From the NCBI RefSeq assembly GCF_001428895.1, contig NZ_LMJA01000002.1:294183-358182 (forward strand): DNA of 64,000 nt, in the 5' to 3' direction. The notes under the pieces were generated by a model. The model saw nothing but the letters and a program-made list of their open reading frames with translations. It had not been told where the DNA came from and ran no database searches. Each line of letters opens with the position of its first letter. Positions within the stretch are counted from its first letter, which is position 1. Below are positions 1 through 64,000 of the stretch, in pieces. Origin of the DNA: Mycobacterium sp. Root265 (GTDB taxonomy: Bacteria; Actinomycetota; Actinomycetes; Mycobacteriales; Mycobacteriaceae). Position numbers and translations under genes: made by a program.

Positions 1-387
1 ATCGCGGGGGAGCCGACCACCTCACCGGCGCTGCTGAGCGAGGCCATCGTCAAGACGATCTTCTACGCGGGCATCGCCACGCTGGTGGTGGCGCCGCTGG
101 CGCTGCCGGGACCCACCCGGGCCGGGGACCGTTGGGGCGAGCGGAGCGACGGGGAAAAGGCCGGCTGGTATTCGCGGATTCTGGCCAGCAGGCCGATGGT
201 GTTCCTCGGCGAGATCTCCTATGAGATCTTCCTGATCCACCTTGTCATCATGGAACTGGTGATGGTCGAGATCCTGCGCGACCCCGTCTACACCGGATCG
301 ATGACGGCGCTGTTCCTCGGCACCATGGTGGCGACCGTCCCGCTGGCCTGGTTGCTGCACCGCTTCACCCGGGTACGCGATCGCTAG
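1..387 (+). CDS. Acyltransferase-3 family membrane protein, C-terminal part
   Basis: The frame is open from the first base, so the N-terminus lies outside the window; 128 residues are visible. Hydrophobic segments near residues 18-38, 62-85 and 95-115, with the sequence LGEISYEIFLIH before the penultimate helix, are typical of the OafA/YrhL (Acyl_transf_3) family. Such multi-pass membrane enzymes move acetyl or other acyl groups onto envelope glycans or lipids. The catalytic His near the N-terminus is not visible, so activity and substrate cannot be judged. It is followed by an IdeR box and an iron gene but is not obviously part of that unit. Confidence 0.75.
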   Translation: MAGEPTTSPALLSEAIVKTIFYAGIATLVVAPLALPGPTRAGDRWGERSDGEKAGWYSRILASRPMVFLGEISYEIFLIHLVIMELVMVEILRDPVYTGSMTALFLGTMVATVPLAWLLHRFTRVRDR

Positions 388-406
388 CGACCTCCTCGGC
401 ATTAAC

Positions 407-425
407 TTAGGGTAAGCTAACCTAA
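407..425. promoter_or_regulatory. IdeR/DtxR-type iron box upstream of the siderophore-interacting protein
   Basis: The 19-mer TTAGGGTAAGCTAACCTAA matches the IdeR consensus TWAGGTWAGSCTWACCTWA at all but one or two positions. It ends 19 bases before the ATG of the downstream gene. It is expected to bind iron-loaded IdeR and repress that gene when iron is plentiful. Confidence 0.9.
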
Positions 426-444
426 GTTGAACCGAGGAGGGGTG

Positions 445-1158
445 ATGATCGATCTCAAGCCGCAACGCGGTATCGAGGGCGTGCTGGTCAAACTGTGGCG
501 GGGCGGCGACTATGAACTCACGGTCACCGGCCGCACGGAGATCACCCCGAACTTCCTGCGCCTGCACTTCACCGGCCCCGAACTGCTCACCGAGCGTTCG
601 ATCCACCCGACGATGTGGGTCCGCGGCTGGTTCCCGGACGGCTCGCGTTCACATCAGCGCGGCTACACCCTGGTCAATCCGGATCCCGAGGCCGGCACCG
701 TCGACATCGACTTCGCCATGCACGAGGGGGTCGCCACGCGCTGGGCGCGCGAGGCGCAGCCCGGTGACACCCTGGAGGTGACGGTGCTGGGCAGCGATTT
801 CGCCGTGCCGGAACCGGCGCCGGCCGGGTACGTCATCGTCGGCGACACCGCGTCGCTGCCGGCCATCAACTCCCTGCTGGAGGCGATCGGCGATGCCCCC
901 GCGCAGGTGTTCCTGGAGTCCTCGCATGACGATGATCGCGAATTGCCCACCGGCAGAGCCGATGTGACGTGGGTGGACCGCACGGACGACGGTGGCGCGC
1001 TGGTCGACGCGGTGACCGCGGCGGCTTTCGATGCGCCGGACCATTTCGGCTGGGTGGCCTGTGACAACCGGACCACCCGGGCGGTCGCCCGGGTGCTGCG
1101 CGACGACTACAAGATCCCGCGCAAAGCGGTGAAGGCCCGTGCCTACTGGGCGGCCTGA
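445..1158 (+). CDS. Siderophore-interacting protein (ViuB-like FAD-dependent ferric-siderophore reductase)
   Basis: A 237-residue protein of the SIP family, which uses FAD and NAD(P)H to reduce ferric iron bound to siderophores in the cytoplasm. The FAD-binding R-x-Y-T motif is RGYT at about residues 72-75. A nucleotide-binding segment VGDTASLPAINSL follows near 132, and the C-terminus has the family signature KAVKARAYW. Start: an in-frame TTG at 427 directly follows the iron box and lacks a Shine-Dalgarno, while ATG 445 follows GAGGAGGGG at 434-442 (GTG 442 is possible). An IdeR box at 407-425 indicates iron repression. The same fold forms the N-terminus of IrtA in this window. The last 16 bases overlap the convergent TetR gene. 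Confidence 0.9.
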   Translation: MIDLKPQRGIEGVLVKLWRGGDYELTVTGRTEITPNFLRLHFTGPELLTERSIHPTMWVRGWFPDGSRSHQRGYTLVNPDPEAGTVDIDFAMHEGVATRWAREAQPGDTLEVTVLGSDFAVPEPAPAGYVIVGDTASLPAINSLLEAIGDAPAQVFLESSHDDDRELPTGRADVTWVDRTDDGGALVDAVTAAAFDAPDHFGWVACDNRTTRAVARVLRDDYKIPRKAVKARAYWAA

Positions 1159-1718
1159 GGCGCCGCCGCCACCAGTGGCACCACGAAGGTCTCGAGCATC
1201 ACGCGTTCGTCGGCGGCATCGTGGCCGGGGAATTGCAGCAGCGAGATCAGTACCCGCACCAGCCAGCGCGCGCGCATCTCGACGTCGGTCTGATCGCCCA
1301 TCGAGGCCAGGAACCCCTGCACCAGGGCTTTGATCACCTCCGAGCGTTCGGCCATCTCGCCACCGATCGGGCGGGCGGTGCTGGCGAACCATGAAGCGAG
1401 CGCCGGGGTTTCACGCACCCGCTGCAGCGCGGCCAGTGCACCTTCGATGACCCTCTGCTGCGGATCGGTCACCCCGGTCAGTCGTTCGCCGATCTCACCG
1501 AACAGCCGATGGGTCTCCCGGTGTACGTAGGCGGTGTAGAGCACGTCCCGGTTCTCGAAGTAGCGGTACAGCGTGGCACGCGAACAGCCTGCAGCGCGGG
1601 CGATCTCGTTCATCCCCACCGCCGCGGCATCGTGCTCGGTGAACAGGTCCTCGGCGGCGTCCAGGATGCGTTCGGCGGCGGCTTCGGTGCGTCGCTCGGC
1701 CAGCCAGTCGGTACCCAT
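1143..1718 (-). CDS. TetR/AcrR-family transcriptional regulator
   Basis: A 191-residue one-domain repressor. The N-terminal helix-turn-helix at about residues 33-55 includes AARAAGCSRATLYRYF-like sequence (seen as IARAAGCSRATLYRYFENR), the classic TetR recognition helix. The C-terminal ligand-binding domain has no assignable inducer. The start is the ATG at 1718, which shares its A with the TGA of the upstream P450 gene (TGATG), so the two are translationally coupled. A longer upstream start would intrude into the P450 and is rejected. It probably controls its own P450 operon, and an inverted repeat at 2932-2961 is a candidate operator. The 3' end overlaps the convergent SIP gene. Confidence 0.9.
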   Translation of the reverse strand: MGTDWLAERRTEAAAERILDAAEDLFTEHDAAAVGMNEIARAAGCSRATLYRYFENRDVLYTAYVHRETHRLFGEIGERLTGVTDPQQRVIEGALAALQRVRETPALASWFASTARPIGGEMAERSEVIKALVQGFLASMGDQTDVEMRARWLVRVLISLLQFPGHDAADERVMLETFVVPLVAAAPQAAQ

Positions 1719-2953
1719 CAGGTCACTGTAAAGGGCACCGACAGCGGGCGTCGCACATAGCCGCCGCCGGCCCACACGACGTTGTCCTCGTCGACCTCGA
1801 AATCCGGTATGCGGGTAAGCAGTTCCTCCAGCGCGACGCGCGACTGCATGCGGGCGGCCGCCGCGCCCAGGCAGTGGTGCGCGCCGTGGCTGAAGGTCAG
1901 GATGTTGCGCGGCTTGCGGGTGATGTCGAGTTCGGCGGCATCCGGGCCGTACTGGCGTTCGTCACGATTGCCGGAGCCGTACAACAGCAGCACCCGGCGC
2001 CCGGCCGGAATGGTGGTCTCGGCGACGGTGACATCGCGGGTGACGGTGCGGGCCAGGCCCTGTACCGGCGAGGTGAGCCGCAGGAACTCGTCGACGGAAT
2101 CCGGGATCAGGTCTGGGTTTTCGACCAGCATGCGGCGCTGCCCGGGGTTGCGGTGCAGCAGTTGCACCGATCCGCCCAGCATCCCGGTCGTGGTGTCATT
2201 ACCTCCGGTCACCATCGTGAAGGTGAACGCCAGGATGGACAACACGCCGGCGATGTCACCGTCGGCGCCCACACCGGCGGCGACCAGATGCGACACGGTG
2301 TCGTCGGCCGGTTCGACGCGCCGGCGCTCGATGAGCGCGGTGAAGTACGCCATCATCCCGCCGAGGGCATCGCCGAGGGTTTCCAGCGCCCCGCCGATAC
2401 CGCCCTCGGAGGTATTGGCCGCCACGATCGCATCGGTCCAGCCGTCGAACTGGCCGCGGTCCTCCTCGGGCACACCCAGGTAGTGCGCCACCACCATGGA
2501 CGGCAGCGGTTTGAACAGTTCCGCCACGATGTCCCCGCCGCCGTTCGCACGCAACCCCTCGATGCGTTCGATGACGTACTCGCGGACCTTGGGCTCCACG
2601 GACTCCACCTGCCGTGGGGTGAACCCGCGCGAGACGAGCTTGCGGAACTCGGTGTGCACCGGCGGATCCTGCATCACCATGGGCGGATTGTCGGCCAGGC
2701 CGATCATCTCCAGCTCGCCGTAGTTGACGGTGAGACCCTGCGCGGAGGAGAAGGTCTGATGGTCGCGCGCGGCGGTGAAGATGTCGGCGTGCCGGGACAT
2801 CACGTAGTAGTCGCCGGCCGGATCCGGTGTCGCGACGTGATGCACCGGGTCGTGATCGCGCAGCGCGCGGTACATGCCGAATGGGTCCGGCCAGCTTTCT
2901 GGGGTGCCGAGCTGGAACACGGCCGGCGCTCCATGAGACAGATCTGTTGTCAT
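1718..2953 (-). CDS. Cytochrome P450
   Basis: A 411-residue class I bacterial P450, a soluble haem monooxygenase needing ferredoxin and reductase partners not found nearby. The haem-ligand loop is FSHGAHHCLG with the thiolate Cys near residue 361. The I-helix oxygen-activation motif is GGNDTTT near 250, and the K-helix E-x-x-R appears as EFLR near 290. It is first in a two-gene minus-strand unit with the TetR regulator. A TTGACA box at 2983-2988 with 17-bp spacing to a weak -10 at 2960-2965 puts transcription start near the ATG, so the mRNA may be leaderless. CYP subfamily and substrate cannot be assigned. Confidence 0.92.
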   Translation of the reverse strand: MTTDLSHGAPAVFQLGTPESWPDPFGMYRALRDHDPVHHVATPDPAGDYYVMSRHADIFTAARDHQTFSSAQGLTVNYGELEMIGLADNPPMVMQDPPVHTEFRKLVSRGFTPRQVESVEPKVREYVIERIEGLRANGGGDIVAELFKPLPSMVVAHYLGVPEEDRGQFDGWTDAIVAANTSEGGIGGALETLGDALGGMMAYFTALIERRRVEPADDTVSHLVAAGVGADGDIAGVLSILAFTFTMVTGGNDTTTGMLGGSVQLLHRNPGQRRMLVENPDLIPDSVDEFLRLTSPVQGLARTVTRDVTVAETTIPAGRRVLLLYGSGNRDERQYGPDAAELDITRKPRNILTFSHGAHHCLGAAAARMQSRVALEELLTRIPDFEVDEDNVVWAGGGYVRRPLSVPFTVT

Positions 2954-2961
2954 GTCTCATG
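2932..2961. promoter_or_regulatory. Inverted repeat at the P450 start, candidate TetR operator
   Basis: Perfect 9-bp arms CATGAGACA (2932-2940) and TGTCTCATG (2953-2961) flank a 12-bp spacer. A nested palindrome ACAGATCTGT lies at 2938-2947. The right arm covers the P450 start codon and lies just downstream of the predicted promoter, where a repressor would block initiation. Binding by the operon's own TetR protein is inferred. Confidence 0.5.
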
Positions 2962-2977
2962 ACTACGACAAATGAAG

Positions 2978-4138
2978 CTAACTGTCAAGGGTGCGTAGTC
3001 GCGTGGCGCCGCAGCGCGACAGCGGACCCGCGGACCCATTCCGCTGGTCCGACAGGGATCGCGCACCGTGCACCGCAGCGCACGCGAGCTCCTGGCGATC
3101 GCCGGCCGAGGCGAGCCGCGCCGGACTGCCCAGCGACACCTCGCGACGCTGCAGCGGCGCACTCCCGGTGAGGACCAGGACGACCGCGAAACCGTCGTGA
3201 TCACCTGTCGTCGTGGTGGGGTTGTTGTAGGCATTTTCCAGTGGTACGAGCCCGCCGTAGGTGGCCTGGCCGCCCGAGATCAGCGCCGTCGCCAGCGCAT
3301 CGCGCGCCTCGTTGGACGACACATAAACGTGGCCGGGCAGCAGTCCGGTGAAGCCGACCTGCTCGGTGCTGAAGGCGCCGCTCCAGACGAAGCCGGCGTC
3401 GGTCTGGATCGGGTCGGGCCCGAAGAACCGGCCGTGATCGTTGCGGAACAGGAAGAAATTGTCGGAGTAGGCCAGCAGCGGACCCTTGGGCTTCTGCCCG
3501 TAGGTCACCCCGTCGATGTTGCCGCGGAATCCGCCGCTGTGCAGGGGCTGCGCAGGAAACCGGGAGCGCAGCATCGCATTGTTGAGTCCACGGTTGGCCT
3601 GCGCGCTCGTCGTCGAATGCGGGTCGACAATGATGACGTTGACGGTCTCCAGCAACTTCTTGCCGCCGTAGCGTTTGCCGCCCCAATCCGCGATCTGGCC
3701 GTTCATCTTCAGCATCCACTTGCCGATATCCCCGAAGGGGGTGGTGACGGCATCCGCTGGTGTGGGAGCCGGGGGATCGGCGATGGCCGCGGTCGCCGGT
3801 TCGTCTGATTCCGGTTCGGCCAGCGCGGTCGCTGCGCGGGATGGTGCGGCGGGCGCCGTCCGTGCGCGGCGCGATTCGTTCCCATCCCCCGGGCCGGCGG
3901 ACCCCGCGGTGGCCGTCAGGCTGCGGCGCACGCCGGGCTTGGTGGTCGAGGCGTGGGTGGCCGCGGGTCTGCTGGTCGAGGGGGAGGCCGAGCTGTCGGC
4001 CGACGTGCCGCCCCCGGCGGGGCTGTCCGCGTAGGCGATGCCGGTGCCGCCGGCAATGCCCGCGCCGATACCGAGGGCCACCGCCAACGATCCGATGAAA
4101 CCAACCCGCACCGAGGTGCCGCGCCCGCCTATGGCCAT
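2978..4138 (-). CDS. Secreted protein of unknown function with Ser/Thr/Pro/Ala-rich linker
   Basis: I do not recognise a characterised family. The 386-residue product starts MAIGGRG, then has a hydrophobic segment (about residues 12-34) ending in AYADS, a typical mycobacterial Sec signal peptide. A low-complexity Ala/Ser/Thr/Pro region runs to about residue 135. The folded part that follows is rich in Gly and aromatics, with stretches such as [13 protein letters not shown] and [17 protein letters not shown] 4138 is preceded by GGGGAGG at suitable spacing; longer starts lack this. It is divergent from irtA, whose IdeR box lies about 110 bases away in the shared upstream region, so iron control is possible. 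The last 70 or so residues are basic and low in predicted structure. Confidence 0.75.
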
Positions 4139-4247
4139 ATCGATCACCCTCCCCGCGGGGAGCCTATCCGGGTTTTCCGTCGCAGGAATGGCTGTTGAGC
4201 AAAGATTCGGCGGCGGACGACCGGTCACCGGGGGCACCACCCGCGAA

Positions 4248-4266
4248 CCGGGTAAGGCTAGCCTTA
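4248..4266. promoter_or_regulatory. IdeR iron box upstream of irtA
   Basis: CCGGGTAAGGCTAGCCTTA agrees with 15 of 19 positions of the IdeR consensus. It lies 42 bases before the irtA ATG and also within the leader region divergent to the secreted-protein gene. The arms differ from consensus mainly at the outer left edge. Confidence 0.8.
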
Positions 4267-4308
4267 GCCCAGATGTTTGCAGTACCCGAGACGGGGAGGA
4301 GATCGCCG

Positions 4309-6876
4309 ATGGCCCGCGGATTCCAGGGCGTGATGATGCGCGGTTTCGGCGCGCGTGACCACGAGGTCACCGTGCTGGGCACCGAGCGGCTCGCGCCGCA
4401 CTGCCTGCGGATCCGGATGGTGTCGCCCACGGTGTTCGAGGACGCGAACGCCGACCCGACGTCCTGGCTGCGATTCTGGTTCCCCGACCCCGAGGGCAGC
4501 GACACCGAATTCCAGCGGGCCTACACGATCTCGGAGTCCGACCCCGAGACCGGACACTTCGCGGTGGATGTGGTGCTGCACGAACCGGCCGGGCCCGCCT
4601 CGACATGGGCGGCCACCGTGGAGCCCGGCACCACCATCGCGGTGATGGTGATGGGATCCAAGGGGTTCTCGGTGCCCGAGGCCGTCGAGGACCGGCCGGC
4701 CGGTTACCTGCTCATCGGAGACGCGGCCTCACAGCCCGCCATCAATGGCATCATCGGCGCTGTCCCGCACGACATCCCGATCGAGCTCTACCTCGAGCAG
4801 CACCATGACGACGATGCGCTGATTCCGCTCGCCGAGCACCCGCGGCTGACCGTGCACCGGATCGCCCATCGGGACGCGGAGTCCCTGGCGGCCGCCGTCG
4901 AGTCCCGTGACTGGTCCAACTGGTACGCCTGGGCCGGGCCGGAAGCCGGTGTCCTCAAACACCTGCGCACCCGGTTGCGGGACGAGTTCGGCTTCCCCAA
5001 GCAGGAGATCCACGCCCAGGCGTACTGGACCGAGGGTCGCGCCATGGGCAGCAAACGTGGCGATGACACACCGGCCGTTCCCACACCCCAGCCCAAAGCC
5101 GCACCCGCCGCCGCACCCGCCGTCGTCGCCCCGACGGGTACCTGGCGGGCACAGGCGGCCGGCCGGCTGCTGGCCCCGCTGAAGAACACACTGATCATCT
5201 CCGGTGTGCTGCAGGCCCTGATCACCCTGATCGAACTCGCACCGTTCGTGCTGCTGGTCGAACTGGCCCGGCTGCTGCTCATCGGCGCGGACTCCGACCA
5301 GCTGTGGGACCTCGGCATCGCCGCGGTCGCGCTGCTGGGCACCGGGACCTTCCTGACCGCCGCACTGGCGCTGTGGCTGCACCGCGTGGACGCGCACTTC
5401 GCCCGCGAACTCCGCGGACAGCTCCTGACCAAGATGTCGCGGCTTCCTTTGGGCTGGTTCACCGCCCGCGGATCCGGGTCCATCAAACAGCTGGTCCAGG
5501 ACGACACCCTCTCGCTGCACTACCTGATCACCCATGCCATCCCCGACGCGGTCGCGGCGGTGATCGCCCCCGTCGCGGTGCTGGTCTATCTGTTCGTCGT
5601 CGACTGGCGTATCGCGCTGGCGCTGTTCGGTCCGGTGCTGGCCTACCTGGTGCTGATGTCGGTCATGTCCATCCAGTCGGGCAGCAAGATCGTCGCCGCC
5701 CCCCGCTGGGCGGAGCGGATGAACGGCGAAGCCGGGGCCTATCTGGAAGGCCAGCCGGTGGTGCGTATCTTCGGCGGTGCCGCCTCGTCGAGCTTCCGCA
5801 ACCGGCTCGACGACTACATCGGCTTCCTGGTCGACTGGCAGCGACCCTTCGTCGGCAAGAAGACCCTGATGGATCTGGTCACCCGGCCCACCACCTTCCT
5901 CTGGCTGATCATGATCGTGGGCACCCCGCTGGTGGTGAGCGGCCGGATGGACCCGGTGAACCTGCTGCCGTTCCTGTTGCTGGGCACCACCTTCGGGGCC
6001 CGGCTGCTCGGCATCGGCTACGGGCTCGGCGGCATCCAGGGCGGCATGCTGGCCGCCCGGCGGGTCCAGAGCGTGCTCGACGAACCCGAGCTGACGGTGC
6101 GCGAGGGCTCCGCACCCGGCACGGCCGACGGCACCGTGGTCTTCTCCGGTGTCACCTTCGGGTACCGCCCCGAGGTGCCCGTCATCAAGAACGTCAGCCT
6201 GACGCTGCGTCCGGGCACGGTGGCCGCGCTGGTCGGTCCGTCGGGTTCGGGCAAGTCCACCCTGGCCGCGCTGCTGGCACGGTTCCACGATGTGCAGCAG
6301 GGGGCCATCAGCGTCGGCGGCGCGGACATCCGGACCTTGTCCGCCGACGAGTTGTACCGCCGAATCGGCTTCGTACTCCAGGAAACTCAGCTGGTGCACG
6401 GCAGCGCCGCCGAGAACATCGCACTGGCACAACCGGATGCCGGCGTCGAGGCGATCACCGCGGCCGCCCGGGACGCCCAGATCCACGAACGCATCGAACG
6501 GCTGCCCGACGGGTACGACACCGTGCTCGGCGCGGCCGCCGGTCTGTCCGGTGGTGAGCGTCAACGGCTGACCATCGCGCGGGCCATCCTCGCCGACACC
6601 CCGGTGCTGATCCTCGACGAGGCCACCGCCTTCGCCGACCCGGAATCGGAATACCTTGTCCAGCAGGCACTGAACCGGTTGACCAGGGACCGCACGGTGC
6701 TGGTCATCGCGCACCGCCTGCACACCATCACACACGCCGATCAGATCGTCGTGCTCGACGACGGTGAGATCGCCGAGACCGGCACCCACGAGGATCTGCT
6801 TGCCGCCGGTGGCCGGTACCGGGCGCTCTGGGATTCCGGCCGATCGGTCACCGCGGGACAGGAGGCGACCCGATGA
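4309..6876 (+). CDS. irtA: IrtA: siderophore-reducing ABC importer subunit with fused SIP domain
   Basis: An 855-residue inner-membrane protein. It pairs with IrtB to import ferric mycobactin/carboxymycobactin and reduce the iron. Domains in order: an N-terminal SIP flavin reductase domain with the FAD motif RAYT near residue 70; a Pro/Ala linker around 255-278; an exporter-fold membrane domain about 285-600; and an ATPase with Walker [10 protein letters not shown] near 643, signature LSGGERQR near 746 and Walker B VLILDEAT near 766. Upstream in-frame ATGs fall before or within the IdeR box region, whereas ATG 4309 follows GGGGAGGAG at 4293-4301. It overlaps irtB by ATGA. Repression by iron-IdeR is expected. 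Length and order match M. tuberculosis IrtA as recalled. Confidence 0.96.
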
Positions 6877-8612
6877 TCCGCACCCTGCTGGCGCTCATCC
6901 CCGGAGACCGGCGCGGCCGGGTCTGGCTGTACACCGTGCTCGCCATTTTCTCGGTGCTGCTGCGCGCGGTCGGTGTCGTGCTGCTGGTGCCCTTGGTGGC
7001 AGCACTGTTCAGCGACACCCCGGCCGACGCGTGGCCGTGGCTGGGCTGGCTCACGGCGCTGACGGTGACCGGCTGGGTGGTCGACACCACCACCGCGCGA
7101 CTGGGCTTCGACATCGGCTTCGCGGTGCTCGACGGCACCCAGCACGATATGGCCGACCGGCTGCCGAACATCAAGCTGGACTGGCTGACTCACGAGAACA
7201 CCGCCACCGCCCGGCAGGCGATCGCGGCGACCGGTCCCGAACTCGTCGGCCTGGTGGTGAATCTGTTGACCCCGCTGATCGGTGCGGTGCTGTTACCCGC
7301 GGCCATCGCGGTGGCGCTGCTGGCGGTGTCGGTCCCGCTCGGACTGGCGGCTCTCGCCGGGGTGATGATCCTGCTCGGTGCGTTGTGGCTGGCCGGACGG
7401 CTGAGCAGGACCGCGGACCGGGTTGCGGGGGAGGCCAATTCGGCGTTCACCGAACGCATCATCGAGTTCGCCCGGACCCAGCAGGCGTTGCGTGCGGCCC
7501 GTCGCGTCGAACCGGCCCGCAGCCTGGTCGGCACGGCGCTGGAGTCTCAGCACGGCGCCAGTCTGCGGCTGCTGACCATGCAGATCCCCGGGCAGGTGCT
7601 GTTCAGCCTGGCCAGCCAGCTCGCGCTCATCGTGTTCGCCGCGGCGACCACCATGTTGACGATGCGCGGGGATCTCACTGTCCCGGAAGCCATTGCGCTG
7701 ATCGTCGTCATCGCCCGCTATCTGGAACCCTTCGCCGTGCTCAGCGAACTGTCCGGGGCGCTGGAGTCCACTCGCGCGACGCTGGCGAGGATTCAGCAGG
7801 TGCTCGACGCACCCACCCGCTCGGCCGGTACCGCCGCGCTCACCGATGCCGGTGGGTCACCGCGGATCGTCTTCGACGACGTCACGTTCAGCTACGGGGG
7901 TGAACCGGTGCTGCAAGACCTCAGCTTCGCGCTGGAACCCGGCACCACGACGGCCATCGTCGGACCCTCCGGATCGGGAAAGAGCACCATCCTCGGGCTG
8001 ATCGCCGGACTGCACGAGCCCGACCGGGGCCACGTGCTGTTCGGAGATGTCGACCTGGCCACCGTGGGACCCGAGGCCCGCCGCGCCGCGGTGAGCGTGG
8101 TCTTTCAGCACCCCTACCTGTTCGACGGGTCGCTGCGCGACAACATCCTCGTCGGTGACCCGGGCGCCGATGCCGACACGTTGGCCGGCGCCACCCGGCT
8201 GGCCCGGGTGGACGAGTTGTCCGCCCGGTTGCCCGACGGGGAGCAGACCGCGGTCGGGGAGGCCGGGTCGGCGCTGTCCGGCGGTGAGCGTCAACGCGTC
8301 AGCATTGCCCGCGCGCTGGTCAAACCGGCCCCGGTCCTGCTGGTCGACGAGGCCACCAGCGCGCTGGACACCGAGAACGAAGCGGCCGTCGTCGACGCAC
8401 TCACCGCCGACCTGCGCCCGCGCACCCGGGTGATCGTCGCGCACCGGCTGGCCAGCATCCGGCACGCCGACCGGGTGCTGTTCGTCGACGGAGGTCGCAT
8501 CGTCGAGGACGGCACCATCGACGAACTGCTGGCCGAGGGGGGCCCGCACCACCGGTTCCGGGAGTTCTGGAGTCAGCAGCACGCCGCGGCCGACTGGCAG
8601 ATCACCGTCTGA
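6873..8612 (+). CDS. irtB: IrtB: partner half-transporter of the siderophore importer
   Basis: A 579-residue half-ABC transporter with an exporter-type fold. About six membrane helices fill residues 15-310 and the ATPase follows. Walker [10 protein letters not shown] is near 364, the signature LSGGERQR near 468 and Walker B VLLVDEAT near 489. It has no SIP domain, as expected for IrtB. Translation is coupled to irtA through a 4-base ATGA overlap, so the two are made together to form the heterodimer. No second iron box was seen, and expression should follow the irtA promoter. Confidence 0.96.
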
Positions 8613-8672
8613 ACCGACTCGAATAGCCGCAATTTCGTCCGCGCGCGGCGTCGATTGGGGAAGGTGGTCTGC

Positions 8673-10094
8673 ATGCGCCAATACCTGAAGTTCTTCATCG
8701 ACGGTGACTGGGTCGACCCGATACAGCCCGCGACCCTCGACGTCGACAACCCGCGCACCGAGCAGGTGTCGGGCCGGATCGCGCTCGGATCGGCCGCCGA
8801 TGTGGACAAGGCCGTGCGGGCCGCCCGGGCGGCCTTCCCGGCCTGGTCGGTGACCAGCCGCGAGGACCGGCTGGCCGTGCTGGGCGCCATCCTCGCCGAG
8901 TACCAGAAGCGCATGGGCGACCTGGCCGAAGCGGTCGCCGAGGAGATGGGTGCCCCGCCCGGGCTGGCCGGCGGCCCGCAGGTCAACCTGGGCCTGGGCC
9001 ACCTCGCCGCGGCCATCGAGGCCCTCACGAACTTCGAGTTCGAGTCCGACCGTGGCGCCACCCGGGTGATCAAGGAGCCGATCGGGGTCTGTGGGCTCAT
9101 CACGCCCTGGAACTGGCCGCTGAACCAGATCGCGGCCAAGGTGTATCCGGCGCTTGCCGCGGGCTGCACCATGGTGCTCAAACCGTCCGAGGTGGCCCCC
9201 TACTCCGGTCAGATCTTCACCGAGATCATCAGCGCCGCAGGCCTTCCCGCCGGTGTCTACAACATGGTCTTCGGTGACGGCCCCGGTGTCGGTGCGGCCA
9301 TCTCCGGTCATCCCGACATCGACATGGTGTCCTTCACCGGGTCCACCCGCGCCGGTATCGAGGTCGCCCGCAACGCCGCGCCCACCGTGAAGCGGGTGAG
9401 CCAGGAACTCGGCGGGAAGAGCCCGAACATCGTGCTCGACGATGACGCGTTCGCCAAGGGGGTGGCCGCCGGTGTCTCGGCGATGATGCTCAACAGCGGC
9501 CAGAGCTGTAATGCCCCCTCGCGCATGCTCGTGCCGAACTCCAGGATGGATGAGGCGGTGGCGATCGCCCGGGAGGTCGGCGCCGCGGTCACGGTCGGCG
9601 ATCTGGAGGACAAGACGGCCATCGGGCCGGTCGCCTCCAAAATCCAGTTCGACAAGATTCAGGGGCTCATCCAGCAGGGCATCGATGCCGGCGCCGATCT
9701 GGTCGTCGGCGGTACCGGGCGCCCCGACGGGCTGGACACCGGGTACTACGTGCGGCCCACCGTGTTCGCGAACGTCAAGAACGACATGGTGATCGCCCGG
9801 GAGGAGATCTTCGGCCCGGTGCTCTGCATCCTGGGTTACGACGATCTCGATCAGGCCATCGAGATCGCCAACGACACCGATTACGGTCTGGCGGGCTACG
9901 TCTGGGCCGGTGACATCGAGAAGGCCCGCGAGGTGGCGCGCCGGATCCGCGCCGGCTCGGTGGCCATCAACCACGCCTTCGATATCGCCGCACCGTTCGG
10001 CGGGTACAAGTCCAGCGGCAACGGCCGCGAGTGGGGCGATTTCGGCTTCCACGAATACCTGGAGGTGAAGGCCGCCCTGGGCTACGCGGGTTAG
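8673..10094 (+). CDS. Aldehyde dehydrogenase, NAD(P)-dependent
   Basis: A 473-residue ALDH-superfamily enzyme oxidising an aldehyde to the acid. Visible features are the nucleotide-fold motif TPWNWPLNQ, the general-base Glu in QELGGKSP near residue 245 and the nucleophilic Cys in NSGQSCNAPSR near 279. ATG 8673 (MRQYLKFF) is preceded by GGGGAAGG at 8657-8664; the in-frame TTG at 8655 overlaps that ribosome site and is rejected. It lies 60 bases after irtB on the same strand with no clear terminator between, so read-through is possible, but no link to iron is evident. The substrate is unknown. Confidence 0.92.
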   Translation: MRQYLKFFIDGDWVDPIQPATLDVDNPRTEQVSGRIALGSAADVDKAVRAARAAFPAWSVTSREDRLAVLGAILAEYQKRMGDLAEAVAEEMGAPPGLAGGPQVNLGLGHLAAAIEALTNFEFESDRGATRVIKEPIGVCGLITPWNWPLNQIAAKVYPALAAGCTMVLKPSEVAPYSGQIFTEIISAAGLPAGVYNMVFGDGPGVGAAISGHPDIDMVSFTGSTRAGIEVARNAAPTVKRVSQELGGKSPNIVLDDDAFAKGVAAGVSAMMLNSGQSCNAPSRMLVPNSRMDEAVAIAREVGAAVTVGDLEDKTAIGPVASKIQFDKIQGLIQQGIDAGADLVVGGTGRPDGLDTGYYVRPTVFANVKNDMVIAREEIFGPVLCILGYDDLDQAIEIANDTDYGLAGYVWAGDIEKAREVARRIRAGSVAINHAFDIAAPFGGYKSSGNGREWGDFGFHEYLEVKAALGYAG

Positions 10095-10096
10095 AG

Positions 10097-11461
10097 CTAC
10101 AACCCGGCGCCGGGATTCAGGATGCCCGCCGGGTCCAGCGCGGCCTTGATCTTGCGGTTGAGTTCCATCGCCTCGGGCCCCAGATAGCCTGCCAGCCAAG
10201 GTTTCTTGAGTCGCCCGACGCCGTGCTCGCCGGTGATGGTGCCGCCCAGCGACACCGCCAGGTCCATGATCTCGCCGAACGCCACCTCGGCGCGGCGGGC
10301 CATGTCGGCATCGGCGGGGTCGAAGACGATCAGCGGATGGGTGTTGCCGTCGCCGGCGTGGGCGATCACCGAGATCAGCAGATCGTGGTGGGCGGCGATC
10401 TTCTCGATGCCGGCCACCAGGTGGGCCAGCGCCGGCAACGGCACCCCGACATCCTCGAGCAGCAGTGACCCCTTGGCCTCCACCGCCGGGATGGCGTAGC
10501 GCCGGGCCACCACGAACGCTTCGCCCTCGGCCGGGTCGGAGGTCGAGAACACCTCCGTCGCACCGGCTTCGGTGAACACGCCGGCCATGAACTCGGCGTC
10601 CTCGGCCCCAGCGGGCCCGCGGTCGTCGGAGGCCGCGACCATCATCGCGGCGGCATTGCGGTCCAGCCCCATCTTCAGTTTGTCTTCGACGGCGTTGATG
10701 GCCACCGAATCCATGAACTCCAGCATGGACGGCCGGATACGCCCCGTGATGGTGACGACGGCGTCGGCGGCCGCCTGAACCGAGTCGAAGGTGGCGACCA
10801 CGGTGCACGGTGTGTGCTGCGGTGGCAACAGTCGCAGGGTCACCTCGGTGATCACCCCGAGGGTGCCCTCGCTGCCGACGAACAGCTTGGTCAGGCTCAG
10901 CCCCGCAACGTCTTTCAGTCGTGGGCCGCCCAGGCGCACCGCGGTGCCGTCGGCCAGTACCACCTGCAGCCCCAGCACGTAGTCGGTGGTGACGCCGTAT
11001 TTGACGCAGCACAGCCCGCCGGCGTTGGTGGCGATGTTGCCACCGATGCTGCAGATCTCGAAGGAGGACGGGTCCGGCGGGTACCACAGGCCGTATTCGG
11101 CGACCGCCGCCTTGACCTCGGCGTTGAGCAGACCGGGCTGGGCGACGGCGGTGCGGGTCGCCGGATCGACGGTGATATCGCGCATCCGCTCGGTCGAAAG
11201 CATCACCGCGCCGTCGAGCGCGGTCGCGCCGCCGGACAGTCCGGTACCCGCGCCGCGCGGCACCACGGCGATACCGTGGGCGGTGGCCCAGCGCAGCACC
11301 GTCTGCACCTCCTCGGTGCGGCGGGGCCGCACCACGGCCAGCGCAGTGCCGGCGTCGGGGTCGGCGGCCCGGTCCTGGCGGTAGGACGCGACGATATCGG
11401 GGTCGGTGACAACGCTGCCCTCGGGGAGAGCGGCCACCAGGTCATCCAGCGCGGAACTCAC
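10097..11461 (-). CDS. FAD-linked oxidase/dehydrogenase, GlcD/D-lactate dehydrogenase type
   Basis: A 454-residue flavoenzyme with an N-terminal FAD_binding_4 domain (about 35-215) and a C-terminal FAD-oxidase domain. Motifs include the PRGAGTGLSGGA loop and PPDPSS...GGNIATNAGG, which hold the FAD pyrophosphate, and the C-terminal GEHGVG signature. Members oxidise D-2-hydroxy acids (glycolate, D-lactate, 2-hydroxyglutarate). The substrate is not determined here. It is the likely counterpart of Rv1257c by position. Its stop lies 2 bases from the convergent ALDH stop, leaving no room for a separate terminator. A single-gene unit or followed from the LuxR gene 10 bases upstream. Confidence 0.9.
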   Translation of the reverse strand: MSSALDDLVAALPEGSVVTDPDIVASYRQDRAADPDAGTALAVVRPRRTEEVQTVLRWATAHGIAVVPRGAGTGLSGGATALDGAVMLSTERMRDITVDPATRTAVAQPGLLNAEVKAAVAEYGLWYPPDPSSFEICSIGGNIATNAGGLCCVKYGVTTDYVLGLQVVLADGTAVRLGGPRLKDVAGLSLTKLFVGSEGTLGVITEVTLRLLPPQHTPCTVVATFDSVQAAADAVVTITGRIRPSMLEFMDSVAINAVEDKLKMGLDRNAAAMMVAASDDRGPAGAEDAEFMAGVFTEAGATEVFSTSDPAEGEAFVVARRYAIPAVEAKGSLLLEDVGVPLPALAHLVAGIEKIAAHHDLLISVIAHAGDGNTHPLIVFDPADADMARRAEVAFGEIMDLAVSLGGTITGEHGVGRLKKPWLAGYLGPEAMELNRKIKAALDPAGILNPGAGL

Positions 11462-11471
11462 GGCCGCCAGT

Positions 11472-14066
11472 CTAGGGTCGGCGGCGTTTGAACAGTTTGG
11501 CCAGTTCCTCGCGGGTGGTGGTGCCGGTCTTGGCCATGGCCCGGTAGATGTGGCCCTCCACCGTGCGCACCGAGAGGTTCAGCCGTTCCGCGATGACGCG
11601 ACTGGAGCTGACACCCGCCGCAAGCAGCGCCACCACTTCGCGTTCCCGCGGTGTCAGCGGGATCCGCTCGGCGGCCTGTTCGGTCGCCGGAGTGACGACA
11701 CCGCATTCGCGGGCCAGGTCATCGGCCCGGGTGGAGCAGGTCAGCATCGAACCGCGGCGTCCCTCATGCCGATAGATGATCGCGGCCTGGGCGGCCGCAT
11801 CCGCCGCGGCCACCGGATCGCCCATCTGCTCGTATTCATCGGACAGCAGGCTCAGCGCGTGGGCCTCGCGATCGCGCAGCGCCGCGGCGAACCGGGCGGC
11901 CAAACCTGCCCGCGGACCGTCGACGATCGCTGCCAGCTCGGCCAGCCGGTCCGCGTGCGTCCGGTCGCCGAACTGGGCAGCGGTCTGCAGGCAGAACACC
12001 TCCGCGGCGAATTGCCGCTTCTCGCCGCACTTTTGGGCCGCCTCGGCCAGGATGTCGATCGCCTCGCCGACCGTGCCCTGGCTGGCCGACACCCAGGCCC
12101 GGCCCACGCTGCGTTCATGATCCAGGGACCGGAACGGGCGCTCCACGGCATCGAGGCCGTCCAGGATCTCGGCCGCCTCCTCGGTGGCTCCGCGCATCGC
12201 CGCCGCCGTCGCCCTGGCCACGCTGTAGCGGAACCCCCACCCGGTCGAGTGGCTCGCCATCACCACCGCGACCTGATCGAAAAGCTCGGCCGCGGTGTCG
12301 AGTCGGCCGCGGGCGAGGGCAGCCCGGGCCGCGATGGCAGGCCCCAGCGAATGGGCGACGCCGGGCAGATCGGTGGCCTCCAGCCGGGCCTGTTCGGCCA
12401 CCTTCTCCGCGTCGGCGAGGCGACCGGCCAGGACCAGCGCGGTGAGCTCGGAGTCCGCCAGGTTGAACCGGATGTGCGGGGTGTCGAACGCATGCGCCGA
12501 CGTCCGGTAGCCGATCTCGGTGAGGTCCAGCGCGTCGGCGGTGCGTCCGGCATCGGCGGCGACGGTGGCCAGCGCCCACGCGGCCTCGCTGCCGACGAAC
12601 TCCGGAAGATTATGCAGGGAAAGCAGTTTCGCGCACCGCTCGGCTTCCTGCGGCTGATCCATGGCGAACCAGTACACGGTCAGGAACGCGTCGAGCCATT
12701 GCCGGCCGTCGGCGTTCAGCTCGGCGTACACCTCGTCGACATGAGACTTGGCGTCGGCCGGGCGGCGTAGAGCCCACAGCAGATTGCTGGCGCGCAGGTG
12801 GGCGAACCTGGCGCGCTCGGTGTCGGGCAGATCGGTAGTGCTCAAGCCGGCGAGCACGTCCTCGGCTTCCTGCCCGCGGAACAGCCAGGACAGCGCGTGC
12901 GCCCGCAGGTAGGTGGCCTCCGGACCGGCGCCGGCGTGTTCGGCGGCAGAGGCCAGGCGCTCGGCAAGGGACAGGTCGGCCAGCCGGGTCGCGCCCTGGG
13001 CCGCCCGCACCAGCAGCGCAGGGTTCGGGGTCAGATCCGAGTCGACGCTCAGGGTGGCCCGGCGCACCGCGACCCGCATGTCGTCGGCACGGTTGCCTGC
13101 CGCGAGTTCGGTGGCGATCCGGCCGCGCAGCCTGCGCAGCGTGGCCACCGGCGTCCGGGTCCGGCGCATCTCGCCGTAGAGCGGGTGCGATACCCGCGCC
13201 TCCACCCCGTCACCGTTGTCGTGCAGGGCGATCAGTCCGCGGACATTGGCCTCCTCGACCGCCTCGGTCGAGGTGATCCGCTGCAGGATCGACAGTTCCA
13301 GCGGCTCGGCGACGGCCAGGGCGTCCACCACATCGCCGACGGCCGGGGTCAGATCCCCGAACCGGGATTCGATCAGCTCCACCAGATTGGTCGGCAGGAC
13401 CGGCAGGCCCACCCAGTGCCAGCTGCCGTCGCGCTGCTGCAGCCGGCCGTCGGTCAGCTCCTGCTCGACGATGTTGCGCAGATACAGGGCATTGCCGCGG
13501 GTCAGTTGCCAGAGCCGGTGCGCGGCGTCGGAGTCGACGGGCCCGTCCAGGGCCGCCGCGAGCAGTTCGGCGCTGTCCTGTTGCCGCAGCGGACCCACAT
13601 CGAGCCGGTCGAACGGGTGGTCCTTCCAGATCTCGCGCACGCTGTCGGGGATGGGGTCACCTTCGCGCACGGTGAGGATCACCCGGGCCGCACCCCGCTG
13701 CACCACCTGGTGCAGCACGAATGCCGAGAGGTCGTCCAGCAGTTGCGCGTCGTCGATCCCGAGCAACGCGGGAGCGCCCGTCGGTGTCGAGGTGATCGCC
13801 TCGATCACACCCCGCACCAGCTGCAGGCGGTCCCCGTCGGGATCGCCGGCCCAGGCCGCGAACGCGCCGAGCGGCAAACCCCTGGCGGCCGTCGTCCCGA
13901 CGATCCAGCGCGGGTTCGCCCCCTTCAGGGCCTCCCGGACCAGACGGCTCTTGCCGACGCCCGCGGCCCCGGAGACCACGATCCCGCTGAGGTCCGGTGC
14001 CGTCACGGCCGCCCGAATGGTGTGTATCTCCGCCGCTCTCCCCACGAGTGGCCAATTCACGCGCAC
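11472..14066 (-). CDS. Large LuxR-family (LAL/MalT-type) regulator with AAA ATPase domain
   Basis: An 864-residue signal-integrating regulator. An N-terminal NTPase domain begins at LVGRAAEI with Walker A GAAGVGKS near 33-40 and a Walker B-like ALLGIDDAQ near 120. A long alpha-helical, TPR-like middle follows. A C-terminal LuxR helix-turn-helix spans about 800-860 (LTPREREVVALLAAG, then LNLSVRTVEGHI). The family binds ATP and an unknown inducer to activate transcription. It lies between the Rv1257c-like oxidase (10 bases downstream) and tap. Whether it controls either is unknown. Confidence 0.88.
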   Translation of the reverse strand: MRVNWPLVGRAAEIHTIRAAVTAPDLSGIVVSGAAGVGKSRLVREALKGANPRWIVGTTAARGLPLGAFAAWAGDPDGDRLQLVRGVIEAITSTPTGAPALLGIDDAQLLDDLSAFVLHQVVQRGAARVILTVREGDPIPDSVREIWKDHPFDRLDVGPLRQQDSAELLAAALDGPVDSDAAHRLWQLTRGNALYLRNIVEQELTDGRLQQRDGSWHWVGLPVLPTNLVELIESRFGDLTPAVGDVVDALAVAEPLELSILQRITSTEAVEEANVRGLIALHDNGDGVEARVSHPLYGEMRRTRTPVATLRRLRGRIATELAAGNRADDMRVAVRRATLSVDSDLTPNPALLVRAAQGATRLADLSLAERLASAAEHAGAGPEATYLRAHALSWLFRGQEAEDVLAGLSTTDLPDTERARFAHLRASNLLWALRRPADAKSHVDEVYAELNADGRQWLDAFLTVYWFAMDQPQEAERCAKLLSLHNLPEFVGSEAAWALATVAADAGRTADALDLTEIGYRTSAHAFDTPHIRFNLADSELTALVLAGRLADAEKVAEQARLEATDLPGVAHSLGPAIAARAALARGRLDTAAELFDQVAVVMASHSTGWGFRYSVARATAAAMRGATEEAAEILDGLDAVERPFRSLDHERSVGRAWVSASQGTVGEAIDILAEAAQKCGEKRQFAAEVFCLQTAAQFGDRTHADRLAELAAIVDGPRAGLAARFAAALRDREAHALSLLSDEYEQMGDPVAAADAAAQAAIIYRHEGRRGSMLTCSTRADDLARECGVVTPATEQAAERIPLTPREREVVALLAAGVSSSRVIAERLNLSVRTVEGHIYRAMAKTGTTTREELAKLFKRRRP

Positions 14067-14115
14067 GTCAGCAGCGTAGGAGTCGTGATGGCGTTGTGCA
14101 GGGTAAACGCGGAGT

Positions 14116-15357
14116 TCAGGCGTTGGGCCCCGGCTCGACGGGTCGGTCGAGTTCTCGCAGGGACGGCAGCCCGATGGCCGCCAGGCCGAGCAGCAGCATC
14201 GGTAGCGACAACGCCAGGAAGGTCGTCTGCAACCCCGCCGAGTCGGCGAGCGGGCCGGCGAGCACCAGGCCGAGCGGGCCCGCCGCGTAGGCCAGCGAGC
14301 CCATCACACCGACCACCCGGCCGCGCAGATGCGCCGGGGCATTGGTCTGCATGACGTAGTTGTAGATCGGCTGGATCGGCCCGTAGACGAAGCCGACCAC
14401 CGCCGAGAGCGACAGGATCACCGGCAGCGGCGGCAGGAACGCGATGATCGTCATCGCCACGCCGAGGGTGATGACAGCGATGAGCATGGTGACGCGGCGC
14501 TTGACGAATGTGGCCAGCACCGCATAGCTCAGTGCGCCGATGAGACCACCGATGGACAGCGCCATCAGCACCCAGCCCAGCTGCGCGGGCTCATTGCGGT
14601 CGGTGAAGTACTTGGGGAACAGCACCGCTTCCATCGGCATGTAGAGCCCGGTAACGGTCAGATCGATGATCGCGAGGGTGCGCAGCACCTTGAGGTTCCA
14701 CACGAACTTCAGGCCCTCGACGACACCGGTCCACACCTTGTCGGGCAGCGCACTGCGGTCGGGCTTTCCGGTGCCCTCCAATTTCAGCACCGAGATGGCC
14801 GCAATGGAACAGCCGAAGGCGGCCGCGGTCACCCACATCGTCTCGATACCGCCGAGGGTGGCGATGAGCATCCCGCCGATACCGGGCCCGACGATGTAGG
14901 CCAGGTTGAACACGGCCTCGTAGACGCTGTTGGCGTGGTCCAGCGTCCAGCCCGCCCGGGTTGCCGCCTCGGGCAGCATGGTTTCCCGGGCCGTCATACC
15001 GGCCGGATCGAATGCCGCACCCAGCGCGGCCAGTCCGGCCAGCACCGCGACGTTGATGGCGTCGACTCCGAAGATCAGCGCCACCACCGGGACGGCGGCC
15101 ACCGACAGCGCCGACAGCAGATCGGAGATCATCGAGACGCGGCGGCGGCCGATGTAGTCCACCGCGGCACCGGCGATCACCGTGGACACCAGCAGCGGCA
15201 GGGTGCCCGCCATCGCCACCACGGACGCCTCCACGGCAGAACCGTTGCGCTGCAACACCAGCCATGGGAACGCGATCATCGAGATACCGTTGCCGGCGCC
15301 GGCCATCAAGGCGGCGAACAGGATCAGGTACGCCGGACCGCGGCTGCGAGTGTTCAT
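14116..15357 (-). CDS. tap: Tap-type MFS multidrug efflux pump
   Basis: A 413-residue major facilitator with about 12 hydrophobic segments and the inter-helix motif [10 protein letters not shown] (motif A-like). It closely resembles M. tuberculosis Rv1258c/Tap and M. fortuitum Tap as recalled: start [14 protein letters not shown], conserved [13 protein letters not shown], and the late segment [14 protein letters not shown]. Tap proteins export aminoglycosides and tetracycline using the proton gradient. ATG 15357 is chosen because family homology begins there; the long upstream extension is antisense to udgB. A possible -10 TAGATT lies at 15371-15376. In M. tuberculosis the gene belongs to the WhiB7 regulon, but I could not see a convincing WhiB7 AT-rich element here. 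Confidence 0.88.
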
Positions 15358-15432
15358 CGGTATCGCGGCGAATCTAGCAGCGCGATCACCGGCGCGACCA
15401 TCGAATTTCTCCCGACGGTGCAGGATGGACGG

Positions 15433-16275
15433 GTGCCTGTAGGACAGCCGGGGGAGCGACGCCTCCCGCATCCGCGGACCGGACGGCGATTCCCGTCGCC
15501 GGTCCCGCCCGGTGCGGGATGGCCCGGTGACCCGGCCCGCCCGGACACCCCGGTCGCCCACGACGGGGCCGACGTGGCCGATCTGGCGGGCCGACTGAGC
15601 ACCGTCGCCGAGCTGGACGCCGAGACCAGTGTGTGCCGGGCCTGCCCGCGGCTGGTCGAGTGGCGCGAGAAGGTGGCGGACACCAAACGGCGGGCTTTCG
15701 CGGAGGAGCCGTACTGGGGGCGCCCGGTCCCGGGGTGGGGGGCGCGCCGGCCCAAGGTGCTGATCGTCGGGCTGGCGCCGGCCGCGCACGGCGCCAATCG
15801 CACCGGCCGGGTGTTCACCGGTGACCGGTCCGGGGACCAGCTGTTCGCGTCGCTGTACCGGGCCGGCCTGGTGAACTCACCGCTGAGCGTGGATGCCGCG
15901 GACGGTCTGCGCGCCAACGGGGTTCGTATCGTGGCGCCGGTACGGTGCGCGCCGCCGGCGAACAAGCCCACCCCGGCCGAGCGGGCCACCTGCGCACCCT
16001 GGCTGCAGGCCGAATGGCAGCTGGTGTCCCCGCATGTGCGGGTCGTGGTGGCGCTCGGCGGGTTCGCCTGGCAGGTGGTGCTCGGCATGCTGGCCGATCA
16101 GCTTGCCGGGCAACCGAAACCGGTGTTCGGGCATGCGGTGCGCTATCCGCTGCCGTCCGGGCTCACCCTGGTGGGCTGCTACCACCCCAGTCAGCAGAAC
16201 ATGTTCACCGGCCGGCTCACCCCGGCGATGCTCGACGACGTCTTCACCCTCGCCGCTGGACTTGCGCACAAGTAG
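15433..16275 (+). CDS. udgB: Family 5 uracil-DNA glycosylase (UdgB)
   Basis: A 280-residue 4Fe-4S DNA-repair enzyme removing uracil, and in this family also hypoxanthine and ethenocytosine. Motif A is [19 protein letters not shown] and the distal motif is GCYHPSQQN. Cysteines of the cluster are CRACPR near the N-terminus and the VRC...TC pair in the middle. Family 5 lacks the usual catalytic Asp/Asn in motif A, as here. Start: GTG 15433 with AGGA at 15422-15425; GTG 15418 is an alternative, possibly leaderless. It is divergent from tap across a 75-base gap. The stop is followed at once by a repeat element. Confidence 0.93.
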
Positions 16276-16328
16276 TGACGCTCAGCGTTACGAATCGTGC
16301 GGAAATCGCGGGGCCTGGGAACGAACGG
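16275..16328. repeat. Dispersed palindromic repeat, copy 1
   Basis: The imperfect palindrome GTGACGCTCAGCGTTAC (16275-16291, one G-T pair) is followed by CGTGCGGAAATCG (16296-16308) and a GGGCCTGGGAACGAAC tail. The same arrangement recurs at 55737-55800. It fills most of the gap between udgB and the LLM gene. Confidence 0.65.
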
Positions 16329-16352
16329 GGCGCCGCGGGCGTTGCAACCTTA

Positions 16353-17405
16353 ATGCGTCTTTCCGTTCTCGACCTCGTCCCGGTCCGCAGCGATCAGAGC
16401 ACCTCGGATGCGCTGGCGGCGACGGTGCGACTGGCTCAGACCGCCGACCACCTCGGATACACCCGGTACTGGGTGGCCGAGCACCACAACATGGCCTCGG
16501 TCGCCGCGACCAGCCCGCCGGTGGTGCTGGCCTACCTGGCCGCTCAGACCTCCCAGGTGCGGCTCGGCTCGGGTGGGGTGATGCTGCCCAACCACGCGCC
16601 GCTGGCCGTCGCCGAGCAGTTCGCCCTGCTGGAGGCCGCCGCCCCCGGCCGTATCGACCTGGGGATCGGGCGTGCACCCGGGTCGGACCCGGTGACGTCG
16701 ATGGCGCTGCGCGGTGCCCGAGCCCAGAACGACGAGGACATCGAGCGCTTCCCCGAATACCTCGACCACGTCGCGGCGCTGATGAGCACCCGCGGAGCCC
16801 GGGTCGAACTGTCCCGCGGCATGCTGGCCCAGCAGGAATACGTCCTCAAGGCCACCCCGGCCGCGGTCGGCGAGCCCCGGCTGTGGCTGCTGGGTTCGTC
16901 GATGTACTCGGCACACCTGGCCGCCGCCAAGGGCCTGCCCTACGTGTTCGCCAACCACTTCTCCGGGCAGGGCACCGCCGAGGCGCTGGCCGCCTACCGC
17001 GCCGAGTTCCGGCCCAGTGAGCTGCTGGCCGAACCGACCACCTTCATGACGATCAACGCGTCGGTGGCCGATACCCGCGACGAGGCGCTGCGGCTGCTGC
17101 TGCCCAACCTGCAGATGATGGCCCGGCTGCGCACCGGTCGCACCCTCGGCCCACTGGATCTCGTCGAGGACGCCGAAGCCGCGCAGCTCGCCGCGCAGGA
17201 ACAGCTGATCGTCGACTCGGGTCTGGCCCGCACCGTGGTGGGTGACCCGGCCGAGGCGGCCGACCAGATCCGGTCGGTGGCAGCACAATTCGATGTCGAT
17301 GAGGTGATGGTCTCACCCGTGGCCTCCGCGTTCCGGGGCACCGATGTGCGCACCGCGCCGGGCCGGGACCTGACGCTGGAACTGCTCGCCAAAGAGCTGC
17401 TCTAG
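16353..17405 (+). CDS. LLM-class flavin-dependent oxidoreductase (luciferase-like)
   Basis: A 350-residue TIM-barrel protein of the bacterial luciferase-like family. It begins LSVLDLVPVRSDQS, a start typical of the MsnO8-type subgroup, and contains YWVAEHHNMASVA and DLGIGRAPGSDP. Members use FMN or F420 for redox chemistry; which cofactor cannot be decided here. ATG 16353 immediately follows an ACCTTA tract with no ribosome site, so a leaderless mRNA is likely. The stop TAG shares the tetranucleotide CTAG (17402-17405) with the stop of the convergent Ddn-like gene. Confidence 0.85.
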   Translation: MRLSVLDLVPVRSDQSTSDALAATVRLAQTADHLGYTRYWVAEHHNMASVAATSPPVVLAYLAAQTSQVRLGSGGVMLPNHAPLAVAEQFALLEAAAPGRIDLGIGRAPGSDPVTSMALRGARAQNDEDIERFPEYLDHVAALMSTRGARVELSRGMLAQQEYVLKATPAAVGEPRLWLLGSSMYSAHLAAAKGLPYVFANHFSGQGTAEALAAYRAEFRPSELLAEPTTFMTINASVADTRDEALRLLLPNLQMMARLRTGRTLGPLDLVEDAEAAQLAAQEQLIVDSGLARTVVGDPAEAADQIRSVAAQFDVDEVMVSPVASAFRGTDVRTAPGRDLTLELLAKELL

Positions 17406-17851
17406 GGCGAGAGCACCACCACCGGGATCGGGCGGGTGGTGCGCTTCTGGTAACCGATATAGCGGTCCTTGTTCCCGCGCATGTCGTTGACGATCCGCCA
17501 CAACCGCGGGAAGTCGGGATCGTCGGGGAACACCGCCCTGGCGGTCACCGGAAACCGCTTCGGGCCGACGTTGATCTCGACCTGCGGGTTGGCCTTCAGA
17601 TTGTGATACCAGCCCGGGGCCTTGGGTTCGCCGCCCTTGGAGGCCACCACCAGGTAGTCGGCGCCGTCGCGGGCATAGGTCAGCGAGTTCGCGCGCTGCT
17701 GCCCGGTCTTGGCGCCCACGGTGTGCAGGATGAGCGCCGGCGGACCGAACGGGATGGTGTGCCCGATCCGCCCGTCGGTCGCCTTGTAGAGCTTGTCGTG
17801 CAGCAACAGCATCGGGAGGCCGATGTAACGCTCCCACGGAGGCATACCCAT
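17402..17851 (-). CDS. Deazaflavin (F420)-dependent nitroreductase family protein
   Basis: A 149-residue Ddn/FDOR-B family protein (split beta-barrel). Typical motifs are LILHTVGAKTGQQRANSLTY and the central YLVVASKGGEPKAPGWYHNL, followed by ANPQVEI. Relatives such as Ddn reduce quinones or nitroimidazoles with reduced F420. It probably corresponds to M. tuberculosis Rv1261c. Start ATG 17851 lies 4 bases after the HIT gene stop (TGAGCCCATG); an ATG two codons further is an alternative. It is very likely co-transcribed with the HIT gene. The natural substrate is unknown. Confidence 0.87.
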   Translation of the reverse strand: MGMPPWERYIGLPMLLLHDKLYKATDGRIGHTIPFGPPALILHTVGAKTGQQRANSLTYARDGADYLVVASKGGEPKAPGWYHNLKANPQVEINVGPKRFPVTARAVFPDDPDFPRLWRIVNDMRGNKDRYIGYQKRTTRPIPVVVLSP

Positions 17852-17855
17852 GGGC

Positions 17856-18293
17856 TCAATCCTGCGCGGCTTCGTCGAGTTGCGCCAGTGCCGCGCGCAG
17901 CAGCCGTCCGGACTCTTCCCGATCGGCGTCGCGGCGCACCAGCATGCCCTTGGCGAAGGCCAGCTTGTCGCCGTCGTGCCGGGGCACCACGTGCAGGTGG
18001 ATGTGGAACACACTCTGAAACGCCGCTTTGCCGTCGTTGATGGCGATGTTGTTGCCGTCGGCGTGCAGCCCCGAGGCCCGGGCGGCGCGGGCGATGCGCT
18101 GCCCGAGGACGGCCATCGCGGCGACCGTCGCCGGCGGGGTGTCGGTCAGATCCACCGCGTGTTGCTTGGGGAACACCAGGGTGTGCCCGCGGGTGAACGG
18201 CCGGATGTCGAGGATCGCCAGCAGGTCCTCGTCCTCGTGGATACGGATGGCAGGGGCGTCACCGGCGGCGATGGCGCAGAACACGCAGGACAT
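17856..18293 (-). CDS. HIT-family nucleotide hydrolase/transferase
   Basis: A 145-residue histidine-triad protein with motif HIHLHVVPRH around residues 95-105 and the N-terminal SCVFCAI Cys pair found in zinc-binding HIT proteins. HIT enzymes cleave nucleoside phosphoramidates, dinucleotides or adenylated substrates. It is the probable counterpart of Rv1262c. It is first in a two-gene minus-strand unit with the Ddn-like protein. The start ATG at 18293 is the only good one, 40 bases from the divergent L7/L12-CTD gene. Confidence 0.9.
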   Translation of the reverse strand: MSCVFCAIAAGDAPAIRIHEDEDLLAILDIRPFTRGHTLVFPKQHAVDLTDTPPATVAAMAVLGQRIARAARASGLHADGNNIAINDGKAAFQSVFHIHLHVVPRHDGDKLAFAKGMLVRRDADREESGRLLRAALAQLDEAAQD

Positions 18294-18321
18294 GCCGCCA
18301 CGGTAGCCGCTGCGCGTCCTC

Positions 18322-18327
18322 TAGAGT
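18322..18327 (+). promoter_or_regulatory. -10 box TAGAGT, leaderless promoter
   Basis: TAGAGT is followed by 6 bases and then ATG 18334, the spacing expected for a leaderless mycobacterial transcript. There is no Shine-Dalgarno sequence before this ATG. Confidence 0.5.
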
Positions 18328-18333
18328 TCGGCC

Positions 18334-18615
18334 ATGGGACTGTTCGGTGGCTCGGACGACGATCTGCACCGCCGGGTCGAGGAGTTGGAGCGCCGCGTCG
18401 CCGCGTTGGAGCGGGCGCTGCACACCGGTTATCGGCAGTCGGGGGAGCTCACCGAGACGTCCGGCTCGGAGATCGGTGACCCGCGGTCGGGCGTCACCGA
18501 GATGGTGCGCCAGTTGGCCCTGCAGGGCAACAAGATTGCGGCGATCAAGCTGCTGCGCGACGAGACCGGGATGGGTCTGCGGGAGGCCAAGAACGCCGTC
18601 GACCGGCTGGCCTAA
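18334..18615 (+). CDS. Small protein with coiled coil and ribosomal L7/L12 C-terminal-like domain
   Basis: A 93-residue protein. Residues 9-31 (charged heptads DDLHRRVEELERRVAALERA) should form a coiled coil, a likely dimerisation segment. Residues 55-93 (KIAAIKLLRDETGMGLREAKNAVD) match the L7/L12 C-terminal fold used to contact translation factors. It is not the ribosomal stalk itself, because it lacks the N-terminal and hinge domains. The function is unknown. It appears leaderless. Its TAA overlaps the stop of the convergent glycosylase gene. Confidence 0.8.
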   Translation: MGLFGGSDDDLHRRVEELERRVAALERALHTGYRQSGELTETSGSEIGDPRSGVTEMVRQLALQGNKIAAIKLLRDETGMGLREAKNAVDRLA

Positions 18616-19103
18616 CGCCGCAGCGCCGCCCGCCAATGTGCGAGTTTGTCGGCGAACCGCATGGTGTGCGCCGGGCTTGTCGACGGCAGCCGGAGGCTGC
18701 GGACCGCGGGGGCGGCGCGCACCAGGCGATGGTAGTTGGCCTCGGCGGCGGCTCCGTTGAACAGTAGTAGATCGATCTGCGGACGATCCCGCAGAAATGC
18801 GCCGAAATCGTTGGGCACCATGCTGTCCCGTTCCACCGCGGCGTCCAGGCTGCCGGCGCGACGGCAGGACCGCAGCACATCCCACACCGCGATCTGGTGT
18901 CCGGCGAGTTCGGAAACCCGCTGTTCGTACGGTGCTGCGCCGTCGAATCCGAGGATGTCGGCCATGACCGGCCAGAAGGCGTTGCGCGGATTGCCGTAAT
19001 ACTGCCCCGATGCCAGCGACATCACGCTGGGCATGTTGCCCAGGATCAGCACGGTGGGGTCGGCACCGACGATCGGCGGCAGTCCGTGCAGCAATTCGTT
19101 CAC
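18612..19103 (-). CDS. Hypoxanthine/DNA-deoxyinosine glycosylase (UDG family 6-like)
   Basis: A 163-residue protein of the uracil-DNA glycosylase superfamily. Motif A appears as LILGNMPSVMSLASGQYYGNPRNAFWPVM, with the GNP..FW signature of HDG-type enzymes that remove deaminated adenine (hypoxanthine). The C-terminal motif is LPSTSPAHT. GTG 19103 (VNELLHGLPPIVG) is the only reasonable start before the divergent gene; there is no ATG. With udgB about 2.5 kb away it gives a second base-excision enzyme for deamination damage in this window. The stop overlaps that of the L7/L12-CTD gene. Confidence 0.82.
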   Translation of the reverse strand: MNELLHGLPPIVGADPTVLILGNMPSVMSLASGQYYGNPRNAFWPVMADILGFDGAAPYEQRVSELAGHQIAVWDVLRSCRRAGSLDAAVERDSMVPNDFGAFLRDRPQIDLLLFNGAAAEANYHRLVRAAPAVRSLRLPSTSPAHTMRFADKLAHWRAALRR

Positions 19104-19142
19104 CGACCCGATGATGCCTGCCCGCCGGTATAGGTTGGCCCG

Positions 19143-20267
19143 GTGGGTAGCGACTTCGATATCGAGGCCTCGGGTCTGCTGGACGGCTTGGAGGGCAGGG
19201 CCCGCGCCGACCGGGCCGAATTGATCCCGTGGTTGCTCGACCAGGGTGTGACGATCGAGCAGATCCGGGATTCCGATGAGCCGGTGCTGCTGGCATCGCG
19301 ACGGATCCTCGGCGACGACGGCGACTACGTATCCGCGCGCGAGATCAGCGACAGCACCGGAATCAATCTGGATTTGCTGCAGCGTATCCAGCGGGCGCTC
19401 GGCCTGCCGCGGGTGGACGACCCGGACGAAGCCGCGCATCTGCGGGTCGACGGTGAGATTGCCAGCTATGCACGACATTTCGTTGACATGGGCATCGATG
19501 AGGACAATATCGTTCTGGTCGTCCGGGCGCTTGCGGACGGGTTGTCGAAGACGGCGGAGGCGATGCGGTTCACCTCGATGGCGGCGGTGATGGCGCCGGG
19601 TGTCAGTGAGCTCGACGTCGCAGTCGCCTCCGAAGCATTGTTGCGACAGGTAAATCCGCTGCTCGGCCCGATGATCGAGGACATGCTGCGGCTGGAGCTG
19701 CGGCGCACCATGGAGACGGACGCGGTGACCGCGGGGGAGCGGGCCGCGGGTCGCCCCCTTCCTGGTGCGCGCGAGGTAACGGTCGCGTTCGCCGATCTGG
19801 TCGGTTTCACCAAGCTGGGGGAGGCGGTGCCGCCGGAGGAACTGGAGGGGCTGGCGAACCGCCTCGTCGAGGCCACCCATGACGTGGTGGCGCCGCCGGT
19901 GCGGTTCATCAAGTCGATCGGTGACGCCGTGATGCTGGTGAGTCCGGAGCCGCTGGCCCTGCTGACGACGATGTTGGCGCTGCTGGAAGCCGCGAGCGCC
20001 GACGACGAGTTCCCTCGGCTACGAGTCGGTCTGGCGTCCGGGATGGCGGTCAACCGCAGCGGCGACTGGTTCGGCAGCCCGGTCAACCTGGCCAGCCGGG
20101 TCACCGGCGCGGCCCGGCCCGGTGCCGTCCTGGCGACCGAAGCGGTGCGGGACGCGGTCGGCGACGACTCCGGGATCGAATGGTCCTTCGCCGGTGCCAA
20201 ACGACTCAAGGGCATCAGGGACGACGTGAAGTTGTTCCGGGCACGGTACGTGTCGGGTCAGCCGTGA
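19143..20267 (+). CDS. Class III adenylyl cyclase, pH-sensing Rv1264 type
   Basis: A 374-residue soluble cyclase making cAMP from ATP. Residues 1-195 form the alpha-helical autoinhibitory domain typical of Rv1264 (...YVSAREIS near 63, [11 protein letters not shown] near 118). Residues 205-370 are the catalytic domain. Metal-binding Asp occurs in FADLVGFT (about 218) and IGDAV, the adenine-specifying Lys in IKSIGD (about 257), and the transition-state Asn and Arg in SPVNLASRV. In Rv1264 activity rises at acid pH through the N-terminal domain. GTG 19143 lies 6-7 bases after a TATAGG/TAGGTT -10 region (19129-19136), so it is probably leaderless. Confidence 0.92.
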
Positions 20268-20282
20268 TGTCCAGTGTCGCGC

Positions 20283-22526
20283 TCAGCCGGCCGAAAAGCG
20301 GCGCAGCCGCAGGCTGTTGGTCACCACGAACACCGAACTGAAGGCCATCGCGGCACCGGCGATCAGCGGGTTGAGCAGCCCCGCGGCCGCCAGCGGCAGG
20401 GCGGCGATGTTGTAGGCGAACGCCCAGAACAGGTTGCCCTTGATGGTGCCCAGGGTGGCCCGCGACAACCGGATGGCGTCGACGGCGGCGCGCAGATCGC
20501 CGCGCACCAGCGTCAGATCCGAAGCCTCGATGGCCACATCGGTGCCGGTCCCCATGGCCAGCCCAAGATCGGCCTGCGCCAGTGCCGCGGCGTCGTTGAC
20601 GCCGTCGCCGACCATGGCGACCACCCGGCCATCGGCCTGCAGGCGTTTGATCTCGTCGACCTTGCCCGCAGGCAGCACATCGGCGACCACGCGCTCGATA
20701 CCCAAGTGCGCGGCCACCGATTCCGCGGCGCGGCGATTGTCGCCGGTCAGCAGCACCGGGGTGAGCCCGAGCGCCCGGAAACCCGAAACAGCCTCGGCGG
20801 CATTGTCCTTGATGGTGTCTGCGACCACGACGACGGCACGGATCTGACCGTCGGTGGCGAACCAGATCGGCGTCTGCCCCTGTTCGGCGGCCGCATCGGC
20901 GGCCCGGACCAGCTCCCCGGGCGTCGTCAACGACCAGTCGTCACGCAGCCAGCTGACCCGTCCGGCGGCGGCCGCCCGGCCGTCCACCACCCCGGTCACC
21001 CCGAGGCCACCGTGATTCTCGAAGTCGGTGACCTCGGGCAGCGGCCCGCGTTCGGCGGCGTGGCCGGCGATGGCACGGGCGATCGGATGCTCGGAGCCGT
21101 TCTCCAGGGCGCCGACCGATCTCAGTACGGCGTCCGGGTTTTCGCCGTCGGCGGCATACACCGCCACCACCGACATACGACCGGTGGTGATGGTCCCGGT
21201 CTTGTCGAGCACGACGGTGTCGACCCGGCGGGTCGACTCGAGCACCTGCGGGCCCTTGATCAGGATGCCCAGCTGCGCTCCGCGGCCGGTGCCGACCAGC
21301 AGCGCCGTCGGCGTGGCCAGGCCCAGCGCGCAGGGGCAGGCGATGATCAGGACGGCGACAGCGGCGGTGAACGCGGCAGCGACCGATCCGTCACCGAAGA
21401 TCAACCAGCCCAGCAGGGTCAGCAGTGACAGCACCATGACGATCGGCACGAAGACCGCCGAGACCCGATCGGCGAGACGCTGCACCTCGGCCTTGCCGCT
21501 CTGTGCCTCGGAGACCAGCCGGGCCATCTGCGCGAGCTGGGTGTCGGCCCCGATGTGGGTGGCGCGCACCTCAAGACGCCCGCCCACGTTCACCGTCGCA
21601 CCGACGACGTTGTCGCCCTCGGTCACCTCGACCGGCACCGGCTCCCCGGTGAGCATCGACGCATCGACGGCGGATCTGCCCGCGGTGATCACGCCGTCGG
21701 TCGCGATCTTCTCGCCGGGGCGCACCACGAATACGTCACCGACGGCGAGTTGGCTTATGGGAATGCGGATTTCGGTGGCAGCGTTTCCCCCCGTCGCTGC
21801 GCTCGCCCCGTCTCGCAGCACCGCGACGTCCTTGGCGCCCATGTGCAACAGCGCGCGCAGCGCGGCGCCGGACTGACGTTTGGCGCGTGCCTCGAAGTAG
21901 CGCCCGGCGAGCAGGAAGGTCGTCACCGCCGCGGCGACCTCCAGGTAGAGGTGCGGCTCGGAGCTGGTGGAGATCAGCTCGAACGGCATCTTCATCCCTG
22001 GCATGCCGGCGTGGGTGAAGAACAGCGCCCACACCGACCATGCGTAGGCGGCGATCACACCCACCGAGATGAGGGTGTCCATCGTCGCCGCACCGTGGCG
22101 CAGATTCGTCCAGGCCGCCTTGTGGAACGGCCAGGCGCCCCACACCACGACCGGTGAGGCCAGTGTGAAGGCCAGCCACTGCCAGTTGTCGAACTGCAGC
22201 AGCGGGACCATCGACAGCAGCACCACCGGTACGGCCAGTGCCGCCGAGATCAGCAGCCGCTGACGCCAGGGCGCCGACTCGTCGGGCTCGTCGGATTCGG
22301 TGGGAGCAGCGTCGTTTTCGGGCGGCAGCGCCGCGGTGTAACCGGTCGCCTCGACCGCGGCCACCAGGTCCTCTGGTGAGACGCTGTCGGGGAAATCCAC
22401 CCGGGCCTGCTCGGTGGCGAAGTTCACGCTGGCCTGCACACCGTCGATACGGTTGAGTCGCTTCTCGATTCGCGCCGCGCACGACGCACAGGTCATGCCG
22501 CCGACGTCGAGCGTCAGAGTGCTCAT
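20283..22526 (-). CDS. Copper-translocating P1B-type ATPase (CopA/CtpV-like)
   Basis: A 747-residue metal exporter. It has an N-terminal HMA domain with GMTCASC at 10-16, two HMA-type helices, six further helices, the A-domain TGEPVP motif, the metal-site CPC ([10 protein letters not shown]) near 396, the phosphorylated Asp in DKTGTIT near 440, and HP and [10 protein letters not shown] motifs in the ATP domain. CPC with an HMA CxxC points to Cu(I) export from the cytoplasm. It overlaps the HMA chaperone gene by ATGA. A run of about 11 residues rich in Ala/Gly ([11 protein letters not shown], around residues 236-248) interrupts the A-domain approach and looks like a small repeat insertion. Confidence 0.93.
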
Positions 22527-22732
22527 GCTGACAGGGCGGGACTCACGTCGTATCCGCTGTCCTCGATCGCGGCGGTGACGGCGCCGACATCGGCGCTACC
22601 GTCCACGGTGACTTTGCCGCCGGCCAGGTCGACATCGACGGAGGTGACGCCGGCCAATGGGGTGACCGCAGCGGTGATCGCCGACACGCAGTGGCCGCAG
22701 CTCATACCTTGGACCTCAAGAACCATGCTCAT
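22523..22732 (-). CDS. Heavy-metal-associated (HMA) copper chaperone, CopZ-like
   Basis: A 69-residue HMA protein with the metal-binding motif MSCGHC near residues 10-15 and a beta-alpha-beta pattern ending in EDSGYDV. It would deliver Cu(I) to the adjacent ATPase. Starts at ATG 22732 or 22726 both retain the domain; 22732 lies 8 bases after a TATATC -10 on the minus strand. The longer frame upstream enters the shared operator and the DUF305 promoter and is not credible. Translationally coupled to the P-type ATPase. Confidence 0.9.
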
Positions 22733-22743
22733 GCCGCCATGAT

Positions 22744-22760
22744 ATACCGGTAGGGGGTAT
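22744..22760. promoter_or_regulatory. Candidate CsoR/RicR-type copper operator between divergent promoters
   Basis: ATACCGGTAGGGGGTAT has perfect 5-bp arms ATACC/GGTAT around a G-rich 7-bp centre, resembling CsoR-family operators. It overlaps the minus-strand -10 (TATATC, 22741-22746) of the HMA-ATPase operon and lies about 35 bases before the DUF305 start, so one repressor could control both sides. No csoR gene lies in the window. Confidence 0.55.
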
Positions 22761-22793
22761 GGGTAAATAGCTTCGTTCTGCGAGGAGGAACAC

Positions 22794-23423
22794 ATGATGC
22801 GCACACCGGCAAAGGTGATCGCGACAGCCGCGGTCGCCGCGCTGCTGCTGGCCGGCTGTACCGATCAGTCGGCTCAGACCGGCGGGGATGGTCATACCGA
22901 CCATGATCACGGGACCAGTCACAACGGCAGCGGTGCGAGCCCGGGGCCGGCCGCCGACGGCGCCTCGGCGCACAACAACGAGGACGTCATGTTCGCCCAG
23001 CACATGATCCCGCACCACAGTCAGGCGGTGGAGATGACCGACATCCTGCTGGCCAAGGACGATGTCGACGCGCGCGTGACCGAACTCGCCAAGGAGATCA
23101 AGGCGGCGCAGGCTCCCGAGATCGAGCAGATGCAGGGCTGGCTGACCAGTTGGGGTAACCCGCCGATGCCGGCGATGGACCACGGCTCCATGGAGGGCAT
23201 GGTGGCGCCCGCCGATATCGAGAAGCTCAAGGCGGCCTCCGGCCCAGAGGCCACCACACTGTTCCTGAACCAGATGATCGGTCACCACGAGGGCGCGATC
23301 ACGATGGCGAAGAGCGTGCTCGACGGCGGTCAGTTCGAGCCGGCCAAGACCATGGCGAAGGCGATCATCGACAGCCAGCAGCACGAGATCGACGAGATGA
23401 AGGCGATCCTCGACTCGCTCTAG
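22794..23423 (+). CDS. DUF305 lipoprotein, probable periplasmic copper-binding protein
   Basis: A 209-residue exported lipoprotein with signal peptide and lipobox LLAGC (Cys22). A His/Asp-rich linker follows (HTDHDHGTSH). Two DUF305 repeats have paired signatures QHMIPHHSQAVEM and NQMIGHHEGAITM, with Met/His residues suited to copper. Central GNPPMPAMDHGSMEGM adds more thioether ligands. GAGGAGG at 22782-22788 sets the start at ATG 22794 (22797 also possible). It diverges from the copper ATPase operon and shares the operator, implying copper induction. Metal specificity is inferred from context and residue content. Confidence 0.87.
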   Translation: MMRTPAKVIATAAVAALLLAGCTDQSAQTGGDGHTDHDHGTSHNGSGASPGPAADGASAHNNEDVMFAQHMIPHHSQAVEMTDILLAKDDVDARVTELAKEIKAAQAPEIEQMQGWLTSWGNPPMPAMDHGSMEGMVAPADIEKLKAASGPEATTLFLNQMIGHHEGAITMAKSVLDGGQFEPAKTMAKAIIDSQQHEIDEMKAILDSL

Positions 23424-23426
23424 GCG

Positions 23427-24326
23427 TTACTGCACCGGGTAGGTGATGCCCTCCGAGGGCTGCACGATCACGAAGCCCTGTCCATGGAAGGCGACCTGCA
23501 CCGCTTCGCCGGACCCGCGACCGATCAGGGCGCCGGCCTTGAAGCTGGTCTTGAGCTGGGTCTGCAGGTTCGCCGACCAGGCCACCACCGCATTGGTGTC
23601 GGCGAAGGTCGGCGCCTCGGCGGCATTGAGCACCACCGGGGGGCCGTCGGTGGTCAGGGCGACCCACCCGCTGCCGCGCAGCGTGGTGTTGAACAGTCCG
23701 CCGGTGGCGATACTGCCGCCTTTGACCCGCTCGATGTTCCAGTCCAGGCTCGCCGAGAAGGCCAGCACGTTCTTGCCGCTGATGGACAGCCCGGAGTTGG
23801 TCAGCTGCAGCAGGTGCACGTAATTGGCCTGCTCGGCGAGAAAGACGTCACCCTGGCCCTGGCAGCGCATCAGGGGCAGCCCCTCGCCGGTCAGCGCCTT
23901 CTTCAAGAATTTCCCGGCACCGCCGCCCTCGAAGGCGAAGTCCACATTGCCCTGGTAGGCGACCATGGAGCCCTGCCGCGCCATGAACGGCTCACCGAGC
24001 CGGACGCGCAGCAGCCGCTCGTTCTGCAGGGCGATCGCCTTGGATTCCTTCTCGCTGAACCGGCCGTCGATCAACTCGCCGCTGATGCCGGCGAAGCCGT
24101 CGCCCTGGGGCTGGGGTGCCTGGCCCTGAGGGTCATGATGCTGGGCCGCCTGCTGCGGCGCACCCTGGGGTTCGAACTGCTGGGCGGGCGGCGCCTGCGC
24201 CGGTGCGCCGCCGAGCGGCGCGGTGTGGACCTGCCCCTGCTGGGATACCTGATCGGTCCAATTCTGGCCGTCATACCAGCGGTACTCGAAGCGGCCCTCG
24301 GGGTCGCGCAACCATTGACCACTCAC
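23427..24326 (-). CDS. AIM24-family protein with N-terminal DUF2510 domain
   Basis: A 299-residue protein. Residues 3-30 (QWLRDPEGRFEYRWYDGQNWTD) form a DUF2510 tryptophan-rich mini-domain, common in actinobacterial envelope-associated proteins. A Gln/Pro/Ala-rich linker runs to about 78, then the AIM24/TRAP-like beta fold, with stretches such as VFLAEQANYVHLLQL. The start is GTG 24326, preceded by GAGGAG at suitable distance. The molecular role of the family is unsettled. The stop lies 3 bases from the convergent DUF305 stop. Confidence 0.85.
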   Translation of the reverse strand: MSGQWLRDPEGRFEYRWYDGQNWTDQVSQQGQVHTAPLGGAPAQAPPAQQFEPQGAPQQAAQHHDPQGQAPQPQGDGFAGISGELIDGRFSEKESKAIALQNERLLRVRLGEPFMARQGSMVAYQGNVDFAFEGGGAGKFLKKALTGEGLPLMRCQGQGDVFLAEQANYVHLLQLTNSGLSISGKNVLAFSASLDWNIERVKGGSIATGGLFNTTLRGSGWVALTTDGPPVVLNAAEAPTFADTNAVVAWSANLQTQLKTSFKAGALIGRGSGEAVQVAFHGQGFVIVQPSEGITYPVQ

Positions 24327-24395
24327 CGTGTACTCCTCAACAACTCAGCCGATTCGATGCGTACAGGATCACCTTAGGCTGGCATTCTTGGATGT

Positions 24396-24599
24396 ATGGC
24401 AGGTGACGAGATCGACCGGGTCCGGGCGAAGAGCGCATTGGCAGTGGTCAAGGAGCATCCGGGGATGGTGCTGTTCCTGGCATCGCCGGCGATCCTCGCG
24501 GTGGCCGCCGTCTGGTGGCTGGCCGGTGCCGGCTGGGCGGGACTGCTGCTGGTCGCGCTGGTGCTGGGCGGCGGAGTGGCCCTGCTCAGAAAGCGCTAG
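24396..24599 (+). CDS. Small two-helix membrane protein, unknown function
   Basis: A 67-residue product with a charged N-terminus (MAGDEIDRVRAKSA) and two adjacent hydrophobic stretches, about residues 24-45 and 46-62, ending in a positive KR tail. This predicts a two-pass membrane protein with both ends in the cytoplasm. No family is recognised. It is divergent from the AIM24 gene with a 69-base gap. No conserved catalytic residues are evident. Confidence 0.65.
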   Translation: MAGDEIDRVRAKSALAVVKEHPGMVLFLASPAILAVAAVWWLAGAGWAGLLLVALVLGGGVALLRKR

Positions 24600-24649
24600 C
24601 ACCGATCATCAGGGCTTTCGCTGTGTGAGAACACTGCCCACCGCGCGTT

Positions 24650-24673
24650 GTAACGGTGTAATCATGTAATCAT
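24650..24673. repeat. Three tandem 8-bp repeats at the start of the next gene
   Basis: GTAACGGT, GTAATCAT and GTAATCAT follow head to tail, and the last overlaps the ATG at 24672. Tandem sites at a start codon are typical of autorepression by a small DNA-binding protein. The third-to-first match is partial (5 of 8). Confidence 0.45.
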
Positions 24674-25199
24674 GAGACATCATCAGCACGGGCGGCGCGG
24701 CTCCGCCGACGCCGTCACCGATGCCGCGGACTGGTTCGCCGGGCGCCTGCCCGACGGCTGGTTCGCCGGTGATCCGACCGTTGTGGTCGATCGCGAAGAA
24801 ATCACGGTGATCGGGCAGTTACCCGAATCCGACGGCGACGAGAGTGTGGCCCGGGCCTCCGGCCGGGTCGCCAAGTTCCGCGAGGAAACCCGCGGCGAGC
24901 GGATGCGCATCGCCGACGAGGCCCAGGATCGCTTCGGTCGCAAGGTCTCGTGGGGTGTGCAGGCCGGCGGTGAACGCACCCTGTTCACCCATATCGCCGT
25001 CCCGGTGATGACTAGGCTCAAACAACCGGAGCGCCAGGTGCTCGACACCCTGGTCGATGCCGGTGTCGCCCGCTCACGCTCGGATGCCTTGGCGTGGTCG
25101 GTGAAACTGGTCGGCGAGCACACCGAGGAATGGCTGGCCAAGCTGCGCGAGGCCATGACCGCGGTCGACGATGTGCGCGCGGAGGGCCCGAACCTGTAG
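24672..25199 (+). CDS. Conserved actinobacterial protein with possible ribbon-helix-helix C-terminus
   Basis: A 175-residue protein of unknown function. The N-terminal half has DGWFAGDPTVVVDREEITVIGQL and a charged RVAKFREETRGERMRIADEAQ helix. The C-terminal part, LDTLVDAGVARSRSDALAWSVKLV, reads like a ribbon-helix-helix or Arc-type dimerisation unit (VArSRSDALAW). No enzyme motif is visible. The ATG at 24672 falls inside the last of three 8-bp repeats and lacks a strong Shine-Dalgarno. DNA binding is inferred. Confidence 0.7.
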   Translation: MRHHQHGRRGSADAVTDAADWFAGRLPDGWFAGDPTVVVDREEITVIGQLPESDGDESVARASGRVAKFREETRGERMRIADEAQDRFGRKVSWGVQAGGERTLFTHIAVPVMTRLKQPERQVLDTLVDAGVARSRSDALAWSVKLVGEHTEEWLAKLREAMTAVDDVRAEGPNL

Positions 25200-25215
25200 T
25201 GATGTCGGCGCTCGC

Positions 25216-27396
25216 TCAGCGAACGTCAGCGCGCCGAAGTAGCTCGATGGCGACGTGGGTGCCGCCCAGCGCCGAGGTCTGCGACAACGGATCCAGGGCG
25301 GCGCCGTCGACCAGCAGATTGCGGTTCACGCCGTAGGTCTGCGGCGCCGCACCGGAGCGTGGATCGAAAACCCCCGAACCCCAACCGTGTTCCATCACCA
25401 CCAAACCACGGCGGGGCCGGTCCGACAGCGCTGCGGTGATCTCGACCGAGCCGACCGCCGACGTCACCCGCACGGTGTCGCCATCACCGATGTCGAGTGC
25501 GGCCCCATCCTCTGGATGGACGAAGACGACGTTGCGCTTTCCGGACGGATGCAGGCCGGGCAGTTCGTTGAGCCACGAGTTCATCGCGTGCCGGTTGCGC
25601 CGGTTGCCCAGCAGGTAAGGGAAGTCCGGCTCCGTGCGAGGGCCGGCGCCCGCCAGCAGCTCGCGGGTGCGCGCGACGAACTCCGCCGGTGCCACCTGCA
25701 CCTTCTTGTCCGGGGTCCGCAGCGCGGCGCGGAAATGCCCGAACTCGCGGGGCCCCAGCACCAGGCCGTGCGGATTGTCACGCAGATCCCGCCATTTCAG
25801 CTTGCGGCCGTTGACCTTCCGGGACGTCGCGATCATCAGCCGGTTGATCCAGTGCGGACCGAACGCCAGGCCGGGACGTCCGGTCGCAGCGGCGGCCCGC
25901 CGGCTGGACCGGATGAAACCGTTGAGACCGCGGGCACCGAACAGCGGCCGCTTCATCGCCAGCGCCAGGTCGACGAAGATCCGCCACTCCTCACGGGCCT
26001 GCGGCGGCGGGTCGACGGCCCGGGCACCGAACTGGACGAACGGTTCGTCGTGCATGCTGCTGGTGAAGGCCAACAGGTCGTCGCGCTCCAACCAGTGCAC
26101 CGCGGGCAGCAGCCAATGCGCGTGACGGTGGCTCTCGCGTTGCACGAAATCGATGGCCACCAACAGATCCAGCTGTTGCAGGGCGGAATCGAGCCGGGCG
26201 CCGTCGGGACCGGATATCACCGGGTTGCCGGAGTTGATCACCAACGCCCGGATCTGTCCTTGCCCGGGTGTGAGGATCTCATCGGGCAGTTCGGCCAGCG
26301 CGTGGGCGCCGGCCACCATCTCGCGCCCGGCCACCCGGCTGCGGTGCGGCGCGGTCTCGGCCAGACCGGCCAGTCGAAGCGTGTCGACGTAGCCGGGTTC
26401 GAACCGGCGGCCGCCGGGCCGGTCCATCCGGCCGGTGATGACGTTGAGCACATGCCCCAGCCATTCGGCGACGGTGCCGGTCTCCTGTAGGGACACCCCG
26501 GTCCGGGTGATCACCATCGCACCGGGCGCCGCAGCGAAATCCCGTGCCAACTGCGCGATCTCATCGCAGGGGATATCGCAGCGGGCGGCCAGATCGGCGA
26601 GGTCGCACGCGGTCACCAGCGCCCGGATCTCCGGCATGCCGGAAGCCAGGTCGGCACAGTCACCCACGTGTTCGAGGCGGGCGTCCAGGATGACCTTGAC
26701 CATCGCCAGCAGCAGCGCCCAGTCCTGGCCCGGGTGCACGGCCAGATGGGTGTCGGCCTTGTCTGCGGACTCGGTACGCACCGGGTCGACCACCACGATG
26801 CGCGCGCCATGCCGCTGACGATCCAGTGCGCGGCGCCACCCGCCGGGCGCGGACTCCAGCCAATTCCAGGCGCTGACAGCCGGGTTCGCGCCGACCAGCA
26901 GGAAGAAGTCGCAGTTGTCGATATCGGAGACCGGCACCATCAGGGCCGATCCGTACATCGACTGCGCGACCACGTGGACGGCATTCTGATCCACCGACCC
27001 GACGGCATAGCGATTGCGGGTACCGACCGCGTCCAGCCAGCCGTTCATGAACACCAGGTTCGACGACGAGTAGCCGGCCGGGTTCCCGTAATAGGCGCCG
27101 ACCGCGTCCGGCCCGTCGGCGTCGATCAAACGGTTCATCCGGTCGGCAATGTCGCGCAACGCCTCGTCCCACGAGGCCTCGACGTAGCGGTCGCCGTCCC
27201 GGCGCATCGGTGCCACCACGCGGCGCGGATGCTCGACCACTGCGGCCGCGGTGCGCCCCTTCGCGCAGAAATCGTGCCAGCTGTGCGGGTTGAGTTTGTC
27301 CGCGGCGATCTTGCGGACCCGGTTGTCCTCGACGGTGATCTCCACGCCGCACGTTGCCAGGCAGTACCGGCAGAAGGTGTGCACGGTGTCGGCCAT
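25216..27396 (-). CDS. Molybdopterin (bis-MGD) oxidoreductase, DMSO-reductase superfamily
   Basis: A 726-residue enzyme. The N-terminal 4Fe-4S motif is CRYCLATC...C (Cys at about 9, 12, 16 and 44), followed by the Molybdopterin domain (WDEALRDIADRM, about 75) and a C-terminal Molydop_binding domain near 610-720. It lacks a twin-arginine signal, so it is cytoplasmic. By eye, the position that normally supplies Cys, SeCys or Ser to Mo falls in SVDQNAVHVVAQSMYG, where I see no such ligand. ATG 27396 matches the domain start; longer starts are rejected. No electron-transfer subunit or cofactor gene is adjacent, and the substrate is unknown. Its short gap upstream leads to the ABC exporter operon (same strand). 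Confidence 0.85.
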   Translation of the reverse strand: MADTVHTFCRYCLATCGVEITVEDNRVRKIAADKLNPHSWHDFCAKGRTAAAVVEHPRRVVAPMRRDGDRYVEASWDEALRDIADRMNRLIDADGPDAVGAYYGNPAGYSSSNLVFMNGWLDAVGTRNRYAVGSVDQNAVHVVAQSMYGSALMVPVSDIDNCDFFLLVGANPAVSAWNWLESAPGGWRRALDRQRHGARIVVVDPVRTESADKADTHLAVHPGQDWALLLAMVKVILDARLEHVGDCADLASGMPEIRALVTACDLADLAARCDIPCDEIAQLARDFAAAPGAMVITRTGVSLQETGTVAEWLGHVLNVITGRMDRPGGRRFEPGYVDTLRLAGLAETAPHRSRVAGREMVAGAHALAELPDEILTPGQGQIRALVINSGNPVISGPDGARLDSALQQLDLLVAIDFVQRESHRHAHWLLPAVHWLERDDLLAFTSSMHDEPFVQFGARAVDPPPQAREEWRIFVDLALAMKRPLFGARGLNGFIRSSRRAAAATGRPGLAFGPHWINRLMIATSRKVNGRKLKWRDLRDNPHGLVLGPREFGHFRAALRTPDKKVQVAPAEFVARTRELLAGAGPRTEPDFPYLLGNRRNRHAMNSWLNELPGLHPSGKRNVVFVHPEDGAALDIGDGDTVRVTSAVGSVEITAALSDRPRRGLVVMEHGWGSGVFDPRSGAAPQTYGVNRNLLVDGAALDPLSQTSALGGTHVAIELLRRADVR

Positions 27397-27469
27397 ATCG
27401 CCATACTGCCCAACGGGTTCCGGCGCTGTCCGGGGATTGGAATTGAGCAGGGTGCTTGATCGGGCTCGG

Positions 27470-29386
27470 CTACTTCCCGTCGCTGCGCTGCGCTGCACTC
27501 GCCTCGACCGACATTGCCCAGTACTCGCCGTGGCGTTCCAGCAGTTCGGTGTGGGTGCCCCGCTCCACGATGCGCCCGGCCTCCATCACCAGGATCTGGT
27601 CCGCGTCGCGGATGGTGGACAGCCGGTGCGCGATGATGAAACTGGTCCTGTCCCGCCGCAATTCGGCCATCGCCTGCTGGATCAGCAATTCGGTTCGGGT
27701 GTCCACCGAACTGGTCGCCTCGTCCAGGATCAGCAACGCCGGCCGGGCCAGCACCGCCCGGGCAATGGTGATCAGCTGTTTCTCACCGGCGCTGATGGCG
27801 CCACCGTCATCGCCGACCCGGGTGTCGTACCCGTCGGGCAGGGTCTGCACGAAACGCTCGACGTGCGCGGTGCGGGCAGCCTCGTGCACTTCGTCGGGTG
27901 TGGCGTCGGGGCGGCCGTAGGCGATGTTGTCGTAGATGGTGCCGCCGAACAACCAGGTGTCCTGCAGCACCATGCCGATCCGGGCGCGCAGCACCTGGCG
28001 GGGCAGCGACGCGATATCCACCCCGTCGATCGTGATCCGGCCCGCGTCGATGTCGTAGAAGCGCATCAGCAGATTCACCAGCGTGGTCTTGCCCGCACCG
28101 GTCGGGCCGACGATGGCCACCGTCGAGCCGGGCTCGGCGATCAGGGACAGATCTTCGATCACCGGGGTGTCGGGCCGGTAACCGAACGAGACATGCTCGA
28201 ACTCGACGCGACCTGCTCTGGAGGCCGGCGCGGCGGCGGTGGGTTCGGCCGACTCTTCCGGCGCGTCGAGCAGGTCGAAAATCCGCTCCGCGCTGGCAAT
28301 CCCGGACTGCAGCGAGTTGTACATCGATGCGACCTGCGTCAGCGGCTGGTTGAACTGGCGAACGTACTGGATGAACGCCTGGATGCCGCCCAGCGTGATC
28401 TGACCGGTGGCGACCTGGATACCGCCGACGACCGCGACCGCCACATAGCTGAGGTTGCCGATGAACGTGGTGGCCGGCGAGACCAGTCCGGACAGGAACT
28501 GGGCGCCCAGACTGGCGCGGTACACCTCACCGTTGAGTTCGGTGAACCGTTCGGCGGCCGCGGCACGGTGACCGTAGGTCTTCACCACGGTGAATCCGCT
28601 GTAGGTTTCCTCGATATGGGCGTTGAGCCGGCCCGTGTTGGTCCACTGCGCCACGAACAGCTTCTGTGAGCGACGGGCGATGGTGCGGGTCGCCAGCAGC
28701 GACAGCGGCACCGTCACCACCGTGATCAGAGCCAGCAGCGGCGAGATCGTCAGCATCGCCACCAGCACGGCCAGCACCGTCACCAACGCGGTCAGCAGTT
28801 GGCTGATCGTCATGGCCAGCGAGGACTGCACGTTGTCGACATCGTTGGTGACGCGGCTGAGCAGTTCGCCGCGCTGCCGGCCGTCGACATAGGACAACGG
28901 CAGTCGGTGCACCTTGTGCTCGATCTCGGTGCGCAGCGCCGCCATGGTGCGCTGCACCACCACGTTGAGGATGCGGGCCTGCAACCAGACCAGCAGCGCG
29001 GCAACCAGATACAGACCCAGCGCGAGCGAGAGGGTGTGCGCGACGGCGGCGAAGTCGACCCCCCGGCCGGGCACCACGTTCATCCCGGAGAGCAGATCGG
29101 CGAAGGTTCCGTCACCGCGGGCCCGGGCCGCCTCGACGGCCTGATCCTTGCTGAGCCCGGCGGGCAACTCGCGGCCGATCACCCCGTTGAACAACAGGTC
29201 GGTGGCGTGACCGAGGATGCGCGGCCCGATCACACCGATCGCGATACCGCCCACGGCGAGCGCGATCACCAGTGCGGTCAGACTGCGTTGCGGGGCCAGC
29301 CGTTTCAGCAGCCGGACCGCCGCGCCCGTGAAATCGCGCGACCGTGCCGCCGGGGGTTCCGCCATACCGCGGATCGGCCTGGTCAT
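27470..29386 (-). CDS. ABC exporter half-transporter (Rv1272c-like)
   Basis: A 638-residue half-transporter with a membrane domain in residues 40-350 and an ATPase after it. Walker A is GPTGAGKTT, the signature is [10 protein letters not shown] (a degenerate LSGGQ) and Walker B is [12 protein letters not shown]. The paired gene carries a canonical signature, so the complex probably has one consensus and one degenerate ATP site, as in known heterodimeric exporters. It is probably the Rv1272c counterpart. It overlaps its partner by ATGA. The C-terminal AAQRSDGK tail is encoded by a short repeat sequence also found in the copper ATPase gene. Confidence 0.92.
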
Positions 29387-31104
29387 CCCCGCACCGACTG
29401 CGAGTCCACGAATTCCGCGTAGGTGGGGCAGTCCGTCAGCAGCGCCTCGTGGGTGCCCGCGCCGACCACCCGGCCGTCGTCGATGACGATCACCTGATCG
29501 GCCTGCGCCACCGTCGAGATCCGCTGCGAGACGATGATCACCGTCGCTGTCGCGGACACCTCGCGCAGTGCGGCGCGCACCCGGGCGTCGGTGTGCACGT
29601 CCAGTGCCGAGAACGCATCATCGAACAGGTAGACCGCCGGTCGCCGGATCACCGCGCGGGCGATGGCAAGTCGCTGCCGCTGGCCGCCGGAGAAGTTGAT
29701 CCCGCCCTGCGCGACGCGCATCTGCAGGTCGTCGGGATGAGCGCGCACGAAATCGTCGGCGGCCGCTACCCGAAGCGCGTCCCACATCTCGTCCTCGGTC
29801 GCCGATGCCCTGCCGTAGTGCAGGTTGTCGGCGACGGTGCCGGAGAACAGGTACCCGCGCTGCGGCACCAATCCGACGGTCGCCCAGAGGTCTTCGGGAT
29901 CGAAATGGCGCACGTCGACGCCGTCGAGGCGGATGGTTCCCGCCGTGACGTCGTACTGCCTGCTGATCAGGGATATCAGGGTGGATTTGCCCGAACCGGT
30001 GCTCCCGACGATCGCGGTCACCGTGCCGGGCCCGGCGGTGAACGAAACATCCTGCACGACGGCGCGATCCGCGCCCGGATAGCTGAAGGTGGCGCCGGCC
30101 AGGTGCACCTCGCCGGCGACGGGAGCGGGGGCGGGGTCCTGCGGTGCCGTGATCTCCGGTGCGGTGGAGAGCACTTCGGTGATCCGCTCGGCGCACGCCG
30201 ACGCGCGGGGCAGCAGCACCACCAGGAAGGTGGCCAGCAGGACCGCGTACAGGATCTGCATGAAGTAGGCCAGGAACGCGATCAGCGAACCCACCTGCAT
30301 CTGGCCGTCGTCGATGCGCTGCCCGCCGAACCAGATGAGGGCGACGCTGGAGATGTTGATGACCAGCGTCGTCACCGGCAGCATCAGCGCCTGCCAGCGC
30401 CCGGCGCTCAGCGCGGTATCGGTGAGCGCCCGGTTGGCCTCGTCGAACCGGCTGCGTTCCAGGGGTTCGCGTGCGAAGGCCCGGATCACCCGGATCCCGG
30501 AAAGCTGTTCGCGCATCACCCGGTTGATGTTGTCGATGACGCGCTGCATGGTGCGGAAGATCGGCATCAGCCGCGACACCAGCCACCCGTTGGCCAGCGC
30601 CAGGATCGGCACGCTGATCAGCAGCAGCCAGGACAGCCCGGCGTCCTGGTGGATGGCCATCGCGATACCGCCGATGCCCATGATGGGCGCGGTGATGAGC
30701 ATGGTGCTCGTCATCTGGACCAGCAACTGGATCTGCTGAACGTCGTTGGTGGTCCGGGTGAGCAGTGTCGGTGTCCCGAACCGCGCGGTCTCCACCGCGG
30801 AAAAGCCGAGCACGTGGGAGAACATCGCGCCCCGCAGATCGTGGCCGAACCCCATGCTGGCCCGCGACCCGAAGAACACCGCGCCGACGGCGCACACCAC
30901 CTGAAGTGCGGTGACCCCCAGCATCACCAGGCCGAGGTGCACGATCCGCGTCGTATCGCCCACCGCAACGCCTTCGTCGATGATCGCGGCGTTCACCGTC
31001 GGCAGATACAACGAGGCCAGCGTGCTGATCACCTGCAGGCCCGCCACCACGGAGAGCAACCCCCGGTACGGCTGCACATACCGGCGCAGCAGGGCGAGCA
31101 ACAT
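29383..31104 (-). CDS. ABC exporter half-transporter (Rv1273c-like)
   Basis: A 573-residue partner half-transporter, with membrane helices about 15-300 then an ATPase. Walker A is GSTGSGKST, the signature FSGGQRQRL and Walker [13 protein letters not shown]. The catalytic Glu after Walker B is replaced by Asp (DDA), an unusual substitution characteristic of one site in heterodimeric exporters. ATG 31104 ([12 protein letters not shown]) is chosen by family start; an upstream TTG at 31182 adds a non-homologous leader. It is divergent from lprB. Substrate unknown; the pair is usually called a drug or lipid exporter. Confidence 0.92.
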
Positions 31105-31204
31105 CTGGCTACTGTCGCACACCCACCTGTAGGACCCGGTGTGGGACCGGGACACGAAAAGGCAGGTCAGTCGGTATGTCAACGGTTCCGTGCCGACCGG
31201 CCGC

Positions 31205-31210
31205 TACAGT
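31205..31210 (+). promoter_or_regulatory. -10 box TACAGT for lprB, leaderless
   Basis: TACAGT is followed by 7 bases and GTG 31218, which supports a leaderless lprB-lprC transcript starting at or next to the start codon. Confidence 0.5.
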
Positions 31211-31217
31211 GCATGTC

Positions 31218-31802
31218 GTGACCCCCAGAAGCGGCCATGCTGTCCCTCACGGACGGCTCACTCGTGCAGCGAAGATGCTGGTGGCCGCCGCTGCGGTGCT
31301 CCCCGTGGTGGCAGCCTGCTCCAGTTCCGACGACCCCGCCACACCCTCGGTGCCGCCGAGTACCGAGGCGGCGCCGGCCGCTCAGCACGGCCCGGATTTC
31401 CCGGAATGCGGCGGCATCACCGACCAGACCATCTCGCAGCTGACCGAGGTCGTCGGGCTGGTGAACACGGCCCGCACCTCGGTGGGCTGCCAGTGGCTGG
31501 CCGGCGGCGGCATCGTCGGCCCGCACTTCTCCTTCACCCACTTCCGGGGCAGCCCCATCGGGCGGGAACGCAAGACCGAGGAACTGTCCCGCGCCAGCGT
31601 GGAGGACATCAGCATCGAGGGCCAGAATGGATTCATCGCCATCGGCGAAGACCTGGTGCTCGGGCCCAGCCTGTGCGAGATCGGCATCCAGTTCGACGAT
31701 GACTTCATCGAGTGGTCGGTCAGCTTCGCCCAGAAGCCCTACCCGGATGCTTGCGAAGTCGCCAAGGAACTCACCCGCCAGTCGATTGTGAACGCCAAAT
31801 GA
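31218..31802 (+). CDS. lprB: Lipoprotein LprB
   Basis: A 194-residue exported lipoprotein. A positively charged N-terminus and hydrophobic stretch end in the lipobox VVAAC with lipidated Cys near 34. The mature domain contains FPECGGITDQT, VGCQWLAGGG and GSPIGRERKTEELSRAS, stretches recalled as diagnostic of M. tuberculosis LprB (Rv1274). No catalytic function is known. Start: GTG 31218 sits 7 bases after TACAGT; ATG 31275 would leave too short a signal peptide. It overlaps lprC by ATGA and is divergent from the ABC exporter pair. Confidence 0.9.
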   Translation: MTPRSGHAVPHGRLTRAAKMLVAAAAVLPVVAACSSSDDPATPSVPPSTEAAPAAQHGPDFPECGGITDQTISQLTEVVGLVNTARTSVGCQWLAGGGIVGPHFSFTHFRGSPIGRERKTEELSRASVEDISIEGQNGFIAIGEDLVLGPSLCEIGIQFDDDFIEWSVSFAQKPYPDACEVAKELTRQSIVNAK

Positions 31803-32368
31803 TGCGCCGCGCCGTGAAACGTCCGCTGACCGTGGTGATTGCGCTGCTTGCCGCGTTGACCATGGTGATCGGCGTGCAGGGCTGCTCGCGTGCGGTCGAC
31901 GGGTCGGCGATCAAGGCCGGTTCCGGCGGCGCCGGGCCGCGCAATAACGACTCGGAGAAGACCTACCCGAACCTGCTCAAGGAATGCGACGTCCTGACCG
32001 AGGACATCCTGGCCGAGACCGTGGGCGCCGATCCGCTGGACATCCAGAGCACGTTCGTGGGCGCGGTGTGCCGCTGGCAGGCGGCCAACCCGGCCGGGCT
32101 GGTCGACATCACCAGGTTCTGGTTCGAGCTCGGGGACCTGGAGAACGAACGCCAGGCCGCCGAGGTGATGAAGTTCCCGATCGAGGATCGCCGGGTCGCC
32201 GGCGTGCAGTCGATCGTGATGAAGAACCCGGCCGCCAACGGGGCGTGCGGGGTGGCCAGCGACGCCAGCGGTGTCGTCGGCTGGTGGGTCAATCCGCAGG
32301 CTCCCGGTATCGACGCCTGCGCGATGGCCATCAAGCTGATGGAACTGACGCTCGCCACCAACTCCTAG
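31799..32368 (+). CDS. lprC: Lipoprotein LprC
   Basis: A 189-residue lipoprotein with signal MMRRAVKRPL, hydrophobic core and lipobox VQGC (Cys29). It shares with LprB the DUF3558-like pattern of spaced cysteines (LLKECDVLTED, VCRWQAAN, GACGVAS and DACAMAIKL). It probably works with LprB at the cell envelope. ATG 31799 overlaps the lprB stop. This is the expected Rv1275 counterpart. The stop is followed 12 bases later by the convergent SixA-type gene. Confidence 0.88.
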   Translation: MMRRAVKRPLTVVIALLAALTMVIGVQGCSRAVDGSAIKAGSGGAGPRNNDSEKTYPNLLKECDVLTEDILAETVGADPLDIQSTFVGAVCRWQAANPAGLVDITRFWFELGDLENERQAAEVMKFPIEDRRVAGVQSIVMKNPAANGACGVASDASGVVGWWVNPQAPGIDACAMAIKLMELTLATNS

Positions 32369-32380
32369 TCAGCGGCGGGA

Positions 32381-32872
32381 TCAGCGCGGAACGTGGAATC
32401 CCGCCAGTTGCGCGCCGCCGACCTCGAGGTCACGCCAGGTTGTCGGCACCCGTAGCAGCGCCAGCGCCGAAGTCGGGTACTTCAATTCGATCTCCGCGAC
32501 CACGTCGGCATCGCTGTGGTCATCGGCCAGGGCGAGTGCCAGCCCCGACATCACCGGCTCGTGTCCGATCACCAGCAGCGTCTGCACATCATCGGCGACG
32601 CCGTTGATCTCGCCGAGGACGATGCCCGGCGTCGCGTCGTAGATCCGGTCCACGAAGCGCGCCGGCGCCTCGATCCCGGTCCGCTCCAGGGTCTGTCGGG
32701 TGCGGGTCGCCGTCGAGCACAACACCGCGTCGATGGGTGGCGCCTCGGCCCGCAGCCAGTCACCGGCCAGCCCGGCCTCCCGGATGCCGCGCGGGGCCAG
32801 CGGGCGGCCGTGGTCGCCGATGCCGCTGGGGTAGTCCGACTTGGCGTGACGCAGCAGCAGAAGCGTTCTCAT
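32381..32872 (-). CDS. SixA-type phosphohistidine/histidine-phosphatase family protein
   Basis: A 163-residue member of the histidine phosphatase superfamily. The catalytic motif RHAKSD begins at residue 8 (His9 nucleophile), followed by the phosphate-loop Arg in STATRTRQT and the second His in LLVIGHEPVM. The family removes phosphate from small molecules or phosphohistidine domains; the physiological substrate is not known. It is the likely counterpart of Rv1276c. ATG 32872 gives the exact family start; an upstream frame extension is rejected. Divergent from the SbcD-like gene by 103 bases. Confidence 0.88.
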   Translation of the reverse strand: MRTLLLLRHAKSDYPSGIGDHGRPLAPRGIREAGLAGDWLRAEAPPIDAVLCSTATRTRQTLERTGIEAPARFVDRIYDATPGIVLGEINGVADDVQTLLVIGHEPVMSGLALALADDHSDADVVAEIELKYPTSALALLRVPTTWRDLEVGGAQLAGFHVPR

Positions 32873-32975
32873 CCCACTGAGGTTAGGCCATGCCGACGCA
32901 CGTCCCCGGACTTGTCGGACAGCGGACCTACACTCTCCACGAACGACGATCACCGACCCGGAAAGGAGTGCTGAG

Positions 32976-34145
32976 ATGCGCTTTCTCCATACCGCCGACT
33001 GGCAGCTCGGGATGACCCGGCACTTCCTCAGTGCCGGTGGCGGTGAGGCACAGTCGCGCTACGCGGCCGCCCGTCGTGACGCCGTCTCGGGTCTGGGTGC
33101 GCTGGCAGCGGAGGTGGACGCCGAGTTCGTCGTCGTCGCCGGTGACGTCTTCGAGGACAACCAGCTGGCTCCGCGTGAGGTGAGCCTGGCGCTGGAGGCC
33201 ATGCGGGCCATCGGCGTTCCGGTGTATCTGTTGCCGGGCAACCATGATCAGCTCGACGCCGGCTCGGTGTACACCAGCACGCTGTTTCTCGACGAATGCC
33301 CCGACAATGTCACCGTGCTGGACCGCGACGGTGCCTTCGAGGTGCGGCCCGGGCTGGAGATCGTCGCCGCGCCTTGGCGTTCCAAGTCGCCCACCACCGA
33401 TCTGGCGGCCGCGGTGAGCGCCGACCTGCCTGCCGACGGCACGGTGCGCATCCTGGTCGCGCACGGCGGGGTCGACATCCTGGACCCGGATCCCGGAAAA
33501 CCGTCGCTGATCCGGCTGGCCGGGTTGGAGGCCACCATCGATCGTGGTGCCGTGCACTATGTGGCTTTGGGGGACAAGCACTCTCGCACCGCGGTCGGCG
33601 CCACCGGCCGAGTCTGGTACTCCGGTTCCCCGGAGGTCACCAACTACGACGACATCGAGACCGACCCGGGGCACGTCCTGGTCGTCGACGTCGACGAGCA
33701 CGATCCGGCGCACCCGGTCCAGGTGTCCGCGCGCCGGGTCGGGCGCTGGCGCTTCCTCACCTTGCGCCACGACGTGAACGATGACCGCGATATCGCCGGG
33801 CTCGACGTCAATCTGGATCAGCTGCCCGACAAGGAACGCACCGTGGTGCAACTGGTGCTCACCGGCTCGCTGACCGTCACCGACAAGGCCAAGCTGGACG
33901 CCTGCCTGGACCGTTACGCGCGGGTGTTCGCCTCGCTGCGGTTGTGGGAGCGGCACTCCGACATCGTGGTGCTGCCCGCCGACGGCGAATTCGACGACCT
34001 GTCGATCGGCGGGTTCGCCGCCGGCGCGGTGCAGGAGCTGGTCGATGCCGCGCGCACCGACGGCACCGAGGCCGAGGACGCCCGATCGGCGCTCGCGCTG
34101 CTGCTCCGCCTGTCCGGCGGACACCTGGAGGGCAACGTCGCATGA
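32976..34145 (+). CDS. SbcD/Mre11-like metallophosphatase nuclease
   Basis: A 389-residue calcineurin-fold protein. Metal-binding motifs are HTADWQLG near residue 5, AGDVFEDN near 54, the GNHDQ loop near 87 and HGG near 166. This is the Mre11/SbcD active-site set for 3'-5' exonuclease and endonuclease activity on DNA. GGAAAGGAG (about 32960-32968) gives a good start at 32976. It overlaps the SbcC-like gene by ATGA, so the subunits are made in coupled amounts. It is the expected counterpart of Rv1277. Confidence 0.9.
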   Translation: MRFLHTADWQLGMTRHFLSAGGGEAQSRYAAARRDAVSGLGALAAEVDAEFVVVAGDVFEDNQLAPREVSLALEAMRAIGVPVYLLPGNHDQLDAGSVYTSTLFLDECPDNVTVLDRDGAFEVRPGLEIVAAPWRSKSPTTDLAAAVSADLPADGTVRILVAHGGVDILDPDPGKPSLIRLAGLEATIDRGAVHYVALGDKHSRTAVGATGRVWYSGSPEVTNYDDIETDPGHVLVVDVDEHDPAHPVQVSARRVGRWRFLTLRHDVNDDRDIAGLDVNLDQLPDKERTVVQLVLTGSLTVTDKAKLDACLDRYARVFASLRLWERHSDIVVLPADGEFDDLSIGGFAAGAVQELVDAARTDGTEAEDARSALALLLRLSGGHLEGNVA

Positions 34146-36754
34146 AGCTGCATCGTTTGGTACTCACCAATTACCGCGGGGTGGCCCACCGCGAGATCGA
34201 GTTCCCCGACCGCGGTGTCGTGGTGATCAGCGGCGCCAACGAGATCGGCAAGTCGTCGATGATCGAGGCACTGGACCTGTTGCTGACGATCAAGGATCGC
34301 TCCACCAAGAAAGAGGTGAAGGCGGTCAAACCCACCCACGCCGATGTGGGTGCCGAGGTGGTCGCCGAAATATCCACGGGCCCCTACCGTTTCGTGTACC
34401 GCAAACGCTTTCACAAGCGCGCCGAGACGGAGCTGACCATCATGGCGCCCAAACGCCAGCAACTCACCGGCGACGAGGCGCACGACCGGGTGCTGGCCAT
34501 CCTGTCCGAGACGCTCGACACCGCGCTGTGGGAGGCACAGCGGGTGCTGCAGGCCTCGGCCACCGCGCCGGTGGACCTGTCCGGCTGCGACGCCTTGTCG
34601 CGCGCGCTCGATGTCGCCGCCGGTTCCTCCGACGATGTCGCAGGCGATGCCGATCCGCTGCTGGTGGACCGGATCGAAGTCGAGTACCTGACCTATTTCA
34701 CCCCGACCGGACGCCCGACCGGTTCCTGGGCCGCGGCGACCAGTCGGTTGCGCGCCGCAGAGGACGAGGTGGTGCGCAGCGCCGCTGCGGTCGCCGAGGT
34801 CGAACAGGCCGTGCTGCGACATGCCACCCTGACCACGCAGCTGGCCGCGTCCGTCGCGCAGGTCGAGGCGGCCCAGGTGCGCGCGACCGCGGCGCAGCAG
34901 GCAGCCGCCGCCGTGGCACGGCTCACCCGCGAACGCGACACCGCCCGGGTGGTCGCCGAGGCCGCGACCGCCACCCACACCGCATCGCTCGCGGCGGTCA
35001 ACGAGCGCCGCCGACTGCGCGCCGCGATCGACGAAAGGTCGAAGTCCGCAGCGGATTTGATTGCCGTGGCCGCCGAATCCGCACGAACCCATGCTGCGGC
35101 CCAGCAGGCCAAAGAGGCCGCCGAGATCGCCGCCGAGCAGGCATGCGCCGCCGCGGACACCGCCGCCATCGCAGTCGAGAACGCACGCGCCGACCTGGCC
35201 GCGCTGATCGCTCGAGACGAGGCGGCGCGGCTCACCGTCCAGCTGAGCAAGCTCGACAGTGCCGCAGCCGAACTCGCCGACGTGGACCGCGAGCTGGTCG
35301 GCAACACCATCACCGATGCGCTGATGCAGCAGATCGAGACCGCCGGGCGCGCCGTGCAGCGGGCGGCCGATCAGGCCGAACTCGCCTCGGCCCATATCGA
35401 ACTCGTCGCACTGGCCGACGTGCGGCTGCGGGTCGGCGAGCAGACCGTCGACCTCGCTGCAGGCCAGGACTGGTCGGCCAGCGTCGGCGCCCCGACCGGA
35501 ATCGAGCTGCCCGGGCTGTTGCGGGCCCGGGTGGTGCCGGGAGCCGACGCGCTCGACACCCACGCCACCCTGGTCGCCGCCGAAGAGGCCCTCTCCGAGG
35601 CGCTGCGGCGTGCCGGGGCAGACAACATCGACGACGCGCGCGAAATGGACGCCCGCCGGCGGGAACTGCGATCCGCGCAGAACCGGCTGCATGCCACCAT
35701 CGCCGCGCTCACCGGCGATGAGACCCCCGAGCAGCTGCGTGCCCGGCACGCCGAACTGACTGCCGGACAACCGGTGGTCGCCGGGGACACCGACAGTGCG
35801 CGCGCCGCGCTGAAAACGGCCCGCGCGGCGCACCGGGCGGCATCGGAGAACGCCGACGTGCAGCGTGCGCTCGCCGCCGCTGCGGTCACCGCGTGCAATG
35901 ACGCCGCCGTCACCGCGAGCGTGCTGCGGGAGAAGCTCGGCACCGCGCAGTCCGAGCTGCAGGCGGCCAACGCGCGGTTGGTCGCCGAACGGCTCACCGC
36001 ATCCGATGACCAGCTCAGCCTGGTAGCCGAAGAGGCTGCCGAGAAGGCCGCCCGGGCGGGCACCGAGGTCACCCGCCTGGACGGCGAGCTGGCCGCCGCG
36101 CACCCGGAGACGGTGGCCGCCGAACTCGACGCGGCAAATCGCTCCCTACAGGGGCTGTTGCGCGAGCGTGAGGCCGCCGCCACCGCGATCACCGAACTCA
36201 GCGCAACGCTCAAACTCTATGGGACGCAGGGGCGTAAGGGCACCCTCGATGCCGCCCACACCGAACGCGAGCATGCCCACGGTGAATACCTGCGCATCGA
36301 GCGGCGCGCCCGCGCCGCGCAGACACTGCGCACGGTGATGTTGCGGCACCGCGAATCCGCGCGTCAACGCTATGTCGCGCCGTTCCGCGACGAGATCGAA
36401 CGGTTGGGCCGCATCGTGTTCGGTGCCGACTTCGAGGTCGACATCGACACCGACCTCACCATCCGCAGCCGCACCCTGGGCGGCCGGACCGTGGGCTACG
36501 AATCGCTGTCGGGCGGGGCGAAGGAGCAGATCGGCATCGTGGCGCGGCTGGCATGCGCCTCGCTGGTGGCCAAGGAGGACACCGTGCCCGTCGTCATCGA
36601 CGATGCGCTGGGCTTCACCGACCCGGACCGGCTCACCCGGATGTCCGCCGTGTTCGATTCGGTCGGCGGCGACGGCCAGGTCATCGTGCTGACCTGCAGC
36701 CCGGATCGGTACGCGGGCATCGAGGACGCGCGGCTGATCGAGCTGACCGCGTAG
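34142..36754 (+). CDS. SbcC/Rad50-like AAA protein with long coiled coil, no visible zinc hook
   Basis: An 870-residue SMC-like ATPase. Walker A is GANEIGKSS at about 31-39, the signature SGGAKEQIG near 789 and Walker B PVVIDDALG near 816. The middle 200-750 is Ala/Glu/Arg/Lys-rich coiled coil. Canonical Rad50/SbcC hooks carry CxxC; I see only isolated cysteines and no such pair, and the protein is shorter than typical SbcC. It would form a complex with the upstream nuclease and process DNA ends or hairpins. The alternative upstream start is rejected because it overlaps the whole 3' end of the nuclease gene. It corresponds to Rv1278 by position. Confidence 0.9.
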   Translation: MKLHRLVLTNYRGVAHREIEFPDRGVVVISGANEIGKSSMIEALDLLLTIKDRSTKKEVKAVKPTHADVGAEVVAEISTGPYRFVYRKRFHKRAETELTIMAPKRQQLTGDEAHDRVLAILSETLDTALWEAQRVLQASATAPVDLSGCDALSRALDVAAGSSDDVAGDADPLLVDRIEVEYLTYFTPTGRPTGSWAAATSRLRAAEDEVVRSAAAVAEVEQAVLRHATLTTQLAASVAQVEAAQVRATAAQQAAAAVARLTRERDTARVVAEAATATHTASLAAVNERRRLRAAIDERSKSAADLIAVAAESARTHAAAQQAKEAAEIAAEQACAAADTAAIAVENARADLAALIARDEAARLTVQLSKLDSAAAELADVDRELVGNTITDALMQQIETAGRAVQRAADQAELASAHIELVALADVRLRVGEQTVDLAAGQDWSASVGAPTGIELPGLLRARVVPGADALDTHATLVAAEEALSEALRRAGADNIDDAREMDARRRELRSAQNRLHATIAALTGDETPEQLRARHAELTAGQPVVAGDTDSARAALKTARAAHRAASENADVQRALAAAAVTACNDAAVTASVLREKLGTAQSELQAANARLVAERLTASDDQLSLVAEEAAEKAARAGTEVTRLDGELAAAHPETVAAELDAANRSLQGLLREREAAATAITELSATLKLYGTQGRKGTLDAAHTEREHAHGEYLRIERRARAAQTLRTVMLRHRESARQRYVAPFRDEIERLGRIVFGADFEVDIDTDLTIRSRTLGGRTVGYESLSGGAKEQIGIVARLACASLVAKEDTVPVVIDDALGFTDPDRLTRMSAVFDSVGGDGQVIVLTCSPDRYAGIEDARLIELTA

Positions 36755-36794
36755 ACCGCGGCTTCGACCCGACCGGGGTCAGTGATGGGGCGGT

Positions 36795-37151
36795 CTAGAA
36801 ATCCTGCGTCAAGAACAGGTTGAGCGGCGGTTTGCCCTCGCACGTGTCGACCTCGCGCAGGGTGCTGCTGTCCAGAGTGACTGCGCAGACCGAACCGGAA
36901 CTCAGGGCGTAACTGCCCGTCCACGTGCTGCCGCCCTGCAGGTGCAGGTCGAAGGCAACGGAGCCACCGGTTTGCAGGTGCATGCAGTCCGGGCCGCACG
37001 GTGTGAACGTTGCGGTGGACGCCATCGGCGTTCCATCGATCACCCGGGTGTAGGTCCCGGTCAGCGGATCTGCCGATGCCGGTCCCGCCAACGCCACCGC
37101 GGCGCCAGAAACCGCCGCGATGACCGCCAATCCTCGGATGAAAGCCGGCAT
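36795..37151 (-). CDS. Small secreted protein of unknown function
   Basis: A 118-residue product with a clean signal peptide (MPAFIRGLAVIAAVSGAAVA... ending in PASADP). The mature part is a beta-rich, Gly/Ser/Thr domain with four cysteines, giving probable disulfides (CGPDC, VCAVTL, DTCEG). GAGGGGCAC lies before ATG 37151. Such small exported domains are common in mycobacteria and uncharacterised. Upstream to 37333 (182 bases) there is no gene; I see only a 10-bp palindrome CAACATGTTG at 37263-37272 within an A/T-richer stretch. Confidence 0.8.
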   Translation of the reverse strand: MPAFIRGLAVIAAVSGAAVALAGPASADPLTGTYTRVIDGTPMASTATFTPCGPDCMHLQTGGSVAFDLHLQGGSTWTGSYALSSGSVCAVTLDSSTLREVDTCEGKPPLNLFLTQDF

Positions 37152-37333
37152 GGTGTGCCCCTCGTTGTCGGTCCGCGGAACCCTCGCTGGTTTCGTCGAT
37201 GCCGAACATCATCGCAACAACGGTGCAGTACGTGGGCGTTTTCGCGAATTGGCAGCGATTGACAACATGTTGCTGAACAAGCATGGCTCGAGAGTTTCAC
37301 CGTCGGTGGCGGCGTGTCGGGGCAGAACCTCCA

Positions 37334-38713
37334 CTAGGCGACGGCGTCCGCCACCCCTGCTGTCGCCTGGAGGTCATCCACCGTCGCCCCGGCGGGCAGC
37401 GCGCTCAGCCCGAGATGATCCCGCAGGGTGTCGCCGGTGTACTCGGTGCGGAACAGGCCGCGACGCTGCAGTTCGGGGACGACATAGTCGACGAAATCGT
37501 TGAAGGTGCCCGGGCTTTGGGCCGCCGACACCATGAAACCGTCGGCCTCGCCGGACGTGAAGGACTCTTCGATCTGATCGGCGACCTGCGACGCGGTCCC
37601 GACGTACTGGGGCAGCAGCACGCCCTGGGCGTACCACTTGCCGATATCGCGCAGGGTCAGGTTGTCCCGGTTGGCGACGCGACGGGCGGTGTCGAACAGG
37701 CCCTGGGTGCCGGTCACCTGGACGTCCTCCACCGGTGCGTCCAGGTCGTACCGCGAGAAATCGTGATTGGTGTGCACGCTCAGCGTGATCAGCCCGGAGA
37801 TCGGATCGGCCAGTTCGTTGTGGAAAGCCTGCTTCTCCCTGGCGATGGATTCGGTCTCGCCGATGAACGGGATGAAGGCCGGGAAGATCAGCACACCGTC
37901 CGGGTTGCGGCCGAAATTGCTTGCCCGCGACTTGATGTCGTCGTAGTAGGCCCGGCGGCCCTCCGGCGTCGGGTCGATCTCGAAGATGGCCTCGGCCCAG
38001 CGGGCGGCGAAATCCCGTCCGGTGTTCGATGAGCCGGCCTGGATGAGCACCGGACGGCCCTGCGGTGAGCGCGGGACGTTCAGCGGACCGCGGGTGCGGA
38101 AGAACGTGCCCTCATGGTCGACCCGGCGGATCTTGTCCGGGTCGGCGAACACCCCGGTGGCCTTGTCCACCACCAGTGCATCCGGATCCCACGACGACCA
38201 CAGCTCCAGCGCGGTCCGCACGAACTCGTCGGCCCGCTCATAACGGAACTCGTGGTCCAGGTGGTCGTCCTGGCCGAAGTTCTGTGCCTCGCTGGCCGTC
38301 AATGAGGTGACGATATTCCAGGCGACCCGTCCGCGGGTGATGTGGTCCAGGCTGGCGAAGATGCGGGCCAGCTCGTAGGGGTGAAAGTAGGTCGCGGACT
38401 TGGTGATCGCCACGCCCAGCTTCGAGGTGACCGCGCCGATGCTGGCGGCCACGATCGACGGGTCCAGCGTCGCGGTGGCCTGGGTGCCGCGGCGCAGCGG
38501 CTCGGTGATGTCGGCGCCGTACTGGGCCGGGGCGGCCAGCAGGTCGGCGAAGAACACGAAATCGAACTTGCCGCGCTCCAGGATGCGGCCGATGCGGTGG
38601 TAGTACTCCGGGGTGGTGAAGTCGGTATCGCTGCCGGGGTGCCGCCACGCGGCGTGGCTGTGGGTGACCTGGGAGGCGATCTGGAAACCGCCGAGGTGCA
38701 GTTGCTTGGTCAT
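37334..38713 (-). CDS. LLM-class monooxygenase, NtaA/SnaA/DszA type
   Basis: A 459-residue FMN-dependent two-component monooxygenase of the nitrilotriacetate/DszA subgroup. Identifying pieces are HLGGFQIASQVTHSHAAWRHP at the start, DFVFFADLLAAP near 50, SLDHITRGRVAWNIVTSLT near 133 and PVLIQAGSS near 225. An FMN reductase partner should exist elsewhere. Good ribosome site (AAGGAGAG) before ATG 38713. It lies next to a DszC-like enzyme upstream on the same strand but a strong hairpin separates them (38731-38779), so co-transcription may be modulated. Likely substrate is an organosulfur or chelator compound. Confidence 0.88.
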   Translation of the reverse strand: MTKQLHLGGFQIASQVTHSHAAWRHPGSDTDFTTPEYYHRIGRILERGKFDFVFFADLLAAPAQYGADITEPLRRGTQATATLDPSIVAASIGAVTSKLGVAITKSATYFHPYELARIFASLDHITRGRVAWNIVTSLTASEAQNFGQDDHLDHEFRYERADEFVRTALELWSSWDPDALVVDKATGVFADPDKIRRVDHEGTFFRTRGPLNVPRSPQGRPVLIQAGSSNTGRDFAARWAEAIFEIDPTPEGRRAYYDDIKSRASNFGRNPDGVLIFPAFIPFIGETESIAREKQAFHNELADPISGLITLSVHTNHDFSRYDLDAPVEDVQVTGTQGLFDTARRVANRDNLTLRDIGKWYAQGVLLPQYVGTASQVADQIEESFTSGEADGFMVSAAQSPGTFNDFVDYVVPELQRRGLFRTEYTGDTLRDHLGLSALPAGATVDDLQATAGVADAVA

Positions 38714-38730
38714 GGATGGTCTCTCCTTGT

Positions 38731-38779
38731 GATTTCGGCGTGATTCGCTGCGCCTACCGCAGCGGATCACGCCGAAATC
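38731..38779. repeat. 22-bp-stem inverted repeat between the two flavin-enzyme genes
   Basis: Left arm GATTTCGGCGTGATTCGCTG... (38731-38752) pairs with the right arm (38758-38779) through 22 base pairs including one G-U, around a 5-base loop CCTAC. It fills most of the 80-base gap. It could be a terminator lacking a U-tract or a dispersed mycobacterial repeat. Confidence 0.75.
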
Positions 38780-38793
38780 GCCGATTGTGGCGA

Positions 38794-39996
38794 TCAGAAG
38801 TAGGCGTTGGCCGGGATCGGGGTGCCGTGCAGCAGGTTCTGCCCGATGACGCGCGCCTTGAGGCCCACCGGGTTGTGCAGCGTGATGGTGCGGATGTTGC
38901 GCCAGTGCCGGTCCAGGTTGCGCTGCCGGCTGGACGCGCTCGCGCCGCCCAGCTCCAGCAGGCGGGTGGCGGCGATCGGCGCGATATCGTCCAGATGCAC
39001 CTTGACCTTGGCCACCTTCAGCTGCGCCGCGGCGGCCAGCGCCGCGTCCGGCACACCGTCGACCTCGGACTCGGTGGCCGCGCCGATGGCCTCGGCGGCG
39101 TCCAGCACCGCGGTGCGCGCGATGTAGGCCACCGAGGCCAGTTCGCCGAGCTGGCGCTGCAGCAGCGGGTCGTCGGCGGGGCGTTCGGCCAGCGCATGGC
39201 TGAAGCTGCGCTCCCGGGAGCGCAGCAGGTCGACCCCGTCATCGACGACATTGGCCAGGATGCCTGCCACCACGGCATGGATGTAGAGCTGCAGCGACGC
39301 GTACTGGACCGTCGGGACCGGCTCGGCGTCATAGGGGCTGTCGCTGAGCACCTCGTCCTCGGAGACGCTGACACCGGTGAAGGTGGTGGTCCCGGTACCG
39401 GTGCGGCGCTGCCCGAACCCGTCCCAGTCGTCGATGATCTTGACGCCGGGCCGGTCTGCGGGCACCACCACGACGGCCACGGAGTCGTGATCGGTGGTCG
39501 CGGTGGTGGTCAGGTAGTCCGAGAACAGCGTGCCGGTGCTGTAGAACTTCTCGCCGTCGAGCCGGAAACCACCGGCCGGGTTGGGGAGCAGCCGGGTGTT
39601 GAAGACCAGGCTGCCGACGGCCTGCGTGCCCTTCTCGCTGAACGCGTTTCCGAAGATCTTGCCCTCGGACACCAGGTCGAGCCATCTGCGCGACTGCGAG
39701 CGCAGCCGCTCCTCGACGAACCAGAAGTGGGCGCGGAAGATGTGCGCGACAATGGGATCTGCCTGCGCGACATCGATCACCGCGGAAAACATCTGCGGCA
39801 CAGTGAGTCCTGCGCCACCGAACTCGGCAGGAAGTCGTAGTGTGCCGAAGCCGGCGCGCTTGAGGGCGGCGACCTGATCAAAAGGGTTCTCGTCGTTGAG
39901 GTCTCGGTCTCGGGATCCGGAGCCGATACTGCTCAGCAGATCCTTCCACTCGGGTGTCCCGGGCAGGATGCGCTGGTTGTGTGCGACGGTTGTCAT
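38794..39996 (-). CDS. Acyl-CoA dehydrogenase-fold flavin monooxygenase (SfnB/DszC-like)
   Basis: A 400-residue protein with acyl-CoA dehydrogenase fold: FGTLRLPAEFGGAGLTV near 55, the FMN region FSEKGTQAVGSL near 125 and SWITCH-like EKFYSTGTLFSDY near 152. C-terminal HNPVGLKARVIGQNLLHG is typical of the DszC/SfnB branch, which oxidises organosulfur or related compounds with FMNH2. ATG 39996 lies 8 bases after TACAAA (40005-40010) and may be leaderless; ATG 40005 is the alternative. It precedes an LLM monooxygenase on the same strand, an arrangement typical of sulfur-scavenging pairs. Confidence 0.85.
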   Translation of the reverse strand: MTTVAHNQRILPGTPEWKDLLSSIGSGSRDRDLNDENPFDQVAALKRAGFGTLRLPAEFGGAGLTVPQMFSAVIDVAQADPIVAHIFRAHFWFVEERLRSQSRRWLDLVSEGKIFGNAFSEKGTQAVGSLVFNTRLLPNPAGGFRLDGEKFYSTGTLFSDYLTTTATTDHDSVAVVVVPADRPGVKIIDDWDGFGQRRTGTGTTTFTGVSVSEDEVLSDSPYDAEPVPTVQYASLQLYIHAVVAGILANVVDDGVDLLRSRERSFSHALAERPADDPLLQRQLGELASVAYIARTAVLDAAEAIGAATESEVDGVPDAALAAAAQLKVAKVKVHLDDIAPIAATRLLELGGASASSRQRNLDRHWRNIRTITLHNPVGLKARVIGQNLLHGTPIPANAYF

Positions 39997-40118
39997 GTCG
40001 ACCATTTGTACTGGTGGCACCCACCGGGCCGCACTGCTTGCGATCACCGCGATCCTGAGAGTCACCCGGTGGATGCTCAGGGTGTGGCCGTTCGGGGCGC
40101 GGGGCAGAATGGTGGGTG

Positions 40119-41411
40119 ATGACGATGTCCGCCAAGCGCCGCAAGGCCCACGACAAGCTGGCCGCCCTGCCCGGCGTGCGCCCCATCCGCCGGCCGGTGA
40201 CCCGTGCCGGGGACGCGGTGTCCGACCCGCATCACGCGGCGTTCGACCTGTACTACGTGCGTGTCGGCCGCAAGACGGCCCACCCGGTGGTGGTCATCCC
40301 CGGCGGCCCGGGGCTCGCGTCGGTGGCGCCGTACCGGGCGTTCCGGCGGCACGCGGCCGCCGCGGGCTTCGACGTGATCATGATCGAGCATCGCGGGGTG
40401 GGGCTGTCCCGCCACGACGACGCCGGCGTGGACCTGCCGCCGGAGGCGATCACGGTCAAGCAGGTGGTCGACGATGTCGCCGCGGTGCTCGACGATGCCG
40501 GGGTCGAGACCGCGCACATCTACGGCAGCTCCTACGGCTCCTACATCGCGGCGGGCGTCGGTGTGCGGCATCCGGGCCGGGTCGCCGGGATGGTGCTGGA
40601 CGGCCCGGTGCTGTCGGCCGGCGATATCGACGAGATGCGCACGGCGATCCGCGGGCTGCTCTGGGACGGCACCGACGCCCCCGAAGACACCGACGATCCG
40701 GCCCCCGATCTGGCACTCAAGGTCCGCACGCTCGCCGATGAGGGGATGAGGCTCGACGGATCAGCTCAGGTCGCCAGCATGGTGTACGAGTACGGGGGCG
40801 TCGGTCTGCTCAACCGCCAGCTCGACCTGCTGCTGCACGGGCGCACGCTGCTGTGGGCCGGACTGAGCAGGGCATTACGGATCACCCAGCGCAAGACACC
40901 GTATCGGCACGAGGACGATCTGGTGGGGCGTATCGCCTTCCGCGAACTCAACTTTGCCGGAGAGCCCGACGGGCTACCGCTGGATCCGTCGGTGGTGATG
41001 CGGGAAATCCACGAACCGGCCCAGGAATTCGAGCGTGAGCCGTTCGACCTCGTCGCGGCGATGCCCGAATTCGACTGGCCCACCGCGGTGTTGTCGGGTG
41101 GCCGGGACCTCACCACGCCGCCCGCGGTGGCGCGTCAGGTGGCTGATCTCATCCCCGGCGCCACGCTGGTGACCTTGCCCACCGCCGGCCACAGCGTGCT
41201 GGACACCCGGGAGCGGGCGGCGCTGGAGGTCATCGGTGCGCTGCGGATCGGGGCGGTGCACACCCTGGCCGACCGCGGCGTGGAACTGGACAATCTGCCC
41301 GTCAACCCGCTCGTGCGGACCGCGATCACCGTGATCTCGGCGGCCGCCGCCCTGGAATCGACACTGCCGGCGGCGGTGCCGCGGATCGTGTCGCGGATCA
41401 GGGTTTCATGA
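40119..41411 (+). CDS. Alpha/beta-hydrolase, proline iminopeptidase-like
   Basis: A 430-residue hydrolase. The oxyanion HGGPG-type motif is PGGPGLAS near 60. The nucleophile elbow is YGSSYGSY (Ser near 140), and the catalytic Asp and His are probably in SGGRDLTTPP and AGHSVLD near the C-terminus. A lid domain lies between. The GGPG motif suggests aminopeptidase or ester hydrolase activity, though the substrate is unknown. ATG 40119 follows the -10 CAGAAT (40105-40110) by 8 bases and seems leaderless; GTG 40116 also exists. It overlaps convergently with the oppA 3' end by 14 bases. Confidence 0.87.
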   Translation: MTMSAKRRKAHDKLAALPGVRPIRRPVTRAGDAVSDPHHAAFDLYYVRVGRKTAHPVVVIPGGPGLASVAPYRAFRRHAAAAGFDVIMIEHRGVGLSRHDDAGVDLPPEAITVKQVVDDVAAVLDDAGVETAHIYGSSYGSYIAAGVGVRHPGRVAGMVLDGPVLSAGDIDEMRTAIRGLLWDGTDAPEDTDDPAPDLALKVRTLADEGMRLDGSAQVASMVYEYGGVGLLNRQLDLLLHGRTLLWAGLSRALRITQRKTPYRHEDDLVGRIAFRELNFAGEPDGLPLDPSVVMREIHEPAQEFEREPFDLVAAMPEFDWPTAVLSGGRDLTTPPAVARQVADLIPGATLVTLPTAGHSVLDTRERAALEVIGALRIGAVHTLADRGVELDNLPVNPLVRTAITVISAAAALESTLPAAVPRIVSRIRVS

Positions 41412-43065
41412 ATCCGATCGCCGAGAAGTTGACGTCCCCGATACCGCTGGGGCCGTAGTTCGCCAGGGTGCTGCGGACCGCGACGTTGCCCGGGGCCTGG
41501 AACAGCGGCAGGCTGTGGCCTTCGGTCCAGATCAGCTTGTCGAGCTCATTGGCCAAAGTGCGTGCCTTGGCCGGGTCCAGCTCGGAGAGCGTCTCTTCGA
41601 TCTTGGCGTCGATCTCGGGGCTGCCGATCTTGCCGTAGTTGCTCTCGCCCTGCGCCGCGTAGATCTGGGTGAGGCTGGCCAGCGGGAACGCATCACCGCC
41701 CCAGGCGAACTGGGCAATGTCGAAGTTCCCGATGGTGACGTAGTCGGGGAACAGCGCACCGCCGGGCGCGGGCACCAACTCGAGGTTGATGCCGATCTGG
41801 GCGAGCTGGTTCTGCGCGATCTGGGCGACCGCGCGGGTGCTCGCACCGTCGTAGAACACATTGCGGATCTTGAGCTGCTTGCCGTCCTTCTCGCGGAACT
41901 GGCCGTTCTGCGTCCAGCCGAGCGCGTCGAGTTCGCTCTTGGCCGCCTCCGGGTCGAAGGGCACGCTGTTGTCCTGGTAGCCCTCCTGACCGGCCAGGTA
42001 GATGTGGTTGTTCAGCGATGTCGGGTTGTCGGCCAGCCCGCGCTGGGTGACCGCGGCGATGGCCTGGCGGTCGAGGCCCTTCATGACGGCGGTGCGCAGG
42101 CCGGGATCGGACAGGATCGCGCCCTGGTTGCCGTTGATGGTCAGGTGGTACCAGTTCGGCGCCGGCGCCCGCCGGATCGTGACACCGGCGGTGCGCTTGG
42201 CGTTCTCCAGATCGTCCAGCGAGGCCAGCCCGGCCGCATCCAGGGCGTTGTTCTGCAGCGCCGGGATCACTGCGGCGTCATCGAGCACGGTGTAGGTGAT
42301 GGAATCCAGCAGCGGCGGTGTTCCCCACCATTTCGGGTTGCGGGTCAAGATGATTCGCTGCGCACCCCGGTCGACGGTACTGATGGTGAACGGTCCCGCC
42401 GACACCGACGGCCCGTTGAGGAAGCCCTTGTTGAACGCCTCCGGGTCCGAGGTCACCGCCTTGGGCGCGAGCATTGCGTTGCCTGCGAACATTCCGCGCC
42501 AGTCGGCGAAGTGCCTGTCGAAGGTGATGACGGCCTGTCGCTCATCGACCCCCTTGGTCACCGAGGCCACCCGCTCGCTGCCGTTGGGCGAGGCGAACAG
42601 GAATCTCTTGTCCTTGCCGCTGGTGGCGTTGATCTGGGCGGCCATGTCCTCCCAGGTGATCGGTGAGCCGTCCGACCAGACCGCCTTGGGGTTGATCGTG
42701 TAGGTGACGATCTGCGGTTCGGTGCTGGTGAGTTCGACGCTGGTGAAGTAGTCGCTGTTGACCGTCATCTCGCCGTTGGGCTTGATGACGAAGGCGCGGG
42801 GCAGCGTCGCCCGCAGCATCCTGCCGAGCTCGCCGAGGTTGCCGTCGACGTGCAGGTAGTTGAAGTTGGGCGGGAAGCCGGTCAGCGCCAGCCGCAGATT
42901 GCCGCCCTGCTGCAGGGTGGTCGGGTCCTGCGGGTTGATGTCCGCGGTCGCGCCGATCTCGGCATTACCTCCGGCCGACGGCACCGAGGTGTCGGGGGCC
43001 GAACAACCGGTCAGGGCAAGCGTCACCGCTGCGCCCACCGCGAGCAGACGTGAAATCGCACTCAT
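41398..43065 (-). CDS. oppA: OppA oligopeptide-binding lipoprotein
   Basis: A 555-residue solute-binding lipoprotein with lipobox LTGC (Cys21). It has the SBP_bac_5 fold with AVWSDGSPITWEDM near 136 and peptide-contact region YHLTINGNQ near 300. It receives peptides outside the membrane and passes them to OppBC. It is the last gene of oppBCDA and lies 11 bases after the oppD stop. The order and length match M. tuberculosis Rv1280c. Confidence 0.93.
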   Translation of the reverse strand: MSAISRLLAVGAAVTLALTGCSAPDTSVPSAGGNAEIGATADINPQDPTTLQQGGNLRLALTGFPPNFNYLHVDGNLGELGRMLRATLPRAFVIKPNGEMTVNSDYFTSVELTSTEPQIVTYTINPKAVWSDGSPITWEDMAAQINATSGKDKRFLFASPNGSERVASVTKGVDERQAVITFDRHFADWRGMFAGNAMLAPKAVTSDPEAFNKGFLNGPSVSAGPFTISTVDRGAQRIILTRNPKWWGTPPLLDSITYTVLDDAAVIPALQNNALDAAGLASLDDLENAKRTAGVTIRRAPAPNWYHLTINGNQGAILSDPGLRTAVMKGLDRQAIAAVTQRGLADNPTSLNNHIYLAGQEGYQDNSVPFDPEAAKSELDALGWTQNGQFREKDGKQLKIRNVFYDGASTRAVAQIAQNQLAQIGINLELVPAPGGALFPDYVTIGNFDIAQFAWGGDAFPLASLTQIYAAQGESNYGKIGSPEIDAKIEETLSELDPAKARTLANELDKLIWTEGHSLPLFQAPGNVAVRSTLANYGPSGIGDVNFSAIGFMKP

Positions 43066-43076
43066 GCGTCCAGACT

Positions 43077-44912
43077 CTAACCGGGATCGGGCTGGTGGCG
43101 GGGGACCGCCGACAGCAGGCGACGGGTGTACTCGTGTTGCGGAGCGCCGAACACCTGCTCGCTGTCACCCTGTTCGACGACGCGGCCCTTGTGCATCACC
43201 GCCACCCGGTGGGCCAGGTGCCGCACCACCGACAGATCGTGGGAGACGAACAGGTACGCCAGCCCGAAACGCTCCTGCAGGTCCAACAGCAGGTTGATGA
43301 TGCCGGCCTGGATCGACACGTCCAGCGCCGACACCGGCTCGTCCAGCGCCAGGATCTTGGGTTGCAGCGCCAATGCCCGGGCGATGCCGATCCGTTGCTT
43401 CTGCCCGCCGGAGAATTCCGCCGGGTAGCGTCCGGCGTCCTCGCGGCGCAATCCGACCAGGCCGAGTAGTTCGGCCACCCGCTCTTCGGCTCTTGCGCGA
43501 TCGAAACCGTTGGCGCGCAATGGTTCCGCCAGTACATCGAGTACCGGCAGGCGCGGGTCCAATGAGGCGACCGGGTCCTGGAAGACCACCTGCAGATCGC
43601 CGCGCAGCAGCCGCCGGCCCGGCCGGTCCAGTTTCGCCACATCGGTGCCGAGGACCTCGATGGTGCCGGACTGCGGGGCGGTCAGCTCTAGAACCTGATG
43701 CAGTGTCGTGGACTTGCCGGACCCTGACTCGCCCACGATGCCCAGGGTGCGGCCCTGATGCAGGTCGAAGCTGACACCGTCGACTGCGCGCACCTCGCCC
43801 ACCCGGCGGCGGAACACCACACCCTTGGTCAGGGCGTAGGTCTTGGCCAGATCGCGCACCCGCAGCACGATCTCACCGCTGTCTTCGGCCGGATCCGCCT
43901 GCGGTGTGAGCGGCACCCCGTAGATATCGGCCGCGCTGCGCCCGCGGACCTGTTGGTGTCTGATGCAGGCGACTTGGTGGGCCGGGCCCACCGTGACGAG
44001 TTCGGGTTCGGCGGTGTGGCAGGCGTCGATCACCAGGGGGCAGCGGGGGGTGAACGGGCAGCCCGGCGGCAGCGCCGCCAGGGACGGGGGCGCACCCGGT
44101 ATGGGCACCAGGCGTTCACCGCGGGGTGCGTCCAGGCGGGGCACCGACCCGAGCAGCCCTGCGGTGTAGGGCATCCGGCGGTTGCGGTACAACTCGGCGA
44201 CCGGCGCGGTCTCGACCGCCCGGCCGGCGTACATCACCAATGCGCGGTCGGCGAATTCGGCGACGACCCCGAGATCGTGGGTGATGATCAGCACGCCGGC
44301 ACCGGTGACATCGCGTGCGGTGCGCAGTACGTCGAGGATCTGGGCCTGCACGGTCACATCGAGCGCCGTCGTGGGTTCGTCACAGATCAGCAGATCGGGG
44401 TCGTTGGCGATGGCAATCGCGATGACCACGCGTTGCCGCTCGCCACCGGACAATTCGTGCGGGAACGCCCGGGCACGTTGGTCGGGCTGGGCGATGCCGA
44501 CGAGTTCGAGCAGTTCGACCGCGCGGGTCCGGGCCTGGCGGGCGCCGATATCGCGCCGGTGGATCCGGATGGCCTCGGCGATCTGATCGCCGACGGTGTA
44601 CACCGGGGTCAGCGCCGACATCGGATCCTGGAAGACGGTGCCGATCCGGGCGCCGCGGATGCGCGACATCTGCGCGTCGGGCAGCCCGATGAGCTCGTCG
44701 CCCTGCAGCCGAACCGAACCGGACACCTCGGCGAACTCGGGGAGCAGACCGATGACCGCCATTGCGCCGGCCGACTTGCCCGCCCCGGACTCGCCGACCA
44801 GCGCGACCACCTCACCGGAATTCACGTGGTAGTTCAGCCCACGGACGGCGGCCACGGTTTCGGTGTCGGTGGGGAACTCGACCCGCAGGTCGCGCACTTC
44901 GAGCAGTGTCAT
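43077..44912 (-). CDS. oppD: OppD: fused double ATPase of the oligopeptide transporter
   Basis: A 611-residue protein with two complete ABC ATPase domains, equal to OppD plus OppF fused. First Walker [10 protein letters not shown] at about 40-48 with signature LSGGERQRV; second Walker [10 protein letters not shown] near 394 with [10 protein letters not shown] Cys-rich region [20 protein letters not shown] near 285 may bind a 4Fe-4S cluster, as in other Opp/Dpp ATPases. The gene overlaps oppC by ATGA. This fused form is the usual mycobacterial arrangement. Confidence 0.94.
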
Positions 44913-45796
44913 GAGCGCCGCCGCCGCGGTCGGGCTGCCGGGTCGAGCGCGTCGCGCAGACCGTCACCGATCAGGTTGGCGCACAGCACGATCAGCACCA
45001 ACACACCGGCGGGGAACAGGAACACCCAGGGGAATGTCGTCACCGACCGGGTGCCGTCGGCGATCAGGGTGCCCAGTGAGACATCGGGTGGCTGCACGCC
45101 GAACCCCAAAAAGCTCAGCCCGGTCTCGGCCAGGATCGCGATACCGACGTTCAAGGCGGTGTCGATGATCAGGATGGAAGCCACGTTGGGCAGGATGTGG
45201 CGGACGATGATCCGCCGGTTCGAAACGCCCATGTACCGTGCCGCGGAGACGAACTCGCGTTCCCGCAGGCTCATCGTCATGCCGCGCACGATGCGGGAAC
45301 TGATCATCCAGCTGAACCCCGACAGCAGCACGATCAGCCACAGCACGCTGCCGCCGGACTCGCGGATGCGTGGCGTCACGATCGCGATGAGCAGGAAGCT
45401 GGGAACGACCAGCAGCAGATCGACGATCCACATCAGGGCGCGGTCGCGCCAGCCCCCGAAGTACCCGGCGATCGCACCGACGGTGGCGGCGATCAGGGTC
45501 GAGATGAATGCCACGGCCACGCCGATCAGCAGCGACTTCTGCATGCCGCGCAGCGTCTGCGCCAGCAGGTCCTGACCGATCGAGTTGGTGCCGAACCAGT
45601 GCACCGTCGTCGGGGGCTGTTGCAGCGCGTAGTAGTCCAGATCGGTGTGCGAATAGGGCAGCAGCGGGGGCAGCGCCCAGCAACTGATGAACAGCAGGGC
45701 GAGCACCGCCAGGGAGATGACGGCGGGCCGGTTGCGCAGGAACCGGCGCAGCACCAGGGTGCGCCGGGACACGAATCGGTACTCGGTATCGGTCAT
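44909..45796 (-). CDS. oppC: OppC oligopeptide permease
   Basis: A 295-residue permease with about six hydrophobic segments, including an N-terminal helix at 22-45 before an extracytoplasmic loop. The cytoplasmic EAA loop reads [24 protein letters not shown] near 185. It forms the pore with OppB. ATG 45796 overlaps the oppB stop (ATGA) and lacks the long upstream extension that would run through oppB. Confidence 0.94.
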
Positions 45797-46770
45797 CCCA
45801 CACGCACCCGTGGATCGAGGGCGGCGTAGACGACATCGGAGAGCAGGCCGGCGAGCAGGATCGTGACGCCGGTGAAGACGGTGATGGCGACCACGATATT
45901 GGTGTCCTGGGTGGTGATGCCCTGAATGACCCACTCGCCCATGCCGTGCCAACCGAAAATCTTCTCGACGAACACCGCACCGGTGAACAGCCCGCCGACG
46001 CTGTAGGCGAACAGGGTGGCCATCGGGATGAGCGCGGTGCGCAGGCCGTGTTTGAACAGCGCCTGGCGGCGGGTGAGTCCCTTGGCCCGCGCCGTGCGGA
46101 TGAAGTCCTGCCCCAACACATCCAGCATGGCGTTGCGCTGGTAGCGGCTGAACCCGGCGATGGAGGCCAGCGCCAGCGTGAACGTCGGCAGCACCAGATG
46201 CTGTATCCGGTCCACGAACTGGTTCCACCACCCGCCCACCGCATCGGGGGACGTCTCCCCGGTGTATTCGAACAATTGCAGCCCGAGTATCGAATTCACC
46301 TTCAGCGCACCGAGAATCAGCAGGTTGGCGATCACAAACGTGGGGGCGCTGATGATCAGCAGCGAGGCCACGGTGATGGCGCGATCGGAGAAACGGTACT
46401 GCCGGATGGCGCCCCAGGCGCCGACCACGACCCCGATGATCGTGCCGATGACCGACCCGATCAGCACCAGTCGCAGGCTCACCCCGATGCGGCGCCACAG
46501 TTCGTCGGTGACCGGCTGTCCGGTGACGGTGGTGCCGAAGTCGCCGCGGACGGCTCCGGACACCCAGTCCGCGTAACGCACCGGGATCGGCTTGTCGAGG
46601 TTGAGCTCGGCGGCCTTGGCGTCGATGACCGCCTGCGGCGGGCGCGGGTTGCGCTCCAGCAGGCTGTCCAGTGGGGAGAACGTCAGCGATGTCAGCGTGA
46701 ATGCGAGGATCGAGGCCAGCGCCAGCAGGATGACGTAGTTGAGCAGCCGGCGCGCCAGGAACCGGGTCAT
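45793..46770 (-). CDS. oppB: OppB oligopeptide permease
   Basis: A 325-residue permease. N-terminal MTRFLARRLLNYVILLALAS begins with a membrane helix, and the EAA loop QDFIRTARAKGLTRRQALFKHGLR is near 215. It is the first gene of the opp operon. ATG 46770 gives the family start; the longer frame upstream enters the divergent region. The 118-base region to the divergent small secreted gene contains a hairpin-like CGCGCCG (46819-46825) and CGGCGCG-TTTT (46848-46858) but no clear -10/-35 pair. Confidence 0.92.
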   Translation of the reverse strand: MTRFLARRLLNYVILLALASILAFTLTSLTFSPLDSLLERNPRPPQAVIDAKAAELNLDKPIPVRYADWVSGAVRGDFGTTVTGQPVTDELWRRIGVSLRLVLIGSVIGTIIGVVVGAWGAIRQYRFSDRAITVASLLIISAPTFVIANLLILGALKVNSILGLQLFEYTGETSPDAVGGWWNQFVDRIQHLVLPTFTLALASIAGFSRYQRNAMLDVLGQDFIRTARAKGLTRRQALFKHGLRTALIPMATLFAYSVGGLFTGAVFVEKIFGWHGMGEWVIQGITTQDTNIVVAITVFTGVTILLAGLLSDVVYAALDPRVRVG

Positions 46771-46888
46771 CCGATGGATCCGCTGCTGGGCTGCATGCGG
46801 AACAGGGTAGGAGATGGACGCGCCGCTGGTGCGCCGACGCCGGCGAACGGCGCGTTTTCGTGACGGACCGGGCGGGTAGCCGAGTGTC

Positions 46889-47113
46889 ATGACATCGAAC
46901 AAACTGAAGCTGCTGTGTGCCGGCGCCGGCGTCGGTGCGATGCTGACCATGGCGGGTGTTTCCGTGGTTCAGGGCGCCACGTTCAGCGCCGATCCGGCCC
47001 CGCCGGGCCCCGGTCCGGGTGTCACCGCGCCGGAGACCACCGAGCCGCTGGCACCCGGCGACAACATCGATGTGACCACCGCACCGCGGGAAGCCGACGA
47101 ATCGGGGACCTGA
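46889..47113 (+). CDS. Small secreted Pro/Thr-rich protein, tandem copy 1
   Basis: A 74-residue product. The N-terminal MTSNKLKLLCAGAGVGAML forms a signal peptide or anchor, followed by FSADPAPPGPGPG and an acidic Thr/Pro tail. The first 35 residues are nearly identical to the next gene (MTSNKLKLLFAGAGVGAV...). No ribosome-binding site is obvious. A clear terminator follows at 47128-47161. No function is recognised. Confidence 0.7.
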   Translation: MTSNKLKLLCAGAGVGAMLTMAGVSVVQGATFSADPAPPGPGPGVTAPETTEPLAPGDNIDVTTAPREADESGT

Positions 47114-47127
47114 TCACTCACCGCGGG

Positions 47128-47161
47128 AAGGCCGGGCCGGATCACATCCGCCCGGCCTTTT
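47128..47161 (+). terminator. Rho-independent-type terminator between the tandem secreted genes
   Basis: Stem AAGGCCGGGC (47128-47137) pairs with GCCCGGCCTT (47150-47159), with an inner GGAT/ATCC pair and a small loop, and is followed by a TTTT run (47158-47161). It lies 15 bases after the first gene and closes it off from the second. Confidence 0.75.
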
Positions 47162-47232
47162 CGCTGTGTAAACCGAAGGTGAATTCACGCGGCCTGGGTT
47201 TCATGCCCGGGGGTAGGGGTAACCCACCCGGC

Positions 47233-47466
47233 ATGACATCGAACAAACTGAAGCTGCTGTTTGCAGGCGCGGGCGTCGGTGCAGTACTGGCCATGACCGG
47301 CATTTCCGTCGTCCAGACCACTACGTTCAGCGCCGATCCGGCGTTACCCGAGCCGACGGTGCCGGGCATCGTGACCGAGGTGACGGAGGCGCCCACCGAG
47401 GGGCCCACCCTGGAGGCCGAGACCCCGACCTACACCACGACCACCACCGTGGCACCGGCACCCTGA
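47233..47466 (+). CDS. Small secreted Pro/Thr/Glu-rich protein, tandem copy 2
   Basis: A 77-residue paralogue of the preceding gene. The signal region MTSNKLKLLFAGAGVGAVL matches copy 1 almost exactly, as does FSADPA at the mature start. The tails differ: copy 2 has EVTEAPTEGP and TYTTTTTVAPAP. Conserved signal and divergent tail suggest a recent duplication with free drift or adaptation of the exported part. The upstream frame extension is rejected, since it would cross the terminator. Confidence 0.7.
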   Translation: MTSNKLKLLFAGAGVGAVLAMTGISVVQTTTFSADPALPEPTVPGIVTEVTEAPTEGPTLEAETPTYTTTTTVAPAP

Positions 47467-47469
47467 CCG

Positions 47470-47640
47470 CTATCTGCTCTGTGACCGCGGCGGTGGGCCG
47501 GGCGGACCGAATCCGCCCGGCCCACCGCTGTGGTCCGGGTCGTCGGTCGCCGCGTAGATCGCCCCGCCGCCGACAACGCCGATAACCGCCGCCACCACCA
47601 CCGCCAGCACCGTCTGACGTGGATTCCACTCGCCTGCCAT
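47470..47640 (-). CDS. Small membrane-anchored Gly/Pro-rich protein
   Basis: A 56-residue protein, start MAGEWNPRQT, with one hydrophobic helix (about 11-31, VLAVVVAAVIGVVGGGA) then a short Asp/Gly/Pro tail PGGFGPPGPPP. ATG 47640 is favoured over ATG 47661, which lacks the family-like start. The tail is encoded by a perfect inverted repeat (47490-47528). It converges with the secreted gene and is divergent from tcrX. Function is unknown. A single gene of this size could be overpredicted, but the organised helix supports it. Confidence 0.6.
   Translation of the reverse strand: MAGEWNPRQTVLAVVVAAVIGVVGGGAIYAATDDPDHSGGPGGFGPPGPPPRSQSR
47490..47528. repeat. Perfect 17-bp inverted repeat inside a small minus-strand gene
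   Basis: Arms 47490-47506 and 47512-47528 (ending GGGCGGA and starting TCCGCCC) pair perfectly around the loop CCGAA. The repeat lies just past the convergent + strand gene stop at 47466 and within the minus-strand coding region. It may serve as a terminator for the + strand, but lacks a U-tract. Confidence 0.7.
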
Positions 47641-47710
47641 ACCGCCCACCCTGACCGACACGGCTGGGCGCAGGCTGTGCGGGACATCGGAGGGCGATGA
47701 GCGTAAATCT

Positions 47711-47743
47711 CACAGCTTGCGCATAGGAACGGCACAGGGTCCG
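47711..47743. promoter_or_regulatory. Tandem 11-bp repeat array upstream of tcrX
   Basis: Three 11-bp steps, CACAGCTTGCG, CATAGGAACGG and CACAGGGTCCG, all start with CA(C/T)AG. The period is one DNA helical turn, as for OmpR-family regulators. The first two steps also fit a 7+4+7 PhoP-like pattern (TCACAGC-N4-GCATAGG). The array ends 26 bases before ATG 47770 and lies in the region shared with the small membrane gene on the other strand. Confidence 0.65.
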
Positions 47744-47769
47744 CCCACCGCAGTGCCAATAATGGAGAC

Positions 47770-48507
47770 ATGACGTCCCACGAGGCACCGGCACGCGCGG
47801 TGATGCACCGCGCCGACGGCAGGCCGATCCAGGTTCTCGTCGTCGATGACGAGCCGGTGCTGGCCGAGCTGGTCTCGATGGCACTGCGCTACGAGGGTTG
47901 GGACATCGCGACGGCCGGTGACGGGGCGGGCGCCATCGAACTGGCGCGCGACAACCCGCCGGACGTGGTGGTCCTCGACGTGATGCTGCCGGACATGAGT
48001 GGGCTCGACGTGCTGCGCAGACTGCGCGAGATGCAACCCGGTCTGCCGTTGCTGCTGCTGACGGCGAAGGACTCGCTCGAGGACCGGATCGCCGGACTCA
48101 CCGCGGGCGGCGACGACTACGTGACCAAACCGTTCAGCATCGAAGAGGTCGTGCTTCGACTGCGGGCGCTGCTGCGCCGCACCGGGGTGGCCAACGATGC
48201 CGGCGACGCCCAGATCGTCGTCGGGGACCTGGTGCTCGACGAGGACAGTCACGAGGTGACCCGGGCGGGTGAGCCGATTTCGCTGACCGCAACGGAATTC
48301 GAGCTGCTGCGGTTCATGATGCGCAACGCCAAACGGGTGCTGAGCAAGGCGCAGATCCTCGACCGGGTGTGGAGCTATGACTTCGGTGGCCGGTCCAATA
48401 TCGTCGAACTCTATGTGTCGTATCTGCGCAAGAAGATCGACAGCGGTCGCGAACCGATGATCCACACGCTGCGCGGCGCCGGCTACGTCCTGCGTCCGCC
48501 GCGCTGA
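47770..48507 (+). CDS. tcrX: TcrX-type OmpR-family response regulator
   Basis: A 245-residue response regulator. Receiver domain: acidic pocket DD (about 26-27), phospho-Asp70 in VVVLDVMLPDMSG and Lys120 in YVTKPF. Output domain: winged helix (about 150-245) with SKAQILDRVWSYDFGGRSNIVELYVSYLRKKID. It closely resembles M. tuberculosis TcrX (Rv3765c) as recalled, including LRYEGWDIATAGDG. ATG 47770 follows an AATAAT -10-like box (47758-47763) by 6 bases and is probably leaderless. It is followed 4 bases later by the kinase. The upstream 11-bp repeats suggest autoregulation. Confidence 0.9.
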   Translation: MTSHEAPARAVMHRADGRPIQVLVVDDEPVLAELVSMALRYEGWDIATAGDGAGAIELARDNPPDVVVLDVMLPDMSGLDVLRRLREMQPGLPLLLLTAKDSLEDRIAGLTAGGDDYVTKPFSIEEVVLRLRALLRRTGVANDAGDAQIVVGDLVLDEDSHEVTRAGEPISLTATEFELLRFMMRNAKRVLSKAQILDRVWSYDFGGRSNIVELYVSYLRKKIDSGREPMIHTLRGAGYVLRPPR

Positions 48508-48511
48508 TCCG

Positions 48512-50077
48512 ATGAGCAGCCGCCTGCTCGCACCGCGCACCTGGTCGCTGCGGATGCGGCTGCTGGTCACCCAGGTGATCCTGCTGGCGTTGGTCTGCGT
48601 GGCCATCGGTGTGGCCACCGAATTCGCGTTGCAGCGTTTCCTGATGCGACAGCTCGACACCCAACTCGTCGAAGCGGCTCGCCGCTCGGCCGGAATCATG
48701 GAACTGCCACCACCGTTCCACCTGCCACCCCCGCCGCCGGGCAGTCCCGCGCCCCAGATCCGGTTCCGGTTCGATCCCGAGCAGGGGCCGGGACCAGGGT
48801 TTCTCAACGCACCGGGGCAGGCGATCAATACCGTCGGGGCGGTCATCGGGCCCGGGGGCCGTGGCGGCGGGCAGGAGCGCAGCGACCAGGGAATCCAGAT
48901 CGACGGCGGTGTGATCACCTCCGAAGGTGCCACCGCCGATATCAGCGCGGCAGCATCCGCGCAGTTGGCCCAGGTGGCGCCCGACCGCACCCCGGTCACC
49001 ATCGACCTCGACGGGCTGGGCTCGTACCGGGTGATAGCGGGACAGTTGCGCCACGGCGGACACCGCGTCGTCGTCGGGCTGCCCACCACCGTCGTCGACG
49101 AAACCCTGTGGTGGGTGCTGCTGATGTTCTGCGTGGTCTCGGCGGTCGCGCTGGCCGCCGCCACCGCCGTCGGGATCTGGATCATCCGACGCCAATTGGA
49201 GCCGCTGTCAAAGGTTTCCGCAGCGGCACGCGATGTCGCCGATCTGGAACTCGACAAGGGTGAGGTGCGGTTGCCGACCCCGATCGTGCTCGTCGATCCG
49301 GAGGGCGCGCACACCGAGATCGGTCAGCTGGGCTCGGCGCTGAACCGGATGCTGGACCGCATCGCCGGGGCGCTGTCCGCGCGCCATGCCAGCGAGACCC
49401 GGGTCCGGCAGTTCGTCTCCGATGCCAGCCATGAGCTGCGCACCCCGCTGGCGGCCATCCGCGGCTACACCGAATTGGCACAACGTAAACGAGATGAACT
49501 TCCCGAGGATGTCGCGCACGCGATGAGCCGGGTCGAATCCGAGACCCAGCGCCTCACCACCTTGGTCGAGGACATGCTGCTGCTGGCCCGCCTGGATGAG
49601 GGGCGCCCGCTGGAACGGGCCCCGGTGGATCTGGTCCGGGTGGTGGCCGACGCGGTCAGCGACGCCCATGCCGCGGGGCCCGAGCACGAGTGGACCCTGG
49701 AACTGCCCGATGACCCGGTGCAGGTCACCGGCGACCAGGCCCGTCTGCATCAGGTGCTGACCAATCTGCTGACCAACGCCCGGGTGCACACCCCGGCAGG
49801 CACCACCGTCACCACCTCGGTCTCGATGCGCAGCGATGGCGCCGCTGTGCTGGCGGTCACCGATGACGGCCCCGGCATCCCGGAAACGTTGCAGCCGGAG
49901 GTCTTCGAGCGGTTCGCCCGCGGCGATTCCTCGCGCTCCCGGCGCGGCGGCAGCACCGGACTGGGACTGGCGATCGTCGCGGCAGTGGTGAAAGCGCACC
50001 GCGGCACGATCGATCTGCACAGTGTGCCCGGCGATACCCGGTTCGTGATCACCCTGCCCGCCGACGGTCACAGCTGA
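48512..50077 (+). CDS. tcrY: TcrY-type sensor histidine kinase
   Basis: A 521-residue membrane kinase. Two membrane helices (about 15-40 and 200-225) flank an extracytoplasmic sensor domain with a Pro-rich tract PPPFHLPPPPPGSP. HAMP-like linker, then the phospho-His307 in SDASHELRTPL, and an ATP-binding domain with N, DDGPGIP and GLGLAI boxes. It should phosphorylate TcrX. It follows tcrX with a 4-base gap, so they are co-transcribed. Its last codons overlap the repeat array of the next promoter (50069-50101). The signal sensed is unknown. Confidence 0.9.
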   Translation: MSSRLLAPRTWSLRMRLLVTQVILLALVCVAIGVATEFALQRFLMRQLDTQLVEAARRSAGIMELPPPFHLPPPPPGSPAPQIRFRFDPEQGPGPGFLNAPGQAINTVGAVIGPGGRGGGQERSDQGIQIDGGVITSEGATADISAAASAQLAQVAPDRTPVTIDLDGLGSYRVIAGQLRHGGHRVVVGLPTTVVDETLWWVLLMFCVVSAVALAAATAVGIWIIRRQLEPLSKVSAAARDVADLELDKGEVRLPTPIVLVDPEGAHTEIGQLGSALNRMLDRIAGALSARHASETRVRQFVSDASHELRTPLAAIRGYTELAQRKRDELPEDVAHAMSRVESETQRLTTLVEDMLLLARLDEGRPLERAPVDLVRVVADAVSDAHAAGPEHEWTLELPDDPVQVTGDQARLHQVLTNLLTNARVHTPAGTTVTTSVSMRSDGAAVLAVTDDGPGIPETLQPEVFERFARGDSSRSRRGGSTGLGLAIVAAVVKAHRGTIDLHSVPGDTRFVITLPADGHS

Positions 50078-50101
50078 CGCACAGCCAGGACACATACCGG
50101 G
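50069..50101. promoter_or_regulatory. Tandem 11-bp repeat array upstream of the first GT39 gene
   Basis: CACAGCTGACG, CACAGCCAGGA and CACATACCGGG follow head to tail. The first pair also reads TCACAGC-N4-GCACAGC, the direct-repeat form recalled for PhoP-type regulators. The centre of the first pair lies about 52 bases before ATG 50129, equal to the tcrX promoter. A CAGAAT -10 (50117-50122) lies 6 bases before that ATG. Confidence 0.65.
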
Positions 50102-50128
50102 CGTAGCGGCGCACACCAGAATCGTTGG

Positions 50129-51967
50129 ATGACTGCCGTACTGACGCGTGCCCCCGTCACGACCGCACCGCCGCGGCGGCCCGGCGGCGAACGTCTCGCG
50201 TTCGGGTCCCTGCTGGTCGCGACGGCGGCGCTGTACCTGTGGAACCTGTCGGCCAGCGGCTGGGCCAACAGTTTCTACTCCGCGGCGGTGCAGGCGGGAA
50301 GCCAGAGCTGGACGGCGTGGCTGTTCGGATCCAGCGATGCGGCCAACGCCATCACCGTCGACAAGACCCCGGCAGCACTATGGGTGATGGGTCTGTCGGC
50401 GCGGATGTTCGGATTCAGTTCGTGGAGCGTGCTCCTACCGCAGGCCCTGATGGGTGTGGTCTCCGTCGCGCTGCTGTACGCGGCCGTGCGGCGGGTCAGC
50501 GGGCCCGGCGCGGCCCTGCTCGCCGGTGCGGTGCTGGCATCGACACCGGTGGCGGCGTTGATGTTCCGGTTCAACAACCCCGACGCACTGCTGGTGCTGT
50601 TGCTGGTGGCCGCGGCGTACTGCGTACAACGCGCCTGCGCGCCCGACGCCGGACGGTGGTGGATGGTTGCCGTCGGCGTTCTGGCCGGATTCGCGTTTCT
50701 GGCCAAGATGCTGCAGGCCTTCCTGGTCCTGCCCGCATTCGCCGCCGCCTATCTGATCTGTGCGGCCGCCCCGCTGCGGACCCGGATACTACGACTCGGC
50801 GCAGGCATTGCGGCGCTGGTGGTTTCGGGTGGCTGGTACCTGCTCCTGGTCGAGTTGTGGCCGGCCGGTCGCCGTCCCTATATCGGGGGATCGCAGCACA
50901 ACAGCATCGTCGAACTGGCGCTCGGATACAACGGTGTCGGCAGGCTGACCGGGGCCGAGACCGGCGGGCTGGGGAACCTGAACTTCGACGTCGGCTGGGG
51001 GCGGTTGCTGGGCAGCGGGATGGGAGCCGATATCGGGTGGCTGCTGCCTGCCGCACTGATCTGCACCGGCGCCGGGTTCGTCCTGACGCGGCGGGCGCCG
51101 CGTACCGACGCGGCCCGGGCGGCGCTGATCATCTGGGCCGGCTGGCTGGTGCTGACGGCCGCGGTGTTCAGCTACGCCAATGGCATCGTGCACTCGTACT
51201 ACACCGTCGCCCTGGCGCCCGCGATCGCCGCATGCCTGGGCATCGGATCGGAATTGTTGTGGCGCAACCGGAACAAGCCACCCTGCGCGACCGCACTGGC
51301 CGGCACGGTGCTGGTGACGATCACCTTGACGGTGGTGCTGCTGGCGCGCAGGCCGGACTGGATGCCGTGGCTGCGGCCTGCGATCGCGGTGATCGGCGTG
51401 ACCGCGGCGGTGCTGATCCTGGTGAGCGGCCGGCTGCCGAAACCGGTGGACCGAATTGCCGCGGTGCTGGCGGCCGCGGCGACACTGGCCGGGCCCGTCG
51501 GCTACTCGGTGGCCACCGCGGCGGCCCCGCATCAGGGTGCGATCCCGATGGTGGGACCGGCGCGGGGCGGTGGGGGCTTCGGTCCCGGTTTCCTTGATGC
51601 GCCGGAACCGACACCGGAGCTCACTGCGCTGCTGACCGATGACGCCGCGCGCTATACCTGGCCGGCAGCGGTGGTGGGCTCCAACAACGCTGCGGGCTAT
51701 CAGCTGGCCGCCGATGTCCCGGTGATGGCGGTCGGCGGGTTCAACGGCACCGACCCCGCACCCACCCTGGATGAGTTCCGCGGGCTGGTGGCCGCGGGGC
51801 GCGTCCACTACTTCATCGAATCGCGCATCATGGCCAGTTCGCGCACCGACCACGGCGGCAGCGAGGCCGCGGTGGACATCGCGGGCTGGGTCGTGCATAC
51901 CTTCGTCCCGAGGACCGTCGGCGGCACCGTCGTCTACGACCTCACCGGCGCCGGAGCCGACTCATAG
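50129..51967 (+). CDS. GT39-family (ArnT/PMT-like) polyprenyl-sugar glycosyltransferase, paralogue 1
   Basis: A 612-residue membrane enzyme with about 10-12 hydrophobic segments, matching the dolichyl/polyprenyl-phosphate mannosyltransferase fold. The catalytic Asp in the first extracytoplasmic loop is likely D70 or D78 within FGSSDAANAITVDKTPAALW. The C-terminal part is a soluble extracytoplasmic domain with VVGSNNAAGYQL. It would transfer a sugar from a polyprenyl phosphate to a protein, lipid or polysaccharide outside the membrane. It is about 60% like the second GT39 gene by eye. The upstream repeats suggest TcrX control. Confidence 0.85.
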   Translation: MTAVLTRAPVTTAPPRRPGGERLAFGSLLVATAALYLWNLSASGWANSFYSAAVQAGSQSWTAWLFGSSDAANAITVDKTPAALWVMGLSARMFGFSSWSVLLPQALMGVVSVALLYAAVRRVSGPGAALLAGAVLASTPVAALMFRFNNPDALLVLLLVAAAYCVQRACAPDAGRWWMVAVGVLAGFAFLAKMLQAFLVLPAFAAAYLICAAAPLRTRILRLGAGIAALVVSGGWYLLLVELWPAGRRPYIGGSQHNSIVELALGYNGVGRLTGAETGGLGNLNFDVGWGRLLGSGMGADIGWLLPAALICTGAGFVLTRRAPRTDAARAALIIWAGWLVLTAAVFSYANGIVHSYYTVALAPAIAACLGIGSELLWRNRNKPPCATALAGTVLVTITLTVVLLARRPDWMPWLRPAIAVIGVTAAVLILVSGRLPKPVDRIAAVLAAAATLAGPVGYSVATAAAPHQGAIPMVGPARGGGGFGPGFLDAPEPTPELTALLTDDAARYTWPAAVVGSNNAAGYQLAADVPVMAVGGFNGTDPAPTLDEFRGLVAAGRVHYFIESRIMASSRTDHGGSEAAVDIAGWVVHTFVPRTVGGTVVYDLTGAGADS

Positions 51968-51973
51968 CCGGCA

Positions 51974-52006
51974 CACAGCTTGCGCCAACGGACGGCACAC
52001 CGTGGG
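51974..52006. promoter_or_regulatory. Tandem 11-bp repeat array upstream of the GT2-GT39 pair
   Basis: CACAGCTTGCG, CCAACGGACGG and CACACCGTGGG repeat every 11 bp. The first step is identical to that at tcrX over all 11 bases, and the ACGGCACA junction between steps two and three is shared as well. It lies just after the GT39 stop and 9-18 bases before the two possible GT2 starts. Confidence 0.55.
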
Positions 52007-52014
52007 CACCGAGC

Positions 52015-53241
52015 ATGGACACCATGACCGAGATCCTCTCCGCGGCACGCCCCAACGTCGCACTGACCGTCCCCGGTGTGCCGGTCGTCGACATCGTGGT
52101 GCCGGTATTCAACGAACAGGCTGCCCTGGAGAACTCGGTGCGCAGGCTGCACCGGCACCTACAGGACAATTTCACCTTCGCGGTGCGCATCACCATCGCC
52201 GACAACGCCAGCACCGATGACACCCCCCGCATCGCCGCCGCGCTCGCCGGTGACCTCGAGGGCGTGCGCATGGTGCGACTGGAGGAGAAGGGCCGCGGCC
52301 GCGCACTGCACAAGGTGTGGATCGAATCGGACGCGCCGGTGCTGGCCTACATGGATGTCGACCTGTCCACCGATCTGGCCGCGCTGGCGCCGCTGGTGGC
52401 CCCGCTGCTGTCCGGTCATTCCGACCTGGCCATCGGCACCCGGCTCAACCGCAGCTCACGCGTCGTCCGCGGCGCCAAACGGGAGTTCATCTCCCGCTGC
52501 TACAACCTGATCCTCAAATCGACACTGTCCGCCGGCTTCTCCGACGCGCAGTGCGGTTTCAAGGCGATCCGCGCAGATGTCGCCCGCGAACTGCTGCCCT
52601 ATGTCGCCGACACCGGCTGGTTCTTCGACACCGAACTGCTGGTGCTGGCCGAACGCAGCGGCCTACGGATCCACGAGGTGCCGGTGGACTGGGTCGACGA
52701 CCCGGACAGCCGGGTGGACATCGTCGCCACCGCCAAGGCCGACCTGCGCGGAATCGGACGGCTGCTGCGCGGCTTCACCGACGGCTCGATCCCCGTCAAC
52801 ACCATTGCCGCCCAACTGGGTTCGCGGCACGCAGCCGCACCGGGCTCCCTGCTGCGCCAAGTCGTGCGGTTCGGCACCGTGGGTGTGCTGTCCACCGCGG
52901 CATACCTGGTGTTGTTCCTGTTGCTGCACGGAGTCGTCGGAGCCCAGCTGGCCAATCTGCTGGCGCTGCTGCTGACCGCGATCGGCAACACCGCGGCCAA
53001 CCGGCGATTCACCTTCGGCGTGCGCGGCGCCGGTGCGGTCGCGCGGCATCATGTCGAAGGTCTCATCGTGTTCGCCATCGCGCTGGCCATCACCAGTGGT
53101 TCGCTGGCCGGACTGCACGCCGTGACCGATCGCCCCGACCAACTGCTGGAGACATCCGTACTGGTGATCGCCAACCTGGTGGCCACCGTCGCGCGCTTCG
53201 TCCTGCTGCGCGGCTGGGTCTTTCACCCCCGCCGCCGCTGA
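52015..53241 (+). CDS. GT2 polyprenyl-phosphate glycosyltransferase fused to a GtrA domain
   Basis: A 408-residue protein. Residues 25-250 form a GT2 DPM1-like domain with VVPVFNEQAAL, the metal-binding DVD of AYMDVDLSTD (114-116) and the acceptor region WFFDTELL. Residues 285-408 carry GtrA-type helices (RQVVRFGTVGVLSTAAY). Such fusions make a polyprenyl-phosphate sugar on the inner face and help flip it outward. This would supply substrate to the adjacent GT39 enzymes. Starts at 52015 and 52024 are both possible. It lies 22 bases before the second GT39 gene, likely a single unit. Confidence 0.87.
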   Translation: MDTMTEILSAARPNVALTVPGVPVVDIVVPVFNEQAALENSVRRLHRHLQDNFTFAVRITIADNASTDDTPRIAAALAGDLEGVRMVRLEEKGRGRALHKVWIESDAPVLAYMDVDLSTDLAALAPLVAPLLSGHSDLAIGTRLNRSSRVVRGAKREFISRCYNLILKSTLSAGFSDAQCGFKAIRADVARELLPYVADTGWFFDTELLVLAERSGLRIHEVPVDWVDDPDSRVDIVATAKADLRGIGRLLRGFTDGSIPVNTIAAQLGSRHAAAPGSLLRQVVRFGTVGVLSTAAYLVLFLLLHGVVGAQLANLLALLLTAIGNTAANRRFTFGVRGAGAVARHHVEGLIVFAIALAITSGSLAGLHAVTDRPDQLLETSVLVIANLVATVARFVLLRGWVFHPRRR

Positions 53242-53263
53242 CTCCCACCACCGAAGGATTGAC

Positions 53264-55165
53264 ATGACCACGACTGCAGAAGTTCAGACGACGGCCGCAC
53301 AGGCGCCCGTGCCCGATATCCGCCCACGCTGGGAACGTCCGGGGTTGCTGGCGCTGCTCGCCGGCACCGCCGCGCTCTACCTGTGGGCGCTGGGCTCCAA
53401 CGGATGGGCCAACAGCTACTACGCCGCCGCTGCACAGGCGGGCACCCAGGACTGGAAGGCCTGGCTGTTCGGGTCCTTCGACGCGGGCAACGCCATCACG
53501 GTGGACAAGCCGCCCGCCGCGCTATGGGCAATGGCCTTGTCCGGCAGAGTGTTCGGATTCAACGAGTTCACCATGCTGCTGCCGCAGGCCCTGATGGGCG
53601 TGGCGGCCGTCGCGGTCTTGTACTTCACCGTGCGGCGCAGCAGTGGACCCGCGGCGGGGCTGATCGCCGGTGCCGCGCTCGCGCTGACACCGGTTGCGGC
53701 GCTGATGTTCCGGTACAACAATCCGGACGCGCTGCTGGTGCTGCTGCTCGTGGTCGCGGCGTACTGCATGGTGCGGGCAACCCAGCAGGGCAGCATGCGG
53801 TGGGTGGCGCTGTCGGGGAGCGCGGTCGGTTTCGCGTTCCTGACCAAGATGCTGCAGGCGTTTCTGGTGGTGCCCGCGCTGAGTCTGGTGTTCCTGGTTG
53901 CCGCACCGATGGCATTCTGGAAGCGCATCGGCGCGTTGCTGGTCGGGGCAGTGGTCGCCGTATTTTCAGCGGGGTGGTACATCGCACTGGTGAGCCTGTG
54001 GCCGGCGGATTCCCGGCCCTATATCGCCGGATCGAGCGACAACAGCCTGCTGCAGTTGGCATTCGGCTACAACGGTATCGACCGCATCGTCGGTCAGGGC
54101 CAGCCCGGCGGCGGGCCCGGACAGGGTGGCCCCGGCCCGGGCGGACCCGGCGGTGGGGGAGCCAACCTGTTCTTCGGTGGGGACCCGGGTATCGGCAGGC
54201 TCTTCGGCGCGTCCATGGGGACCGAGGCGTCCTGGCTGCTGCCGGCGGCACTGGTCGGCCTGGTCGCCGTGCTGTGGCTCACCCGGCGCGCCGCGCGCAC
54301 CGACATGGTGCGGGCGTCCACGCTGATGTGGGGTGGCTGGCTGCTCGTCACCGGTGCCGTGTTCAGCTTCATGGACGGCATCATCCATCCGTACTACACG
54401 GTGGCCCTCGCTCCGGCGACCGCTGCACTGGTGGGGATTTCGGTGGTCGAGCTGTGGCGTCGCCGCGAGCACCGGGCCGCGCGGGCGGTGTTGGCACTGA
54501 CCCTGGCGGGCACCGGAGGGTGGGCCTTCGCCCTGCTGGCGCGACTTCCGCAGTGGTGGCCGGTGCTGCGGTGGTCGGTGCTCATCGTGTCCGTGGTCGT
54601 CGCGGTGGTACTGGCGTTCGGGGCGCACCGACTGGGCCGGGCGGCCGGTGCGGCGCTGGTGGCCGCGGCCCTGCTGGCCGGCGGCGCGGGTAGCGCCGCG
54701 TGGGCGGTGGCGACCGTCGCAGGCGGCAACAGCGGTGGCCCGATGGCGGTGTCCGGTCCGGCTCAGCAACACGATTTCGGGCCCGGCGGTCCGGGCGGGC
54801 GCCCCGGCGGACCAGGGTCCCGCGTCGACGACACGGCGCTGGCCGACCTGGTGACCGGGCTGGACAATCGGTGGGCGGCAGCGACAATCGGCTCCATGAT
54901 GGCCGGAGATCTGGAACTCAAGAGCGGCGCCTCGATCATGTCGATCGGCGGATTCGCGGGCGGGGACAATTCGCCGACACTGCAGCAGTTCCAGGACTAC
55001 GTCGCCGCCGGGGATGTGCGGTACTTCATCGCCGGCGAGCGGTTCGGCCCCGGCGGTCAGCGGGATGGCTCGGGCACCCAGATCACCGAGTGGGTGCAGC
55101 AGAACTTCGGCACGCTCGATGTCGGTGGCAGCACGGTGTACGACCTGAGCACACCGCTGCGTTGA
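53264..55165 (+). CDS. GT39-family (ArnT/PMT-like) polyprenyl-sugar glycosyltransferase, paralogue 2
   Basis: A 633-residue paralogue of the gene at 50129, with matching core FGSFDAGNAITVDKPPAALW (D73 and D81), LMFRYNNPDALLVL and SYYAAAAQAG. The loop near residue 285 has a long Gly/Pro run (GQGQPGGGPGQGG, then further repeats) absent from paralogue 1, suggesting slippage or a flexible linker. The C-terminal domain includes TIGSMMAGDLELKSGASIM. GAAGGA at 53253-53258 supports ATG 53264. Different acceptor or sugar specificity from paralogue 1 is plausible but not shown. Confidence 0.85.
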   Translation: MTTTAEVQTTAAQAPVPDIRPRWERPGLLALLAGTAALYLWALGSNGWANSYYAAAAQAGTQDWKAWLFGSFDAGNAITVDKPPAALWAMALSGRVFGFNEFTMLLPQALMGVAAVAVLYFTVRRSSGPAAGLIAGAALALTPVAALMFRYNNPDALLVLLLVVAAYCMVRATQQGSMRWVALSGSAVGFAFLTKMLQAFLVVPALSLVFLVAAPMAFWKRIGALLVGAVVAVFSAGWYIALVSLWPADSRPYIAGSSDNSLLQLAFGYNGIDRIVGQGQPGGGPGQGGPGPGGPGGGGANLFFGGDPGIGRLFGASMGTEASWLLPAALVGLVAVLWLTRRAARTDMVRASTLMWGGWLLVTGAVFSFMDGIIHPYYTVALAPATAALVGISVVELWRRREHRAARAVLALTLAGTGGWAFALLARLPQWWPVLRWSVLIVSVVVAVVLAFGAHRLGRAAGAALVAAALLAGGAGSAAWAVATVAGGNSGGPMAVSGPAQQHDFGPGGPGGRPGGPGSRVDDTALADLVTGLDNRWAAATIGSMMAGDLELKSGASIMSIGGFAGGDNSPTLQQFQDYVAAGDVRYFIAGERFGPGGQRDGSGTQITEWVQQNFGTLDVGGSTVYDLSTPLR

Positions 55166-55224
55166 TCGCCCACCGCTTCGGCTCAGCCTGATTCTGGCGG
55201 GTACTCATCGCCTGGCTTGCGGGC

Positions 55225-55230
55225 TAGTGT
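55225..55230 (+). promoter_or_regulatory. -10 box TAGTGT of the carbonic anhydrase gene, leaderless
   Basis: TAGTGT is followed by 7 bases and then ATG 55238, so the transcript probably begins at the start codon. There is no Shine-Dalgarno sequence. Confidence 0.55.
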
Positions 55231-55237
55231 CCGGCGT

Positions 55238-55729
55238 ATGTCTGTCACCGATGAATACCTGGCCAACAACGACGCGTATGCGGCCCAGTTCTCCGGGCCG
55301 TTGCCGTTGCCGCCGAGCAAGCACGTCGCCGTGGTCGCGTGCATGGACGCCCGCCTGGACGTCTACCGGATCCTCGGGCTCGGCGACGGGGAGGCGCACG
55401 TCATCCGCAATGCGGGTGGTGTCGTCACCGACGACGAGATCCGTTCCCTGGCGATCAGCCAGCGACTGCTGGGGACCAAGGAGATCATCCTGATCCACCA
55501 CACCGACTGCGGCATGCTGACGTTCACCGATGACGGCTTCAAACAACAGATCCAGGACGAGACCGGGTTGAAGCCGCAATGGGCGGCCGAGGCATTTCAG
55601 GACCTCGACGAGGACGTGCGTCAGTCGCTGCGGCGCATCGAGGCCAGCCCCTTCGTCACCAAGCACGAGTCGCTGCGCGGTTTCGTCTTCGACGTCGCCA
55701 CCGGCAGGCTCGCGGAGGTCACTCCCTGA
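55238..55729 (+). CDS. canA: Beta-class carbonic anhydrase (CanA, Rv1284-like)
   Basis: A 163-residue enzyme interconverting CO2 and bicarbonate in the cytoplasm. The zinc ligands are Cys35 and Asp37 (ACMDAR), His88 and Cys91 (HHTDCG), identical in numbering to those recalled for M. tuberculosis Rv1284. The second helical segment and VIRNAGGVV are also typical. ATG 55238 gives the family N-terminus MSVTDEYLANND; the earlier frame start is rejected. It is leaderless. Its 3' end overlaps the convergent MFS gene by 11 bases. Confidence 0.95.
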   Translation: MSVTDEYLANNDAYAAQFSGPLPLPPSKHVAVVACMDARLDVYRILGLGDGEAHVIRNAGGVVTDDEIRSLAISQRLLGTKEIILIHHTDCGMLTFTDDGFKQQIQDETGLKPQWAAEAFQDLDEDVRQSLRRIEASPFVTKHESLRGFVFDVATGRLAEVTP

Positions 55730-56951
55730 CGACTTGCGCACGTTCGGTAACGCCTGGCGTTACCGAACGTGCGGAAATCGGCGGCCAGGGCACGAACCGC
55801 GGGATGTAGCGCCACATCATCGCCGCCCCCGTCACCGAGACCACCCCCAGGACGCTCAGCCCGAGGCTCAGCGGCGCCACGATGGCGGCGGTGCCCAGCG
55901 ACAACGGGCCCAGGAACATCCCGGCGTCGTGGGTGAGCCGCCAGGCGGCCAGGAACTCGGCCCGGGTCGCGGCGGGCGCGACATCGGCGCCCAGGGTCAT
56001 GATGACGCCGTTACCCAGCCCGTTGCCGATCCCCATGATGACCGCCGCGACGATGATCGACCAGAGCGAGTCGGTGAACGGCAGCGTGAAGAAGGCGACC
56101 GCGATGATGAGCAGGGACGGTACCGCCAGCGCCCGCCTGCCGTAGCGGTCCATCAGTTGCCCGGCAGGGTAGGAACACAACAGGTCGAAGACGGCACCGA
56201 CGCCATAGACCAGCGACACCGTCGCGGCGGCCAGACCGATGTGATCGGCCCACAACGGCAGCGCGGCATCGCGCGACGCCCGAGCCGCGCCCATCAGCAG
56301 CGAACCGAAACCCAAGGTGGACAGCAGGATCCCGTGCCGGGTCAGGACGCCGATGACCGATATGCCGCCCGGCGTCGCATCGCCCGCGCGTGGCGGATCG
56401 GGCACCCGGGTCAGCAGATAGCCGGACAGCAGCACGGCGACGCACTGCACGGCCAGCCCACCGCGCAGGCCGATCAGCAGAATGGCGCCCGCCCCGACGA
56501 ACGGCCCGACCAACATGCCCAGCCGCCACATCAGCGCGAAGGTCGCCATCGCGCGGGCCCGCATGTGCGCCGGTGCGGCCTCGGCCAGATAGCTCTGCCG
56601 GGCCAGCCCCCATACCGCGGTGGACAGTCCGGTCAGCACCGCACCGATGGCGAGCGCAGCCGGTGTCCACGCCGTCGCCGAGAGCAGCACACCCGCCGCT
56701 CCGATGGCCGAGCCGACGACGATCGCCCGCCGTTCACCGAACCGGGCGACCAGCCGCCCGGCCGGCAGATCGCCGAGCACCGAGCCCAGGCCGACGAACG
56801 CGACGATCAGCCCGGCGACACCGACGGAGGCGCCGAGTTCCCGGGCCAGCAGCGCGATTACCGGTATGCCGGCACCCTGTCCGATACCGAAGATCGCCGA
56901 GGGGATGAAGACGGTGGTGACGAATGGGCGCAGGGTGGCCCCGGAGGTCAT
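55719..56951 (-). CDS. MFS transporter, sulfur-locus terminal gene
   Basis: A 410-residue major facilitator with about 12 hydrophobic segments and motif A RLVARFGERRAI near 65. The C-terminal 20 residues (...SARSVTPGVTERAQVV) are encoded by the palindromic repeat at 55737-55773 rather than by family sequence, indicating that a repeat was captured into the reading frame. The gene overlaps the upstream LLM monooxygenase by ATGA. It is last in the nine-gene operon, so it may export or import a substrate or product of the sulfur enzymes. Alternative role: drug efflux. Confidence 0.85.
   Translation of the reverse strand: MTSGATLRPFVTTVFIPSAIFGIGQGAGIPVIALLARELGASVGVAGLIVAFVGLGSVLGDLPAGRLVARFGERRAIVVGSAIGAAGVLLSATAWTPAALAIGAVLTGLSTAVWGLARQSYLAEAAPAHMRARAMATFALMWRLGMLVGPFVGAGAILLIGLRGGLAVQCVAVLLSGYLLTRVPDPPRAGDATPGGISVIGVLTRHGILLSTLGFGSLLMGAARASRDAALPLWADHIGLAAATVSLVYGVGAVFDLLCSYPAGQLMDRYGRRALAVPSLLIIAVAFFTLPFTDSLWSIIVAAVIMGIGNGLGNGVIMTLGADVAPAATRAEFLAAWRLTHDAGMFLGPLSLGTAAIVAPLSLGLSVLGVVSVTGAAMMWRYIPRFVPWPPISARSVTPGVTERAQVVRE
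55737..55800. repeat. Dispersed palindromic repeat, copy 2
   Basis: 55737-55773 is a perfect palindrome with 18-bp arms around a central T (left arm starts CGCACGTTCGG, centre CGCCTGGCG). It is followed by CGTGCGGAAATCG (55768-55780) and a GGGCACGAAC tail. The tail and core match the copy at 16275-16328. The arms encode the C-terminus of the MFS gene. Confidence 0.8.
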
Positions 56952-58294
56952 GCGCTCGTTTCGGCGGCGTGCTGACCGGCCGGCGCGAATCGGCTCTGCG
57001 GGCGGCACAGTCCATAGTGGTCGCGCAACGTGTGTCCGCTGTACTCGGTGCGGAACAGGCCGCGGCGCTGCAGGATCGGCACCACCTGGGAGACGAAGTC
57101 CTCCAGCCCGCCGGGCAGGTAGGGCGGCATCACGTTGAATCCGTCGGCGGCGCCGGCCTCGAACCACTCCTGCAGGTTGTCGGCGACCTGCTCGGCGGTG
57201 CCGGCGAAGGTGCGGTGCCCGCGTCCGCCGCCGAGTTTGGCGATCAGCTGGCGGACGGTGAGGGACTCCTGCTCGGCGAGATCCTTCACCAGTTGGTAGC
57301 GGCTCTTGTTGCCCTGGATCTGCTCGATCGGTGGTAGCGCGGGCAGCGGTGCGTCCAGCGCATGGGCGGTCAGGTCGACTCCGAGCATGTTGGACAGTTG
57401 GCGCAGCGAATATTCCGGTGAAATCAGGTCGGTGAGCTCCTGTTCCAGTTCCAGGGCGGCCTCTTCGGTGGGGCCGATGTAGGCCACGATGCCGGGCAGG
57501 ATCTTGATCTCATCGGCGCTGCGACCGTAGGCCACGGCGCGGGCCTTGACATCGCGGTAGAACGCCACCCCTTCGTCGATGGTGCGTTGGGCGGTGAAGA
57601 TCGCCTCGGCGTAGTGCGCGGCGAAATCCTTGCCGCTCTCCGAGGACCCGGCCTGCACCAGCAGTGGGCGGCCCTGCACCGAACGCGGTGAGTTGAGCGG
57701 GCCGCGCACCCGGAACAGATCTCCGTCGTGGTCGATGCTGTGCACCTTGTCCGGGTCGGCGAACACCCCGGTGCCGGGGTCGAGCACGATCGCGTCGTCA
57801 TCCCAGCTGTCCCATAACGCGGTGGCCACGTCCACGAATTCCTGTGCGCGGCGGTACCGCCCGGCGTGATCGGGGATGTCGTCGAGTCCGAAGTTGGCGG
57901 CTTCGTCGGCGCCCGCCGAGGTGACGATGTTCCAGCCGGCCCGCCCGCCGCTGATGTGGTCGAGCGAGGCGAAGCTGCGGGCCAGGGTGTAGGGCGAGTG
58001 GTATCCGGTCGACGCGGTGGCGATGAGGCCGACGTGCTCGGTGGCCGAGGCGATCGCGGTCAGCAGCGTGATCGGCTCGAACACGGCCTGGGTGTTGTGC
58101 TTGATGCGCGGGCCGACCGCCAGACCGTCGGCGAAGAACACCGAGTCCAGCCTGCCGCGCTCGGCGATACGACCCAGCTCCTGGAAGTGCGCGACGCTCA
58201 GGATGTTGCGCGCGTCGGTTCGCGGATGACGCCAGGCCGCCTCGTGGTGGCCGACACCCATCAGGAACGCGTTGAGATGCAACTGCTGTGACAT
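56948..58294 (-). CDS. LLM-class monooxygenase, NtaA/SnaA/DszA type (sulfur locus)
   Basis: A 448-residue FMN-dependent monooxygenase of the same subgroup as the gene at 37334-38713. Motifs: HLNAFLMGVGHHEAAWRHP, DSVFFADGLAVGP near 50, SLDHISGGRAGWNIVTSAG near 128 and PLLVQAGSS near 216. It probably splits an organosulfur compound using FMNH2 from an external reductase. It lies 28 bases downstream of the permease and overlaps the MFS gene. Context, rather than sequence alone, suggests a sulfonate substrate. Confidence 0.88.
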   Translation of the reverse strand: MSQQLHLNAFLMGVGHHEAAWRHPRTDARNILSVAHFQELGRIAERGRLDSVFFADGLAVGPRIKHNTQAVFEPITLLTAIASATEHVGLIATASTGYHSPYTLARSFASLDHISGGRAGWNIVTSAGADEAANFGLDDIPDHAGRYRRAQEFVDVATALWDSWDDDAIVLDPGTGVFADPDKVHSIDHDGDLFRVRGPLNSPRSVQGRPLLVQAGSSESGKDFAAHYAEAIFTAQRTIDEGVAFYRDVKARAVAYGRSADEIKILPGIVAYIGPTEEAALELEQELTDLISPEYSLRQLSNMLGVDLTAHALDAPLPALPPIEQIQGNKSRYQLVKDLAEQESLTVRQLIAKLGGGRGHRTFAGTAEQVADNLQEWFEAGAADGFNVMPPYLPGGLEDFVSQVVPILQRRGLFRTEYSGHTLRDHYGLCRPQSRFAPAGQHAAETSA

Positions 58295-58322
58295 TCTGAC
58301 TTTCTGGTTGGTGAACGGTGCG

Positions 58323-59189
58323 CTAGTTGTTGACCCGCCAGCGGGACAATCGCCGTTCCACGGCGACGATCACACCGTTGAACGCGAGCCCGACCAACGC
58401 GATCGTGACGATGCCGGCGTACATCTCGGGAATCTGGAAGTTGAGCTGCGACGCGGTGATCAGATACCCGAGACCGGCTTTGGCGCCGACCATCTCGGCG
58501 GCGATGAGCACCAGGATCGATGAGGCCGCAGCCATCCGCAGCCCGGTGAAGATCGTCGGGACCGAGGCCGGCAGGATCACCTTCTGGAACAACCGGACCG
58601 GGGACAGTCCCAGCGAACGGGCGGACTTGATCAGCAAGGGATCGACCGTGCGGACGCCGGAGATGGTGTTCAGCAGGATCGGGAAGGTCGAGGCGTACAC
58701 CACCAGAGCGACCTTGGAGGTCTCACCGATCCCGAGGATGAGGATGAACACCGGCAGCAGCGCCAGCGCGGCCGTGTTGCGGAACAGCTCCAGAATCGGG
58801 TTGAGGAACTCGGCAACCGGCCGGTACCAGGCGATCGCGATACCCAGCGGGATGGCGACGGCGACCGCGATGACGAAGCCGAGCAGGGCCCGGGACAGGC
58901 TCGCCGACACATGCTCCCAGAGTTGACCGTTGCCGACCAGCGTGATGAAGGTCTCGGCCACCTGGCTGAACGGGGGCAGGAAGACCTTGTCCACCAGCCC
59001 GATTCGCGGGGCGATCTCCCATACCGCCAGGAACGCCAGGATGGCGGCGGCCGGTTTGAAGATCTTCCAGGCCAGCGAGCCGACCGACCGGCGAAGCCCG
59101 CGGGACGCCGGGGGAGCCGACGCCGGAGGTGCCGGTGACGACGCGGCGACGGGAACGGCCTCGGCCGGGGTGGCGATGGCGCTAGACAT
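58323..59189 (-). CDS. ABC permease, SsuC/TauC type
   Basis: A 288-residue membrane protein with six hydrophobic segments. The cytoplasmic EAA loop is SARSLGLSPVRLFQKVILPASVP near 188. An N-terminal Pro/Ala extension precedes the first helix. It pairs with the ATPase in the nitrate/sulfonate/taurine permease family. ATG 59189 overlaps the ATPase gene by 8 bases; the TTG at 59195 is rejected. Sulfonate import is inferred from the neighbouring TauD-like and LLM genes. Confidence 0.9.
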   Translation of the reverse strand: MSSAIATPAEAVPVAASSPAPPASAPPASRGLRRSVGSLAWKIFKPAAAILAFLAVWEIAPRIGLVDKVFLPPFSQVAETFITLVGNGQLWEHVSASLSRALLGFVIAVAVAIPLGIAIAWYRPVAEFLNPILELFRNTAALALLPVFILILGIGETSKVALVVYASTFPILLNTISGVRTVDPLLIKSARSLGLSPVRLFQKVILPASVPTIFTGLRMAAASSILVLIAAEMVGAKAGLGYLITASQLNFQIPEMYAGIVTIALVGLAFNGVIVAVERRLSRWRVNN

Positions 59190-60012
59190 GGACAACCTCG
59201 CTGTCGTCGGCCGGGGCCGTCAGCTCCTGGGTGCGGGCACGCTCGACCTCGTGATGCAGCAGCGTCCAGATGTGGTGGCGCAGCGACCGGAAACCCTCGC
59301 TGGATCGGACATCCTCGGCGCTGCGGTCGATGTCGACGTCCACGATGTTCTTGATCCGGCCCGGTCGTGAGGTCAGCACGGTGACCCGCTGGCCCAGGTA
59401 GATCGCCTCGTCGATGCCGTGGGTGATGAACAGGATCGTCTTGCCGGTGGTCTCCCAGATGCGCAGCAGTTCGTCCTGCAACGATTCCCGGGTCTGGGCG
59501 TCCAACGCGGCGAAGGGCTCGTCCATCAGCAGCACTTCGGGGTCGAAGGCCAGGCTGCGGGCGATCGCCACCCGCTGTTTCATGCCGCCGGAGAGTTCGT
59601 GCGGATAGCGATCGCCGAAACTGCGCAGGCCCACCAGATCCAGATAGTGCTCGGCGCGTTCCCGACGTTCGGCTTTGCCCAGGCCCTTTGCCTCCAGCCC
59701 GAATTCGATGTTCTTGCGGGCGGTGCGCCAGGGCAGCAGCGCGTACTGCTGGAACACGATGCCGCGGTCAAGTCCTGGTCCGGTCACGGGTGTGCCGTCC
59801 AGCAGGATGGCACCCGACGTCGGTTCGGTCAGGCCGCCGAGCAGATCCAGCAGGGTGGACTTGCCGCATCCGCTGGGGCCCACCAGCACCAGGAACTCGC
59901 CCGCGGCCAGATCGATGGTGATGTCCTCGACGGCGGTGAAAGCGGTGTCCTCGCCGCGGATCGGGAACTGCTTGGTCACATGCTGCAAGCTCAGCTTCGG
60001 ATGTCCGGTCAT
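59182..60012 (-). CDS. ABC ATPase, SsuB/TauB type
   Basis: A 276-residue ATPase. Walker A is GPSGCGKST near 46, the Q-loop FQQYALLPW, the signature LSGGMKQRV near 140 and Walker B VLLMDEPFAALD near 165. This set is typical of nitrate/sulfonate/taurine importers. The start ATG 60012 overlaps the binding-protein gene by ATGA, and its 3' end overlaps the permease gene by 8 bases. The long upstream frame is antisense to nothing real and is rejected. Confidence 0.92.
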   Translation of the reverse strand: MTGHPKLSLQHVTKQFPIRGEDTAFTAVEDITIDLAAGEFLVLVGPSGCGKSTLLDLLGGLTEPTSGAILLDGTPVTGPGLDRGIVFQQYALLPWRTARKNIEFGLEAKGLGKAERRERAEHYLDLVGLRSFGDRYPHELSGGMKQRVAIARSLAFDPEVLLMDEPFAALDAQTRESLQDELLRIWETTGKTILFITHGIDEAIYLGQRVTVLTSRPGRIKNIVDVDIDRSAEDVRSSEGFRSLRHHIWTLLHHEVERARTQELTAPADDSEVVHV

Positions 60013-61076
60013 TTCTTCGCCAATGGTTGTCCGTCGGGACCGCTGCCGTCGGGATAGCTGCCGTTGGCATACGGATTGAATTCGTTGGTGTAGAGGTCGG
60101 AGGCCTTCAACGTGCCCTCGTCCAGCTCGCCGTTGCGCACCAGCCAGTCGATCCAGGTCTGCAGTTCGCGTTCGGCGATCACCCCGCCGGCCACCGGAAT
60201 GCCCGTGCTGCGCCAGAAGTCGATGGCCGCGGTGTTCTCGTTGCGCTTGCGCTGATGGATGATCTCCCTGAATTTCGCCAGTACCTCCTCGCGAGGGGTG
60301 ACCTGGGTCCAGCGGGTGGCGCGGGCGGTGCCCTGGACGAAATCCGCGGAGGCTTCCGGGTTGTCGGCGATGAAGTCGTCGCGCAGGACGTAGGTGCCGT
60401 AGCTGAACGCGCCGAACAACGACTTGTCGGTGAACAGCGGGCGGATCCCGCCGCGCTTCAAGGCGCCTTCGCGATAGATGTCGTTCAGGGCTGCGACGTC
60501 GATCTGGCCGTCCCGCAACGCCTGCTCCGTGTTCACCGGGGGCACCACGGTCAGCGCGACGGTCTTGATCTCGTCGCTGGAGAGGCCCTCCTTGGCCAGC
60601 CACTCCCGGGTCAGGAACTCGTGGTGCGCTCCGAGGGTGTTCATCCCGACCTTCTTGTCGATGAGGTCGCGGGCGGATCGAATGGGGCTGTCCTCCAGGA
60701 CGTAATAGCCGGTGTATTCGGCGTCGTCGGCACCGTAGGAACTGAGCACCGAGGTGATGTTGGCACCCGCCGCGTTCAGTTTCACCACGGCGCCGTTGAA
60801 CGCCGAACCGAATTCGACATCACCGGTGGCCGCGGACTGGATGTCCTGAGGGCCACTGGTGGTGTCGCCCACCCATTCCAGCTTCACCTTCTCGAAATAG
60901 CCGAGCGCCTCGGCCAGTTCGGGCATCTTCACTTCGCCGGTGGAACCCTGGTACCGCAGTACGGTTTTGCCATCGGCGTTCTGGGTGCCCTGGTCGGACG
61001 ACCCGCAGGCGGCGAGACACAGCGCCACCACCGCCGCGAGCGCGGTGACAAGTGTTCTGCTGGATCTGTGTCTCAT
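60009..61076 (-). CDS. Substrate-binding lipoprotein of the sulfonate-type ABC importer, copy 1
   Basis: A 355-residue binding protein with lipobox LAAC (Cys24) and NMT1/THI5-like SsuA fold. Conserved stretches: YQGSTGEVKMPELAEALGYFEK near 42, TSGPQDIQSAATGDVEFG near 72, and C-terminal LYTNEFNPYANGSYP. It is closely related to the copy at 62915-63973, so the operon has two binding proteins for one ATPase-permease set. GGGGGA before ATG 61076 supports the start. Ligand unknown (sulfonate by context). Confidence 0.9.
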   Translation of the reverse strand: MRHRSSRTLVTALAAVVALCLAACGSSDQGTQNADGKTVLRYQGSTGEVKMPELAEALGYFEKVKLEWVGDTTSGPQDIQSAATGDVEFGSAFNGAVVKLNAAGANITSVLSSYGADDAEYTGYYVLEDSPIRSARDLIDKKVGMNTLGAHHEFLTREWLAKEGLSSDEIKTVALTVVPPVNTEQALRDGQIDVAALNDIYREGALKRGGIRPLFTDKSLFGAFSYGTYVLRDDFIADNPEASADFVQGTARATRWTQVTPREEVLAKFREIIHQRKRNENTAAIDFWRSTGIPVAGGVIAERELQTWIDWLVRNGELDEGTLKASDLYTNEFNPYANGSYPDGSGPDGQPLAKK

Positions 61077-61167
61077 CGATGTGTCCCCCTGGATCTGATA
61101 TGCCCATGCTGGCAGCGGGCTCGCGTCCGCTGAACCTTTTGCCTCTGCCGGAATGCAAAGGGCGGAG

Positions 61168-62133
61168 CTAGTTCCCGTCGCCCACCGCGCCGCGGAACTC
61201 TGCTCCTGCGATGGACAGGGACGCCAACCCGTCCGGGCCGACCGGGATGTCGCCCTCCAGCGTGGTGCGGTACAGCACCCGGGTGGTCTGCACGTCGTCG
61301 AGATCGGTGGGGGCCAGGTGCGCGGTGGCGCGGTTGTCCCAGAACGCGACGGTGCCCGCGCGCCAGCGCAGCCGCACCGTGTACGCCGGGTTGGTGACCT
61401 CGTCGAAGAACAGATCGAGCAGCCGGTCGCTCTGTGCAGGCGACAGGCCGACCAGGCGGGCGGTGAAACCCGGTGTGACGAACAGCGAACGCTCGCCGGT
61501 GACCGGATGCACGCGCACCACCGGGTGTTCGGTGACGATCGGATTGGACCGGGTCTTCTCGGCATAGCTGCTGTCATAGGACCATTGCGGATGACGTCCG
61601 CCGAAGCGATGCTCGGCGCGCAACCCGTCGGCCAGCAGTTTCAGCGGCTGCGGGAGTCCGTTGTAGGCCGCGGCCAGGTTGGTCCACTGGGTGTCCCCGC
61701 CCTGCTCGGGCACGATGTCGGCGCGCAGCACGGTGGCCGCCGGAGGATTGACCAGTGCGGTGACGTCGGTGTGCCACTTGTTGTCGTAGCTGTACTTGAC
61801 CTTGCCGAATCGCTTCGCGTACTTGCGGCTGTCGACGGCGAGAATCTCCGGAAAGCCCTCCGGTGCCTCATCGTCATAGGGGTGCGACGGGGTCACCGTG
61901 CCGAACCGGGCCGAGAACGCGATCTGATCGGCGTGTTCGATCTGCTGGCCGTGAAAGAACAACACCTTGTACCGGTGCAGCGCGGCCCGGATGGCGTCGA
62001 CCTGAGCGTCGGTCAGGGTGTGGCGCAGATCGACCCCCGTGACCTCGGCGCCGATATGGCCAGCCACCGCAGCGAAGTGCGGTGGCGCGGCGGAATCTGC
62101 TGATGTGCTGTCTTTTTCGATCGTGACGCTCAT
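61168..62133 (-). CDS. TauD/TfdA-family Fe(II)/2-oxoglutarate dioxygenase
   Basis: A 321-residue non-haem iron dioxygenase. The metal triad is His121, Asp123 (KWHTDVT) and His271 (ATAHLAP), with the 2-oxoglutarate Arg near 284 in TTRVLYR. The family hydroxylates the carbon bearing sulfur so sulfite or sulfate is released, as in TauD (taurine) and AtsK/Rv3406 (alkyl sulfates). NPPAATVLRADIVPEQGGDTQW is a typical core. Good operon position between two binding proteins. Sulfur supply is the inferred role; a chloroaromatic or other substrate is possible. Confidence 0.9.
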   Translation of the reverse strand: MSVTIEKDSTSADSAAPPHFAAVAGHIGAEVTGVDLRHTLTDAQVDAIRAALHRYKVLFFHGQQIEHADQIAFSARFGTVTPSHPYDDEAPEGFPEILAVDSRKYAKRFGKVKYSYDNKWHTDVTALVNPPAATVLRADIVPEQGGDTQWTNLAAAYNGLPQPLKLLADGLRAEHRFGGRHPQWSYDSSYAEKTRSNPIVTEHPVVRVHPVTGERSLFVTPGFTARLVGLSPAQSDRLLDLFFDEVTNPAYTVRLRWRAGTVAFWDNRATAHLAPTDLDDVQTTRVLYRTTLEGDIPVGPDGLASLSIAGAEFRGAVGDGN

Positions 62134-62223
62134 GATGATCCCCCTGGTTGGCTGTTGGCTGTGTCTTCATGATCGGCAACGCCGGTGCCACCGGGAATGC
62201 GGCTTTCACGATGTGAGAGAGGA

Positions 62224-62937
62224 TCAGCGTGAGCTTATGTCCCGCCGTGCTCCGATGCGCCTGGCGTGCTGCTGAATCACCGGCAGGATGTCGCGGATCA
62301 GCTCGTCGGTGAGCCGGCTGCGCAATGCCTGGACCCCGACCGAACCCCACACCAATCCGTCCGCACCGAAAACCGGTACCGCGATCGCGCGGACGTGCTC
62401 ACCCTGGGTGCCGACGGTATCGGCGTAACCCCGGCGGCGCACCCGTTCCAGCGTCGCCACCGCGGGCCTGCGGTGGAACGCGAGCATCGCCATCCCCATC
62501 GCGCTGTCGGTGAGTGCCTGCCGTGACCCGGGAAGCTGGTTGCCGCAGAATTTCTGCACCGGGCGGCCCGAGCAGACGGTGACGACCTCGTTGTCCTCGG
62601 GCATGCCGAGGCTGGCGGTGATCCCGATATCACCGGCCAGTGAATACAGGTGCGGGGCAACCGTTTGCACGTTGAGTCGGTGCAGGGCCGGTGCCGCCAG
62701 CGCGACCATCCCGGCGCCCACCCGGTAGTACTCGCCGTCTGCGGAACGCTCCAGCAGCCCGCCGTGCAGCAGCGCCTGGCTCAACCGGTAGGCGGTGCTC
62801 AACGGCAGCCCGGTGCGGGCCGCGATGGACGTCAGCGTCAGTTGGTCCTCGGACTCCCCGACGGCGGTGAGGATGGCGATGGCCCGGTGCAGGACCTGCG
62901 GCCCGGGCGGGGCCTCACCGGCCGAGTGCCTGGCCAT
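62224..62937 (-). CDS. IclR-family transcriptional regulator
   Basis: A 237-residue regulator. The N-terminal winged helix-turn-helix covers about 30-65 (LTSIAARTGLPLSTAYRLSQAL). The C-terminal IclR effector domain holds VCSGRPVQKFCGNQLPGSRQALTDSAMGMAMLAF near 120. It lies inside the operon, its start overlapping the binding-protein gene by 23 bases, so it is co-expressed with its targets and may autoregulate the locus. The inducer is unknown, probably a sulfur compound or intermediate. Confidence 0.9.
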   Translation of the reverse strand: MARHSAGEAPPGPQVLHRAIAILTAVGESEDQLTLTSIAARTGLPLSTAYRLSQALLHGGLLERSADGEYYRVGAGMVALAAPALHRLNVQTVAPHLYSLAGDIGITASLGMPEDNEVVTVCSGRPVQKFCGNQLPGSRQALTDSAMGMAMLAFHRRPAVATLERVRRRGYADTVGTQGEHVRAIAVPVFGADGLVWGSVGVQALRSRLTDELIRDILPVIQQHARRIGARRDISSR

Positions 62938-63973
62938 CGGGGCCCGCGTCCTTGGGGTAGGTGCCGTTGGCGTAGGGATTGAACTCGTTGGTGTAGAAGT
63001 CTTCGGGTTTCAGTGTGCCCTCCTCGAGTTCGCCGTTGCGGACCAGCCAGTCGATCCACAGCTGCAGCGATTTCGGGTCGATAACACCCCCCGGTTCGGC
63101 GACTCCGGTGCTCTTCCAGTACTCGGTCTTCTCCACGTTCTCGTTGCGCCCGCGGGCGTTGATGATCTCCTTGAACTTGGCGATCACCTGCTCACGGGGG
63201 GTGACCTGGGCCCACCGGACCGCCCTGGCGGTGCCCTGGGTGAGGTCGGCCACCGCATCCCTGTTGGCGTCCAGGAAGTCATTTCGCACGATGTAGGTGC
63301 CATAGGTGAAGTCGCCGAACAATGACCCGTCGGTGAAGAGCGGCCGAACCCCGCCACGCGCCACGGCCTCGTCACGCCAGATGTCGAACAAGGCGATCGC
63401 GTCGATGTTGCCCTGCCGAAGGGTCTGCTCGGCATTGACCGGCGGCACCACCGTGAGCTCCACCTGCTTGATCTCCTCGGGGGACAAGCCTTCGCGGGCA
63501 AGCCATTCGCGCATCACGAACTCCTGATGGGCGCCCAGGGTGTTCATCCCGAACTTTTTGCCGATCAGATCGCGGGCGGAGCGGATCGGGCTGTCCTCGA
63601 GCACGTAGTACCCGGTGAAATTCTCCTTGTCCGACCCGTAGTAGCCGATGATCGAGGTGATCGGCGCACCGGCGGAGACGAGCTTGACCACGGCACCGTT
63701 GAACGCCCCGCCCACATCGATATCGCCGGTGGCGGTGGCTTGGATGTTCTGCGGACCACTGGTCGTGTTGCCGATCCAGTTGAGCTTGATCTTCTCGAAA
63801 TAGCCGAGGTTCTCCGCGAGTTCGGGGAAGGTGACCTGGCTGGCCCAGCCCTGGTAGCGGATGATGGTCTTGCCGTCTTCGGTGCTGGCGGTGTCCGAGG
63901 ACGATCCGCACGCGGAGACCAGCCCCGCGATCATCAACGTCGAAACCGCCAGGGCGAGTGCACGCAACTTCAT
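62915..63973 (-). CDS. Substrate-binding lipoprotein of the sulfonate-type ABC importer, copy 2
   Basis: A 352-residue lipoprotein with lipobox VSAC (Cys22). It has YQGWASQVTFPELAENLGYFEK near 40, TSGPQNIQATATGDIDVG near 70 and ends FYTNEFNPYANGTYP, mirroring the copy at 60009. It is the most upstream gene of the visible operon; its promoter may lie in the last 27 bases or beyond. The start is ATG 63973. Different ligand preference between the two copies is plausible. Its 3' end overlaps the IclR start by 23 bases. Confidence 0.9.
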   Translation of the reverse strand: MKLRALALAVSTLMIAGLVSACGSSSDTASTEDGKTIIRYQGWASQVTFPELAENLGYFEKIKLNWIGNTTSGPQNIQATATGDIDVGGAFNGAVVKLVSAGAPITSIIGYYGSDKENFTGYYVLEDSPIRSARDLIGKKFGMNTLGAHQEFVMREWLAREGLSPEEIKQVELTVVPPVNAEQTLRQGNIDAIALFDIWRDEAVARGGVRPLFTDGSLFGDFTYGTYIVRNDFLDANRDAVADLTQGTARAVRWAQVTPREQVIAKFKEIINARGRNENVEKTEYWKSTGVAEPGGVIDPKSLQLWIDWLVRNGELEEGTLKPEDFYTNEFNPYANGTYPKDAGPDGQALGR

Positions 63974-64000
63974 TCCAGTGATCCTGTGAGCAGCGATACC

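What the first reader, a model, noticed from the sequence alone, without database searches (positions are those of the whole stretch)
47711..52006. Shared 11-bp tandem repeats in three promoters of a TcrX-TcrY/glycosyltransferase cassette
Arrays at 47711-47743, 50069-50101 and 51974-52006 each have three 11-bp steps; the first step is CACAGCTTGCG at two sites and CACAGCTGACG at the third. At tcrX and the first GT39 the array centre lies about 52 bases before an apparently leaderless ATG, with an AATAAT or CAGAAT -10 followed by exactly 6 bases. That coincidence of sequence, period and spacing suggests one response regulator (probably TcrX itself, possibly PhoP) controls its own operon and the sugar-transfer genes. 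This regulon was not known to me.
Basis: partly seen in the sequence, partly recalled or inferred. Interest (0 to 1): 0.85.

Follow-up and report, generated by a model that had tools for sequence, protein, structure and literature searches.

The report
TcrX operators controlling envelope-sugar genes
A bacterial stress-sensing switch appears to turn on both itself and a neighbouring set of cell-surface sugar-transfer genes through the same repeated DNA landing site, an arrangement seen in soil mycobacteria, Streptomyces and other actinobacteria, which offers a testable binding site for a little-understood family of regulators.

Summary
Each of the three promoters carries an 11-bp direct repeat of the PhoP type (TCACAGC-N4-[T/G]CA[C/T]AGC), in fact four units, with a -10 box 48-49 bp and an apparently leaderless start codon 60-62 bp after its first base. 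The third array begins one unit earlier (51962) and fits ATG 52024. A profile built from other genomes finds exactly these three sites in the 6.67-Mb genome (E 4e-8 to 2.5e-5; next 0.41). In 80 named loci, 63 of 80 regulator promoters and 35 of 39 kinase-glycosyltransferase junctions carry the repeat; 30 of 32 kinase ends without such a neighbour do not. In 60 genomes of the genus, 27 of 29 with a YkcB_C glycosyltransferase have two or more sites, against 4 of 31 without. Best reading: TcrX activates tcrXY and a GT2-GtrA/GT39 envelope glycosylation cassette; PhoP is the weaker candidate. No binding or expression was tested. Operator type and regulator family are known; this regulon and a TcrX consensus did not turn up in ten searches of one open-access library.

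The parts
47710..47749 (+). Operator 1 (tcrXY promoter): four 11-bp units TCACAGC/GCATAGG/GCACAGG/GCCCACC
   Evidence: profile hit 36.6 bits, E 4e-8
47758..47763 (+). -10 box AATAAT, 6 bases before ATG 47770 (leaderless start inferred)
   Evidence: nATAnT-like box at the same place in most mycobacterial relatives shown
47770..48507 (+). tcrX: OmpR/PhoB-family response regulator, 245 aa
   Evidence: Response_reg + Trans_reg_C; best solved relative is Mtb PhoP
48512..50077 (+). tcrY: sensor histidine kinase, 521 aa
   Evidence: HAMP, HisKA, HATPase_c
50068..50107 (+). Operator 2: TCACAGC/GCACAGC/ACACATA/GCGTAGC; unit 1 overlaps the last codons of tcrY
   Evidence: profile hit 27.7 bits, E 2.5e-5
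50117..50122 (+). -10 box CAGAAT, 6 bases before ATG 50129
50129..51967 (+). first GT39: GT-C mannosyltransferase-like, PMT_2 + YkcB_C, 612 aa
51962..52001 (+). Operator 3: TCATAGC/ACACAGC/GCCAACG/GCACACC; unit 1 overlaps the GT39 stop codon
   Evidence: profile hit 33.6 bits, E 3.5e-7
52011..52016 (+). -10 box GAGCAT, 7 bases before ATG 52024 (the likely start)
   Evidence: lined up with 6 mycobacterial relatives
52024..53241 (+). GT2 polyprenyl-phosphate sugar synthase-like protein fused to a GtrA/DPMS membrane domain (longest ORF starts at 52015)
   Evidence: Glycos_transf_2 + GtrA_DPMS_TM; start choice
53264..55165 (+). second GT39 (PMT_2 + YkcB_C), 633 aa; no operator of its own found, so probably co-transcribed with GT2
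   Evidence: best score in the GT2-GT39 gap 7.9

Best explanation
Phosphorylated TcrX binds head-to-tail along a four-unit 11-bp direct repeat, as Mtb PhoP does on TCACAGC-N4-TCACAGC. Unit 3 lies about where a -35 box would be, and TcrX recruits RNA polymerase to a conserved -10 box that starts leaderless transcripts of (1) tcrXY, a positive feedback loop, (2) the first GT39 and (3) GT2-GtrA plus the second GT39. The output is a multi-component system (GT2 loads a sugar on a polyprenyl phosphate, GtrA flips it, GT39 transfers it) that decorates an outer envelope component when TcrY is stimulated. Shown here: the sites, their confinement to these three promoters in this genome under the profile used, and conservation of sequence, spacing and co-occurrence. 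Inferred: TcrX as the binder, activation rather than repression, leaderless starts, the stimulus (acid, by analogy with Mtb TcrXY) and the sugar acceptor.
For: A profile trained without the window finds the three promoters and no fourth below E 0.4 in 6.67 Mb. Counting all 5-mer pairs: CACAG 11 bp apart is first in 28 of 80 regulator upstream regions and 30 of 39 kinase-GT junctions; random regions reach at most 5 of 80 and 3 of 39. Forward strand, spacer 4: 64 of 81 and 36 of 40 at score 10 or more (window included), other spacers 0-8 and 0-6 apart from the two-step spacer 15, which gives 50 and 15. In-frame start codon 60-63 bp after unit 1 in 56 of 64 promoters; shifted windows hold 1-12. 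Kinase 3' ends without a GT neighbour: 30 of 32 lack the repeat. Genus: 27 of 29 against 4 of 31, Fisher 1.1e-10; in genomes with YkcB_C 68 of 71 operator hits lie within 8 kb of a YkcB_C match. Two GT cassettes with no tcrXY in the fetched 12 kb carry a site before GT2 (L134, profile E 1.5e-6; L139, dimer score 10.7 only). The recognition helix keeps the equivalents of PhoP Asn212, Glu215, Tyr217 and Tyr220, named as base contacts.
Against: No binding or expression data. 17 of 80 upstream regions and 4 of 39 junctions score below 10; six upstream regions (L022, whose site lies further up because of its start call, L040, L041, L062, L082, L087) and three junctions (L031, L057, L060) are not above random windows at p 0.05. 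The reverse strand of the upstream regions also holds a spacer-4 score of 10 or more in 17 of 81, not explained. 43 of 96 YkcB_C matches in the genus have no operator hit within 8 kb, so many such genes are not under this operator; of five extra cassettes looked at, L135 and L142 show no forward site of 10.2 or more before GT2. PhoP Ser216, near the bases, is leucine in 79 of 81 orthologues and isoleucine in 2, and Val213 is isoleucine in the window. Species are not independent, so the Fisher value is too small.
Confidence: 0.82

Rival explanations
1. PhoP, not TcrX, reads the arrays (or both compete), so the cassette belongs to the PhoP regulon.
For: The repeat matches the PhoP consensus and 4-bp spacer. 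The genome has a PhoP orthologue (L003, 467 bits to Mtb PhoP) whose own promoter carries TCTCAGC-AAGT-TCACAAC, score 10.4.
Against: The sites sit at tcrXY and its linked cassette over many genera. In the four Streptomyces genomes searched the best PhoP match by E-value is TcrX itself, 56-57%, yet all four linked kinase-GT junctions carry a site (10.5-11.9); their own tcrX-type promoters reach 10 in two of four. One of the four (G060) has a second match at 57% whose helix was not read. The profile does not report the phoP promoter among its 10 hits.
Confidence: 0.12
2. TcrX represses the cassette, the array blocking polymerase.
For: Direct repeats overlap the -35 position.
Against: I saw no -35-like box in the lined-up promoters by eye (no promoter scan was run), and the geometry is that of activators that stand in for the -35 contact (recalled for PhoB-type regulators). 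In Mtb, scrambling the site removed pH-dependent tcrXY promoter activity; part of that loss may come from overlap with the -10 (PMC10883919, passage).
Confidence: 0.12
3. The repeats are chance, or coding constraint of the kinase C-terminus.
For: Operator 2 overlaps the tcrY end; in most Streptomyces junctions listed it starts inside the coding end. Short dimer patterns are no more frequent genome-wide than reversed controls (6 against 5; 5 against 4).
Against: Kinase ends without a GT neighbour lack it in 30 of 32 loci, in several other genera it lies outside the gene, and the longer profile separates the three sites from the rest of the genome.
Confidence: 0.02

Closest known systems
Mtb PhoP box (TCACAGC-N4-TCACAGC; PMC4832192, passages and one section)
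   Same: 7-bp motif, strict 4-bp spacer, tandem binding that extends to three and four units, OmpR/PhoB-family regulator
   Different: Second and third units often CATAG; reader would be the TcrX subfamily (leucine at PhoP Ser216); different genes
Mtb TcrXY (PMC10883919, passages)
   Same: By all signs the orthologous autoregulated two-component system; in M. simulans the orthologue lies beside lpqH, the Mtb gene order as recalled
   Different: Published Mtb site is a mirror repeat with no regulon consensus; the nine loci I took as slow growers (names recalled) have no GT hit beside tcrXY
B. subtilis YclJ/YrkP control of ykcBC (PMC5836110, PMC7961091, passages)
   Same: Two-component regulators control a GT2 (YkcC) and a GT-C enzyme (YkcB) of a proposed multi-component glycosylation system
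   Different: Another phylum; regulator not shown beside the genes; anaerobic context; operator sequences not compared here
Three-component glycosylation systems GtrA/GtrB/Gtr (PMC11127046, passages)
   Same: Lipid-linked sugar synthase, flippase, GT-C transferase
   Different: GT2 and GtrA fused; two GT39 copies; acceptor unknown

Membership tests
PhoP-type tandem direct-repeat operator | TCACAGC-like units with a 4-bp spacer | tested here: met
PhoP-type tandem direct-repeat operator | cooperative binding by the regulator | not testable with these tools
   needs gel shift or footprint
TcrX orthologue | closest to the slow-grower regulator that lies beside a kinase and lpqH | tested here: met
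   84-86% identity to slow-grower regulators for most, kinase beside it, lpqH in M. simulans; the Mtb protein itself was not compared and the Mtb gene order is recalled
Mtb-type PhoP | orthologue of Mtb PhoP, helix NVVESY | tested here: not met
   L003 is that orthologue; the window protein has NIVELY
Mtb TcrX operator as published | perfect 7-bp mirror repeat in the tcrX promoter | tested here: inconclusive
   perfect mirror repeats pairing unit 3 with the -10 box in 3 of 9 slow growers, near my rough chance estimate; not tested for the window or Mtb
Three-component glycosylation system | GT2 synthase, GtrA flippase, GT-C transferase in one locus | tested here: met
   domain matches
Three-component glycosylation system | sugar transfer to an outer acceptor | not testable with these tools
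   needs biochemistry

The most novel reading that the evidence does not exclude
Control of a GT2-GtrA/GT39 envelope glycosylation cassette through a four-unit repeat is the ancestral job of TcrXY in Actinomycetota; slow-growing mycobacteria lost the cassette, kept the autoregulatory array and rewired the system. The mirror repeat described in Mtb would then be unit 3 of the direct repeat plus the -10 box.
Probability: 0.5. Interest if true: 0.78.

Novelty: new member of a known kind. Interest (0 to 1): 0.66.

Why it matters
It proposes an operator consensus for TcrX, which the 2024 Mtb study could not find in its regulon (PMC10883919, passage), links the system to envelope glycosylation, and describes a conserved circuit that can be tested in harmless laboratory strains that carry it.

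Tried and rejected
TupA-like genes as extra targets: two of the six perfect CACAGC-N5-CACAGC sites in the genome lie upstream of homologous genes: L014, an ATPgrasp_TupA protein, and L015, a formyltransferase fragment followed by a broken homologue of the L014 protein. Not accepted for now: anywhere in the four good homologue loci from other genomes (L111-L114) the best scores were 9.4-9.9, and the profile gives the L015 site only E 0.44 and does not list the L014 site.

Genome-wide simple patterns are not informative: CACAGC-N5-CACAGC occurs 6 times against 5 for the reversed control, TCACAG-N6-CAYAG 5 against 4, triple CAYAG with one mismatch 6 against 3 (only the tcrX site is without mismatch). 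Only the longer profile separates the three sites.

Exceptions in the genus table: G040 has a 10.2 site before GT2 by direct reading (L138) but no profile hit; G050 has a cassette with a 10.7 site (L139) and no profile hit; G013 keeps a site after the kinase although no GT is found (L136); the G030 C2 stretch showed nothing (L137); G036 and G051 were not looked at. Extra cassettes looked at: L133, L134 and L139 have a site before GT2, L135 and L142 show none of 10.2 or more. The Streptomyces two-component review (PMC9739842, word search only) gave one match, in its reference list, and nothing on this regulator with glycosyltransferases. Mirror-repeat reinterpretation: 3 of 9 slow growers, near my rough chance estimate (not computed in a call), so kept only as the bold reading.

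Full report
What is there. The window segment encodes, on one strand, an OmpR-family response regulator, a histidine kinase, a GT39/YkcB_C membrane glycosyltransferase, a GT2-GtrA fusion and a second GT39/YkcB_C enzyme. The repeat is the direct repeat read by Mtb PhoP, TCACAGC-N4-TCACAGC, whose strict 4-bp spacer and extension to three and four units are published (PMC4832192, passages and one section).

Better anatomy. Lined up with relatives, each promoter has four units at 0, 11, 22 and 33, a -10 box at 48-49 and a start codon at 60-62. For the third promoter this moves the array to 51962 and the likely start to ATG 52024. The GT2-to-GT39 gap has no site (best 7.9), so the last gene probably shares the third promoter.

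Is it more than chance? Second, scored on the forward strand with a 4-bp spacer, 64 of 81 upstream regions and 36 of 40 junctions (window included) reach 10; other spacers give 0-8 and 0-6, except 15, the two-step spacing, with 50 and 15. On the reverse strand the upstream regions reach 10 in 17 of 81 at spacer 4 and the junctions in 0 of 40; I have no explanation for the 17. Against random windows of the same locus 74 of 80 and 37 of 40 have p of 0.05 or less, 47 of 80 and 25 of 40 p of 0.01 or less (one short locus left out). Without the window the counts are 63 of 80 loci in 29 of 32 taxon labels and 35 of 39 loci in 15 of 16 labels (where the misses are listed; the labels mix genera and families). 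Third, a 57-position sequence profile made from 24 sites of other genomes finds in the window's whole genome the three promoters at E 4.0e-8, 3.5e-7 and 2.5e-5, then nothing better than 0.41 (150 of 5551 first-look candidates were scored).

Negative control. In 32 loci with a kinase end but no glycosyltransferase hit, the kinase 3' region lacks a score of 10 in 30; L058 (10.4) and L095 (10.7) are the exceptions. Five loci without a usable kinase hit and three with a distant glycosyltransferase were left out.

Geometry. Among 64 regulator promoters scoring 10 or more, 56 have an in-frame ATG or GTG 60-63 bp after unit 1 (29 at 61, 25 at 62), choosing the codon nearest 61. Without that choice and without the window, 55 of 63 hold one at 59-63, while windows shifted by 9-21 bp hold 1-12.

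The third operator. Of 16 loci in which a GT39 precedes a GT2, 9 have a forward-strand site of 9.4 or more around the gap, including 6 of 6 mycobacterial ones; in the other 7 the aligned gene ends overlap or the GT2 start was misplaced by the alignment, and no forward site above 7.7 was listed. Of the junctions below 10, M. rhodesiae (L031) lacks operator 2 but has operators 1 and 3; the two Micromonospora reach 9.7 and L060 was cut short.

Whole genomes. Of 60 genomes of the genus (own included), 52 have at least one profile hit and 29 have YkcB_C. Of 71 operator hits in the 29 genomes, 68 lie within 8 kb of a YkcB_C match, in 27 of 29 genomes; the converse is weaker, 53 of 96 YkcB_C matches being that close to an operator hit, so many YkcB_C genes elsewhere are not under it. 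In G019 a second GT2/GT39 cassette on another contig, with no tcrXY hit in the 12 kb fetched, has the same operator geometry; in G050 a cassette has a 10.7 site and no tcrXY hit in the 12 kb fetched. In G035 a second cassette beside a second tcrXY-like pair has a site before GT2. Two further extra cassettes (L135, L142) show no forward site of 10.2 or more before GT2.

Who reads it. The genome holds 14 matches to the regulator. L003 is the PhoP orthologue (467 bits) with helix NVVESY; 78 of 81 TcrX-type regulators including the window have N[IV]VELY, that is leucine for PhoP Ser216 (79 of 81; isoleucine in 2), while Asn212, Glu215, Tyr217 and Tyr220, named as base contacts, are kept in the window. 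Of 12 genomes searched with PhoP, the 4 Streptomyces have TcrX itself as best match by E-value (56-57%), Amycolatopsis xylanica also (57%), and 7 others have a separate relative at 60-77%. G060 has a second, near-equal match (57%) whose helix was not read. At the four Streptomyces loci the kinase-GT junction carries a site in 4 of 4 (10.5-11.9) and the regulator's own promoter reaches 10 in 2 of 4 (L049 9.2 and L082 7.5 do not). This favours TcrX.

Relation to Mtb. Nine loci that I took as slow growers (L027-L030, L032-L035, L037; growth type recalled) carry regulator and kinase without a glycosyltransferase hit, and in M. simulans the next gene is lpqH (Myco_19_kDa), the Mtb order as I recall it. 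The 2024 Mtb paper (passages only) reports autoregulation, acid sensing, binding to a 7-bp mirror repeat whose second half overlaps the putative -10, and no consensus elsewhere. In three of the nine a perfect 7-bp mirror repeat pairs unit 3 with the -10 box, which would reconcile the two pictures, but the number is near what I would expect by chance and the Mtb promoter itself was not read here.

Precedent and novelty. In B. subtilis the ykcBC operon, encoding the namesake GT-C and GT2, is in the regulons of the response regulators YclJ and YrkP (PMC5836110 and PMC7961091, passages), so two-component control of such a cassette is not new in principle. Ten searches of the open PubMed Central library (I saw listings, then passages of PMC10883919, PMC4832192, PMC5836110, PMC7961091 and PMC11127046 and a word search of PMC9739842) showed no title or abstract start linking TcrX to glycosyltransferases or to a direct-repeat consensus. 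One search listed 15 of 307 papers; two of them hold both words (PMC4703069, PMC13015542) and were not opened. Subscription papers are mostly outside that library.

Noticed in passing
46889-47113 and 47233-47466: Two tandem small secreted-looking, proline-rich proteins with similar N-termini (MTSNKLKLL...) just upstream of tcrX; no Pfam match. Small proline-rich proteins are TcrX targets in Mtb (PMC10883919, passage), but no operator hit is reported at these genes.
   Followed up: partly
L014:1500-1570 and L015:1430-1520 (own genome): PhoP-type dimers upstream of a TupA-like ATP-grasp gene and of a decayed cluster with a homologue of it.
   Followed up: partly
L136:6190-6250 (G013): Operator kept after the kinase gene although no glycosyltransferase hit is found in the 12 kb fetched, possibly a relic.
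   Followed up: no
L133, L135, L142: Some genomes of the genus carry a second tcrX-like regulator (69-73% identical) beside another GT2/GT39 cassette.
   Followed up: partly
L002 (own genome): A third regulator of the same subfamily (61%, helix KTSIVDLY) with a kinase beside it; best upstream score only 8.0.
   Followed up: no
upstream regions of L019-L098: Reverse-strand repeats of the same kind upstream of the regulator in 17 of 81 regions, perhaps a divergent gene's operator.
   Followed up: no
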